Part shown: positions 1 to 40,158 of the stretch, piece by piece
How positions within the stretch are numbered: position 1 is the first letter of the stretch
Layout: each line of letters opens with the position of its first letter
From: a virus
IMG/VR virus record: IMGVR_UViG_3300037882_000518
Span: 1 to 40,158 of that record
DNA: 40,158 bases
Reading direction: 5' to 3' (one strand)
Notes under the pieces: model-generated
Told to the model about the DNA's origin: nothing
What the model saw: the letters and a program-made list of their open reading frames with translations, nothing else
The model's database searches: none
Made by a program: the position numbers and the translations under genes

Positions 1-138
1 CGTAAGAAAAAAGAAGTTACTGACGGTGTAGACGATACAGAAACTCCAGTTGATGACGGTTTAGGTGATGATGAGCAAACAGAAGCTCCTGCAGCACCAA
101 AGTCTGTTAAGAAACTGAAAGTATTGCGTAAAGCATAA
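1..138 (+). CDS. C-terminal fragment of an unidentified acidic-linker protein
   Basis: An open frame runs from the first base to a TAA at 136-138 and gives 45 residues, so the gene is cut by the window edge. The visible part has a basic start (RKKKE), an acidic Thr/Asp/Glu-rich stretch (DDGLGDDEQTE), an Ala/Pro segment (APAAPKS) and a basic end (KKLKVLRKA). It resembles in composition the Pro/Ala plus acidic linker of the protein at 4562-4978. It lies 5 bases before the SNF2-like helicase and is probably in the same transcript. The function cannot be judged from this fragment. Confidence 0.6.
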   Translation, partial: RKKKEVTDGVDDTETPVDDGLGDDEQTEAPAAPKSVKKLKVLRKA

Positions 139-143
139 GCTTA

Positions 144-1583
144 ATGAATCGCGACGACCTACATCGCTATCAAGTTTCAGCTTCCGAGTTTATCACTCGG
201 AAGCTGAAATGTGCTTTGTTCATGGATATGGGTCTTGGTAAGACTGTATCCACACTAACAGCTATCAGCGACCTACTGGATGACTTCAAAGTCAATAAAG
301 TCCTTATCGTTGGACCCTTACGAGTAGCCAATACTGTCTGGAAACAAGAGGTAGAGAAATGGGACCACCTAAAGCATTTGAGAATAAACATAGCTACAGG
401 TTCACCACATGAGCGTGGAGCTGCAGTAATAGCTAGAAATATAGACATTACTGTTATCAATAGAGAAAATATACCATGGTTAGTAACTTATCTTAAGGCT
501 AGGAAATGGCCATATGACATGGTCATCATAGACGAGTCAACCTCGTTTAAGAACTATGCATCAAAAAGATTCAAGTCATTACGAACAGTAATGGGTCAAG
601 TGAAGTCGATGGTCCTGTTAACAGGAACACCTTCACCTAACAGCCTCATGGACCTATGGTCACAAATATACTTACTGGATTCAGGTCAACGCTTGGGTCA
701 GAATATCAGCGCGTACAGACGCAGGTTTTTTAGACAAGATAGCTTTAATCAGTTTGCGTATAAACCTATTGAGGGTGCAGACGAAACTATCCGTACAAAG
801 CTTTCAGATATATGTTTAACGATGAAAGCAGAAGACTACCTGGAATTACCTGAGAAAGTTGAGGTCAATCAATATATCCCTATGCCTACAGAAGCGAAAG
901 CTATGTACAAAGCATTCACTAATGACTTCCTGTACACATTAACAAACGGTAAAGAAATATCAATACCAACCGCGGCAGGATTAGTCAATAAACTATTGCA
1001 AATATGTAATGGTGCTATTTATGATGAGAATGGACAGACACACGACATCCATGACGATAAGATTAATGCATTAAAAGAACTTATAGAAGAAAATCCTAAC
1101 GATAACTTCCTTGTTGCCTATAACTTCAAATCAGACCTTGTACGTCTGAAAGCAACATTCCCACAAGCGACCGTTATGGATAGGTCTGGAGCGGCGATAA
1201 CCGAATGGAATAAGGGTAATATCCGAATCCTTCTTGCGCATCCAGCGAGCGCAGGTCATGGTCTAAACCTACAAGCAGGCGGGTCATGTGTTATCTGGTT
1301 TGGACTTAACTGGTCACTAGAGTTGTATCAACAGTTTAATGCTCGTCTACATCGTCAAGGGCAGACTAAGCCTGTACGCATTATCCATCTAGTTATGAAA
1401 GGTGGTATTGATGAGAAGATACTTAAAGCATTGACAAGTAAGGCAGAAACACAAGACAACTTACTCAACTTCTTAAAACTATCCTTCATGGAAGAAGGTT
1501 TAATTTCCAGGGTTGACTTGTCAGGACTCAAGGGAGCTAGTTCTAGATTCCAAGAGGACTTGGAGGATGAGGATGACTTGTAA
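144..1583 (+). CDS. SNF2-like DEAD/DEAH-box helicase (SF2)
   Basis: A 479-residue SF2 ATPase of the SNF2-like type found in phage replication clusters, probably remodelling DNA or protein-DNA complexes during replication or recombination. Visible motifs in order: Q-like region HRYQ (7-10), Walker A MDMGLGKT (27-34), Walker B as IIDEST (DEST at 130-133 instead of DEAH), motif III LTGTPSPN (159-166), then a C-terminal RecA-like lobe with AGHGLNLQ and the arginine-finger motif QFNARLHRQGQ near residue 400. There is no extra nuclease or zinc domain, so this is the compact phage form. The start lies 5 bases after the upstream stop with only a weak ribosome site. It overlaps the next gene by 11 bases. 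Confidence 0.92.
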   Translation: MNRDDLHRYQVSASEFITRKLKCALFMDMGLGKTVSTLTAISDLLDDFKVNKVLIVGPLRVANTVWKQEVEKWDHLKHLRINIATGSPHERGAAVIARNIDITVINRENIPWLVTYLKARKWPYDMVIIDESTSFKNYASKRFKSLRTVMGQVKSMVLLTGTPSPNSLMDLWSQIYLLDSGQRLGQNISAYRRRFFRQDSFNQFAYKPIEGADETIRTKLSDICLTMKAEDYLELPEKVEVNQYIPMPTEAKAMYKAFTNDFLYTLTNGKEISIPTAAGLVNKLLQICNGAIYDENGQTHDIHDDKINALKELIEENPNDNFLVAYNFKSDLVRLKATFPQATVMDRSGAAITEWNKGNIRILLAHPASAGHGLNLQAGGSCVIWFGLNWSLELYQQFNARLHRQGQTKPVRIIHLVMKGGIDEKILKALTSKAETQDNLLNFLKLSFMEEGLISRVDLSGLKGASSRFQEDLEDEDDL

Positions 1584-1815
1584 TGTTGAAGAACAGATTC
1601 GAGAGTTAGAAACAAATATGGGTGTCGAGATAAATACTCGACTATCTCGTATGAGACACCCCAACTATTATACAAAAATAAGAAAAAAAAGCTTTCATAA
1701 AAATACACTATCGACAGCAGAAAAACAATGTATAGCAGCTAGAGAAGCTGCTATACATGAGATAAAAGAGAAGTATAAACATCTGATTATAGACTTATTC
1801 ATCGATAGTATCTAA
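1573..1815 (+). CDS. small hypothetical protein, 80 aa
   Basis: The start ATG at 1573 is chosen because GGAGG at 1562-1566 lies 6 bases upstream; a longer frame from 1513 would overlap the helicase deeply and has no ribosome site. The protein begins MTCNVEEQIREL and is a highly charged, probably all-helical polypeptide with a Lys/Arg/His-rich middle. No family is recognised. It is translationally coupled to the helicase and ends exactly where the convergent primase gene ends. A perfect 13-bp inverted repeat sits inside the coding region. Confidence 0.7.
   Translation: MTCNVEEQIRELETNMGVEINTRLSRMRHPNYYTKIRKKSFHKNTLSTAEKQCIAAREAAIHEIKEKYKHLIIDLFIDSI
1728..1758. other. perfect 13-bp inverted repeat inside a coding region
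   Basis: ATGTATAGCAGCT (1728-1740) and AGCTGCTATACAT (1746-1758) are exact reverse complements around the loop AGAGA. No T-run follows on the plus strand, so it is not a standard terminator. It lies about 60 bases before the convergent ends of the plus- and minus-strand units and could act as a 3'-end stabiliser, a pause site or a protein-binding site. Confidence 0.7.
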
Positions 1816-4197
1816 TTAAATATCCTCTAGATACTCACCTTTGGTTCCAATCATTCTTGTAACATCATCTTGGTTCACAGTTCGCTTTGACCATATCTTC
1901 TTGTAGATTCCGTCTAACTTCATTTGGTCTTTCATTAGATTATAACCTAGTTCTTTAAGAATATAGTTGCGTTGCTTATAAGTCACATGTACATCTGGAT
2001 ACTCTAGCATCAAGTCTTTGAATAAGTCTGATGCAGACACAACCATACTGTTGTAGTTATGTCCACCTCTCTTGAGCAATTCTTTAACTTCATTTAGACC
2101 TTCAATAGAATCGTCTTCTGTAGAAATCATCATGTCCTTAAACTCACTAGCAGGAGCCTGTTTAGTATTCAAGAACTCCTTAGTTATAGGATATTCTAGG
2201 AAGTACTTACGAATCTCGTCAGAGTATTGAGCCGTCATGTCGAAAAGCTTAGGGAAGTAGTCTCTATGTGGCATTCCTACAATAGCATCTATCTCATTTA
2301 ATGACTCTAATTCGCAGAAGATCACCATGAAACGGCGGTCATCTTTTTGTAAAGGAATTGCATCCCTACGGTTCGTAAAGGATAAGTAGTTAGTAGTGTT
2401 ATACGTCGTATACGCCCTAATGTTCTTTTCATTTACTTGTATTGTGCGGTCTGTAATAAGGGGCTTAACAGCATTCAAACACTCATACCTGTTGTGTCCT
2501 TTGACATGCAATTCCTCAAGTATGTTCAGACATACACCTGTCGCCCAACCATTGAACGATGATGTAACCTGCGTAGGTGATACAGTACCGACATTCTTGT
2601 CACCTAAGCACTGGCGCATGACTTCACCAATATAAGATTTGCCCATACCTTGGATTGACTGAACAAGAATAGACCAACCTATTTGCTTACCAGGAAATTG
2701 CACATTGTGTGCCAACCATTGGATAAATATATGTGCTATTTCATCACTACCGCATATCATACGGATATGATTCTCCATCATAGTAATAGTCTCTAAACCT
2801 TTTTCAGTATACTCCAATGCCTCAACCGGTATAGTTCTAGGGTTGAAACTATTGAGCAATAGTGTACCATCAATCTCACATATTAAATCTGAGAATGTAG
2901 GTAAGTATGCTATAGCATCTATTTTCTTAATGAAGCCATTATCACTCACATACTTAGTTGCAGATATTTTTGAGCCAGCTTGGTTACACGGCACATAAAT
3001 ACCATTCTGCAAGTTAAATGATTCAGACTTATGCATCTGGAGATTGTCTAAATCCATATAGCAGTTATGACTATTGATGTATATCCATCTCTTACACCAT
3101 TCAGGTTGTTCCATATCCTCTACAAATTGACCTGTGACAATGTCATGCTTTTGCACAAGACTTCGTATCGCAGCAACAGACATGCGCACACCGGTTATCT
3201 CTTTAAGACGACTCTGTATAGCCTTAACTAACTTTTCTCTATTAATCTTGTCGAAGTCTTCTTTACGAATAGCTGATACAATATCGAACTGGATAACTTT
3301 CTCATCAGCATACTTTATGCGTTCAATATAATTATTGACTTTGTCATGCTCTTCATAGAACATGACTTCCTTAACCATATAGTTGACAGTACCTAATGTG
3401 ATTCCGCCACCGACATTAAATCCTTTCCATTTAGATTCACAAAGACCTTCTTCATATTTATCACTTTGCTTAGACCATTCATCCCATAGCTCAAAACCCT
3501 CGATAGGATCCCAACTATGTAAGGACATACCTATATCCACCCATGTATCATGATCCACGCTCGGATCGAGCTTGTATAACATCTGCTCAACTTTCTTAAC
3601 AGACCAATTGGAGTATTTACCTCCACCGATAAGTCCTTCAAAATCACCTAAATCATTTTTAGGAGCAGAAACTTCATAAGCAAGTAATTTGATTAAAGAC
3701 TTAGGTACATCATACTCTAACATCTCTTCTAATGGATCATAGAAAGTGTATGATTCTGTACCATATTCTTTTATAATACTACCAGGAATAACACAGTATT
3801 GCCCGTATGACAGAAAGTCAATACCTGGATACTCTTTTACATTCTTCTTAAGACTAACTTCTTCATTGATATGTTTTAGCTTAAGATAGTAATGGTGACC
3901 ACCAGAAGGTGTAACAACACAGGGTTCAAAGGCGAACTCTTTGTCAAATCTGTGTATGTAGTAGAGTAGCTTTTCTAAACTAGCCTCACCGCCTTTTTTA
4001 GGATCAATATCAACTACTAAGTAATTAGCATCTATTGCCCATGCAAGGTTGCCTTTATGATTATAAATAGAATCTTTACTAAACTTCTTTGTTACCCAAT
4101 CCGTGGCCTCTTTCACAGGTTTTTTACTATTTTTCCTTAAAGGGAATAGTTTCTTATTACCTTGAGTATATAACTCAATGATATGTCTATTTATCAT
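1816..4197 (-). CDS. bifunctional primase-polymerase / SF3 (D5-like) helicase
   Basis: A 793-residue fusion that primes and unwinds DNA at the replication fork. The N-terminal archaeo-eukaryotic-type prim-pol domain (about 10-175) shows the metal motif VDIDP (D63, D65), the SGGHHYY motif (98-104) and GID with D127. A PriCT-like linker covers about 195-265 (WVDIGMSLHSW). The C-terminal D5/DUF5906-type SF3 helicase has Walker A SIQGMGKS (514-521), Walker B ILEEL (559-563), sensor FTNRRD (607-612) and arginine finger DDRR (619-622). It is the only large replication gene on the minus strand, read from the promoter at 4440-4468 behind the small regulator. Its stop abuts the convergent gene. Confidence 0.93.
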   Translation of the reverse strand: MINRHIIELYTQGNKKLFPLRKNSKKPVKEATDWVTKKFSKDSIYNHKGNLAWAIDANYLVVDIDPKKGGEASLEKLLYYIHRFDKEFAFEPCVVTPSGGHHYYLKLKHINEEVSLKKNVKEYPGIDFLSYGQYCVIPGSIIKEYGTESYTFYDPLEEMLEYDVPKSLIKLLAYEVSAPKNDLGDFEGLIGGGKYSNWSVKKVEQMLYKLDPSVDHDTWVDIGMSLHSWDPIEGFELWDEWSKQSDKYEEGLCESKWKGFNVGGGITLGTVNYMVKEVMFYEEHDKVNNYIERIKYADEKVIQFDIVSAIRKEDFDKINREKLVKAIQSRLKEITGVRMSVAAIRSLVQKHDIVTGQFVEDMEQPEWCKRWIYINSHNCYMDLDNLQMHKSESFNLQNGIYVPCNQAGSKISATKYVSDNGFIKKIDAIAYLPTFSDLICEIDGTLLLNSFNPRTIPVEALEYTEKGLETITMMENHIRMICGSDEIAHIFIQWLAHNVQFPGKQIGWSILVQSIQGMGKSYIGEVMRQCLGDKNVGTVSPTQVTSSFNGWATGVCLNILEELHVKGHNRYECLNAVKPLITDRTIQVNEKNIRAYTTYNTTNYLSFTNRRDAIPLQKDDRRFMVIFCELESLNEIDAIVGMPHRDYFPKLFDMTAQYSDEIRKYFLEYPITKEFLNTKQAPASEFKDMMISTEDDSIEGLNEVKELLKRGGHNYNSMVVSASDLFKDLMLEYPDVHVTYKQRNYILKELGYNLMKDQMKLDGIYKKIWSKRTVNQDDVTRMIGTKGEYLEDI

Positions 4198-4214
4198 GTC
4201 GAAAATCCTGGGAT

Positions 4215-4403
4215 TTAATTTGATGAATCTTTAATATATTTGGACACTTTCTTTAAAGTATCTATAGTATAATTTTCTTCTTCACCACGAGCTAATTTCT
4301 TTAGCGTAGGATATGATAAATCAATTTTTTTCGATATGACATACAAACGTTTGTCTTTTAATCCTTTAATTATCTCTTCACGAGACAAAATACTTTCTTC
4401 CAC
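4215..4403 (-). CDS. small Cro/CI-like HTH regulator
   Basis: A 62-residue protein with a GTG start at 4403; GAGG lies 6 bases upstream of it. The middle of the protein (about 16-55) reads as a five-helix XRE-type DNA-binding fold, with the recognition-helix region SYPTLKKLARGEEE. It is the first gene of the leftward unit, ahead of the primase-helicase, and lies next to back-to-back promoters at 4440-4524. The inference is that it represses one or both of these, as Cro does in other phages. There is no oligomerisation or cleavage domain, so it is not a full CI repressor. Confidence 0.8.
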   Translation of the reverse strand: MEESILSREEIIKGLKDKRLYVISKKIDLSYPTLKKLARGEEENYTIDTLKKVSKYIKDSSN

Positions 4404-4439
4404 TTGTTACCTCATACTGGTGATACTTATCGTATTTTT

Positions 4440-4468
4440 ATAGTACACAGAGTTTTGGTAAATGTAAA
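4440..4468 (-). promoter_or_regulatory. leftward sigma70-like promoter for regulator and primase
   Basis: On the minus strand TTTACA (4468-4463) is followed by 17 bases and TACTAT (4445-4440), giving a predicted start about 30 bases before the GTG at 4403. The -35 faces the -35 of the rightward promoter, with 27 bases between them, so a single bound repressor could control both. Confidence 0.75.
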
Positions 4469-4495
4469 ATATATTTTAGTATACGAAAAAAGTAT

Positions 4496-4524
4496 TTTAC
4501 AAACCAAAAAAGATATGGTAGTAT
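4496..4524 (+). promoter_or_regulatory. rightward sigma70-like promoter for the ThyX/nuclease unit
   Basis: TTTACA (4496-4501), 17 bases, TAGTAT (4519-4524). The predicted start near 4531 gives a leader of about 30 bases with AGGAG at 4551-4555 before ATG 4562. It has the same -35 hexamer and spacing as the opposing promoter and the one at 7366. Confidence 0.78.
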
Positions 4525-4561
4525 GACTTTGTCGATGAGACATAACAACCAGGAGATAATA

Positions 4562-4978
4562 ATGAGTATCGAAGATAAAATTGACGGACTTACTAAAGCT
4601 TTTACCGATTTGACAAAAGCTATCATAAATCTAACAGGTGTTGTAGAGTCATCTATGACAGAAGAAACTATTGATGACGCACCTGTACAACAAGTGTCAA
4701 AGTCAACACCGGTTAAAACTGCAGCTCCAACACTTGCACCAAAAGTTGTTGCTAAACCTGTTCCAGTAGTTGCAGCTGAAGAAGATGACTTCTTAGGTGA
4801 AGATGAAGTGGAACAAGCAACTGTAGCATCAGTCAAAGACCTTGCTAAAAGTAAAATGGCAGCAGGTGTTGATCGTGCAAAAATTAAAGAACTTATCACA
4901 GGTTTAGGTGGAGAGTCTGTAAGTGATTTAAGTGATACAGCACTTAACAAACTTACTGCTGAACTTAATAAACTATAA
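4562..4978 (+). CDS. hypothetical acidic-linker protein, 138 aa
   Basis: ATG 4562 is chosen because AGGAG precedes it and because a longer frame from 4523 would begin inside the promoter -10. Three regions are visible: an N-terminal amphipathic helix with heptad character (MSIEDKIDGLTKAFTDLTKA), a Pro/Ala/Val-rich linker ending in the acidic block EEDDFLGEDE, and a C-terminal helical domain (about 88-138, SVKDLAKSKMAAG ... IKELITGLGG) resembling small helix-extended-loop-helix binding modules. No family is recognised. As first gene of the early rightward unit it may be a replication accessory or host-interaction factor; this is inference. Confidence 0.72.
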   Translation: MSIEDKIDGLTKAFTDLTKAIINLTGVVESSMTEETIDDAPVQQVSKSTPVKTAAPTLAPKVVAKPVPVVAAEEDDFLGEDEVEQATVASVKDLAKSKMAAGVDRAKIKELITGLGGESVSDLSDTALNKLTAELNKL

Positions 4979-4991
4979 GGAATAAGGTGTT

Positions 4992-5258
4992 ATGGAAGTT
5001 CGTTCATTTACAACTTTTGCCGAATTGTTAGCTAATGTTAAAGAGACTGTTGAAGGAAGAACTCAGGAAAAAATAAACGCTGAGAATTCAGACTTTCTTA
5101 AACACGCCCCGGTAGAAGTAATTGCTGATATTTACAGAGATACTTTAGCTGAACTCAATAAATTAGCTACATCAATTCTTGAAAAAGGTGCTAAGTTAAA
5201 TCTTGATTTTGACGAAAAAACCTATCAATTTGATGTAAAAATCACTAAAATTATTTAG
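4992..5258 (+). CDS. hypothetical early protein, 88 aa
   Basis: Starts 13 bases after the previous stop, with AAGGAATAAGG providing the ribosome site. The sequence is predicted mainly alpha-helical (FAELLANVKETVEG, IADIYRDTLAELNKLATSILEKG) with a C-terminal beta-like strand pair (YQFDVKITKII). No motif or family is recognised. It is cotranscribed with the neighbouring acidic-linker protein and is followed by a hairpin before thyX. Confidence 0.65.
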   Translation: MEVRSFTTFAELLANVKETVEGRTQEKINAENSDFLKHAPVEVIADIYRDTLAELNKLATSILEKGAKLNLDFDEKTYQFDVKITKII

Positions 5259-5267
5259 TATCAAGTC

Positions 5268-5299
5268 TTACCGGCGGACTATAAATGCCGGTAAATTTT
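5268..5299 (+). terminator. hairpin with short U-tract (attenuator or weak terminator)
   Basis: TTACCGGC (5268-5275) pairs with GCCGGTAA (5287-5294) around an 11-base loop and is followed by ATTTTTAT. The stem is perfect but the T-run is short, and thyX starts only 20 bases later, so partial read-through is likely. It may set the ratio between the two small early proteins and ThyX. Confidence 0.6.
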
Positions 5300-5313
5300 T
5301 ATAGGAGAATAAA

Positions 5314-6051
5314 ATGAAGTTTGTCAATCCTGAAGTTTTCATGATAGCTAGTACTCAAATAAATGATTTAGAATTACAGTCATTCTTAAATCGTTTAGGT
5401 GTACCTGGATGGAATACTAATGCTGCATCAGATGCAGAGAAGTTAATGGAAGTAGCAGGAAAGACTTGCTACATGAGTTTTCATCCAGACTTAAACAGGA
5501 ATCTAACCAGGGTTCGACATAAGCAGAATAAAGAATATATTCAGGATGGTCTGATTAAGGTAGGTCATGAGAGCGTATTGGAACATGCATCAGTAACCTT
5601 CGCTATTCATGGAGTAAGCCGTATCTTTACACACGAATTAGTACGTCATAGAGCAGGCTGTGCATATAGTCAACAGTCAGGTCGTTATGTACGTGTTGAT
5701 GAGATTGAAGCATATCGTCCTGAATGCTTAACGGACGAGGAAAATGTGCTATTGGCAGATTCATTAAAAGCTATTGAAATACTTTATAATAATCTTGAGT
5801 CTAAAGTATTTGAAAGAGTAGGAGATGATTTTAATACTAAGAAACAAGTTACATCAGCCATACGTCGTATCCTACCTAATGGTCAGGTCAATACAATCAT
5901 CTTTACAGCTAACCATAGAGCATTGCGCCATATTCTTAAAATGCGTTTATCTATACATGCTGAAGAAGAGATTAGATATGTGTTCAAACTGATTTTAACA
6001 CAATTGCAGATAAACTTTCCATCAATTTATGAAGATATTGAGGCAGAATAA
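5314..6051 (+). CDS. thyX: flavin-dependent thymidylate synthase ThyX
   Basis: Makes dTMP from dUMP using FAD, methylene-tetrahydrofolate and NADPH. The 245-residue length fits the family. The signature starts RHR (111-113) and continues AGCAYSQQSGRY (S119, S122, R124), the one-residue-longer spacing seen in some ThyX proteins. GHESVLEH (84-91) and the C-terminal NHRALRHILKMR region are also typical. AGGAG at 5303 supports the start. The stop overlaps the next start (TAATG). The phage also has a thymidylate-synthase-fold protein at 10902, so ThyX probably supplies dTMP while the other enzyme makes a modified nucleotide; that division of labour is inferred. Confidence 0.93.
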   Translation: MKFVNPEVFMIASTQINDLELQSFLNRLGVPGWNTNAASDAEKLMEVAGKTCYMSFHPDLNRNLTRVRHKQNKEYIQDGLIKVGHESVLEHASVTFAIHGVSRIFTHELVRHRAGCAYSQQSGRYVRVDEIEAYRPECLTDEENVLLADSLKAIEILYNNLESKVFERVGDDFNTKKQVTSAIRRILPNGQVNTIIFTANHRALRHILKMRLSIHAEEEIRYVFKLILTQLQINFPSIYEDIEAE

Positions 6052-7358
6052 TGACTAAACTTCACGCCAAACTCTCTGCATCCGGTTCGGCTAAGTGGCT
6101 TAATTGTCCAGGTTCTGTTAATGCTGAATCAGTGTATCCAAAGTCATCATCGAGTTACGCGGATGAAGGTACATTAGCACATGAAATAGCAGACCTGTGC
6201 CTAAAGAATAGAAAAGATGCGGTATTCTATCTTGGTAAAACACTTAAAGAACTAAATATCAAAATAAGTTCTATTAAACAAGAACATAAAATTGACGATG
6301 AGATGGTGCAAAATGTACAAGAATATGTTGATTATGTATTATCTTTTGAAACTACGGATTCTATTCTTTTCACAGAAGAAAAAGTAGACTTTTCAAATGT
6401 GGTACCAGAAGGCTTTGGCACATGCGATTCGGCTATCCTGGTACCACATAAAAGAAGATTACATATCTTTGACTTGAAATACGGAAAAGGTGTTCCAGTT
6501 GATGCATTTGAAAATACTCAAGGTCAAATGTATGCGATAGGATTTTATAATCAGATAGGCTTTTTAGATGACTTTGATGATATTTCTATTCATATTTGTC
6601 AACCAAGGATTAACAACTTTTCCGAATGGGAAATATCTGTCAAAGACCTTATTAAGTTTAGTAAATGGGTTGCTGAAAGAGCTGAATTAGCATTAACTCC
6701 AAACGCACCAAGAGTACCTGGTGAAAAGCAATGTCAGTGGTGTTTAGCTAAAGGTGATTGCAAAGCATTACTGCGTTTCACTGAAGACATTATAGGTCAA
6801 CAGTTTGACAACCTTGATGAGGTAGAAAACCAATCATTAACCAATGATAATAAGAAAACTATACTAGATAACAAAGACTTAATTATAGACTTTCTTAGTT
6901 CGGTTGAGAAATCTGTTTATGAAGAACTGTTAAAAGGTACAGAGTTCAAAGGATATAAGTTAGTAGAAGGTCGATCAAATAGAGCTTTTGCTGAAAAACT
7001 TACTTATGAATGTAATATAATTAGTTATGATGAAAAATATCATTATTTAACTATTAAAGATGATAAATTCAAAGATAAAGAATTAAAGTTTGAAAGTGCA
7101 AACGTGTTAATAGAACTTAATGAAGGAATATTTACTCTAACTACTTCAGCAGAACAACTAATGCTTGCTGTATTGGAGGAAGAAGCTTATAGTAAAAAGC
7201 TTATAGGTATAGGTGATGCTGAAAAGAAATTAGGTAAGAAAGTGATGGAAGAAATTACCATAAAGCCTGCTGGCAAGTTAACTATGGTTAAAGAATCTGA
7301 TAATCGTAAAGCAGTTAGTGTAACAAAAACAGAAGATTTATTTGATACGTTGAACTAA
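6051..7358 (+). CDS. DUF2800 PD-(D/E)XK nuclease, Cas4/RecB-like
   Basis: A 435-residue phage nuclease of the DUF2800 type, related to Cas4 and RecB C-terminal nucleases. The N-terminus SASGSAKWLNCPGS carries the first cysteine (C19), followed by GTLAHEIADL. The nuclease core is visible as GTCDSAIL and then FDLKYGKG (D-x-K), followed by Q and YAIGFYNQ. The cysteines CQWC and a later C (LAKGDCKAL, about residues 226-236) with C19 could bind a 4Fe-4S cluster. Genes of this family usually lie beside DUF2815 SSB and DNA polymerase genes, as here, so a role in recombination or end processing is likely. The C-terminal 200 residues are less recognisable. Confidence 0.88.
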   Translation: MTKLHAKLSASGSAKWLNCPGSVNAESVYPKSSSSYADEGTLAHEIADLCLKNRKDAVFYLGKTLKELNIKISSIKQEHKIDDEMVQNVQEYVDYVLSFETTDSILFTEEKVDFSNVVPEGFGTCDSAILVPHKRRLHIFDLKYGKGVPVDAFENTQGQMYAIGFYNQIGFLDDFDDISIHICQPRINNFSEWEISVKDLIKFSKWVAERAELALTPNAPRVPGEKQCQWCLAKGDCKALLRFTEDIIGQQFDNLDEVENQSLTNDNKKTILDNKDLIIDFLSSVEKSVYEELLKGTEFKGYKLVEGRSNRAFAEKLTYECNIISYDEKYHYLTIKDDKFKDKELKFESANVLIELNEGIFTLTTSAEQLMLAVLEEEAYSKKLIGIGDAEKKLGKKVMEEITIKPAGKLTMVKESDNRKAVSVTKTEDLFDTLN

Positions 7359-7365
7359 TTTATAG

Positions 7366-7394
7366 TTTACAAAGACTAAAATGTATTTTATAAT
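7366..7394 (+). promoter_or_regulatory. strong sigma70-like promoter for SSB and DNA polymerase
   Basis: TTTACA (7366-7371), exactly 17 bases, TATAAT (7389-7394). This is the best sigma70 match in the window, immediately after the nuclease stop. Transcription would start near 7401, leaving a leader of nearly 200 bases before the SSB gene. Confidence 0.82.
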
Positions 7395-7595
7395 AATCTT
7401 ACTACTTCAATGTAGTTGGGAGTGACGAAATAAAGGTGCTTATTGTGTTTTTGGTTGGGTACTTTTACACAAAAGAATAAGTTAAAAGGTGAGACAGAAT
7501 GAATCTTCCATTAAGCATCACCTGCCTTTATCATCTATGTGTGGCGACATAGGTCTGATGAGTTTGCCAATATAATCATAGAAGGATAAAATAAA
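7395..7595 (+). promoter_or_regulatory. structured leader with a 17-codon upstream ORF
   Basis: The leader contains a possible ribosome site AGGTGA (7487-7492) six bases before ATG 7499, which opens a 17-codon frame ending TAG 7550-7552 (MNLPLSITCLYHLCVAT). TCACCT (7518-7523), inside that frame, is the exact complement of the ribosome site. A second perfect hairpin, CTATGT/ACATAG (7535-7540 and 7547-7552), overlaps the stop codon. The SSB ribosome site AAGGA follows at 7582. This could be a translational control element for SSB; no known riboswitch was recognised. Confidence 0.45.
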
Positions 7596-8120
7596 ATGGC
7601 TACAGAATCTAAAAAAGTTGTACTAAAAAATGTTCGCTTGTCTTTTCCATCATTGTTTGAGAAATCAGTCTTTGAAGGTAAAGAAGGAAAATACGAAGCA
7701 ACTTTCCTAATCCCTAAAAGTGATAAGAACACTTACGCAGCATTATCACAAGCTATCGAAGAAGCTATTAAAGAATCTAAACTTAAAGTAGCATCTGATA
7801 AACGTTGCTTAAAAGACGGTGATGATTCAGAGTATGATGGCTATCCTGGACATTGGGCGTTCAAAGCTGCTAATTCTAAACGTCCAACAGTAATTGACAG
7901 GGATAAAACTCCAATTACAGAAAAAGACGAAAAGATTTATGCAGGTTGCTATGTCAATGCTATTGTTGACATTTGGATCCAGAACAACCAATATGGCAAG
8001 CGTGCAAATGCTAATCTTTATGGAGTTCAGTTTGTAGCAGACGGTGAGCCGTTCGGCATGGGACCAATTGACGTTACTGATGACTTTGAAGACCTTGGTG
8101 ATGATACAGAAGAGTTGTAA
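7596..8120 (+). CDS. DUF2815 single-stranded DNA-binding protein
   Basis: A 174-residue protein of the DUF2815 family, OB-fold-like phage SSBs comparable to T7 gp2.5. Recognised from the N-terminal pattern KVVLKNVRLSFPSLFE, then KYEATFLIPK and the FKAANSKRPTVIDRD region. The C-terminus ends in an acidic tail (DDFEDLGDDTEEL), the usual docking site of phage SSBs for polymerase and helicase. It has its own strong promoter, fitting the high amounts needed. A hairpin at 8134-8160 separates it from the polymerase gene. Confidence 0.88.
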   Translation: MATESKKVVLKNVRLSFPSLFEKSVFEGKEGKYEATFLIPKSDKNTYAALSQAIEEAIKESKLKVASDKRCLKDGDDSEYDGYPGHWAFKAANSKRPTVIDRDKTPITEKDEKIYAGCYVNAIVDIWIQNNQYGKRANANLYGVQFVADGEPFGMGPIDVTDDFEDLGDDTEEL

Positions 8121-8133
8121 AAGATAACTCAAA

Positions 8134-8166
8134 AGGTGGGTAGCGTATAGTTACCCACCTAATTTT
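8134..8166 (+). terminator. intrinsic terminator/attenuator after the SSB gene
   Basis: AGGTGGGTA (8134-8142) pairs perfectly with TACCCACCT (8152-8160) around a 9-base loop and is followed by AATTTTCTCT. The weak T-run suggests partial termination, which would give high SSB and lower DNA polymerase from one promoter. Confidence 0.65.
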
Positions 8167-8184
8167 CTCTGATGTAGGTTTTCA

Positions 8185-9978
8185 ATGGATAATTTTGTCG
8201 TATTAGATTGTGAAGTCTATCCGAATTACTTTCTTATATGCTTTAAAAACTTGACAACTGGAAAAGTGTTAAGTTTCAGCATAAAAGGAGAACATAATAA
8301 GTTTGATGATGAAACTATTCGTCGTATTCGTATTGTCCTAAGAGACAGGTTTACATTCGGTTTTAATAGTGTGAACTATGATATGCCTATTATCATGTAT
8401 GCGTTGTCTGGTAAAACTTCAGAACAAATCTTTAATTTATCTGAAGAAATCATTTCTAATAATATGTATGGTTGGCAAACTCTACAGAAATATGGTATAA
8501 AAATCCCACAATATATCAAACATCTTGATATTCAAGAGCCTTCTCCAGGTGTAAAAGTTAGCCTAAAGCTTTATGGTGGTCGTATGCATTCTAAAAGATT
8601 GCAAGACTTACCATTTGAAGTAGGTACATTACTTACCCAAGAGCAAATGGAAGAAGTTGAGACATATTGTATCAACGACCTGGATACAACTATCGACCTT
8701 TTTAATACAATCAAAGAACGTATCCAGCTACGTTTAGATATGTCTGAAAAGTATGGTCCAAAAGTCTTGTCTAAATCTGATGCACAGATTGCTGAGATAG
8801 TAATTAAGCAAGAGTTAGGTGAGATTAATGAAATTCTAGGACAGTCCAGAGCGCCTCAGATTAGCAAAGGAATAAAATATAGTTATAACATACCTGATTA
8901 TATTTCCTTTAACTCACCACAAATCCTGCATGCTCTGGACATAATCAGGTACCATAAGTTCGGACTTGACGACAAAGGTTCTATCAAGTTACCAAAAGAA
9001 ATAAAAGACTTAAAAATTAAACTAGGCAAATCAGTCTATCAATTAGGTATTGGTGGCATACATTCTAATGAAAAGAAACAGCGTGTAGAAGCTGATAAAA
9101 ACCATTTATTGATAGACAGAGATGTAGAGGCATATTATCCAAGAATTATTCTTAATCTTGGTTTATATCCGAAGCACCTAGGACCTTCTTTCCTTAAAGT
9201 TTATAAGAATATTGTGGACACTCGCGTTAAAGCTAAGAAGGAAGGCAACAAAGTATTAAATGAATCATTGAAAATTGTTATCAATGGTTCATTTGGTAAA
9301 TTAGGTAGCAAATGGTCAGCACTATATGCACCCGATTTAATGATCCAAGTGACATTAACAGGACAACTTGCCTTGCTAATGCTCATTGAGTCTATAGAAG
9401 AAATAGGATGTAGTGTTGTCTCTGCAAATACAGACGGATTTGTTACCAAGATTCCTAAACATTTGTACGAGCAATATGATACTGTATGTTTCGATTGGGA
9501 ACTAAAAACCGGTTTTACATTAGAATCTACATCCTATAAAGCGTTATATTCCAGGGATGTGAATAACTATCTAGCAATAACAGATAAGGGAACTAAAGGA
9601 AAAGGCATATTTACACTAAACGAACTAAGTAAGAATCCTGCTGCAAATATCTCCATGGTTGCAGTTATCGACTATCTAGAAAAAGGCATATCAATTACAG
9701 ATACAATTCAAAATTGTAAAGATATCCGCCAATTTCTAGCTGTTCGTTCTGTAACAGGTGGAGCTGTATGGCGAGGTCAATACCTTGGCCGTGTTGTTAG
9801 ATGGATATACTCCAAAAAAGGTGAGGCAATACTTTATAAAAAGAACGGTAATAAAGTTGCTAGGTCTGATGGGGCAATACCTATCATGGAGTTGTGTGAT
9901 ATACCAGATGACTTGAATTATGATTGGTATATCACTGAAGCTATGGATATTTTACAAGATATAGGATTAACAATTTAA
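8185..9978 (+). CDS. family B DNA polymerase, compact phage type
   Basis: Replicative polymerase with proofreading exonuclease, 597 residues, short for family B. Exonuclease motifs: LDCEVYPN (D8, E10), FGFNSVNYD (N61, D66), YCINDLDTT (Y161, D165). Polymerase motif A is DVEAYYP (D313), motif B KIVINGSFG (K363 to G371) and motif C SANTDGF (N415, T416, D417). In motif C the usual first Asp of DTD is Asn; the second Asp, which binds metal in RB69 polymerase, is kept. I see no protein-priming TPR insertions. It works with the primase-helicase at 1816 and the SSB upstream. The ribosome site (TAGG) is weak. Confidence 0.9.
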   Translation: MDNFVVLDCEVYPNYFLICFKNLTTGKVLSFSIKGEHNKFDDETIRRIRIVLRDRFTFGFNSVNYDMPIIMYALSGKTSEQIFNLSEEIISNNMYGWQTLQKYGIKIPQYIKHLDIQEPSPGVKVSLKLYGGRMHSKRLQDLPFEVGTLLTQEQMEEVETYCINDLDTTIDLFNTIKERIQLRLDMSEKYGPKVLSKSDAQIAEIVIKQELGEINEILGQSRAPQISKGIKYSYNIPDYISFNSPQILHALDIIRYHKFGLDDKGSIKLPKEIKDLKIKLGKSVYQLGIGGIHSNEKKQRVEADKNHLLIDRDVEAYYPRIILNLGLYPKHLGPSFLKVYKNIVDTRVKAKKEGNKVLNESLKIVINGSFGKLGSKWSALYAPDLMIQVTLTGQLALLMLIESIEEIGCSVVSANTDGFVTKIPKHLYEQYDTVCFDWELKTGFTLESTSYKALYSRDVNNYLAITDKGTKGKGIFTLNELSKNPAANISMVAVIDYLEKGISITDTIQNCKDIRQFLAVRSVTGGAVWRGQYLGRVVRWIYSKKGEAILYKKNGNKVARSDGAIPIMELCDIPDDLNYDWYITEAMDILQDIGLTI

Positions 9979-9989
9979 GGAGAACTACA

Positions 9990-10400
9990 ATGAATGCTAT
10001 GTTAGAACTAGTTAAGAAAATGCATAACAAGTTTAGTATTAATGCAGAAAAGGTTACTTTTACCAGTGTAGAAAAAGAATTTCGTTTGAAATGTCTACAG
10101 GAAGAAATCGATGAGTACAAAGATGCTACATCTGCTCATGAACAACTGGACGCACTCGTAGACCTTGTTGTGTTTGCTTTTGGTACAGCAGAACGGCAAG
10201 GCTGGTTAGATGTATTTGAAGAAGCATTCAATCGTGTTATGGATGCAAACTTAACCAAAGAAGTGGGTCCTAATCTGAAACGTGATTCATTTGCTTTAGA
10301 CCTTGTAAAACCGAAAGGATGGGTTGCTGCAGATTTAACAGACCTGGTTAAAGAATCAGGTCAAAATACTTTTGATTTAGTAGGTAATAATCATGACTAA
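9990..10400 (+). CDS. MazG-like all-alpha nucleotide pyrophosphohydrolase
   Basis: A 136-residue protein of the MazG/HisE-like all-alpha NTP pyrophosphatase fold. The metal-binding pattern is visible as LQEEIDEY followed by EQLDALVDLVVFAFGTA (ExxE, then ExxD). Such enzymes hydrolyse (d)NTPs to NMP and pyrophosphate. Beside a thymidylate-synthase-fold protein and a dCMP deaminase, the likely job is to remove a canonical dNTP or feed dNMP into modified-nucleotide synthesis; that is inference. AAGGAG supports the start. It opens a run of genes that overlap or nearly touch as far as 15294. Confidence 0.78.
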   Translation: MNAMLELVKKMHNKFSINAEKVTFTSVEKEFRLKCLQEEIDEYKDATSAHEQLDALVDLVVFAFGTAERQGWLDVFEEAFNRVMDANLTKEVGPNLKRDSFALDLVKPKGWVAADLTDLVKESGQNTFDLVGNNHD

Positions 10401-10680
10401 TATAGAAAAAGTTTTAGAAGAGCGTGGATCCAGGTACGGTAAGTTTGAGGACAATGCTCGTATTACTCAACAGCTCATGGAAGTATTGGCTTCTGGACCT
10501 AACTTTCATTTATTTGAGGATATGCATAAAGAGATTTACCATATGATTTGCCATAAAATGGCAAGGGCAGTATGTGGTGACCCTAATTATGATGATAATC
10601 CTAGAGACATAGCTGGGTATGCAACTGGCCTTACTCAATACCTGGAGAATAAAAATCATGTGCACCAGATTCAAATATAG
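10393..10680 (+). CDS. DUF6378-like phage protein
   Basis: A 95-residue protein with the family pattern LEERGSRYGKFEDNARI near the N-terminus and HKMARAVCGDPNYDDNPRDIAGYA in the second half, typical of small DUF6378 proteins found in phage nucleotide-metabolism clusters. The function is unknown; the helical fold and conserved His/Asp recall MazG-like or HD-like small enzymes, but no catalytic claim can be made. It overlaps the stop of the MazG-like gene by 8 bases. Its C-terminal codons contain the ribosome site of the next gene. Confidence 0.72.
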   Translation: MTNIEKVLEERGSRYGKFEDNARITQQLMEVLASGPNFHLFEDMHKEIYHMICHKMARAVCGDPNYDDNPRDIAGYATGLTQYLENKNHVHQIQI

Positions 10681-10903
10681 ATTAAATGAAGGTGAAATAC
10701 AAGAAATAGAATTAAAAACGCCAATATACATTAAGGCAGCCGCCATTATTGCTTTACAAAGCGATAAAGAATTACCCATTTTAATAGAAATATGGGTTGA
10801 TAGTCTTTTGCCAACTTACGGACCTTATTTCTATTATATATTTTATAATGAATATAGCAATATAACTATTAATCACGTGACCAAATACTTGGAGAATAAA
10901 AAT
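10643..10903 (+). repeat. duplicated ribosome-site segment (14 bases, two copies)
   Basis: TGGAGAATAAAAAT occurs at 10643-10656 and again at 10890-10903, each just before or at a start codon and each encoding LENKN at the C-terminus of the gene before. The flanks also match partly (CAATACC and CAAATACT). It looks like a local duplication that carried a translation start signal along with the small gene between the copies. Confidence 0.6.
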
Positions 10904-10915
10904 GCTAAAAGTTAA
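10658..10915 (+). CDS. hypothetical protein, 85 aa
   Basis: ATG 10658 is preceded by TGGAG in the coding end of the DUF6378 gene and is preferred over an earlier ATG at 10619 that lacks a ribosome site. The protein (MCTRFKYRLNEGEIQEIEL ...) alternates beta-like strands with an aromatic block (YGPYFYYIFYNEY). No family is recognised. It lies between two copies of a 14-base repeat and may have been inserted by duplication. Overlaps the genes on both sides. Confidence 0.6.
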   Translation: MCTRFKYRLNEGEIQEIELKTPIYIKAAAIIALQSDKELPILIEIWVDSLLPTYGPYFYYIFYNEYSNITINHVTKYLENKNAKS

Positions 10916-11561
10916 TGACATTAGAAATATATTTATAGACAAGTTTGCTAATGCAGATATTTGTGAAAATCAAACTGTTGAAATTATGAACGCATCATTT
11001 TTAGCAGATGAAGAAACTATATTTGGCAAATTGAGTCAAGAATATATTCAAAAAGAGTTTGATTGGTATTTATCTGAGAGCTTAAATGTCAATGATATAG
11101 CGCCACCTATTCCGCAAATATGGTTAGATATTGCTGCACCAGATGGTAGCATTAATTCTAATTATGGTTGGTGTGTATTCTCAGAACAAAATCATGATCA
11201 GTATTGTGCTGCTATAACATCATTGAAAAATGATAAATATACAAGACAAGCTTGCATGATTTATATCCGTCCTACTATGCATATAGATTCTGTTAAAGAT
11301 GGTATGAAAGACTTCATGTGCACATATTCTGCACAACTTTTAATACGCCAAAATAAATTGTATTATTTAGTGTACATGCGTTCAAATGATGCTATATTTG
11401 GATATAAGAACGACAGATATTGGCACAATTTAGTCTTCGATATATGTGTAAAAGAATTACAAAATAGTTATCCTGAATTAGAAAGAGGTGATTTACTTTG
11501 GAATGCCGCGTCTTTACATGTATACCCAAGGCATTTTAAGTTTTTAGAGAAATCAAAATGA
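10902..11561 (+). CDS. thymidylate-synthase-fold pyrimidine hydroxymethylase-like protein
   Basis: A 219-residue protein aligning by eye to the ThyA core: DGSINSNYGW, SLKNDKYTRQA, then MCTYSAQLLIR with the nucleophile C140, YMRSND (R160, S161, D163), and SLHVY (H206, Y208) for the sugar hydroxyl. The position of E. coli Asn177 appears to be Asp171 (FGYKND), the change that makes T4 gp42 a dCMP hydroxymethylase. The C-terminal 50 residues of ThyA are absent. Prediction: adds hydroxymethyl to dCMP or dUMP. With ThyX already encoded, plain dTMP synthesis is unlikely to be its role. It leads the putative hypermodification genes and overlaps both neighbours. Confidence 0.75.
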   Translation: MLKVNDIRNIFIDKFANADICENQTVEIMNASFLADEETIFGKLSQEYIQKEFDWYLSESLNVNDIAPPIPQIWLDIAAPDGSINSNYGWCVFSEQNHDQYCAAITSLKNDKYTRQACMIYIRPTMHIDSVKDGMKDFMCTYSAQLLIRQNKLYYLVYMRSNDAIFGYKNDRYWHNLVFDICVKELQNSYPELERGDLLWNAASLHVYPRHFKFLEKSK

Positions 11562-12553
11562 AATCGATTATAACGAATCCGTTCACACCAATACCAAAAT
11601 CAATGAAATCTCATGTTAGAGGTTGGTCATTAATATGGGCACAAAGACTTGATGCAGACATATCAGAAAAGCATTCAGATATGTCTGATTATGATAAAGT
11701 GTATATAGACCATGGTGTTAACTTCTCAGGTTCGTTAAATCTATTTGGTGGCTTAACTGATGATGTGATAGATAGAATAAATAATGTTGAGGATGCTTGG
11801 TATAGGAATACTACATCAATAATATTTTTAGATATAGGTTCTTTAGAATGCAATTATGAAGAACAAATGCTTAAAAGAATAGGTCAAAATACAAGTTCTT
11901 CTAGATTAACTAAAGATTACATATCTCGTATAGAACAAATGTTTGACAATGCTAAAACATTAACTATGCATAATATACAATTACCTAAAGCTATAATTGG
12001 TGATAGCCATTGTGCAGCATTTTCTATACCTGAACAAAAAGTGTTACGTCAAAATGGTAAGACTTTATGGTCAGTTTTATCAAATGAAAGATTAAAGACT
12101 TATATTGAAAGGTCAATGAGAGGTAAACTATATAATGTAAACGAAATAGATATTTGTTTAGGTTCTGTGGATATTCGCCACCATGCTATTCGTTGCCATT
12201 TAGATGCTAAAACATTTGCACAGATATATGCAGAACAAATTAAAGAAGCACAAGACTATTTTGAAACAGCAATCAATCCTTGTGCTCCTGTACCAATTGA
12301 ATATGAAGAACGAAAAATCCCAAAAACAGGACAATACGATGGAAAAAACTTTTCAGGTACTAGACAGCAAAGACTGGATTTTACAAAACATTTTATTGAT
12401 ACACTTGACAGTTATTGTTGCGACTTTGACGTTATCATACCTCCTGAACACTGGTATACCATGGACGGAAGGGATTATGCTGAACAAATAATGGAGCTAA
12501 GTAGTTCTGTTCATATAGCACCTTTACATTATAGGTCAATATCAAAATGGTAA
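11558..12553 (+). CDS. SGNH/GDSL-hydrolase-like protein of the modification module
   Basis: 331 residues. A central Ile-Gly-Asp-Ser-His motif (GDSH, 148-151) sits after a strand-like segment, as in SGNH hydrolases, followed by LGSVDIRHH (201-209) in the place of the GxND block and SSVHIAP (317-322) as a possible catalytic-His block. The first 145 residues (with YIDHGVNFSGSLNLFGG at 49-65) match nothing I know. If catalytic, S150 and H319 would act in ester or acyl transfer or hydrolysis. ATGA start-stop overlap with the hydroxymethylase-like gene and a 7-base overlap with the PLP-like gene suggest one pathway. The exact reaction is unknown. Confidence 0.5.
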   Translation: MKSIITNPFTPIPKSMKSHVRGWSLIWAQRLDADISEKHSDMSDYDKVYIDHGVNFSGSLNLFGGLTDDVIDRINNVEDAWYRNTTSIIFLDIGSLECNYEEQMLKRIGQNTSSSRLTKDYISRIEQMFDNAKTLTMHNIQLPKAIIGDSHCAAFSIPEQKVLRQNGKTLWSVLSNERLKTYIERSMRGKLYNVNEIDICLGSVDIRHHAIRCHLDAKTFAQIYAEQIKEAQDYFETAINPCAPVPIEYEERKIPKTGQYDGKNFSGTRQQRLDFTKHFIDTLDSYCCDFDVIIPPEHWYTMDGRDYAEQIMELSSSVHIAPLHYRSISKW

Positions 12554-13479
12554 GTATATATCACGTTCCTGTATCTGATATTAATAAAGACATTCCTAAA
12601 AATATGTCTTTAGGTAGAGCAAAAGAAATGTATTTGGATGAATATGGTTCATTCAAATCTTTATTGCCTTTCCCTGCATTCTACAGATGCAAGGATAGAC
12701 CTAGTGTGTTTATTTTAGACTTTGCTAAAGGACCATGTGGACTAAAAGCATATGGGGCAGAAAAATTAATAGCTAATTTAGAACATGATACAGTTGCTTA
12801 TGCTGCGCCAAGAGTTGGGCACGCCCCTGAAGCTATTGCTTATTTGTGTGAAAAGTACAATAAAAGAGGTGTGTTCTTTGCTGCAGCATCTCAAGAGATA
12901 ACCCCACACCAAGCAGTTGTCTTGGGCTATAAAGGTTGTGAATTACGTTTTGTTCGTATACCTGCAATGCCTACTATGAATTGTTGGATTAAAAGATGGG
13001 CAGCAGAATATGGAGCAATAGCTTTACCTTTCGGCCTATCTGGTGTTAAAGAGGTAACTGCAGCTTTAGTGGCTATGTGTGAAGAGCACATTATCCTTAA
13101 CGGTGAGCCACCTGAGTTTTATTGCGCTGTAAGCACAGGTACAATGATTAGAGCTTTGCAGATAGGTTGGCCTAATGCTTTAGCTTATGGTGTTGCTGTT
13201 GCTAGAAATATGAAAGCAGGTGAAATAGGTGAGGCTAGAGTTCATTCTTATCATAAAAGCTTTTATAAAAAAGCAGATAAGATGCCTTACTTTGAGACAA
13301 CCGGGTCATATGATGCTAAAGCTTATGACCACTTCTTAAATAATGCTAGGCCCGGTTCTGTCTTTATTAATGTTGGAAGTGATAAACAGATAGAAAAACG
13401 TTTAGAATTTGTACCAGGTTGGCAAAATATAAACGCTAAAAGAGAATGGGGCGATATGGAGGCCTTTAGTTATGCTTAA
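12547..13479 (+). CDS. fold-type-II PLP-dependent enzyme-like protein
   Basis: 310 residues with the plan of cysteine synthase/ACC deaminase-like enzymes: GPCGLKAYGAEKLI with K67 as candidate PLP lysine, a segment like the substrate loop (YAAPRVGHAPEAIAYL, 85-100), alternating strand-helix units, and AVSTGTMIRALQIGWP (194-209) as the glycine-rich phosphate-binding loop. The C-terminal part (GEARVHSY, SYDAKAYDHF, PGSVFINVGS) looks conserved but is unfamiliar. In thymidine hypermodification pathways, PLP enzymes decarboxylate amino acids attached to the base. A similar role here is inferred from the neighbours. Overlaps both neighbours by 7-8 bases. Confidence 0.55.
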   Translation: MVSIYHVPVSDINKDIPKNMSLGRAKEMYLDEYGSFKSLLPFPAFYRCKDRPSVFILDFAKGPCGLKAYGAEKLIANLEHDTVAYAAPRVGHAPEAIAYLCEKYNKRGVFFAAASQEITPHQAVVLGYKGCELRFVRIPAMPTMNCWIKRWAAEYGAIALPFGLSGVKEVTAALVAMCEEHIILNGEPPEFYCAVSTGTMIRALQIGWPNALAYGVAVARNMKAGEIGEARVHSYHKSFYKKADKMPYFETTGSYDAKAYDHFLNNARPGSVFINVGSDKQIEKRLEFVPGWQNINAKREWGDMEAFSYA

Positions 13480-14599
13480 TACAACAAAATACTATGATGA
13501 GTTTTTACGCTATTTCGAAATGGCTAAATGGCAACATGAAAATTGCAATTTAGGAACTATTCCATATGACCAAACCCCATACGATGATGACCTGATAAAG
13601 AATGTTTTCTTATATGATGTGGTCGCCCGTAAGTACGCAGGTTTTAGTCAGATTTTATTGGATATGTGGTATAATACCGATAACCACCCATATAGTCACA
13701 AATTAACCCAGGCGCGTCTAAACATAGTTCAATCATTCGATACAGACCTATGGAGTTTAGAGGAATGGTTATATGTCTTTTTTATTCACAGACTTACCGG
13801 CTCAGGTATTAATTACGCCCTATCACCTTCCGGTTATCACAACTCCATATTGCTAAAATTCGATCAATGTGATAATATAGATGATATGATTGTTGCATAT
13901 AAAATATATGAAGGACCTAAGTTCACAAGTTACGGTTACCAAATAGCTCCTTTTCCTAAACCTAAAGATGGATATGCTAAAGGTGGAGATTGGTTTATAT
14001 GTGAAGTTTTACCTGATTTAGTGAAACGTTTTTGTGATTGGTTTTTGTTTGGAGGTAATCATAAAAAGACTTTTAGGGAAATGATGGATTGGCTAAAAGC
14101 TTACAATCAAGAAAAAGGTTTTAGAGTATTCTATTTCCAGTATGCAGCAGTTTTAGCTGATATTGCAGACTTTTTTCCTCAATGTGTGATAACAGAGTCA
14201 CACTTCTTTTATGGCAAAAACGCTATGGAGTGTTTGAACTATATGGCTGAAAGGCCACGTAGTCAAAAGCCTTTAGATTTTTATGATGCATTAACAGATA
14301 AAATCTTAAAAGATACAGATGCTGTCCCATATAATTCTGAGGACGTAGCTTGTGATTGTATTCGTTGGATTGAAAACTACATCAACACTAAGCAAGACTA
14401 TTCACATTTAGATTTAGATAGTGTATGGTCAAGTCATCAGATTGAAGACCACCCATTCGGTAGACAAAAACCAATGTTAGAATTAGGTTTAGTTGATAGC
14501 TTTAATGGTAAAGGCCATCCTTCTGATGATAAGATTATTAAAGAAGCAGGATTAACAGTTCAGGAGTATAAAAATGCAGTGTATGCAGAGAGAATCTAA
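13472..14599 (+). CDS. aGPT-pyrophosphorylase-like (thymine hypermodification) protein
   Basis: 375 residues, predicted largely helical. The layout recalls alpha-glutamyl/putrescinyl-thymine pyrophosphorylases and the helical domain of 5-hmdU DNA kinases: an N-terminal segment PYDDDLIKNVFLYDVVARKY, a middle FFIHRLTGSGINYALSPSGY, and a C-terminal glycosylase-like region FRVFYFQYAAVLADIADFF followed by FFYGKNAMECL. Those enzymes replace a pyrophosphate on 5-hydroxymethyl-dU in DNA with an amine or amino acid. The match is from memory of the family pattern and is remote. The partner 5-hmdU kinase is not in this window and may lie before position 1. Confidence 0.45.
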   Translation: MLNTTKYYDEFLRYFEMAKWQHENCNLGTIPYDQTPYDDDLIKNVFLYDVVARKYAGFSQILLDMWYNTDNHPYSHKLTQARLNIVQSFDTDLWSLEEWLYVFFIHRLTGSGINYALSPSGYHNSILLKFDQCDNIDDMIVAYKIYEGPKFTSYGYQIAPFPKPKDGYAKGGDWFICEVLPDLVKRFCDWFLFGGNHKKTFREMMDWLKAYNQEKGFRVFYFQYAAVLADIADFFPQCVITESHFFYGKNAMECLNYMAERPRSQKPLDFYDALTDKILKDTDAVPYNSEDVACDCIRWIENYINTKQDYSHLDLDSVWSSHQIEDHPFGRQKPMLELGLVDSFNGKGHPSDDKIIKEAGLTVQEYKNAVYAERI

Positions 14600-15026
14600 A
14601 GAACAGTATTTCCTAAAAATAGCCAGACTAGTTGCAACAAGAGCAACTTGTCCTAGAAGAGCTGTTGGTTGCGTGGTTACAAATGAATATGGCCATATAT
14701 TAGCAACAGGTTACAACGGTGTTCCAAGAGGATATGACCATTGTAATGAGCAAAATCCATGTGGTGGTCAGAACGCATCATCCGGTGAAAGTCTGAATTG
14801 TTGTATGGCTACACATGCTGAACAGAATGCATTGCTTCAGTGTTCGAATACGATGCTTATTCACACAATTTATATCACCACATCTCCTTGTGATACTTGT
14901 TGTAAACTTATTGCTAACACGTCTTGTAAAAAAGTTGTGTTTCATGATTTATATCCACATTCAACAGGTCTGGATATGTTGAAATATTTAGGAATAGAGG
15001 TGGTGCATGAGAGAATCGTTGATTGA
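14574..15026 (+). CDS. deoxycytidylate deaminase (ComEB-like)
   Basis: 150 residues, zinc-dependent deaminase converting dCMP to dUMP. The zinc and catalytic residues are visible as HAEQNAL (H81, E83) and SPCDTCC (C106, C109). The N-terminal ARLVATRATCPRRAVGCVV and GYNGVPRG blocks are characteristic of dCMP deaminases. An extra cysteine cluster in the middle (C57, C63, C76, C77) may bind a second zinc, as in T4 dCMP deaminase. It feeds dUMP to ThyX and, if the hydroxymethylase-like protein uses dUMP, to that enzyme too. AGGAG at 14559 supports ATG 14574; overlaps the previous gene by 26 bases. Confidence 0.92.
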   Translation: MQCMQRESKEQYFLKIARLVATRATCPRRAVGCVVTNEYGHILATGYNGVPRGYDHCNEQNPCGGQNASSGESLNCCMATHAEQNALLQCSNTMLIHTIYITTSPCDTCCKLIANTSCKKVVFHDLYPHSTGLDMLKYLGIEVVHERIVD

Positions 15027-15294
15027 AAATGAGGTATGCAAGAAAGCCAAAACCTTAGGATGGTTGACTTATAAGTTCGGGTCAGTTACGACTAGGGGGT
15101 TACCTGATCGCGTATTCTTGCGTTATGGTTATTTGTTCTTTGTTGAGTTTAAGGCAAGAGGCAAAGAGCCTAGACTTTTTCAACAGAGAATCATTAAACT
15201 ATTGATAAAGCATGGTTTTGACGTTTACGTTATCGATTCAATAGAACAAGGTTTTGAAATTTTGCAAAGATACGAAAATAGTTGTGTACAATAA
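15007..15294 (+). CDS. VRR-NUC domain nuclease
   Basis: 95 residues, a stand-alone VRR-NUC (PD-(D/E)XK) nuclease as found in many phage replication clusters. Motifs: MRESLIENEV with E7, GLPDR with D34, FFVEFKA with E47 and K49, and the Q-containing helix LFQQRIIKLLIKHG, then DVYVID. Such proteins cut branched DNA or act as resolvases. It overlaps the deaminase by 20 bases and ends the overlapping operon. A promoter-like element is embedded in its last codons at 15285. Confidence 0.88.
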   Translation: MRESLIENEVCKKAKTLGWLTYKFGSVTTRGLPDRVFLRYGYLFFVEFKARGKEPRLFQQRIIKLLIKHGFDVYVIDSIEQGFEILQRYENSCVQ

Positions 15295-15313
15295 GAATTG
15301 ACAATGATATATT
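15285..15313 (+). promoter_or_regulatory. TGTACA-type promoter for the small-gene cassette
   Basis: TGTACA (15285-15290), 17 bases, TATATT (15308-15313). This is the same hexamer and spacing as the late minus-strand promoters at 31583, 37679 and 39898, here pointing right. The predicted start near 15320 leaves a short leader with GAGG at 15331-15334 ahead of ATG 15340. A TTGACA at 15298 has no -10 at a good distance. Confidence 0.5.
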
Positions 15314-15339
15314 CATTATACCAACCAAATGAGGATATT

Positions 15340-15489
15340 ATGAAGATTACACCAATCACACCAACATGGCGTATTGATAAAGATAAAAAGAAAAATCCAG
15401 GTGATATAAGATTAGCACCTAAAACTTTAACAGAAAAGCAAGAGCTAAATCGTCTCGGCTTTTATACTAAGAAAGGAGCTGTGAAATGA
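15340..15489 (+). CDS. small hypothetical protein, 49 aa
   Basis: ATG 15340 follows GAGG by 5 bases; an upstream ATG at 15298 in the same frame would lie inside the predicted promoter. The protein is Lys/Pro/Thr-rich (MKITPITPTWRIDKDKKKNP) with a C-terminal helix ending RLGFYTKKGAVK. No family is recognised. First of six small, partly overlapping genes between the replication and lysis regions. Its stop overlaps the next start. Confidence 0.62.
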   Translation: MKITPITPTWRIDKDKKKNPGDIRLAPKTLTEKQELNRLGFYTKKGAVK

Positions 15490-15650
15490 AACAAACAAAA
15501 GAAGAGATGGCAAAAGATTTAATGATATTCGGATTAATCATAATTCCAATTCTTATTGTAGGTTATATCGATGGTCAAGATGCTAAAATGTGTCATGAAC
15601 AAAAATCAATATCTGTTCATGATTGTCTTAAAATGCACGCACTAGATTAA
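15486..15650 (+). CDS. small single-pass membrane protein, 54 aa
   Basis: ATG 15486 has an ideal AAAGGAG site at 15472-15478 and overlaps the preceding TGA (ATGA). Residues 12-28 (LMIFGLIIIPILIVGYI) form one transmembrane helix after a charged N-terminus (MKQTKEEMAKD). The short C-terminal domain holds two cysteines (C36, C47) that could form a disulfide if exported. A role in superinfection exclusion or membrane signalling is possible but not shown. Confidence 0.65.
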   Translation: MKQTKEEMAKDLMIFGLIIIPILIVGYIDGQDAKMCHEQKSISVHDCLKMHALD

Positions 15651-15652
15651 TT

Positions 15653-15841
15653 ATGATAAATTGGCCTAGTTTTTCTGTAGGTTGTGTGTCTGGTCTTCTT
15701 TTAGGAGTTGCCAGTACATCAGGAGTTGTTTATATATTCACAACTCCTCCATCACAATATATTTGGAATGCTAAAAAGGAAGGTAAAATAAATGATTCAC
15801 TACTTCAGCATGAAAAAGATAAGTTTGAGGCGTTACGTTAG
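15653..15841 (+). CDS. small membrane protein, 62 aa
   Basis: Residues 4-29 (small, glycine- and serine-rich, VGCVSGLLLGVASTSGVVYIF) make one transmembrane helix or a signal-anchor, followed by a soluble charged tail (NAKKEGKINDSLLQHEKDKFEALR). No convincing ribosome site precedes ATG 15653, only 2 bases after the previous stop, so translation would depend on coupling. Its 3' end overlaps the next gene by 50 bases in another frame. The function is unknown. Confidence 0.55.
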   Translation: MINWPSFSVGCVSGLLLGVASTSGVVYIFTTPPSQYIWNAKKEGKINDSLLQHEKDKFEALR

Positions 15842-15956
15842 AGTGACATATATTAGAAATGAATGCTATTTAGAAACTTCTAATAATGCCGATTTTAAGA
15901 AAACATTATTAGAAAGAATCTTTGGTAGAAAAGTTTATCCAATGGAGCAATTATGA
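15792..15956 (+). CDS. small basic hypothetical protein, 54 aa
   Basis: AAGGAAGG at 15778-15785 gives ATG 15792 a strong ribosome site within the previous gene; an internal ATG at 15810 is an alternative. The product is basic (KKISLRRYVRVTYIRNE, then KKTLLERIFGRKVYP). No family is recognised. The stop (TGA 15954-15956) overlaps the next ATG. The good ribosome site and the continuous overlap chain support it as a real gene despite its size. Confidence 0.55.
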   Translation: MIHYFSMKKISLRRYVRVTYIRNECYLETSNNADFKKTLLERIFGRKVYPMEQL

Positions 15957-16126
15957 AAACATTATGTCCTGTAAAGAAATGCAATAAATTATTTATCAAT
16001 AAAGAAAGTTGTGATAAACATATTCAAAAAGAACATCCTGAAATTGAAGTTTCTTATACAGAAGCTATCGAAGTTAATGAAGATTCTTTTTATAGACCTA
16101 CTAATGAAGGAGAAAATCATGATTAA
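15953..16126 (+). CDS. small C2H2 zinc-finger protein, 57 aa
   Basis: Starts in an ATGA overlap. The N-terminus has one complete classical C2H2 finger: C5-x4-C10, F14 at the usual hydrophobic position, then H23-x4-H28 (KTLCPVKKCNKLF ... CDKHIQKEHPE). An acidic tail follows. Single small C2H2 fingers occur in some phage proteins, where they bind nucleic acid or protein. Here it might be a transcription or host-takeover factor; the sequence alone does not show which. ATG follows GGAGC closely (AATGGAGCAATT), an adequate ribosome site. Confidence 0.65.
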   Translation: MKTLCPVKKCNKLFINKESCDKHIQKEHPEIEVSYTEAIEVNEDSFYRPTNEGENHD

Positions 16127-16370
16127 TATTGAATGTGAAAACGGAAGAACTAATTCTGTAAAAATTACAACACCTAACGGTATAGAATTAGAATATATAG
16201 CAAAAGCAGTAGTAATTTTTGAACCTAATTCTTTAGTACAAGCTCAACTTACTATAGAAACACAAGTATTCAAAACTAAAGTTTTAGATAATGGTTGTGA
16301 AATAGCAAATTTCAAAGCTCTTAATAAAGATTTAGAAGAAATAGGCTATAAGATAGTTCCTATTTTTTAG
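16119..16370 (+). CDS. hypothetical protein, 83 aa
   Basis: ATG 16119 has GGAG at 16109-16112; the longer open frame from 16011 lacks a ribosome site and would overlap the zinc-finger gene. The product (MINIECENGRTNSVKITTPNG ...) looks all-beta, with regularly alternating hydrophobic residues, and ends in a helix. No family is recognised. Last gene of the rightward cassette; its final codons form a terminator hairpin and overlap the convergent holin gene by 11 bases. Confidence 0.62.
   Translation: MINIECENGRTNSVKITTPNGIELEYIAKAVVIFEPNSLVQAQLTIETQVFKTKVLDNGCEIANFKALNKDLEEIGYKIVPIF
16341..16368 (+). terminator. intrinsic terminator in the 3' end of the cassette
   Basis: ATAGGCTAT (16341-16349), loop AAG, then ATAG and CCTAT (16353-16363) with a two-base TT bulge, followed by six T (16363-16368). 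It ends rightward transcription exactly where the leftward late genes end. On the minus strand the same hairpin is followed by TTCTTC, so it may work weakly in both directions. Confidence 0.65.
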
Positions 16371-16767
16371 AGCTCACTTTCTCAATACTTCTCATACCTG
16401 CATAACCTAAGTAACCAGTGGTAAATGTCCACCACATTGCTTCAGGTATTGCACCAAAGCCTTTAGCTACGTTGGCATAAAATTGATCCATTACTCCTGG
16501 ATTTTTTATGCCAACCAGTGGTGCAATAACAATAAGGATGAGAAGTATTAAATAGAATAAATATAAGAATGATGGTCTAGCTCTAGATGTCCATGGATCA
16601 CTACTGTTAGCTTCAGCTATAATAGCAGACATTGAAGCTTGCATTTGCTCCAGGTCAGCTTGTCTTTCACTCTTAAATAATTCTAGTTTGGCCTTCTCTC
16701 TTTCAGTAGGGTCAGGAATAATCCGGTCAAGTAACTTAGAAATAGGGTCTATGAGTAAGGTCCACAT
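16360..16767 (-). CDS. GTA-type 3-TM holin
   Basis: 135 residues resembling the 'holin of 3TMs, for gene-transfer release' family. The N-terminal half is amphipathic and charged (DPTEREKAKLELFKSERQ), then SSDPWTSRARPSFLY, the pattern typical of this family, leads into a strong transmembrane helix (66-87, FLYLFYLILLILIVIAPLVG) and a second hydrophobic segment (106-125, AIPEAMWWTFTTGYLGYAGM). It forms lesions in the inner membrane at lysis time. Last gene of the late transcript, 4 bases after the endolysin. Confidence 0.82.
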   Translation of the reverse strand: MWTLLIDPISKLLDRIIPDPTEREKAKLELFKSERQADLEQMQASMSAIIAEANSSDPWTSRARPSFLYLFYLILLILIVIAPLVGIKNPGVMDQFYANVAKGFGAIPEAMWWTFTTGYLGYAGMRSIEKVSSKK

Positions 16768-16771
16768 AATA

Positions 16772-17185
16772 CTATACCTCTTTTAGTTCAAAATGTACCA
16801 GGTCGTTAAATTTCTGGTCTGAATAATCACCATCAGAATCCCAGTCGCCACCCCATCTGATAGGAACACCTTTTTTAGCAGCAATACCTTTTACAATAGC
16901 TGCTAGTTCGTAGAACTTAACACGATCAATCCACTCCTTACCCCAATCTTTTGGAATAGGATATGGTGCAATATCAATAGCTCTTGATGGATTAAAGCTA
17001 TGTTTGCTGTTTTCGTATGATACTTTGGTGGCACCGGTTTTGATATATTCTGCATGTTGTTCTTTTGTACGATGTCCTTGGATAACGCTGAAGTCATACA
17101 ATTGAATAGCCTCCATCATAATGTTTATGAGCTTAGGATGGCAACTCTTCAATTTATCTAGTGATTTATATGAAAAACTCGGCAT
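16772..17185 (-). CDS. endolysin, M15 family L-Ala-D-Glu / D-Ala-type peptidase
   Basis: 137 residues, the short single-domain M15 form. Zinc ligands and catalytic residues are visible: H62 and D71 in SKHSFNPSRAIDIAPYP (H-x8-D) and D128 and H131 in NDLVHFEL. GHRTKEQHAEYI (37-48) is the typical substrate-side motif. It cleaves peptidoglycan cross-peptides. No signal peptide, so release depends on the neighbouring holin. GGGAG precedes the start; the start overlaps the stop of the upstream gene by one base. Confidence 0.92.
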   Translation of the reverse strand: MPSFSYKSLDKLKSCHPKLINIMMEAIQLYDFSVIQGHRTKEQHAEYIKTGATKVSYENSKHSFNPSRAIDIAPYPIPKDWGKEWIDRVKFYELAAIVKGIAAKKGVPIRWGGDWDSDGDYSDQKFNDLVHFELKEV

Positions 17186-17505
17186 TACTTCATCTCCCTT
17201 TCTAAAAATCTATCAATCTTGGATTCTATACGATCTGCTTGGTTTTTTAACGAGTCCATATTAGCATCAACAGACTTTATAGCACCTTCTGTTGCGGTTA
17301 ATCTTTGGACCATATTTATGTTATCTTTAATATAGTCTGTTTTCCACTCTTCTAATTTAACTATTCTAGAAGTATGGCTATCAATTTGGTAGTCTACATT
17401 GCTAACCCACCAGATAAAGCCTGTAAATTGGGCAATCAGTAAAACTATTAATGATATATTGATATGTTTATCAATCACCCACTTATTCTCTCTACGTTCT
17501 GTCAT
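17185..17505 (-). CDS. membrane-anchored coiled-coil protein of the lysis cassette
   Basis: 106 residues: a charged N-terminus, one transmembrane helix (17-35, ISLIVLLIAQFTGFIWWV), then a long alpha-helical, heptad-like segment to the end (IVKLEEWKTDYIKDNI ... DRIESKIDRFLEREMK). The topology resembles an inner-membrane spanin or a holin-associated protein, and the position beside endolysin and holin fits. No separate outer-membrane spanin lipoprotein was found, so an i-spanin role is only a suggestion. Confidence 0.6.
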   Translation of the reverse strand: MTERRENKWVIDKHINISLIVLLIAQFTGFIWWVSNVDYQIDSHTSRIVKLEEWKTDYIKDNINMVQRLTATEGAIKSVDANMDSLKNQADRIESKIDRFLEREMK

Positions 17506-17509
17506 ATTA

Positions 17510-18277
17510 TTACCTTGGTCTACTTGTACAAACTTTTAATGTCCCGTTTTCTGTAAATCCGCCACCATCTCCCAAATTGGCAATCCAGTTGGCTTTATCT
17601 CCACTCATATATATAGGGGGAGTTGCTCCCAATGGTGTTTCACCGTTAAATCCTAAGTCTTCAGCAGTTCCGTCTGCTTTGATGAATAAACGTCGTGTAG
17701 TAGAGTTGGTAATGTTTATAAATGATGGTTGCGTATCTGCATACCAGAACTCGGCAAGGCACATATCGCTTTCAGCAGCACCGAAGCCACCAACTCCGAA
17801 TGCTGTGAAGTCGTTTAGCGTGAAACCTGCTCCGAACTTAGATATTGAAGTGCCAATCACATCATCAATAGCTATTACGCCACCTTGCCCAGCAAATATA
17901 GCACCGGCAGCACCATCATTCGCACCGTAAGACACAAGCACATGATGCCAGTTTGTGTCTAAAATGGTTGCCGTGCTATCCACATAAATGAGGTTGCTGC
18001 CCGGGCTTGATGCAAAACGCAAATCCAAGGAAACCAGTCCACTACCGTTTATAGTTAGGCGCAATGCCCCCGCTGCACCAAGCGCCCCCGAAGCACATAT
18101 AACATCTTCTGTCACTATTTGATGACGCTTAACCCAGAAACTAAAGATACCGTATTGATTAGTTGACTGCGTAACCCCCGTCACACCGCTAGTTGATGAC
18201 AGATATGTCGATCCATCAAAGTCAACAGCTCTTGGAAAAGTTGGCTCTCCTGTATACGGACTAAACATCAGACCCAT
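17510..18277 (-). CDS. LamG/concanavalin-like receptor-binding or tail-tip protein
   Basis: 255 residues. The pattern DFDGSTYLSS near the start, IFSFWVK, NWHHVLVSYG and AEFWYAD are typical of the LamG/concanavalin A-like jelly roll that binds glycans. It lies at the end of the tail genes, where host-range proteins are usual. Its DNA is clearly richer in G+C than its neighbours, with GC-rich codons such as GCC, CCC and GGC, which suggests recent acquisition or exchange. The N-terminus (MGLMFSPYTGEPTFP) may attach it to the fibre. It overlaps the fibre gene by 10 bases. Confidence 0.68.
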   Translation of the reverse strand: MGLMFSPYTGEPTFPRAVDFDGSTYLSSTSGVTGVTQSTNQYGIFSFWVKRHQIVTEDVICASGALGAAGALRLTINGSGLVSLDLRFASSPGSNLIYVDSTATILDTNWHHVLVSYGANDGAAGAIFAGQGGVIAIDDVIGTSISKFGAGFTLNDFTAFGVGGFGAAESDMCLAEFWYADTQPSFINITNSTTRRLFIKADGTAEDLGFNGETPLGATPPIYMSGDKANWIANLGDGGGFTENGTLKVCTSRPR

Positions 18278-19161
18278 CCATCTCTGTTATCACCTACCCA
18301 AATCCAGTAGTTAGTCCCTAATTTCTTAAGACGACCGCTTTCACCTGGTAGCAATGTTAAAGTCTTAGCTGTATACTCTACTCCTCCAGAATATACCACA
18401 ACAGTTGCTGAAAAAGTAATAAGTAGATTAACTCCGGTAGCTCTGTTGAAAACAGGTATTTCAGAATCTAGTGGAAAGTTTACAGATGCTTCTGTAGGTA
18501 CTGTCCAAGTTCTTTGAGTTGTTCCTGTTAGATATTGCTCAATACCTTCATCCGATAAAGCAAAAGTTTGGTCTGCACTTAAAGAAGTTGAAGCTCTTGA
18601 AATTCCTGCAACAGCTCCTTTAAGAGGTAGGTTGAATACTACATACTTATCGATTCCAGAATCGTACATGACAATTCCATTAAAGCCTGCAGGTATTCTT
18701 CCAGCACTAATATTTATATAAGCACCTGTGCCATCAAACCTACTTCCATCAACTAATCCTTTAGTTGAAGCCCCATCAACAGTTAGTGTAGGATTTGCAC
18801 CACTGGTTGTGTGGAAATTAATACGAGCAGAAAATCCATCAGCAACAGTTCTATCAGGTGTAAAATCAACCGTATAAGCCGTTGAAGAACCTGCGGTTGT
18901 TGTGAACGGATAATCAGTACTTGTTGCCGCTGCTACCGCTGTTGCCGCACTTGCTAAAGCTTCTGCGGCTTTTGTGGTAGCTATTCCTGCTTGTGTTGTT
19001 GCAGTAGATGCACTAGTTGTTGCTGTACTTCCTGCAGTTACAGCATTTCCGGCCACTGTCGCAATATCTGCCGTGATATTGGGTATGGCTGTTCTCCAAC
19101 CATAATCCAAAAACATAGCTTCTGTGTATGTAGTTCCATTTATTGTGACTGGAAAACTCAT
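18268..19161 (-). CDS. tail fibre protein with Ala/Thr-rich coiled coil
   Basis: 297 residues. Residues 36-82 are an Ala/Thr-rich heptad-like repeat (TATTSASTATTQAGIATTKA) typical of trimeric phage fibre shafts, followed by beta-rich sequence (DYPFTTTAGSSTAYTVDF, GANPTLTVDG) found in tail fibres and a C-terminal head domain. GGAGGG at about 19170 supports ATG 19161. It is probably assembled at the tail tip with the LamG protein downstream. No chaperone gene is seen beside it. Confidence 0.75.
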   Translation of the reverse strand: MSFPVTINGTTYTEAMFLDYGWRTAIPNITADIATVAGNAVTAGSTATTSASTATTQAGIATTKAAEALASAATAVAAATSTDYPFTTTAGSSTAYTVDFTPDRTVADGFSARINFHTTSGANPTLTVDGASTKGLVDGSRFDGTGAYINISAGRIPAGFNGIVMYDSGIDKYVVFNLPLKGAVAGISRASTSLSADQTFALSDEGIEQYLTGTTQRTWTVPTEASVNFPLDSEIPVFNRATGVNLLITFSATVVVYSGGVEYTAKTLTLLPGESGRLKKLGTNYWIWVGDNRDGWV

Positions 19162-20312
19162 ATTAAATTCCCTCCGATAACTTCTTCTAATACTCCATTA
19201 AAACTTAAAGCATTAAAATATGCGTAAGATAACGGGCTTAAATTTTGTAATGTTGCTGTGAATGATAGTCTGTGCATATTGATAGTGTCTTCAGGATCCA
19301 ATATGAAAAACATTTGTTTATCAATACCTTGCACACGTTGTGCTTCGAGCGCTTTAGACAAAGCTTCGTCTTTTGGTAAATCATCAATAGTGAAAGCTAA
19401 TGTTCTATATGGTTTTTTCACAGAGTAACTACGTTCACCACCAAATGATTTGTCAGAAGATGTATCTGTATTATATTGAACATTTAAACCATAAATAGGA
19501 TTGATTGATGGTTGCCAACCGGGTGTAAAGAATACTCTGGATAATGAAAAATATCCTGCGGTATTTGTTTGATCATCGAAGTCATATCGACAATACTCTC
19601 CAATGATGGCCAAGTCGTCTAAGAAATCGATGATAGGGAAAGTTATTGACTTCCTATCTTCTTCAGTAGCTTTACCTGTCCAAAACGACGGGTGAGTCCA
19701 AGACAATGTGCCAAACGGATAAATTATTCCGTATATATCCACAGAACCACTATCATACAAAGTAGTTGTGTAATCACCAGTATTACATCTAACAGCATCG
19801 TTTAAAGCTACCGTTGTTCTTAACGTTGAATTATGAATATCGTTTCCTGAGGCAGTTGCTAAAGATATAGTTGAACTAGCTCCTGCTGCAATAGTCACAG
19901 TTGTATTGGATTTGTAAAGATAACCTTTTATGGTAAAGAAGTCACCTGCTGTTATAGTGATTGCACTAGAACCCGGAGCTTTAAATGATACAGAATTACC
20001 ACCTATTGATCCAGAACCACCGACAACTGTAGAATTACTAAACTTAGGCTTGTCTGTAATTCGTAACCGTTTTTTACCATCCAGACTTGAGTTGGTGCTA
20101 GGTATTGCGGCCACAAGAATATCTCTTGGTTTACCTAAGTCAGTATCAAACCAGGTCGAGGTTGTTGTTGTATTAGCGGATTTGGCGGGCAACGATAAAC
20201 GAGGATTTTTTAGGTTTTCAAGAGGTAATACCCAATTGCCCCCTGTCATAACAACATTGGCCATATCACTATCTACATAATTAGGGAAGCACATTATGCA
20301 ATTTTTAACCAC
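19158..20312 (-). CDS. minor tail protein
   Basis: About 384 residues with GTG 20312 as start, chosen because GGGG lies 5 bases upstream and the gene then follows the hub gene without a long overlap; TTG 20327 and ATG 20294 are alternatives. The protein begins VKNCIMCFPNYVDSDM and is rich in beta-strand (FFTIKGYLYKSNTTVTIAAG) with a C-terminal conserved-looking block (FGGERSYSVKKPYRTLAFTI). I recognise no named domain. Position between the hub-like protein and the fibre indicates a tail-tip or baseplate component. Confidence 0.7.
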   Translation of the reverse strand: MVKNCIMCFPNYVDSDMANVVMTGGNWVLPLENLKNPRLSLPAKSANTTTTSTWFDTDLGKPRDILVAAIPSTNSSLDGKKRLRITDKPKFSNSTVVGGSGSIGGNSVSFKAPGSSAITITAGDFFTIKGYLYKSNTTVTIAAGASSTISLATASGNDIHNSTLRTTVALNDAVRCNTGDYTTTLYDSGSVDIYGIIYPFGTLSWTHPSFWTGKATEEDRKSITFPIIDFLDDLAIIGEYCRYDFDDQTNTAGYFSLSRVFFTPGWQPSINPIYGLNVQYNTDTSSDKSFGGERSYSVKKPYRTLAFTIDDLPKDEALSKALEAQRVQGIDKQMFFILDPEDTINMHRLSFTATLQNLSPLSYAYFNALSFNGVLEEVIGGNLI

Positions 20313-20313
20313 T

Positions 20314-22053
20314 TTATCCCCAGACAATATATGTTATAGAAGATTTTGCGAACTCGACCTCTTTACCCATTATAACTACATTTTTACCTTCTTGTAAATC
20401 AAATCTTTGGCTGTTGCTGATATTTATAACGTCTCCAATAGCTAAGGTAGATAAATCATAAGTTTTGAAGCTATAAAAGTTTCTTTCTTTTTGTCTAAGT
20501 GTTAACTGTCTTGCTAATTCTGTTTGTGCGTCAGTATTTGAATCGATTAGAGTATTCAAATTAAATACAGGGGCATTATAATGCTTAGTATCTATTTTTG
20601 AATTAACAACACTTTCAACAGTTAAATACTCTTTAGAATAAAAGTCTCTATCATCTTGAGATACAGAACCTGCAAAATCAGAATCATTCATAACTTTGTA
20701 GTTTCTATTATAGTTCAACTTTATCTGTTTTGGAGGGATACCTAAGCCATCATCTTTTGATGATATTGTAGAAAAGTCTATTGTAGAATAATCATCAAAA
20801 GATTTAGATGATGCAAACAATTCAGCTGATTTTAAGTATCCAACAAAGAACTTATTATCAGAGGTACAAGAAATAAAACCACCAATGTTTGAAAGTATAT
20901 CATTACAAATAGCTAGGAATGTTGTTCCACTATTTACATATACCCCGTGGTTGTATGCAAGAAATGTATCTAGTGCAGTAAACGTAGAATTGATATAATC
21001 ACCGGAAGTAAACCCTGCTTTTTCAATTATATTTTTAACTAATGAACCAGGTTTTAATACAGATTCTGTTGCATCAATTGTTACAGCACCTAAAGGAATA
21101 GAACCCAACCTTATTAAAGATTCACTCAAGCAAACAATATATTTACCCGAAGCTATTGTAGCAGCTTGCATAGCTGCAAGATTAGTTACAACCCCGGATG
21201 TGCCGACAGCTGTATCAATAGTCAAAGCAACTCCAGCATCTCTAACAGCATCAACAGAAGTTATCGCTAAAGTGTTCCCATCATTATCAAAGTTTATACC
21301 ATAAATCAACTTACTACTATTCAATAGAGGTGCTTCTATATTTCTACATTTACCAAATATGAAAGGTTTTACAACACCTTTTAACGAGTCTATAGTTCCT
21401 TCTATACCTGTTGGGCCTGAGTTTGAACCGTCAAATAATGATTTTTGTGCATCTTTATTCAAATCGGCTAGTCTATCACTAATAGAAAAAGTCACTCTAT
21501 TTAGAGATACTTCAGCAAATTTACATGTGCCAGAAAGTATTGTTGTGATATTGTTTGATGTGGTAACCTGTTTTATACGTAAACTTGCGGACTTAAAACC
21601 TAACTTTCTTACATAGTCATATTTGCCTGATAGATTATTCAGAACAATATCCCCAATGGTAATTTTTGACTCGCCGAAAGTACTAGCAACATCATACATA
21701 TATTGAGCTATTGATCCAGCATCTATAATATCACCGAGATATTCTTTATTGTCAGATGAAACATATGTCTCTGTTCCAAAGTATAGAGTACGTTGGCTAT
21801 CTATAAGCCAATCTGTGTATGTACCTGAACCAGTGATAGAGGTGACAGATATTCTCAAGCTAGTATTGTCTATTGATAATATAGTTCCACTCATATAATT
21901 GCTATCATCATATTTTATGATAGCTGTTTCGCCTTTAATAAAAGGTTGTGATTCTGTAAGAGTTATAGTTTTGACAGTGGTGCTAATAGCTAAAGAAGTA
22001 GTACTTTCGCCTTGCACATTCGTGTCTATTTCTACAAGAGTTATATTACTCAT
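20314..22053 (-). CDS. tail hub/tail-tip protein
   Basis: 579 residues immediately after the tape measure gene (ATGA overlap), where siphoviruses keep the distal tail and hub genes. Beta-rich throughout. Segments such as GDIVLNNLSGKYDYV, SISDRLADLNKDAQKSLFDG and a C-terminal FYSFKTYDLSTLAIGDVINI region, common in tail hub proteins with repeated beta domains, support the assignment. It probably forms the ring that closes the tail tube and connects to fibres. No peptidase motif seen. Confidence 0.7.
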   Translation of the reverse strand: MSNITLVEIDTNVQGESTTSLAISTTVKTITLTESQPFIKGETAIIKYDDSNYMSGTILSIDNTSLRISVTSITGSGTYTDWLIDSQRTLYFGTETYVSSDNKEYLGDIIDAGSIAQYMYDVASTFGESKITIGDIVLNNLSGKYDYVRKLGFKSASLRIKQVTTSNNITTILSGTCKFAEVSLNRVTFSISDRLADLNKDAQKSLFDGSNSGPTGIEGTIDSLKGVVKPFIFGKCRNIEAPLLNSSKLIYGINFDNDGNTLAITSVDAVRDAGVALTIDTAVGTSGVVTNLAAMQAATIASGKYIVCLSESLIRLGSIPLGAVTIDATESVLKPGSLVKNIIEKAGFTSGDYINSTFTALDTFLAYNHGVYVNSGTTFLAICNDILSNIGGFISCTSDNKFFVGYLKSAELFASSKSFDDYSTIDFSTISSKDDGLGIPPKQIKLNYNRNYKVMNDSDFAGSVSQDDRDFYSKEYLTVESVVNSKIDTKHYNAPVFNLNTLIDSNTDAQTELARQLTLRQKERNFYSFKTYDLSTLAIGDVINISNSQRFDLQEGKNVVIMGKEVEFAKSSITYIVWG

Positions 22054-25000
22054 TTTCTTACAACAGCTCTAGTATTATCAGTTATTGCCTGCGTCTGTTT
22101 ATCCGCTTTTTCAAGCATCGCATTAAAACCATATTGTAGGATATTATTGGTTGCTTTAGATTCTTTTTCCAACGCTTTGAGTCTTTGTTCAATGTTATCT
22201 CCATTCTGAATAGGGATAATTTTTCCACCTTTACTTGTTCTAAGAATCTCAGGACTTCTTTCACCAACCAAAGATACTTGACCAGCCTGCATTGTACCAC
22301 CAGCATCAAAACCAGGTATGCCTAATTGTCTAGCAACTTGAATTAAATCACTATTGACGGTAGGATTGTTTCTTAAGAATGTTGCTTGTCTTCCTGCACC
22401 ACCTACAGTACCGCGCGTGTAAGAATCTAATAAACCTAAGAATGTTGATTCTAAACCAGATGATTGGATAGAAGCTTTATTCTTAACATAAATGCTATTT
22501 GCAGTTTCAGGGAATTGACTTAATAACTGATCTTGTGTAAATCCAGGTATAGGTGTTGATGCATTCAATGCTTTAGCTTGGTCATACAAGGATGCATTTG
22601 TCAAAGTGGCAAAACCGTTCTTCAATATGTCTACTTGTTGTTTAGCACTATTAGCAATCTGTTGTTGAATAGATACTTGTCTATCTGCAACATCTTTTGC
22701 TTTATTTAATGCTTGTTCAACAGCATTAAAGTCTTGAACAAATCTATCACTAGATGCGTAATAGTCTTTGCTTAATGATAAGAATTGATTAGCTAAAGAA
22801 TCTAATTGGCTAGCAGCTTCTGTATCACCTAATGCTGCTTTTGAAGCAGTGGTATTAAATAACGCACGAGCTTCTGCAAGCTTTTGTTCTTTAGATAATG
22901 GTGATAAACTACCAATTCTAAGATTAGAAATAGTTTTAGCCAAAGAATCACTTAACTTTTGGTAATCATCGACTAATTTTCCTGCAGCATTAGCTTCGTC
23001 TTGTAAAGAGGTCACTCGATCGTTAGCTAATTGATTTAATAGCTTTTCTTGTTCAACTTGATATTGTTTTGTGACAAAAGTTGTGTCAATACCTGAAGCA
23101 TTGAAATCTTTAATCTTTGCTTTATAAATATCAGTAAGATTTGACAATCGGTTGATAGCTGGGTTAATAGATTCAATAAAACCTTTAACAGAATCTGAGA
23201 ATACAGAAGTTTTCAATTTTTCAAGGTCGCTAGTTCTTTTAGATTCTAAAGCATTGACATCTTTTAATGTAAATCCGAGTCTATCCATTGTTTGCCTAGT
23301 TGTGTCATAGGCATCGTTGATAATTTTAATTGCAGTTTCAACAGCACCTAAAGCAGGTTTTGCCTCTTCAAGTGATTTTTGAAATCCTGTTATGAAAGTA
23401 ATATCGGATAGAACTTGTTCCGCTGTACGACCCTCAGTCGATACTCTTTTTAATTGGTCGGCATATTGAGCACTTTCTTTTGCTGTCATGGCAAGACGTA
23501 CTGCTAATTCACCCAAAGCTGAATCTGCAGATGCCTGGTTTTTAGGGTCAAAACGAACTGTTTTTGATTTGTCATCAATTGAATTTTTGAAATTGTGTGT
23601 TCCTATCGTAAAGAAACCACGACCATCATCAACACCACCTTGAACAACTTGGCCACCAACATTCAGTCCTGCTGCTACAAGAGACTTGGTAATTTCTCCT
23701 ACTGATTTTCCTAAAGCTGAACCAGTAGACGTGTCTGTATGTTTGGAGAATAGTTGCAAGTCAGCATCACCACTACCACCTATAGTCGCAGCAAAATTAC
23801 TAGCAGGATGAGGACGGCTACCACCAATAACACTCGATAGTAAGGCACCAACAGCTAATCCTGCAATAGGTAAAACTATTGAAGATAGACCTATTCCTGC
23901 TCCGGCTAATAATCCACCTGCAGCAGGTGCACCACCTAATCCTGCACTTAACGCTGTTGGTCCAATACCTGCTGAAAATAAGGACGGTAATGCTGATGCA
24001 CCGAAAGCATTAATAGATGCACCAATACCAGTTGATCCTAATACGCTCACACCTGTTGAACCTACTTGATTTATTAAGCTACTTGCAGCATTTGCTTTTG
24101 ATGGCGTACCAGTTATCGATGCTATCGTACTATTTAATCCTGATGCATTTAAGAAAGTTAACGTTGCTGTTTCAGCTGCTAATTTAAAGAATATATTCTT
24201 TATTTCGTCTGCAACTTCTTTAGCAGTATTAATCTCACCTTTAAGGCCTCTTTCAATACCACCTGAAATACTCGCTTGTATTTCTCTAGCAGCATTTTCA
24301 AAAGGTTTTGCTAATTCTTCTGCTGCAGCTTCATAAGCTTTAGCATATTCTTGTGCAGCATCATTTGCATCTTTTACTAATTGTTCTTGAGCTTCTTTTA
24401 ATGCTTTAATTTCTTCTTTCTGTTTTACTAAATAAGCTTTATTGGTAACTAAGAGGTCAGCCATGCTTTGTTGTTTAGCGTTAAACCCACCAACAGATTT
24501 TGAAAGTTTTTCAAGTTCGTATTGGAAGTTGGATACTTCTTTTGCCCCTTCACTCATAGTGATTGTAAAGTTTTCTTGTTCCTGGTCTGAAAGCATCTCA
24601 GACAATTTTTTATTCAAATTGTCTTGTTCTTTTGCTGCGGCTTTAGCTTCTTTAGAAACTTTAGCAAGACCTGTACTACCAGAAGATTCACCTGCAAGCT
24701 TGTCTAATTGGTCTGTTGCTATTTTACTTCTGCCATACATTTCATCTAATTTATGATTGTATTGTTCAGCAAGTTTAATAGATAAATCTGTATTATCCCC
24801 TAGGCTTACAAAACCATATTGTAGAAGAGTTACACCTAAAGTCAATACATTTATAGCGTCAGTTAGTCTTTGCACACCTGCGGATAATAAATCTAATAAG
24901 CCTGTGTCTCCTACTGATTTTGCTAAGCTTAAGAATGCGTTTTCCATTCTAGCCATTTGAGCTGTGAATGTATCTCCTAAAGTTTTAGCTGAACCTTCAT

Positions 25001-25778
25001 TTAATCTTAATGCATCCAGTAATGGTCCTTTAAGTAGGTCTGCTGTTAATTTACCATCTGAAATAAACTTTTTAAGTGATGCAGCACTTTCGTCTGTTGT
25101 AACACCAGCTTTACCCATAGCTTTTGCTATTTCATTAAAGGTACCAGGTAATTGGTCAGTTACTTGTCGTAAATCTTCTAGTGTGACCTGGCCTGAACCA
25201 AACGTCTGGGATAGTCCTAAGAATAAAGCATCTACTTGTTGCGTTTGTAAACCGAACGCACGTATGTTATCATTTGTAAGAGTTAGCAAAGCATCCATTT
25301 CTTTAAATGAAATAATACCAGCTTTCACAGAAGGTATAAGTCTTGTAAAACCATCAGCTAAAGATTTTAATTCTACACCTTGTTCATTTGCTTTTGCTGT
25401 CAAATAAGTCATAGCTTGAGCACCTGCTTCAGCGCTGCGAGCCATAGTAGTTATTCTAGCTTCAAGATTTTGCATAACAACAGCAGCGTCTAAAAATGCT
25501 TTAGCAGAAAAAGCTACAAGCAAATTTGTTACAGCTGTTTTAGCTAAAGATGCCGCACCATTTAACTTAGTAACTTCTTGAGCTGATTGTTTGATTGCTG
25601 TATTAGCTGAAGAACTAGCTTTGCCTGTATCTTCTAGGGATTTACTTAATCCTGCAGCAGAATTTTTTGCTTCTTGAGATTTTTTCTTAATTTCATCCAG
25701 GGTTTTAATGACTTTCTGTCCGCCGTCTTCAGCGGATTTAGAAGATATGACTATATTAATAGGGACTTCAGTAGTCAT
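22050..25778 (-). CDS. tape measure protein
   Basis: 1242 residues. The tape measure domain lies at about 60-290 (LADGFTRLIPSVKAG, DQLPGTFNEIAKAMGKAGV). A glycine/alanine-rich hydrophobic region covers about 575-690 (AGGLLAGAGIGLSSIVLPIA), and long coiled coils flank it. Using the usual ratio of about 0.15 nm per residue, the tail would be near 185 nm. The C-terminal part (GTMQAGQVSLVGERSPEI) is typical of tape measure ends. It determines tail length and enters the host during DNA ejection. The gene follows the frameshifted chaperone, as is standard. Confidence 0.93.
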   Translation of the reverse strand: MTTEVPINIVISSKSAEDGGQKVIKTLDEIKKKSQEAKNSAAGLSKSLEDTGKASSSANTAIKQSAQEVTKLNGAASLAKTAVTNLLVAFSAKAFLDAAVVMQNLEARITTMARSAEAGAQAMTYLTAKANEQGVELKSLADGFTRLIPSVKAGIISFKEMDALLTLTNDNIRAFGLQTQQVDALFLGLSQTFGSGQVTLEDLRQVTDQLPGTFNEIAKAMGKAGVTTDESAASLKKFISDGKLTADLLKGPLLDALRLNEGSAKTLGDTFTAQMARMENAFLSLAKSVGDTGLLDLLSAGVQRLTDAINVLTLGVTLLQYGFVSLGDNTDLSIKLAEQYNHKLDEMYGRSKIATDQLDKLAGESSGSTGLAKVSKEAKAAAKEQDNLNKKLSEMLSDQEQENFTITMSEGAKEVSNFQYELEKLSKSVGGFNAKQQSMADLLVTNKAYLVKQKEEIKALKEAQEQLVKDANDAAQEYAKAYEAAAEELAKPFENAAREIQASISGGIERGLKGEINTAKEVADEIKNIFFKLAAETATLTFLNASGLNSTIASITGTPSKANAASSLINQVGSTGVSVLGSTGIGASINAFGASALPSLFSAGIGPTALSAGLGGAPAAGGLLAGAGIGLSSIVLPIAGLAVGALLSSVIGGSRPHPASNFAATIGGSGDADLQLFSKHTDTSTGSALGKSVGEITKSLVAAGLNVGGQVVQGGVDDGRGFFTIGTHNFKNSIDDKSKTVRFDPKNQASADSALGELAVRLAMTAKESAQYADQLKRVSTEGRTAEQVLSDITFITGFQKSLEEAKPALGAVETAIKIINDAYDTTRQTMDRLGFTLKDVNALESKRTSDLEKLKTSVFSDSVKGFIESINPAINRLSNLTDIYKAKIKDFNASGIDTTFVTKQYQVEQEKLLNQLANDRVTSLQDEANAAGKLVDDYQKLSDSLAKTISNLRIGSLSPLSKEQKLAEARALFNTTASKAALGDTEAASQLDSLANQFLSLSKDYYASSDRFVQDFNAVEQALNKAKDVADRQVSIQQQIANSAKQQVDILKNGFATLTNASLYDQAKALNASTPIPGFTQDQLLSQFPETANSIYVKNKASIQSSGLESTFLGLLDSYTRGTVGGAGRQATFLRNNPTVNSDLIQVARQLGIPGFDAGGTMQAGQVSLVGERSPEILRTSKGGKIIPIQNGDNIEQRLKALEKESKATNNILQYGFNAMLEKADKQTQAITDNTRAVVRK

Positions 25779-25782
25779 CGCT

Positions 25783-26495
25783 TTACTCTGGTTTATAATT
25801 CAAGTATTCAGTATCTAATACTTGGATAAAATCAACAAAATCTTCTAAGTCATAATAGCTAAGAAGATTTTGTTGATATGTAATTATTTCAGATATTGAA
25901 ATAGCACCTTGACCTGAAAATCCTATTTGCCTAGTTCTATTTAATCTCCAAAAAGCGACCCATATAACTTCTAAATCAGAAAACAATATAGGTCTATCAT
26001 CATAGAAGGTTGTTTTTTTGCCTTCGTTTATTCTATTTTCTAATTTTATTGCAACGTTCTGATATTTTAAATGCCATATCAGAACTTCTTTTAGTTTTTT
26101 TCCGCTTGCTCTTTAGTATCTTTTTTGAAAGTTTCTGTTTCACGAGCCATAAAAAGAATATCTGCTTTGAATCTTTTCATAGATGGTTTAGACAATAAAG
26201 CATAAGCATTATCAAAATTATAAGCAATGATATTACCCTCTTCATCTGTAATACCTTGCCAATCAACCAGGATAGCTTTGGCAAGTGCTTTTACATAAAT
26301 ATCTTCTTCAATATCAGGGTCAATTGATTTAGTACGTAATTGACCTTTATAAGGTTTAGAAAACTTTTCAATAGCTTCCAAATGGTTTTTGTTTCCAATT
26401 GCAGCTACTTTAACTTTAATTTCTTTGGTAATTTCTACCCAAGTACCTTCTTTTTCTAACTCTAGGTTAGTTTCATAAATATCGTAAATACTCAT
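25783..26495 (-). CDS. frameshifted tail-assembly chaperone (GT-like fusion)
   Basis: Product of a -1 ribosomal slip at A AAA AAC (26100-26094). The 134 codons of the upstream frame continue in the -1 frame for 103 more residues, giving about 237 in total. The -1 frame has no stop between the slip site and 25783 and no good ATG of its own; it starts LKEVLIWHLKYQN and continues through FSDLEVIWVAFWRLNRTRQ. This is the equivalent of lambda gpGT, which binds tape measure and tail tube proteins during assembly. A 10-bp stem-loop follows the slip site. Confidence 0.85.
26056..26100 (-). promoter_or_regulatory. programmed -1 frameshift signal
   Basis: Read on the minus strand: slippery heptamer A AAA AAC in the correct X XXY YYZ phase (26100-26094), an 8-base spacer with the zero-frame stop TAA, then a perfect 10-bp stem GTTCTGATAT (26085-26076) / ATATCAGAAC (26065-26056) with a 10-base loop. 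Heptamer, spacer and stem match known -1 frameshift elements. Confidence 0.88.
26091..26495 (-). CDS. tail-assembly chaperone, unshifted form (G-like)
   Basis: 134 residues made when ribosomes do not slip. The sequence is charged and helical at both ends (YETNLELEKEGTWVEITKEI, then ETETFKKDTKEQAEKN) with a hydrophobic middle, as in tail-assembly chaperones between tail tube and tape measure genes. GGAG precedes ATG 26495. The last codons (GAA AAA AAC) form the slip site, so this protein and the longer fusion share an N-terminus. In lambda the ratio of the two forms matters for tail assembly. Confidence 0.85.
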   Translation of the reverse strand: MSIYDIYETNLELEKEGTWVEITKEIKVKVAAIGNKNHLEAIEKFSKPYKGQLRTKSIDPDIEEDIYVKALAKAILVDWQGITDEEGNIIAYNFDNAYALLSKPSMKRFKADILFMARETETFKKDTKEQAEKN

Positions 26496-26507
26496 TTTAA
26501 TCTCCGA

Positions 26508-27668
26508 TTAGATTTTAGTGATGCCAATTGTGGCACCCAAGGCTGTGTTAATAGAAGCCATATATGTAAACTTCTGTAACACGTCCGTGTTAATACCGCT
26601 AGTAGAATTGTCACCATTAGAAGGTACTACTGTTGGGAAGTCAAATACATAAGCATTACCGGCAGCATCTTCTGCAACCAGTGCTAAAGAAGTTTGTGTG
26701 AAGTTCAAGTATTCTTGCAAGAATACGTTGTCTTCCAAATAACCTTCTAAAGTAATTTCTGCAGTTTGTGTACCCGAACCAATACCAACCATTGCAAGAT
26801 TGTTGATAGCTGGCTGGTCACGAAGTTGAGGACTGATAGTGAATGAAAAGTTAGTAATATCCAAGGTACTTAATGCAGAACCTTTGAATACAGCCTTAAC
26901 GTTGTCAACAGAGTTCATCGAACGTGTTACAGCTGCAGCATTAGGGCTTCCATCACCTTGTGTTGTGGTAGCTACTTTCATCTCTTTACCACGAAGACCG
27001 AAAGAACCGTTTACCAGTGAGTTAGGTGTAAATCCAAATTGGCATTGTCCTACACGCATACCTGTAAAGTATTTGAAAGTAGCAATATCATTTCTTTCAA
27101 TTTCTAATAGAAAAGATTGGTCTGTGACTCCATTCTTAAGCAAAGTACCTTTAAGAGTTCTTGATGTACCTGCTGTTTCATTGATGAGTGCTTTACCTTC
27201 TACTGTAATTTCACCGGCACTTGCTTTTGCAATAACACGATAATAACCGTTATTGGCACCTGAACTTGCAACAAATCCTGATGCTTTGATAAATTGTCCT
27301 ACTACAACATTTGTAAAACCGTTGCCAGAATCTGTGAACTTATTTCCTGATGCTACTGCAGCAATTCCTGTCCCTGTTACTGTAAAAGGTGTGGCAAACA
27401 AATTACGCAAAGAACCTTCAAAAAGCAAGTCCAAACCTGAACCGAAGTTCATTTCAACACCAATATCCCCTGAAGCACTAATACCGACACGATTGACATT
27501 TGAGATATTACCATCAGCACGAATGTTCTTTGACTGTTCGGTATTTGTCGATTGAGTCAATGATTCAGACGTGATATTAATATCAGTCATCTTATTAGAA
27601 GTACTAGGAGTTTCTGCCCATGTAGTTTCACGATAGATACGTGCTTGTGTGCTAGAGCCGTTAGACAT
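26508..27668 (-). CDS. major tail tube protein
   Basis: 386 residues from ATG 27668, which has AGGAG upstream; an earlier ATG at 27734 would add 22 residues from inside the previous gene. It lies directly before the chaperone pair, the standard tail tube position. The sequence is beta-rich (GISASGDIGVEMNFGSGLDL ... FGFTPNSLVNGSFGLRGKEM ... FTYMASINTALGATIGITKI). Residues about 100-170 (TVTGTGIAAVASGN, NGYYRVIAKASAGEITV) look like an extra inserted beta domain facing outward. No frameshift or break. Confidence 0.85.
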   Translation of the reverse strand: MSNGSSTQARIYRETTWAETPSTSNKMTDINITSESLTQSTNTEQSKNIRADGNISNVNRVGISASGDIGVEMNFGSGLDLLFEGSLRNLFATPFTVTGTGIAAVASGNKFTDSGNGFTNVVVGQFIKASGFVASSGANNGYYRVIAKASAGEITVEGKALINETAGTSRTLKGTLLKNGVTDQSFLLEIERNDIATFKYFTGMRVGQCQFGFTPNSLVNGSFGLRGKEMKVATTTQGDGSPNAAAVTRSMNSVDNVKAVFKGSALSTLDITNFSFTISPQLRDQPAINNLAMVGIGSGTQTAEITLEGYLEDNVFLQEYLNFTQTSLALVAEDAAGNAYVFDFPTVVPSNGDNSTSGINTDVLQKFTYMASINTALGATIGITKI

Positions 27669-27849
27669 TCTTTTTCTCCTTTCTGATTTGAGTAACTTCT
27701 GCTTCTGCCACAACAGTAGGAGTTTGTTCCTCAACTACTTCAATAGCAAAACCTCTTTTAATTAAAGAATCAGCTTCATCATTAGAATATTGTCCTCTAT
27801 ATCCGACAAAACAATTTCCTTTAGGTTTTGTAAACTCAACAATCTTCAT
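27661..27849 (-). CDS. small hypothetical structural-region protein, 62 aa
   Basis: The protein has a short N-terminal beta-like domain (KIVEFTKPKGNCFVGYRGQY) followed by a helix with ADSLIKRGFAIEV, a pattern also seen in small phage proteins that carry one copy of a YxxGE...A..LI..G unit. A flexible charged tail (VVAEAEVTQIRKEKKN) ends the protein. It overlaps the tail tube gene by 8 bases and the terminator gene by 4 bases. No function assigned; cotranslation suggests a small tail or connector accessory. Confidence 0.6.
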   Translation of the reverse strand: MKIVEFTKPKGNCFVGYRGQYSNDEADSLIKRGFAIEVVEEQTPTVVAEAEVTQIRKEKKNV

Positions 27850-28262
27850 GATAAACCTCTGTGATAATCATAATAAAATGGTATTGATAAATTGACTTGG
27901 TACCATCCTTCAGATTGCCCAATATCGTTTTTAGTAACCGCACTAAAAGTTTCCCCTGTGCTTAACTGGACCGCTTCCAGAACGCTAGATATTTGGTCAG
28001 ATATAACATCTATGTTTAAGGTAGACGTCGCTCTGGGTACAAATACCTGAACAAAAACTATACCTCTAGACCTTACCTTAACATTAGCACCACCTACACT
28101 AACAAAATCAGCTATTAAAGTTTGAACACTAAATCTAATCCATGAGGTGTTTTCAGGTATTTCAAAATCAACATTATCCCAAGCTATTTTATCAGCACTA
28201 ACTCCTGTGAAGTTTGCTAAAAAATAACTTTGGATATTTTTTCTTATTGATTCAAAGCTCAT
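27846..28262 (-). CDS. tail terminator protein (DUF4128-like)
   Basis: 138 residues. The pattern WIRFSVQTLIADF, RSRGIVFVQVFVPR, then DQISSVLEAVQL and EGWYQVNLSIPFYYDYH is that of DUF4128 / tail terminator-like proteins, the hexameric ring that caps the head-proximal end of the tail tube. The position between connector genes and the tube gene agrees. Length is as expected. It overlaps the upstream gene by 11 bases. Confidence 0.82.
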   Translation of the reverse strand: MSFESIRKNIQSYFLANFTGVSADKIAWDNVDFEIPENTSWIRFSVQTLIADFVSVGGANVKVRSRGIVFVQVFVPRATSTLNIDVISDQISSVLEAVQLSTGETFSAVTKNDIGQSEGWYQVNLSIPFYYDYHRGLS

Positions 28263-28509
28263 TTAACAATCCCATATTCTCGATTGCTTTTTGTTTAATT
28301 ATTTCACAAGCAGAAATCATTTCACTACATTTCATTGCTGCTTGTGTAAATCCTACATCATAAGCTCCATCTTTATCATTTACTCTAATGATAATGACTT
28401 TATTATAATCTCCGTTTTCATATTGCTCTAAAGCATTTTCTAATGCATCTTTTGGTGACCACATAGTTGCATCTTTTTTTTCTAAAGCTAATTGAATAAT
28501 ATGACTCAT
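28252..28509 (-). CDS. conserved hypothetical phage protein, 85 aa
   Basis: A small alpha/beta protein: helix (LALEKKDATMWSPKDALENAL), strand (KVIIIRVNDKDGAYDVGF) and helix (QAAMKCSEMISACEIIKQKA). Very similar small proteins are common near the head-tail junction genes of siphoviruses, but I know no experimental role. ATGACT start overlaps the stop of the upstream connector gene (ATGA-like), and its end overlaps the terminator gene. Confidence 0.65.
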   Translation of the reverse strand: MSHIIQLALEKKDATMWSPKDALENALEQYENGDYNKVIIIRVNDKDGAYDVGFTQAAMKCSEMISACEIIKQKAIENMGLLNEL

Positions 28510-28880
28510 TTTACATTCTTCGCTAGTTCTACTGAATTTTGTACATAAGCAATTGGTGCTTGTTTAGAGTGACCATCATTTAATCTTCCGATATAAGGTA
28601 AATTATTTGATATATAGATTGTTTCCTCTTTAACACTATTAACTTTATTTATTCCTTGGGTAATAGTACTTCCACCAGACTTATCAAAACTGTTTTCATT
28701 TGCGCTTCTGATAGGCCCATTTATTCCTACTAACCAATTTGCCCTAGCTCTTCCCGTATCAACAGGAGTTGCTAAAACCACATATTGTAATATCGCCAAA
28801 GCCACTTTTCTTTTATTATCAGTTATTACTCTGATAATTTCACCTTTAGCTTTTTCTATTGCTATATCTGTTTCACTCAT
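28506..28880 (-). CDS. HK97 gp10-like neck/tail-completion protein
   Basis: 124 residues. VVLATPVDTGRARANWLVG (about 34-53) and IYISNNLPYIGRLNDGHSKQAP (about 91-112) are the two conserved blocks of HK97 gp10-like neck or tail-completion proteins. It probably completes the head-tail interface together with the genes on both sides. The N-terminus is helical and charged. Overlap of 4 bases with each neighbour. Confidence 0.82.
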   Translation of the reverse strand: MSETDIAIEKAKGEIIRVITDNKRKVALAILQYVVLATPVDTGRARANWLVGINGPIRSANENSFDKSGGSTITQGINKVNSVKEETIYISNNLPYIGRLNDGHSKQAPIAYVQNSVELAKNVK

Positions 28881-29230
28881 TTTCTTATTTGTAATTCGTA
28901 ATAGACATTAGTTGAACCAGGTGATATGTCTTTTATATTTATGATAGAAAATCTTTCATTGTTTATTTCAACAAAATCTGTTCTTTTAGGTTTTTGTTGA
29001 AGTGTTGCAGTTATCAATTTTATATCATCTTTCTTTATTGTTTCACCATCAATATCTTTTGTGTTATAATTGAATCTAACACCTTTACTATTGACTGTTG
29101 ATTCAGTATTGGTTATAGAATTAGTTGATGGATTATAGCTACCTAGTGTTACATATACTAATACAATATCTAAACCGTCTTTGTTTATCAATCTCTTAGC
29201 AGTATTCTGTAAAGATACATAGTTAACCAT
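28877..29230 (-). CDS. head-tail stopper/closure protein
   Basis: 117 residues, beta-rich, with FNYNTKDIDGETIKKDDIKL in the middle and PKRTDFVEINNERFSIINIKDISPG near the end, the layout of small beta-barrel stoppers (SPP1 gp16 and lambda gpFII-like). It lies between the adaptor-like and gp10-like genes, the canonical stopper position. I assign it from position and pattern, not from a catalytic motif. Confidence 0.68.
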   Translation of the reverse strand: MVNYVSLQNTAKRLINKDGLDIVLVYVTLGSYNPSTNSITNTESTVNSKGVRFNYNTKDIDGETIKKDDIKLITATLQQKPKRTDFVEINNERFSIINIKDISPGSTNVYYELQIRK

Positions 29231-29730
29231 TATGTCCTCACTAATTTTACAGAGTTACCTCCATTTCTATAAACATATAAATCTGATAACAATTTAGATA
29301 TTTTAGGATATTGATTAGAAATAGGTGCACCAGATTGATACTCTACTTCTATCTCACCTACCTTTTCTCTTTTAATATAGTTAGAATTAGAAATTGTAGG
29401 TGATAAGTCTTCAGTTAAACTTAGTAAAGCTAATTCAGCAACAGCGTTCTTAATCTTTACAGGTACCGAATTGCTAACATCTCTGCCTTGGGAATCGTGA
29501 GCGTTTGTTCTTGGCCAGTTCAAAGCTTGTGATAAAGATTTGATTGTACCAACCCATGCAAATGATTCGTCAAGATAGTTCGTAGCTTTTCTTAAAGCAG
29601 CTTCTTTTACAGAATTAGAACCTGTCCAAGCACTATTCAATAAAGTTGTGTGATATGTATCAGCATCTGCCACACTCAAATAGCTATTTGAGTTAGATAA
29701 ACCTGTTCCATCTTCAACTATTAAAGCCAT
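29230..29730 (-). CDS. head-tail adaptor (annotated elsewhere as DnaT-like)
   Basis: 166 residues. The N-terminus (VEDGTGLSNSNSYLSVADADTYH) and AALRKATNYLDESFAWVG, LNWPRTNAHDSQG and IKNAVAELALLSL are typical of a family labelled 'DnaT-like ssDNA-binding' in many phages but found in the adaptor position and related to HK97 gp6-like connector proteins. A helical bundle that docks under the portal is the likely structure. One-base overlap with both neighbours. Confidence 0.8.
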   Translation of the reverse strand: MALIVEDGTGLSNSNSYLSVADADTYHTTLLNSAWTGSNSVKEAALRKATNYLDESFAWVGTIKSLSQALNWPRTNAHDSQGRDVSNSVPVKIKNAVAELALLSLTEDLSPTISNSNYIKREKVGEIEVEYQSGAPISNQYPKISKLLSDLYVYRNGGNSVKLVRT

Positions 29731-30071
29731 TATAGTTCCTCAGCAGACTCACTCAAAGCCTTAATTACAGCAACTCGTTTATCTTTAAGATTCATTTTAT
29801 CAAAGTCTTTAACTTTAATATCTTGTTCTTTTAACAAATCTTCTAACATTTTAGAAGTCATGTTGTTAATTGATTCTTCGGTAATATCACCTTCCAACTC
29901 AATTTTCTTATTAGTTTCTGCAACTTCAGGAAGCCATTCAGCTTTACCTTCAGGCGCTTCACCAATACATTCGTAATTGCCTGATGCTAAAATCTCTTTA
30001 GCATCAACAGGATGAACAGAAATAATTTGCCCTGTCTCAATTGATTTTAGTTTAATTTTAGCATCAGACAT
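29730..30071 (-). CDS. hypothetical protein with C-terminal SAP/HeH-like helices
   Basis: 113 residues. The N-terminus is a small beta unit (KLKSIETGQIISVHPVDAKEILASG) and the end a helix-loop-helix (NNMTSKMLEDLLKEQDIKVKD ... KDKRVAVIKALSES) like SAP/HeH or Rho-N-type modules, which bind nucleic acid or protein. Such proteins often lie between capsid and adaptor genes in phages. Its role is unknown. AGAGGT precedes the start. Confidence 0.6.
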   Translation of the reverse strand: MSDAKIKLKSIETGQIISVHPVDAKEILASGNYECIGEAPEGKAEWLPEVAETNKKIELEGDITEESINNMTSKMLEDLLKEQDIKVKDFDKMNLKDKRVAVIKALSESAEEL

Positions 30072-30086
30072 ATGAACCTCTTTTTA

Positions 30087-30557
30087 TTACGCAGGATTTG
30101 TATCCAGTTTTGTTAGGAATGCAACATAGTTAACACCTGTAGCGATAGTACCTGCAACAATAGTATTTAAGCGCATATAACGATAGATAGTGTTATTAAT
30201 AACGTTATTGATAGGTACAATATAACGACCTTCAACATTATTAACAGTTGCGGCACCGAGCATAGGTGTGGCATGGCCAAGATAAAGTACTTGTCCTGCA
30301 GCAATTCCTGATGCGAAAGTCGCTGAGTTAGAATACTCAGCGATAATCGTATAAAGCTCATCGCCTGTTGCTACTTCAACTGCGCTAGCATCGATGATTA
30401 AATCGGCACGCATTTTTGCTGTACCTAAGTCCAAGATTCTGTTTGCTGAGGCTACTTGCGCAACAGCTGATGCAGCAACAAGACCTGCGTCTTTAAGTTG
30501 AAGTAGTGAATCGAAAATGCGACCACCTACGTTTGGTCCTTCTGTAGCAATTGGCAT
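30087..30557 (-). CDS. Bbp16-family capsid cement protein
   Basis: 156 residues. DSLLQLKDAGLVAASAVAQ, ASANRILDLGTAKM, and DASAVEVATGDELYTIIAEY are characteristic of the Bbp16-type cement proteins described from Bordetella phage BPP-1, which bind the capsid surface and stabilise the shell. It directly follows the major capsid gene, as expected, with AAGGAG before ATG 30557. No truncation is visible. Confidence 0.82.
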   Translation of the reverse strand: MPIATEGPNVGGRIFDSLLQLKDAGLVAASAVAQVASANRILDLGTAKMRADLIIDASAVEVATGDELYTIIAEYSNSATFASGIAAGQVLYLGHATPMLGAATVNNVEGRYIVPINNVINNTIYRYMRLNTIVAGTIATGVNYVAFLTKLDTNPA

Positions 30558-30582
30558 GATATTCTCCTTTTAATATAAATAA

Positions 30583-31509
30583 TTATGCTACGACAGCTAA
30601 GTCACCAATGTGACGAAGACGTGCTGCTGCTCGACCTTTGAAAATTGCCATACCAGCATACCATTCAACACGAGTACGCATTGCTGGTTTGGTTTGCAAT
30701 TCACCAAGGTCACGTGCATCAATACCACCGTTCTGAATACCTGATACCCCGTCACTACCCATTGATACGCAATAGATAGATGTAGCTGTTGCTGTACCTG
30801 ATGAAGCAGCTTCAGTGAAGGGAAGAATATCAGCATAAAGGTTGTCTTTATCAGCAATCAAGATTGGCAAGTCGTTGTATTTTGTAATAGGACGACCGAA
30901 TCCATCAACTTGGTATGTAATATATCCACCCACAGAACCGTTACGAGCAGCTTGAGTCAAACGACGCTTCATTGTTTTGTTCATAATAAGATGGGTAGGG
31001 TCATCAACAAGATCAATAAGTTCATCGAGTTTGGAAAGACTTAGCGCTGCACCGTTTGCTGTTGAACCTGCAGAGATAAGTTGGTCACCAGTAATACGCG
31101 CTTGAAGTCCTGTCATTTCACGTGGGTCAACGGTATTATCACCTTTTAGGAATGAAAGAGTCCAACGTCCAGCAAGAGCTTTAATTTTCATTGCTTCTTC
31201 AGTTGAACGACGTGACATACCCATTGTATCAAGAATAAACTTGTCTACATCAAGGTCACCGCCGACGATAGAAAGGACTTCTGTCACAGGATTAATAATA
31301 CCTGTGCTTTCTGTATATCCTTCGTTAACACCACGAAAACCTACACCCGGAAGAGTTTCTTCACGGTTGTACTTAAGTGCGTTACCTCCAATACTTTCGA
31401 AAGGTAAGAATTGAAGAATGTCAGATGAACGTGCGTACAATTCAATGATAGCTGAACGAACAACATCTCCTGATGCGGCTTTTGCTGCTTCGACTAATGT
31501 AATAGCCAT
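30583..31509 (-). CDS. major capsid protein (HK97 fold)
   Basis: 308 residues. VDKFILDTMGMSRRSTEEAM, LDELIDLVDDPTHLIMNKTMKRRL and GGYITYQVDGFGRPITKYND are the spine-helix, A-domain and E-loop-like blocks of HK97-fold capsid proteins without a delta domain (scaffold is a separate gene). The C-terminus MRTRVEWYAGMAIFKGRAAARLRHI is typical. GGAG supports the start. It has its own promoter region and a structured leader. Confidence 0.88.
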   Translation of the reverse strand: MAITLVEAAKAASGDVVRSAIIELYARSSDILQFLPFESIGGNALKYNREETLPGVGFRGVNEGYTESTGIINPVTEVLSIVGGDLDVDKFILDTMGMSRRSTEEAMKIKALAGRWTLSFLKGDNTVDPREMTGLQARITGDQLISAGSTANGAALSLSKLDELIDLVDDPTHLIMNKTMKRRLTQAARNGSVGGYITYQVDGFGRPITKYNDLPILIADKDNLYADILPFTEAASSGTATATSIYCVSMGSDGVSGIQNGGIDARDLGELQTKPAMRTRVEWYAGMAIFKGRAAARLRHIGDLAVVA

Positions 31510-31546
31510 TTTTAGACTCCATGATTATAATATATGATTATTTTGG

Positions 31547-31591
31547 AGATATGGCCCTTAGCCGAGGGCATCCTAGATGCTATAAATATCT
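31547..31591 (-). other. predicted folded RNA leader of the capsid gene
   Basis: On the minus strand AGATAT (31591-31586) pairs with ATATCT (31552-31547) and encloses two adjacent hairpins, GCATC/GATGC (loop TAG) and CCCT/AGGG (loop CGGCTA), a compact three-way junction about 40 bases before the capsid start. There is no T-run after it, so it is not a terminator. It could stabilise the capsid mRNA or be an RNase processing site. Confidence 0.5.
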
Positions 31592-31632
31592 ATCCTTAGA
31601 TTAAGTGTACATTAAAAGATTTGTATTGTACA
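31583..31632 (-). promoter_or_regulatory. two tandem TGTACA-type promoters for the capsid-tail unit
   Basis: On the minus strand the first is TGTACA (31632-31627), 17 bases, TACACT (31609-31604); the second is TGTACA (31611-31606), 17 bases, TATTTA (31588-31583). The -10 matches are modest, but the hexamer and spacing agree with the other late sites. Only the first transcript would contain the whole leader structure. Confidence 0.5.
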
Positions 31633-31644
31633 TAACTATTTTTT

Positions 31645-34569
31645 CTACACTAGACCCCATTTGTCTAGTAGATAATCTGCAACTTGACTAGCTTCACTAT
31701 TTGTTAACGCTCTATTGTAACCTACTATTTCACCTAATGGACCATCTAATCTGTCACCTCCGGATACAGCTTGACGACCTGTAGCAGCACTAGTTATAGT
31801 TACGTTATTGGCATATCCAACCCCTGTTGCAATAATTGCCCCGTCCCAACCAATAGATAAATCTGCTCCGTTACGACGAGCCATAAGAACATGTGGATTT
31901 GTATTCGGAGTTATTGAACCGTCAAGCGTTATACCTGTACCAGAATTAACATTGTTGGCAAATCGGACACGAGCATTGCCCGATTGCCAATGAACAATTA
32001 ATCTTGATTGATTTGCTGCTGTTGTTCCACTTAATAATGTACGAGTAGTAGAATTTCCACCTGCTACATCACTAGCAAACATCCAGAATAATGTATAGTC
32101 ATTGTTACCTAATGCTTCAAATGCTTCTGAGTGGAATAGTTCTGATGTGCTACCATTGAAGTCGAATACGTTCTTACTATCAATGGTACGAGTTCCTGTA
32201 CCTATTGATGCAACACTTTGCGGGTTATTCCCTGCCGTGCTTTTATCAGTAATAGTTGTTACTATTCCAGCTAGTTCGGTAAAACTAGCAGCATCGGAAG
32301 CATCAATCCATAAATTTAGGCCACTAATTTCTGTCGGTGAAGTGATTAATGCTGTCGGTGTAGCTGTAGCTGATGATGAGTTAGGACCTTCACCTATACT
32401 GTTTACCCCAGATACCACAACTTCGAATACGGTTCCATTTACTATATCTCCGTTTTCAATAACAATTGTGTTTGACGTTGAGGTCCCATCACTAAAAGTA
32501 GTATAAGCACCTGTAGTTCCGTTCACTCTATATTTTGCTTTAAAGTCAGTATAAGCAACATTACCATTAAATCCTGGTGTAAAGTTTACAGTTATTTTAC
32601 CGTTGCCCCCTACACAGTTTACAATTGTAGGTGCATCAGGAATTGTGTACTCAAGCAAATCAACAGGTGTAAAGTCTGGAATAGTATACTCTTCACCTAA
32701 CCAATTAACCATTTTAGCTATAGTATTATAATCTATATCGTCTGGACTAGCTATCATTGCCATATAATATAAGTTTTCGTTAATAGGTCTATGTGCTTGT
32801 GCGGCATTAAATACTGTCCAAGGATTACCTGTTTTTGTGGTTGCTGTTGGTAAAATTCCTTTTGTACCAGCAATAGCTTTTTGCACAGTTCTTGGCTCAT
32901 TTATTCCGAACCACCCAACAGGTGTGCTAGCATCAGCAGGATTATAATCAACAAGCATAACCATGACTTGCTTTTTATCATATTCAAAGCGATGACCCAT
33001 TATGTCAGTTTCACTTCCTAGATAAGTGCCCAATACCATTTCTGATTTACCGTCAGCCCATTGTGCTTGAACAGTTCCGGTTCCTGCACCAGAGAATGTG
33101 ATTTTATTTGTTCCTACTAATGCGTCAACTAACGTTGTGTGCAAAGTACATGTTCCGGAAGCTGGATTCGGCCTATTTACATAATAGATTGTTCCCTCTG
33201 TCAATCCGCTAGGTAAAGACGACCCTACTGGTACCCAGAACTTTATCTTATCGCCAGTTGCTCCAACAAAAGAATTACAATTTCCGTTAGAACCACCAGA
33301 AGTGACAAAGTTTGTAGTATTATAATTTCCTGCTTCATATGTCGGTGAAAGCCTTGGAGAAAGAGAATTTCCACCGTTATTTAATGGCTCAATCCACTCT
33401 ACAAGGAAATTACCACGTTGTAATGAACCTGGCATTGAAGGTACATAGATTGTGAAACCACCGGAACCCGTGCCTGTTATATCGACTATATTAGTATTGT
33501 TAGTTGCATCAGATGCTGTTGGATGCAGTGTAATTGTTGACCCACTTACTCTAACATAATATGTTGTTGACGAATCAAGTCCTGTTGGAAGTGTAGCACT
33601 TGGCATTGCTTGCAATTTAACAGGTTGCGCAGTAGAAAATCTTACAGTTGATTCGTCATCAATACTTAAATTAATAGTTATAACATTTGTTGTGGTGTTT
33701 ACCCTTGTAGAATCAGACGTCTGCTTCACATACTGTCTTGTATCTGATTCACTTATACTACAAAGAGCGATAATTGCAAGTGTACGTTTTTCACTTACAA
33801 TAGCATTACCTGCTACTTTATTAGCTAAAACTTGTAATTGTGTACCATAAGGAGTTTGGCTAGACCCACTATAATCAATTTTATTAATTTCTCTTGATTC
33901 AAAATACATGTCTCCATCCCCATCTGTTTTTAATGGGAAATGTGCATTTCTGTTATTATCAGCATTTGTCGGAAACATGCCAAATAATCCGGACTTCAAA
34001 TCCTCAATGAAGCTAACACTAGGCACAATAGTTGATACTGTGTGTGTTCCTGAACCTGTGTCACTTATAGTTAATGGGTATAATCCTTCATAGTATCTTT
34101 GTGCAAACAAGACATTTTCTTTAGTAATAGCAGATTGTAAGAAAGTGCCTATATCTGATTCTGTAGCATAAGGAAATATCTTATATCCCCCTCCTGATGC
34201 GGCACTTAAAAGATAAGGTGTATCTGCAACCAGTGGCGCTGGTAAAGTTCCTGTAGAACTAAAATATACAGGACATGCTTGACCTAATTGTGAAAAACTA
34301 CTTGAAGATGCAACAGGAGGATAACCTGTTGCAGCAGAAAAGTCAGGACTTGGTGTGACAGTTGTAGTTATCTTATTGTTTGCTACATCAGCTATAAATG
34401 CACTTGTAAATGTTGATATTGTGTTTTCATCCGAATCTGCTCTATAAATTGCAAACACAATGTCAGAATCCTTAGGATCTAAGATTGTGGAATCTCCACC
34501 ACCCGATCTTGAAGAATTGTTACTATTGTGAAAAATAGTATTCATTAAAGCAGGAAGATTGAGAACCAT
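31645..34569 (-). CDS. large multidomain adhesin-like structural protein (Fn3 + LamG)
   Basis: 974 residues. Three divergent copies of a beta domain (about 66-180, 292-375 and 419-504) share LP.GL...T.YYV ... T..LH.T ... G.GTG; each pair of later copies is the clearest. A fibronectin type III domain follows (about 644-739, DAPTIVNCVGGNGKITVNF). A LamG/concanavalin-like domain ends the protein (about 748-974, FDFNGSTSELFHS ... GEIVGYNRALTNSEASQ). It lies between scaffold and capsid genes, unusual for an adhesin, so it may decorate the head or be a head-attached fibre. Its start abuts the scaffold gene. Confidence 0.72.
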   Translation of the reverse strand: MVLNLPALMNTIFHNSNNSSRSGGGDSTILDPKDSDIVFAIYRADSDENTISTFTSAFIADVANNKITTTVTPSPDFSAATGYPPVASSSSFSQLGQACPVYFSSTGTLPAPLVADTPYLLSAASGGGYKIFPYATESDIGTFLQSAITKENVLFAQRYYEGLYPLTISDTGSGTHTVSTIVPSVSFIEDLKSGLFGMFPTNADNNRNAHFPLKTDGDGDMYFESREINKIDYSGSSQTPYGTQLQVLANKVAGNAIVSEKRTLAIIALCSISESDTRQYVKQTSDSTRVNTTTNVITINLSIDDESTVRFSTAQPVKLQAMPSATLPTGLDSSTTYYVRVSGSTITLHPTASDATNNTNIVDITGTGSGGFTIYVPSMPGSLQRGNFLVEWIEPLNNGGNSLSPRLSPTYEAGNYNTTNFVTSGGSNGNCNSFVGATGDKIKFWVPVGSSLPSGLTEGTIYYVNRPNPASGTCTLHTTLVDALVGTNKITFSGAGTGTVQAQWADGKSEMVLGTYLGSETDIMGHRFEYDKKQVMVMLVDYNPADASTPVGWFGINEPRTVQKAIAGTKGILPTATTKTGNPWTVFNAAQAHRPINENLYYMAMIASPDDIDYNTIAKMVNWLGEEYTIPDFTPVDLLEYTIPDAPTIVNCVGGNGKITVNFTPGFNGNVAYTDFKAKYRVNGTTGAYTTFSDGTSTSNTIVIENGDIVNGTVFEVVVSGVNSIGEGPNSSSATATPTALITSPTEISGLNLWIDASDAASFTELAGIVTTITDKSTAGNNPQSVASIGTGTRTIDSKNVFDFNGSTSELFHSEAFEALGNNDYTLFWMFASDVAGGNSTTRTLLSGTTAANQSRLIVHWQSGNARVRFANNVNSGTGITLDGSITPNTNPHVLMARRNGADLSIGWDGAIIATGVGYANNVTITSAATGRQAVSGGDRLDGPLGEIVGYNRALTNSEASQVADYLLDKWGLV

Positions 34570-35214
34570 TTACTTCTTTCCTTGTGTCCGTGCATGTGTC
34601 AAACGTTCAGTAGGATGCATCTTCATAAGTTCTTCGTTACTCTTGCCACCAGCACCAGAAGAACCACCTGCACCGCCACCACTATTATTTGCTGCAGCAA
34701 CATAATTTTTACCTGTATCAGTCTGTGCCCATTCTGTCACAAAGCTAACAAGGTCTTTATCACCTACTTTAGCAACATTATCAACATCGTCAATATCAAT
34801 CTTATTCTCTGAACGAAGTAATGCTTTCACAGCAGGAATATGATTTTTAGAAATGTTTGCTTTGATTAAAGCATCGTTAAGGTTATTTTCAATTACTGTC
34901 TTAGTAAGACGTCCTGCTAATTCTGTTTTAGAATTGCGTTCGTCATCTAATTCTTTCTGAAGCTTCTTAGTTGCTTTTGCAATTTGTGCTTCAACATCTT
35001 CACCACCTTTACTTGATGCAATTTCTTCTTCAAGTTCAGTCATTTTGGTGGTAAAAGTTTCATTGTCTTTTTTAAGTTTTTTGTTTGCAACCAGTAGGTC
35101 AGCATTTTTGGTTTTCAGCCCGGTTAATGCTTCATGGTCCTCGACCATATCTGCTAATAGTTTTTTACCTGCAGCATCTTCTTGCAGAAACTTTTTTACT
35201 TCTTCGATATTCAT
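34570..35214 (-). CDS. scaffolding protein
   Basis: 214 residues. Charged, alpha-helical, with a long coiled coil (about 20-115, KTKNADLLVANKKLKKDNET) and a flexible glycine/serine-rich stretch (SGGGAGGSSGAGG) before a basic C-terminus (HPTERLTHARTQGKK) that could bind the capsid. This is the usual architecture of phage scaffolds. It lies after the Mu F-like gene and before the adhesin and capsid genes. No protease gene was found in the window. Confidence 0.82.
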   Translation of the reverse strand: MNIEEVKKFLQEDAAGKKLLADMVEDHEALTGLKTKNADLLVANKKLKKDNETFTTKMTELEEEIASSKGGEDVEAQIAKATKKLQKELDDERNSKTELAGRLTKTVIENNLNDALIKANISKNHIPAVKALLRSENKIDIDDVDNVAKVGDKDLVSFVTEWAQTDTGKNYVAAANNSGGGAGGSSGAGGKSNEELMKMHPTERLTHARTQGKK

Positions 35215-36224
35215 ATCAACTCCTTAAGTTGCTTTAGTGTTAGTGGGTTACCGGATTGGTCTAGTAGTTGTCTTAATGTTATTTTTCCTTGTAGGAAAAG
35301 TTCTGCTTTTCCTTTACCCAAAGTTTCTTCAACAAAAGCTTTATCTTGCTTTTTCAAAAAATCTTCAAATGTTGTTTTACCTGAAACAGGACCATCAACA
35401 GATGCTCTTGTTCCTAAGTCTAAATTAACACCTTCTATTTCAGGAATTAAAGTGCTACGACAATTCCAGTGAATAGGTGGTACTTGGAATGCTAAATTAT
35501 GACCTATAGGCTTTTTAGTTTTTGCATCCCATCTTTTACCATCTCTTACAATACAAACATCAGAAGTCCTAGAATCTAATGTTGCTACATGTCTGTAAGA
35601 GGTGATTAAATCATTATTCTCTTCAAGGGCCTCAAATCTAGCTTGATTAGAAGCAGTTTGCACTGAAGAACGTACTAATGCCTCTGCTTCATTTCTTGCA
35701 ACATTCATTATCCCATTGGTGTAATTAAAAGCTCTAGTACCTCTTATTCTTTTAATTATATCATTATTAGTTTCACCTAATAACACTCCTGTTCTAACTT
35801 GGTCTTCAAATGCTTGTCTTAACTTTGTATCCTGTCTCGACCACCATTCTTCACTAGGAGCACCTGCTATCAGTGAATTTTTAACTAGAGATATAACTTT
35901 CTCTATAGGTAAAACAGCTGTGGTTGTTAATGCTACAGACTCTAAAGTCTTTATCATTTTACTGGATTCAATAGAAACAAGTTCTGTTAAATCTGAAGTC
36001 ATACTTTCATTAATTGATTGATAAGTTTCACTTATCAACTGTTTAACTTCTGCAAATAAAGACTTTAGTCTAGTTTGAGCCAAGTTATCTTCATTTGTTA
36101 GTTTCGACACTATTTCTTTTTCTAATGCATTCAACTGTTTTAATACTGATTGACGAATACTTGCATCCACCCTCAATAAGTAGAGTTGTGTTTTGGTTAT
36201 CGTGTCGAATATCGTATCACTCAT
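35211..36224 (-). CDS. Mu F-like minor head protein
   Basis: 337 residues. The C-terminal Mu F-like domain (about 190-290) is recognised from TLDSRTSDVCIVRDGKRWDA followed by the cysteine-containing PPIHWNCRSTLIPEI. The N-terminal part is helical. Mu F-like proteins bind the portal or capsid interior and are probably ejected or needed for head assembly. 4-base overlaps on both sides show translational coupling with portal and scaffold. Confidence 0.88.
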   Translation of the reverse strand: MSDTIFDTITKTQLYLLRVDASIRQSVLKQLNALEKEIVSKLTNEDNLAQTRLKSLFAEVKQLISETYQSINESMTSDLTELVSIESSKMIKTLESVALTTTAVLPIEKVISLVKNSLIAGAPSEEWWSRQDTKLRQAFEDQVRTGVLLGETNNDIIKRIRGTRAFNYTNGIMNVARNEAEALVRSSVQTASNQARFEALEENNDLITSYRHVATLDSRTSDVCIVRDGKRWDAKTKKPIGHNLAFQVPPIHWNCRSTLIPEIEGVNLDLGTRASVDGPVSGKTTFEDFLKKQDKAFVEETLGKGKAELFLQGKITLRQLLDQSGNPLTLKQLKELI

Positions 36225-37651
36225 TGTGGTTGTTGTACACTGTTAAAATTACCACCCATAGGTCCTGATACATCAATTTCTGATTTTATCATCTCAGGTG
36301 TTCTTTGTGAATCAATAACCTCACCTTTTTGAAGAATTTGAATAAAGTCAGAAAATGCCATACCACCTGCTTGATAAACTTGGAATGATGCAAGCAAGTC
36401 TTGTGAAGACATTTTAGATGGCACAAAGTCTTTATTGATCAAGTAGCCAACTTCACCTTGGACATTAGCCCACGCTATCAAGATTTGTAATGCTTTTTCG
36501 ATACTAGACTCAATTGCATATGCTATCGATGCTAGTACTGAATTTTCACCTTGTCTTTTGATTGAATGAGTGTCTGCTGCTTCAATAGTGTTTGTGTCAG
36601 GTGCTAACATTCTAGCACCGAGTGTCACCATCTGTTGTTCTTTCTTTTCTAACCTTTTCTCCAATGCACCAAGTCCTGTACCTGTAAATTCCAGGTAATG
36701 TGCTTTAGCATTCTCTTCAGAAAATACCCATGCATTAGCTGAACCGATTTTAAGTGGCTCCCCACCTTCTGGTATACTGTGTCCCGTCACAACGGCTGTA
36801 GGGAGGCCTGTAAAGTGTGCACCATGTTCTAAATCTGCGGTTGTTCTATAGTGTGATAGGTTTACATTGACAAGGTCAATGATTGGTGGTTTTTCAATCT
36901 CATAAGTTATGCCTTTAGGACCTAATCGGAAGAAAGGAATGAAGTTCATTCGTTGCCCGTTCATTAACGGATAAACTTCTTTCTCTTGTTTGAAGGTCTT
37001 CTGATCATCTTCTAATGAATAGACACGCTGTCTATAGTGTCCTGTTTCAGGATCAAGGTCTAGTACTCTATAGTAAGTAACTTCTGAAACATTCAACTCT
37101 TCGTTCACATCTTCATGTGTTTCTTTCAATACAACTAGATGAAGATACTTCTGATTGTTGATTGTCTTAACTCTCCAGTTAAGTATATTCTCAACTGTAT
37201 ACTTAGCAAAGAAAGGACGAATGTTCTGTGCTTGTGCTTGTGCTTGTGTTATCTCAATACCATCTTCCACAACAACTTCTGGATGCTCAACAAGTAAGCC
37301 GAATCCGCCGGTTATCTCTATTTCTTCTGCTATATTCTCAACAAATGTAGTTAGAGAGTTGCCGTTTAAGTCAATGTCGTCTAACCATGGGATGATTGCT
37401 GTTGGCACTTTAACAATAGGATCTTTCCTAAATATAAGGCCGGTCATTGCATCGACTGTGCGTTGTGTGGCATTATAGAACAACGCGCGTGTGACGTAAG
37501 CCCAATACTCTTCATCTGTTTGTCCTGATAGGCGTGGTAAGTATAGTTGTCCTTGTAAATGGATACGCTCTTGGCCTTCAACACAATGCCGACACTTTTC
37601 CCAGATAGGAAGATAGTAATTATAGTCAGACCTCGTGGTATTTATAGCCAT
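36221..37651 (-). CDS. portal protein (DUF4055 type)
   Basis: 476 residues of the DUF4055 portal family: ALFYNATQRTVDAMTGLIFRKDP (about 52-74), RTTADLEHGAHFTGLPTAVVTG (crown/stem region) and GARMLAPDTNTIEAADTHSI. The dodecameric portal is the DNA gate and the docking point for terminase and adaptor. A short in-frame hexamer repeat (TGTGCT, three and a half copies near 37230-37250, other strand) encodes QAQAQA; this stretch varies easily by slippage. It has its own TGTACA-type promoter. Confidence 0.9.
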   Translation of the reverse strand: MAINTTRSDYNYYLPIWEKCRHCVEGQERIHLQGQLYLPRLSGQTDEEYWAYVTRALFYNATQRTVDAMTGLIFRKDPIVKVPTAIIPWLDDIDLNGNSLTTFVENIAEEIEITGGFGLLVEHPEVVVEDGIEITQAQAQAQNIRPFFAKYTVENILNWRVKTINNQKYLHLVVLKETHEDVNEELNVSEVTYYRVLDLDPETGHYRQRVYSLEDDQKTFKQEKEVYPLMNGQRMNFIPFFRLGPKGITYEIEKPPIIDLVNVNLSHYRTTADLEHGAHFTGLPTAVVTGHSIPEGGEPLKIGSANAWVFSEENAKAHYLEFTGTGLGALEKRLEKKEQQMVTLGARMLAPDTNTIEAADTHSIKRQGENSVLASIAYAIESSIEKALQILIAWANVQGEVGYLINKDFVPSKMSSQDLLASFQVYQAGGMAFSDFIQILQKGEVIDSQRTPEMIKSEIDVSGPMGGNFNSVQQPQ

Positions 37652-37678
37652 TTTATTCTCTGATATGTTTTAATTACT

Positions 37679-37707
37679 ATAATAATGTAGTTTGATTTGT
37701 TTGTACA
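37679..37707 (-). promoter_or_regulatory. TGTACA-type late promoter before the portal gene
   Basis: On the minus strand TGTACA (37707-37702) followed by AAC, then TATTAT (37684-37679) at exactly 17 bases. The predicted start near 37672 lies about 20 bases before ATG 37651. Best -10 of the late set. Confidence 0.65.
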
Positions 37708-37715
37708 CTCTATAA

Positions 37716-38993
37716 TTATAAACCTTGTAATTTTATTTTAGCCAATTCTTTCTTAACAATCGGGAACTCCATGTGGATAAGGTAGCCTAGGGCATCTGTC
37801 ATATGATCAAGTCCTATGGATTTATCAGGTATGGATGTACCGTCTTTATAAGTAAGACCATCTAAGCATTTTATAAGGCTTTTACACTTCTTAGGATTGA
37901 TAAACAGTCTTCTTTGGCCTTTAGCATTTTGACATAATGCATTCACCTCATTAATACGGTCGACAACAGGGGGTGCTTTGTTCGGTGCTAAGACTTGATA
38001 ACCATACCCTTTAATGATAGTGAAATCAGTTTGACCAACTGGTGCAGAAGTCTTTCTAGATTTACCAGATGGATCTGGACAGATGATAATTTTCCTTGAA
38101 GGATAACGATTCTTAATCTCCTCACACATCTCTTCCGTATTACCGTTAACTATCTCAATCTCATCAAAGATGTGTAGTTGATTAGTGACACGAGAACCGA
38201 TAACAGCAGACATAGGATTAACGTTAAAGTCCATACCCATATAGATAGTTTCACCTACATCCTCAACACCAAGGTCTGTGTTGTTATTCCTGTCAAATGC
38301 TGAATAGACAGTATTGGATAGTGTTTGGAATGATGCCTCAAATTCCTGTATATACTGCTTATGACTTAAAGTCTCTTTAGCATACTCTAGCTCTTGTTGT
38401 GTTACGTTCCCACCTTGTGCGGTTGTATATGTGAATGCACTCCAGTTAGGTGCAGTTTGTGCATAAGCATAAAGGTCATAGAACCAGTTGTACCCTTTCG
38501 GTGTACCAATGAATAAGCCTTTGCCTTGCTTATCGGTCAAGGCTGGATAGATTACTTTGAACCAGGTCTGTTCTGTAATATCTGCTACTTCGTCGAATAC
38601 AACAAAGTCTAATCCCTTACCTCGTAAGGAATCAGGATTATCTGCACCTTTCAGCACGATCTTAGAGTTAAAACCTTTAAGTGTGATTGACAACTCAGCT
38701 TCATTCTTTGAAGCTATCATATGTGGTGGTACAGCTTCTTTCAACTCTTCCCAGACAAGTTCTTTCGCCATTCTGTACGTAGGTGCGATATACCATATAA
38801 GTGCTTTAGTACGCGACTGAGCCTCGTACAGACATTCGGTTACACCTAGTATGGTTTTACCAAATCGGCGTCCAGCGACCACCACGCGGAACCTGGATTG
38901 ATCCAGAAATATTCTACGTTGTGGTTTAGTCAGACCTCGTATATCGTAGTCAGGATGATGGCTTCTAACATGTTCTAATAGAGCTGTTGCCAT
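37716..38993 (-). CDS. terminase large subunit
   Basis: 425 residues. ATPase: Walker A AGRRFGKT (40-47), Walker B VVFDE (131-135), coupling motif GTP (163-165). RNase H-like nuclease: MGMDFN with D255, CPDPSG with D307, and GLDHMTDALGY with D396 and D400. It cuts and packages DNA through the portal. Its start is 9 bases after the small terminase-like gene, without a clear ribosome site, so coupling is likely. Confidence 0.95.
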   Translation of the reverse strand: MATALLEHVRSHHPDYDIRGLTKPQRRIFLDQSRFRVVVAGRRFGKTILGVTECLYEAQSRTKALIWYIAPTYRMAKELVWEELKEAVPPHMIASKNEAELSITLKGFNSKIVLKGADNPDSLRGKGLDFVVFDEVADITEQTWFKVIYPALTDKQGKGLFIGTPKGYNWFYDLYAYAQTAPNWSAFTYTTAQGGNVTQQELEYAKETLSHKQYIQEFEASFQTLSNTVYSAFDRNNNTDLGVEDVGETIYMGMDFNVNPMSAVIGSRVTNQLHIFDEIEIVNGNTEEMCEEIKNRYPSRKIIICPDPSGKSRKTSAPVGQTDFTIIKGYGYQVLAPNKAPPVVDRINEVNALCQNAKGQRRLFINPKKCKSLIKCLDGLTYKDGTSIPDKSIGLDHMTDALGYLIHMEFPIVKKELAKIKLQGL

Positions 38994-39002
38994 AGTGCGT
39001 CG

Positions 39003-39269
39003 TTAGAAATCTTCCAATTCGTCTTGGAAGTCCACAGCCAATTGGCTTCGTGAAGGTACGAACGGAGGAATGACCGTGACTTCACCAGAATTGACAATTG
39101 CCATTGGCATTTTCTCATGGATATAAGGAGCTGCTGCTTTAGCCGCTTCTAGGCGTAGGCCTGCAGTTGCACCACTGTGATTCACAATGTCCATCATAAA
39201 CTCCAGGGGAGTTTTCTGTCCTCTTGCTTTAATCTTTTCTAATTCTGATAAGAGTTTATCTTTTTTCAT
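39003..39269 (-). CDS. terminase small subunit-like protein
   Basis: 88 residues. The block KTPLEFMMDIVNH ... GLRLEAAKAAAPYIHEKMP is common in small proteins next to phage large terminases and is often labelled terminase small subunit, although no N-terminal helix-turn-helix is seen. It would help recognise the packaging site or assemble the motor. A weak ribosome site and promoter B (39317-39344) precede it. Confidence 0.7.
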   Translation of the reverse strand: MKKDKLLSELEKIKARGQKTPLEFMMDIVNHSGATAGLRLEAAKAAAPYIHEKMPMAIVNSGEVTVIPPFVPSRSQLAVDFQDELEDF

Positions 39270-39316
39270 ATAGATAATCTGATGATTTTAATTATGGGAA
39301 GTTTTTCAAATTATAC

Positions 39317-39344
39317 TATATACTAAGTGGATTTAGTTTGTACA
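39317..39344 (-). promoter_or_regulatory. TGTACA-type late promoter before terminase genes
   Basis: On the minus strand TGTACA (39344-39339) followed by AAC, then TATATA (39322-39317) at 16 bases; a perfect TATAAT lies at 39315-39310 but with a 23-base spacing. The position between the 91-aa gene and the small terminase gene fits a terminase promoter. Confidence 0.55.
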
Positions 39345-39351
39345 TAACTTT

Positions 39352-39627
39352 TTATATCTTGAAATGTTTTTCATAAATTTGCTTTATTCTTTGTAAGTCT
39401 GGGTGTTGATGGATCCATAGACCTGTAAAAGGGTTGAATTGGAATTTGAAGAAATTATCAAGTTGTCTTGAACCAGTTGTTAGAGAGGGGTCGACCTTCA
39501 TACATTCTTTGTCGAAAGTTTTATCATCAACCAATGAGTCATTTTCTATCTCATACGCGTATGCCCACACGGACAGTAGAATACGTCGTCTTCTTTCTAT
39601 TTCTATCTTTGTTCCCCAGATTTTCAT
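39352..39627 (-). CDS. conserved hypothetical phage protein, 91 aa
   Basis: The sequence (GTKIEIERRRRILLSVWAYAYE, then DDKTFDKECMKVDPS and FNPFTGLWIHQHP) matches a widespread small phage protein with no established role, commonly encoded near packaging or replication genes. Predicted helical. AAGGA precedes ATG 39627. It is the first gene of the leftward late region after the control region and would be read through from promoter A if the terminator at 39815 is passed. Confidence 0.7.
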   Translation of the reverse strand: MKIWGTKIEIERRRRILLSVWAYAYEIENDSLVDDKTFDKECMKVDPSLTTGSRQLDNFFKFQFNPFTGLWIHQHPDLQRIKQIYEKHFKI

Positions 39628-39687
39628 TGTGTTTATCCTTTTTATGTTAGGCTTTTATCAGGTAGTTTTATATTAGGGTTTGATTAG

Positions 39688-39784
39688 GATTATTTAGAGA
39701 AAGGTTATTTTTCTCCGGAAATTTTATTTAGAGAATGCTCAAATTTCTCCGGAAATTTTATTTAGAGAATGCTCAAATTTCTCC
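39688..39784. repeat. 34-bp tandem repeats, two full and two partial copies
   Basis: Units start at 39710 and 39744 (TTTCTCCGGAAATTTTATTT...), with a third truncated copy at 39778 and a degenerate partial copy before the first (ATTTAGAGAA at about 39691). Each unit contains TTCTC and GAGAA as short inverted arms. There are no spacers, so it is not a CRISPR array. Iteron-like repeats of this type are found at origins and packaging sites. Confidence 0.75.
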
Positions 39785-39814
39785 AAAATTAAGGATTGGT
39801 GGTCAGATAGGCTG

Positions 39815-39841
39815 AAAAAACTAGGGGCCCCTCGGCCCCTA
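39815..39841 (-). terminator. strong intrinsic terminator (leftward)
   Basis: On the minus strand TAGGGGCC (39841-39834), loop GAGG, GGCCCCTA (39829-39822), then GTTTTTTC (39821-39814). An 8-bp GC-rich perfect stem and six T make it the best intrinsic terminator in the window. It lies about 75 bases after the predicted start from the promoter at 39898-39926. Confidence 0.8.
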
Positions 39842-39857
39842 ATATTCACCTAACGAC

Positions 39858-40053
39858 GCCATTAGGCCCTGTTATATTAGAATATAATTAGGGCACCATT
39901 CTACCATGTATGAAAGGGTTTGTACATAGAAAAATGCATTATTTTCATTTTTTAGGGGCCTAATGGCACCGTTTATAAAAAAAATTAACGTACCAATGAT
40001 TTATTGTTATAAAACAATATGTTACACCAGGTATTAGTTGAGCCATTAGGCCC
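39858..40053. repeat. three GCCATTAGGCCC boxes, one inverted
   Basis: Direct copies at 39858-39869 and 40042-40053 (both followed by TGTT) and an inverted copy at 39956-39967 (GGGCCTAATGGC). The inverted copy could pair with either direct copy and place promoter A in a loop. Probably protein-binding sites or part of a replication or packaging signal. Confidence 0.65.
39898..39926 (-). promoter_or_regulatory. TGTACA-type late promoter A
   Basis: On the minus strand TGTACA (39926-39921) followed by AAC, then TAGAAT (39903-39898) at exactly 17 bases. Transcription from about 39891 would run into the terminator at 39815, giving a short RNA unless antiterminated. Confidence 0.6.
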
Positions 40054-40158
40054 TGTTTTAATGTTCCATTTATTTATATAAACCAATGTGTTGGGGCGGG
40101 TATTATAGGCATTTGCCCAAATTTTTAAATTACTATATCCTATTAAAAAAAAAAAAAA

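Follow-up and report, generated by a model that had tools for sequence, protein, structure and literature searches.

The genes at positions 9990–15026 of the phage contig studied here probably form a cassette through which a hypermodified cytosine takes the place of cytosine. The window, meaning the whole stretch analysed, is 40,158 nt long and corresponds to positions 1 to 40,158 of IMG/VR record IMGVR_UViG_3300037882_000518. Terminal repeats of at least 12 bases were not found on the contig, which bears no such sign of being complete. Eight ORFs were located in the cassette, and the family scans and predicted folds agree with the run of overlapping or nearly abutting genes, and their families, described in an earlier sequence-only reading. 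These ORFs, together with one gene outside the cassette, are as follows.

9990–10400, plus strand: P0001, MazG/PRA-PH-like all-alpha NTP pyrophosphatase (PF01503, 8.7e-5; phrog_671, 4.4e-20)
10393–10680, plus strand: P0002, DUF6378 protein (PF19905, 1.1e-5)
10619–10915, plus strand: P0003, 98-aa ORF without a known family match in the Pfam and PHROG scans
10902–11561, plus strand: P0004, predicted T4 gp42-type dCMP hydroxymethylase (Thymidylat_synt, 1.3e-13)
11558–12553, plus strand: P0005, SGNH-fold protein by structure prediction
12547–13479, plus strand: P0006, fold-II PLP enzyme (phrog_7093 'threonine dehydratase', 1.8e-41)
13472–14599, plus strand: P0007 (F7), aGPT-Pplase/HMUDK-helical superfamily protein by structure prediction
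14574–15026, plus strand: P0008, dCMP deaminase (PF00383, 2.3e-21; phrog_174, 2.3e-43)
5314–6051, plus strand, outside the cassette: putative ThyX-like thymidylate synthase, its type judged from PHROG 85 (phrog_85, 2.8e-47) and size

The core genes overlap briefly (11558/11561, 12547/12553, 13472/13479 and 14574/14599). P0003 is an extra ORF missing from the earlier gene list, and it has no counterpart in the gene maps of relatives. In several relatives, too, the DUF6378 gene lies close to that for TS. The Pfam scan returned no matches for P0005 and P0007, and neither a radical SAM enzyme nor a flavin lyase showed up when the main ORFs in the window were scanned against PHROGs.

P0004 has the TS fold, and its nearest relatives are the dCMP hydroxymethylases of Aeromonas T4-like phages, with 48% identity to phage 25 gp42 and 44% to T4 gp42. 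Its identity to the M6 TS-fold protein is 19%, and that to the RB69 5-hodCMP synthase is 21.5%, as compared to the 44% to T4 gp42; P0004 was rejected as an RB69-type 5-hydroxy-dCMP synthase. C140 corresponds to the nucleophilic Cys of T4 (C148), and D171 to D179, which sets the preference of T4 gp42 for dCMP over dUMP (PMC6400193). The protein carries KDFMC and NSNYG motifs, and its D137, S86 and Y88 are invariant and match T4 D145, Ser94 and Tyr96, the roles of which have been described (PMC6400193). An Asp occupies the T4 D179 position in 42 of 43 module-linked TS-fold proteins, the exception being one ordinary thymidylate synthase, whereas in M6-type thymidine loci (27 loci) the TS protein has Asn, the residue typical of TS and dUMP enzymes. 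P0004 is therefore well supported, from its sequence, as a T4 gp42-type dCMP hydroxymethylase that would make 5-hydroxymethyl-dCMP, and cytosine rather than thymidine is most likely the base that is modified. The sequence-only reading had proposed a modified pyrimidine made by a route related to those of M6 and ViI. The genes do look like a hypermodification cassette, but because of the homology of P0004 and the residues at the D179 position, the route very probably starts from 5-hydroxymethyl-dC rather than 5-hmdU.

The remainder of the nucleotide metabolism in the window resembles the 5hmC pathway of T4, which likewise has a gp42-type hydroxymethylase with the same specificity residues, a dCMP deaminase and a separate TS. 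The predicted ThyX would supply dTMP separately, so that no TS function need be assumed for P0004. P0001 is a candidate cleaner of the dCTP pool, and P0008 may convert dCMP to dUMP for dTMP supply. A dNMP kinase for 5hm-dCMP was not identified within the window. On environmental phage contigs with demonstrated modified cytosine, PRA-PH, TS and dCMP-deaminase domains occur together (PMC8670742). These MetaGPA systems share the TS-family, PRA-PH and dCMP deaminase domains and a further 5hmC-modifying enzyme, although that enzyme is a carbamoyltransferase in place of SGNH, PLP and F7 (PMC8670742). T4, on the other hand, has glucosyltransferases where the window phage has these three proteins; searches of the window and of the long module contigs tested gave no T4-type alpha- or beta-glucosyltransferase.

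The module, consisting of the TS-fold, dCMP deaminase, SGNH, fold-II PLP and F7 genes with MazG/DUF6378 upstream, recurs in uncultured phages of about 20 distinct lineages. Among 26 F7 loci with full flanks, counted with redundancy included, SGNH and F7 were each present in 26, PLP in 24, and TS and dCMP deaminase in 21 each. The co-occurrence of these five genes is far beyond chance, and in pairwise comparisons over 20 lineages the module genes diverge together (Mantel p ≤ 0.0175 or better). Contigs L031, L128 and L054 yielded no TS42. The PLP gene is absent at two full-flank loci (L056 and L058), so the PLP enzyme is not obligatory. SGNH and F7 form the most constant pair in the gene maps of the full-flank loci and are kept even where PLP is missing.

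The AF2 model of P0005 (pLDDT 89) matched several SGNH/GDSL esterases in Foldseek at a probability of 1.00, with low TM-scores to solved SGNH enzymes (0.3–0.4 by query length). The residues G148-D149-S150-H151, G202, D205, R207, H209, E248, R252 and H319 are invariant in the family. Block I (GDS) is an invariant GDSH, block III reads G[SN][IV]D where GxND is typical, and block V (DxxH) retains the invariant H319 without the usual Asp. On the model, the fold of P0005 is that of an SGNH esterase/acyltransferase, and the protein may have 5hmC in DNA as its substrate, acting at the 5-hydroxymethyl group.

For F7 (AF2 model, pLDDT 83), the top named matches in the Foldseek BFVD search all belong to the aGPT-Pplase/ADDT/HMUDK-helical superfamily (probability 0.97–1.00), with E-values of 7e-29 and 2e-3 for ADDT-annotated proteins and 0.09–0.28 for those of SP10, RSL1, phiW-14 and clade 1. 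The similarity of the F7 profile to HMUDK_hel is modest (hhalign E 0.022 over 164 columns; decoys 0.09–0.79), and is comparable to that between HMUDK_hel and ADDT (E 0.026). This alignment pairs possible shared motifs, GxNA/GPGA and EDxxCD/ExxxCE. The first F7 profile comparisons were not significant (E 0.14–0.22), and only a wider range of reference sequences brought an improvement. The superfamily Pfam models PF18723 and PF18724 matched none of 20 F7 family members and nothing above the cut-off in the 27 module records. A fold search of the F7 model against the PDB did not match the solved ADDT structures 8z2m/8z2n, and tblastn of P0007 against cultured phages gave no match. Direct identification of F7 as an ADDT by phmmer against the PDB, by Pfam and by PHROGs yielded nothing useful. 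F7 thus falls, by predicted fold, in the aGPT-Pplase/HMUDK-helical superfamily, the sequence evidence being weak. Given the missing Pfam match, the modest profile similarity and the unmatched ADDT structures, its role as a transferase is less secure than its superfamily membership, and we regard it as a candidate DNA transferase or base-presenting partner.

P0006 is a homolog of M6 gp52, the thymidine-hypermodification PLP enzyme, as judged by hhalign of independent sequence sets (Prob 97%, E 5e-11). Its catalytic Lys, K67, is invariant, M6 included, and the enzyme may trim or decarboxylate a base adduct. The labels SGNH-like, PLP-like and aGPT-like given earlier to the proteins starting at 11558, 12547 and 13472 have therefore held up, and neither of the latter two proved to belong to a family unrelated to PLP or aGPT enzymes.

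The 5-NedU cluster of Pseudomonas phage M6 (gp51–gp58) shares with the module the homologous fold-II PLP enzyme, an aGPT/HMUDK-superfamily protein and a TS-fold hydroxymethylase. M6 also encodes a dCMP deaminase, elsewhere in its genome rather than within the module as here. M6 itself has a P-loop 5-hmdU kinase, HMUDK_hel, ADDT, a radical SAM enzyme and an Asn-type TS protein, whereas the module has the Asp-type dCMP hydroxymethylase and SGNH. A search for an HMUDK-type 5-hmdU DNA kinase, positive in M6, found none in the window, in line with the sequence-only reading, and none in 26 further module records. Four of these 27 records exceed 50 kb, but many are fragments, which cannot prove absence. 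A hidden kinase was set aside on this search, and the suggestion that it lies before position 1 is probably wrong.

The presence of SGNH beside F7 wherever the flanks allow suggests that SGNH replaces the kinase step, a substitution that we consider quite possible, if somewhat short of an even chance. In phage 44RR, the SGNH domain is part of a fusion with a domain that weakly resembles HMUDK_hel (E 0.0036 to 4e-4), in parallel with an SP10-like phage whose kinase and helical domain form one protein. BLASTP of the 44RR fusion protein against P0007 showed no significant similarity. Alternatively, SGNH may work late, as an esterase or deacylase uncovering the final group, with F7 using a host-activated donor directly. 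The fold relatives of P0005 in Foldseek are mostly esterases, as this would require, but the constancy of the SGNH–F7 pair where PLP is missing and the position of the 44RR SGNH next to a helical-like domain, where a kinase would be expected, make it unlikely.

In the pathway that we favor, P0004 would make 5-hydroxymethyl-dCMP, while the MazG and DUF6378 proteins, the dCMP deaminase and ThyX would manage the dCTP and dTTP pools, by analogy with T4. After polymerization of 5hm-dCTP into DNA, P0005 and P0007 would work together on the hydroxymethyl group, with SGNH in the slot of the P-loop 5-hmdU DNA kinase of M6 and SP10. The likeliest chemistry would be an acyl transfer, either forming the adduct or creating a leaving group for F7 to replace with an amino acid. 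P0006 would then trim this amino-acid adduct, decarboxylation being one possibility, and the product would serve to evade restriction and other DNA-targeting defences. In its fullest form, this is a kinase-free route: SGNH would acylate 5hmC in DNA at its hydroxymethyl group, F7 would exchange the resulting ester for an amino acid, and the gp52-type PLP enzyme would decarboxylate this adduct, leaving an aminoalkyl cytosine; we propose it tentatively, as a speculative scheme of rather low probability. SGNH, PLP and F7 might instead act before polymerization, with 5hm-dCMP or 5hm-dCTP as their substrate, and DNA synthesis would then take up the fully modified nucleotide. A phage 5hmC carbamoyltransferase does use 5hmdCTP as well as DNA (PMC8670742), but 5hmdU hypermodification in M6, ViI and phiW-14 is described as post-replicative, on DNA (PMC6449724), and we judge the nucleotide-level order improbable.

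Homologous SGNH domains (PHROG 17781/13881) occur in Biquartavirus 44RR ORF233c (31%) and Tulanevirus 25 ORF225c (26%). Both phages have gp42, and neither a T4-type glucosyltransferase nor, elsewhere in their genomes, a PLP or F7 homolog was found. A sodium:solute symporter adjoins the SGNH fusion in 44RR, a UDP-galactopyranose mutase is near the SGNH relative in Aeromonas phage 25, and an inositol-1-phosphate synthase-like gene, identified by eye, is present in L137. Since SGNH relatives in phage 25 and L137 are near such sugar or inositol genes, the donor could be something other than an amino acid. The T4-like version could even be the general rule; SGNH and the helical domain would then load 5hmC with a sugar or polyol, PLP only making the donor. 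However, the window module has no symporter, mutase or inositol-synthase-type genes, and its PLP enzyme is homologous to that of the M6 cluster, which makes an amino-acid-derived base; there is thus only a slim chance that this rule holds. The least probable reading, set aside as the likeliest after the comparison of Asp and Asn at the D179 position, is thymidine hypermodification as in M6 and ViI, with the final base derived from 5hmdU, for example by deamination of 5hm-dCMP to 5hm-dUMP: the gp52 homology, the superfamily of F7 and the deaminase within the module would suit it, but that Asp, a dTMP supply already explained by ThyX and dCMP deaminase, as in T4, and the lack of a detected kinase in the 27 records all argue against it.

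An amino acid on cytosine C5 in phage DNA has a precedent in phage S-B43, where the CmoA, CmoX and CmoY route leads through 5-carboxymethylcytosine to a glycine amide, although by carboxy-SAM methyltransfer and an ATP amide ligase, with enzymes unrelated to those of the module (PMC12783734). The proposed role of SGNH would supply functions for the unnamed PHROG families 13881 and 17781. It also predicts further cytosine modification in the long-cultured Aeromonas T4-like phages 44RR2.8t, 31 and 25, so that the idea is testable now. To our knowledge, hypermodified phage bases made by aGPT-type and PLP enzymes are known only for thymidine, through a DNA kinase. A recurrent cassette that seems to apply related enzymes to hydroxymethylcytosine, SGNH standing in the kinase's place, would extend hypermodification chemistry to a second base, and the resulting base and enzymes may become DNA-labelling tools and substrates for defence studies. 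If true, the kinase-free cytosine route would represent both a new DNA base and a new DNA activation chemistry.

The genes that the sequence-only reading had listed in the cassette (9990-15026) are all present where it placed them, mostly overlapping, with one small ORF besides. The window, an entire IMG/VR virus record, has a G+C content of 36% over its 40,158 bases and lacks terminal repeats of 12 bases or longer. Replication genes (helicase, primase, ThyX-like thymidylate synthase, exonuclease, gp2.5-like SSB and DNA polymerase) occupy its left arm, and structural genes (terminase, portal, major head protein and tape measure) fill the right arm on the opposite strand. Within the cassette, Pfam and PHROGs recognised the MazG/PRA-PH, DUF6378, thymidylate synthase (TS)-fold, PLP and dCMP deaminase proteins, and returned no named family for P0005 and P0007 (hereafter F7).

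Homology and individual residues indicate that the cassette has the predicted capacity for 5hm-dCMP synthesis. Aeromonas T4-like phages supply the nearest relatives of P0004, the TS-fold protein: their dCMP hydroxymethylases match it at 47-49%. It shares 44% identity with T4 gp42, 21.5% with the RB69 homolog, which has since been described as a 5-hydroxy-dCMP synthase (PMC13390438), and 19% with the TS-fold protein of Pseudomonas phage M6. In the T4 enzyme, D179 chooses dCMP over dUMP and D145 is special to the hydroxymethylase (PMC6400193); both are conserved in P0004. Asp occupies the D179 position in 42 of 42 TS-fold proteins linked to the module (TS-fold protein, dCMP deaminase, SGNH protein, PLP enzyme and F7), including the very divergent L133 protein and the L040 fragment. 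The sole Asn belongs to an ordinary thymidylate synthase on the opposite strand of L132, where the contig end cuts the module; Asn is also found at this position in the TS-fold proteins of M6-type loci. Given that the window has ThyX, P0004 would be dispensable for dTMP supply. Independently, environmental phage contigs that had been selected for modified cytosine carry TS, PRA-PH and dCMP deaminase domains together (PMC8670742). The window yielded no identifiable kinase for 5hm-dCMP.

In a comparison record (L028, 9884-10753), a dNMP-kinase-like P-loop protein with a C-terminal extension, recognised by eye, adjoins a dCMP hydroxymethylase and is a candidate 5hm-dCMP kinase. Also by eye, a permease placed between the TS-fold and dCMP deaminase genes of L056 (2531-3922) resembles the NCS1 nucleobase family. 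Microbacterium phages, Golden (L140, 1951-2823 and 4944-5750) among them, have a homolog of HMUDK_hel, the helical domain of the 5-hmdU DNA kinase, near a TS-fold gene; 25 records match the Microbacterium-phage helical protein, and 196 match P0004.

The cassette also encodes a PLP enzyme, P0006, which its sequence identifies as being of the M6 gp52 type. Profiles built from separate sets of relatives align the two proteins (Prob 97%, E 5e-11), and K67, the catalytic Lys, does not vary. The gp52 gene sits in the 5-NedU cluster of M6, beside the amino acid:DNA transferase (ADDT) and radical SAM genes, and papers by Lee et al. reportedly assign gp52-type enzymes a decarboxylase role. Fold-II PLP domains homologous to P0006 also occur joined to an N6/N4 DNA methylase in Erythrobacter phage R6L gp1 (L003) and beside two ParB/sulfiredoxin genes in Microcystis phage Mae-JY30 (L004, 9929-10639). 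The L058 locus, where no PLP gene was found, has a 409-aa C5-cytosine methyltransferase-like protein (7452-8681; by eye) after F7 and SGNH.

By its predicted fold, F7 falls in the aGPT-Pplase/HMUDK-helical superfamily. When its AlphaFold2 model (pLDDT 83) was searched against predicted viral structures, two ADDT-annotated proteins were among the top named matches (E 7e-29 and 2e-3), together with the SP10 5-hmdU kinase (probability 1.00, E 0.09), the RSL1 and phiW-14 helical-domain proteins (probability 0.98 and 0.97; E 0.10-0.14) and an aGPT-Pplase clade-1 protein (probability 0.97, E 0.28). Against a diverse HMUDK_hel profile, the F7 alignment spans 164 columns and keeps the family motifs in register (E 0.022); decoys gave short stretches at 0.09-0.79, and HMUDK_hel against the ADDT profile is comparable (E 0.026). 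Since F7 matched no Pfam model of the superfamily, and the fold search did not recover the solved ADDT structures 25qc, 8z2m and 8z2n, we claim superfamily membership and not ADDT identity.

P0005 is an SGNH protein. Its model (pLDDT 89) matches SGNH/GDSL esterases and acyltransferases with a probability of 1.00 at low TM-scores, and GDSH, G-x-x-D-x-R-x-H, E248, R252 and H319 are invariant.

F7 homologs turned up on 47 viral contigs, and metagenome bins supplied 9 loci with one. Gene maps show the five module genes grouped in variable order, on contigs that differ widely in their surrounding genes. Of the 26 F7 loci flanked by 4 kb or more on each side, many of them near-identical, all 26 have SGNH, 24 have PLP, 21 have TS and 21 have dCMP deaminase. 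Merging F7 proteins more than 90% identical left 20 five-gene lineages, across which the pairwise distances of the five proteins correlate (Mantel p <= 0.0175 for every pair), as expected of a module moving as a unit but also of simple shared descent. Some loci additionally encode an F7 paralog, protein X (hhalign E 1e-4).

A P-loop 5-hmdU DNA kinase was detected in M6, but the 27 module records, of which four span 53-147 kb, yielded none; this absence is suggestive only, because most of the records are fragments. In Aeromonas phage 44RR2.8t, ORF233c (L002, 8001-10388; 795 aa) has an N-terminal P0005-like SGNH domain and adjoins a sodium:solute symporter. Its C-terminal half weakly matches the HMUDK helical domain (E 0.0036; 4e-4 in a second comparison). 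Because this fusion parallels that of the helical domain to a P-loop kinase in an SP10-like phage (domains read by eye), we propose SGNH as a stand-in for the kinase. Phages 44RR and 25 have gp42, and T4-type glucosyltransferases were found in neither. In the 81-kb contig L137 (1517-6251), one gene encodes SGNH and another the 44RR-type C-terminal domain, with inositol-1-phosphate-synthase-like, small HAD-like and methyltransferase-like genes between them (by eye). In Aeromonas phage 25 (L009, 3776-7047), SGNH lies directly downstream of two genes, one for a UDP-galactopyranose mutase and one for an unnamed 358-aa protein that may be a glycosyltransferase.

By their gene neighbourhoods, SGNH, PLP, F7 and the predicted 5hm-dCMP-forming gene are tightly associated. 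This combination, whose gene context may have been mentioned earlier, matches none of the related known systems, namely thymidine hypermodification in M6 and ViI, glucosyl-5hmC in T4, 5hmC carbamoylation (PMC8670742) and 5-carboxymethylcytosine-glycine (PMC12783734). A donor other than an amino acid is possible, since the T4-like SGNH relatives adjoin a symporter, UDP-galactopyranose mutase or inositol-phosphate-synthase-like gene. In the route that we propose, 5hmC would be incorporated into phage DNA, where the cassette enzymes would act by acyl chemistry with an amino acid as the donor, and the PLP enzyme would trim the product to give a hypermodified cytosine.
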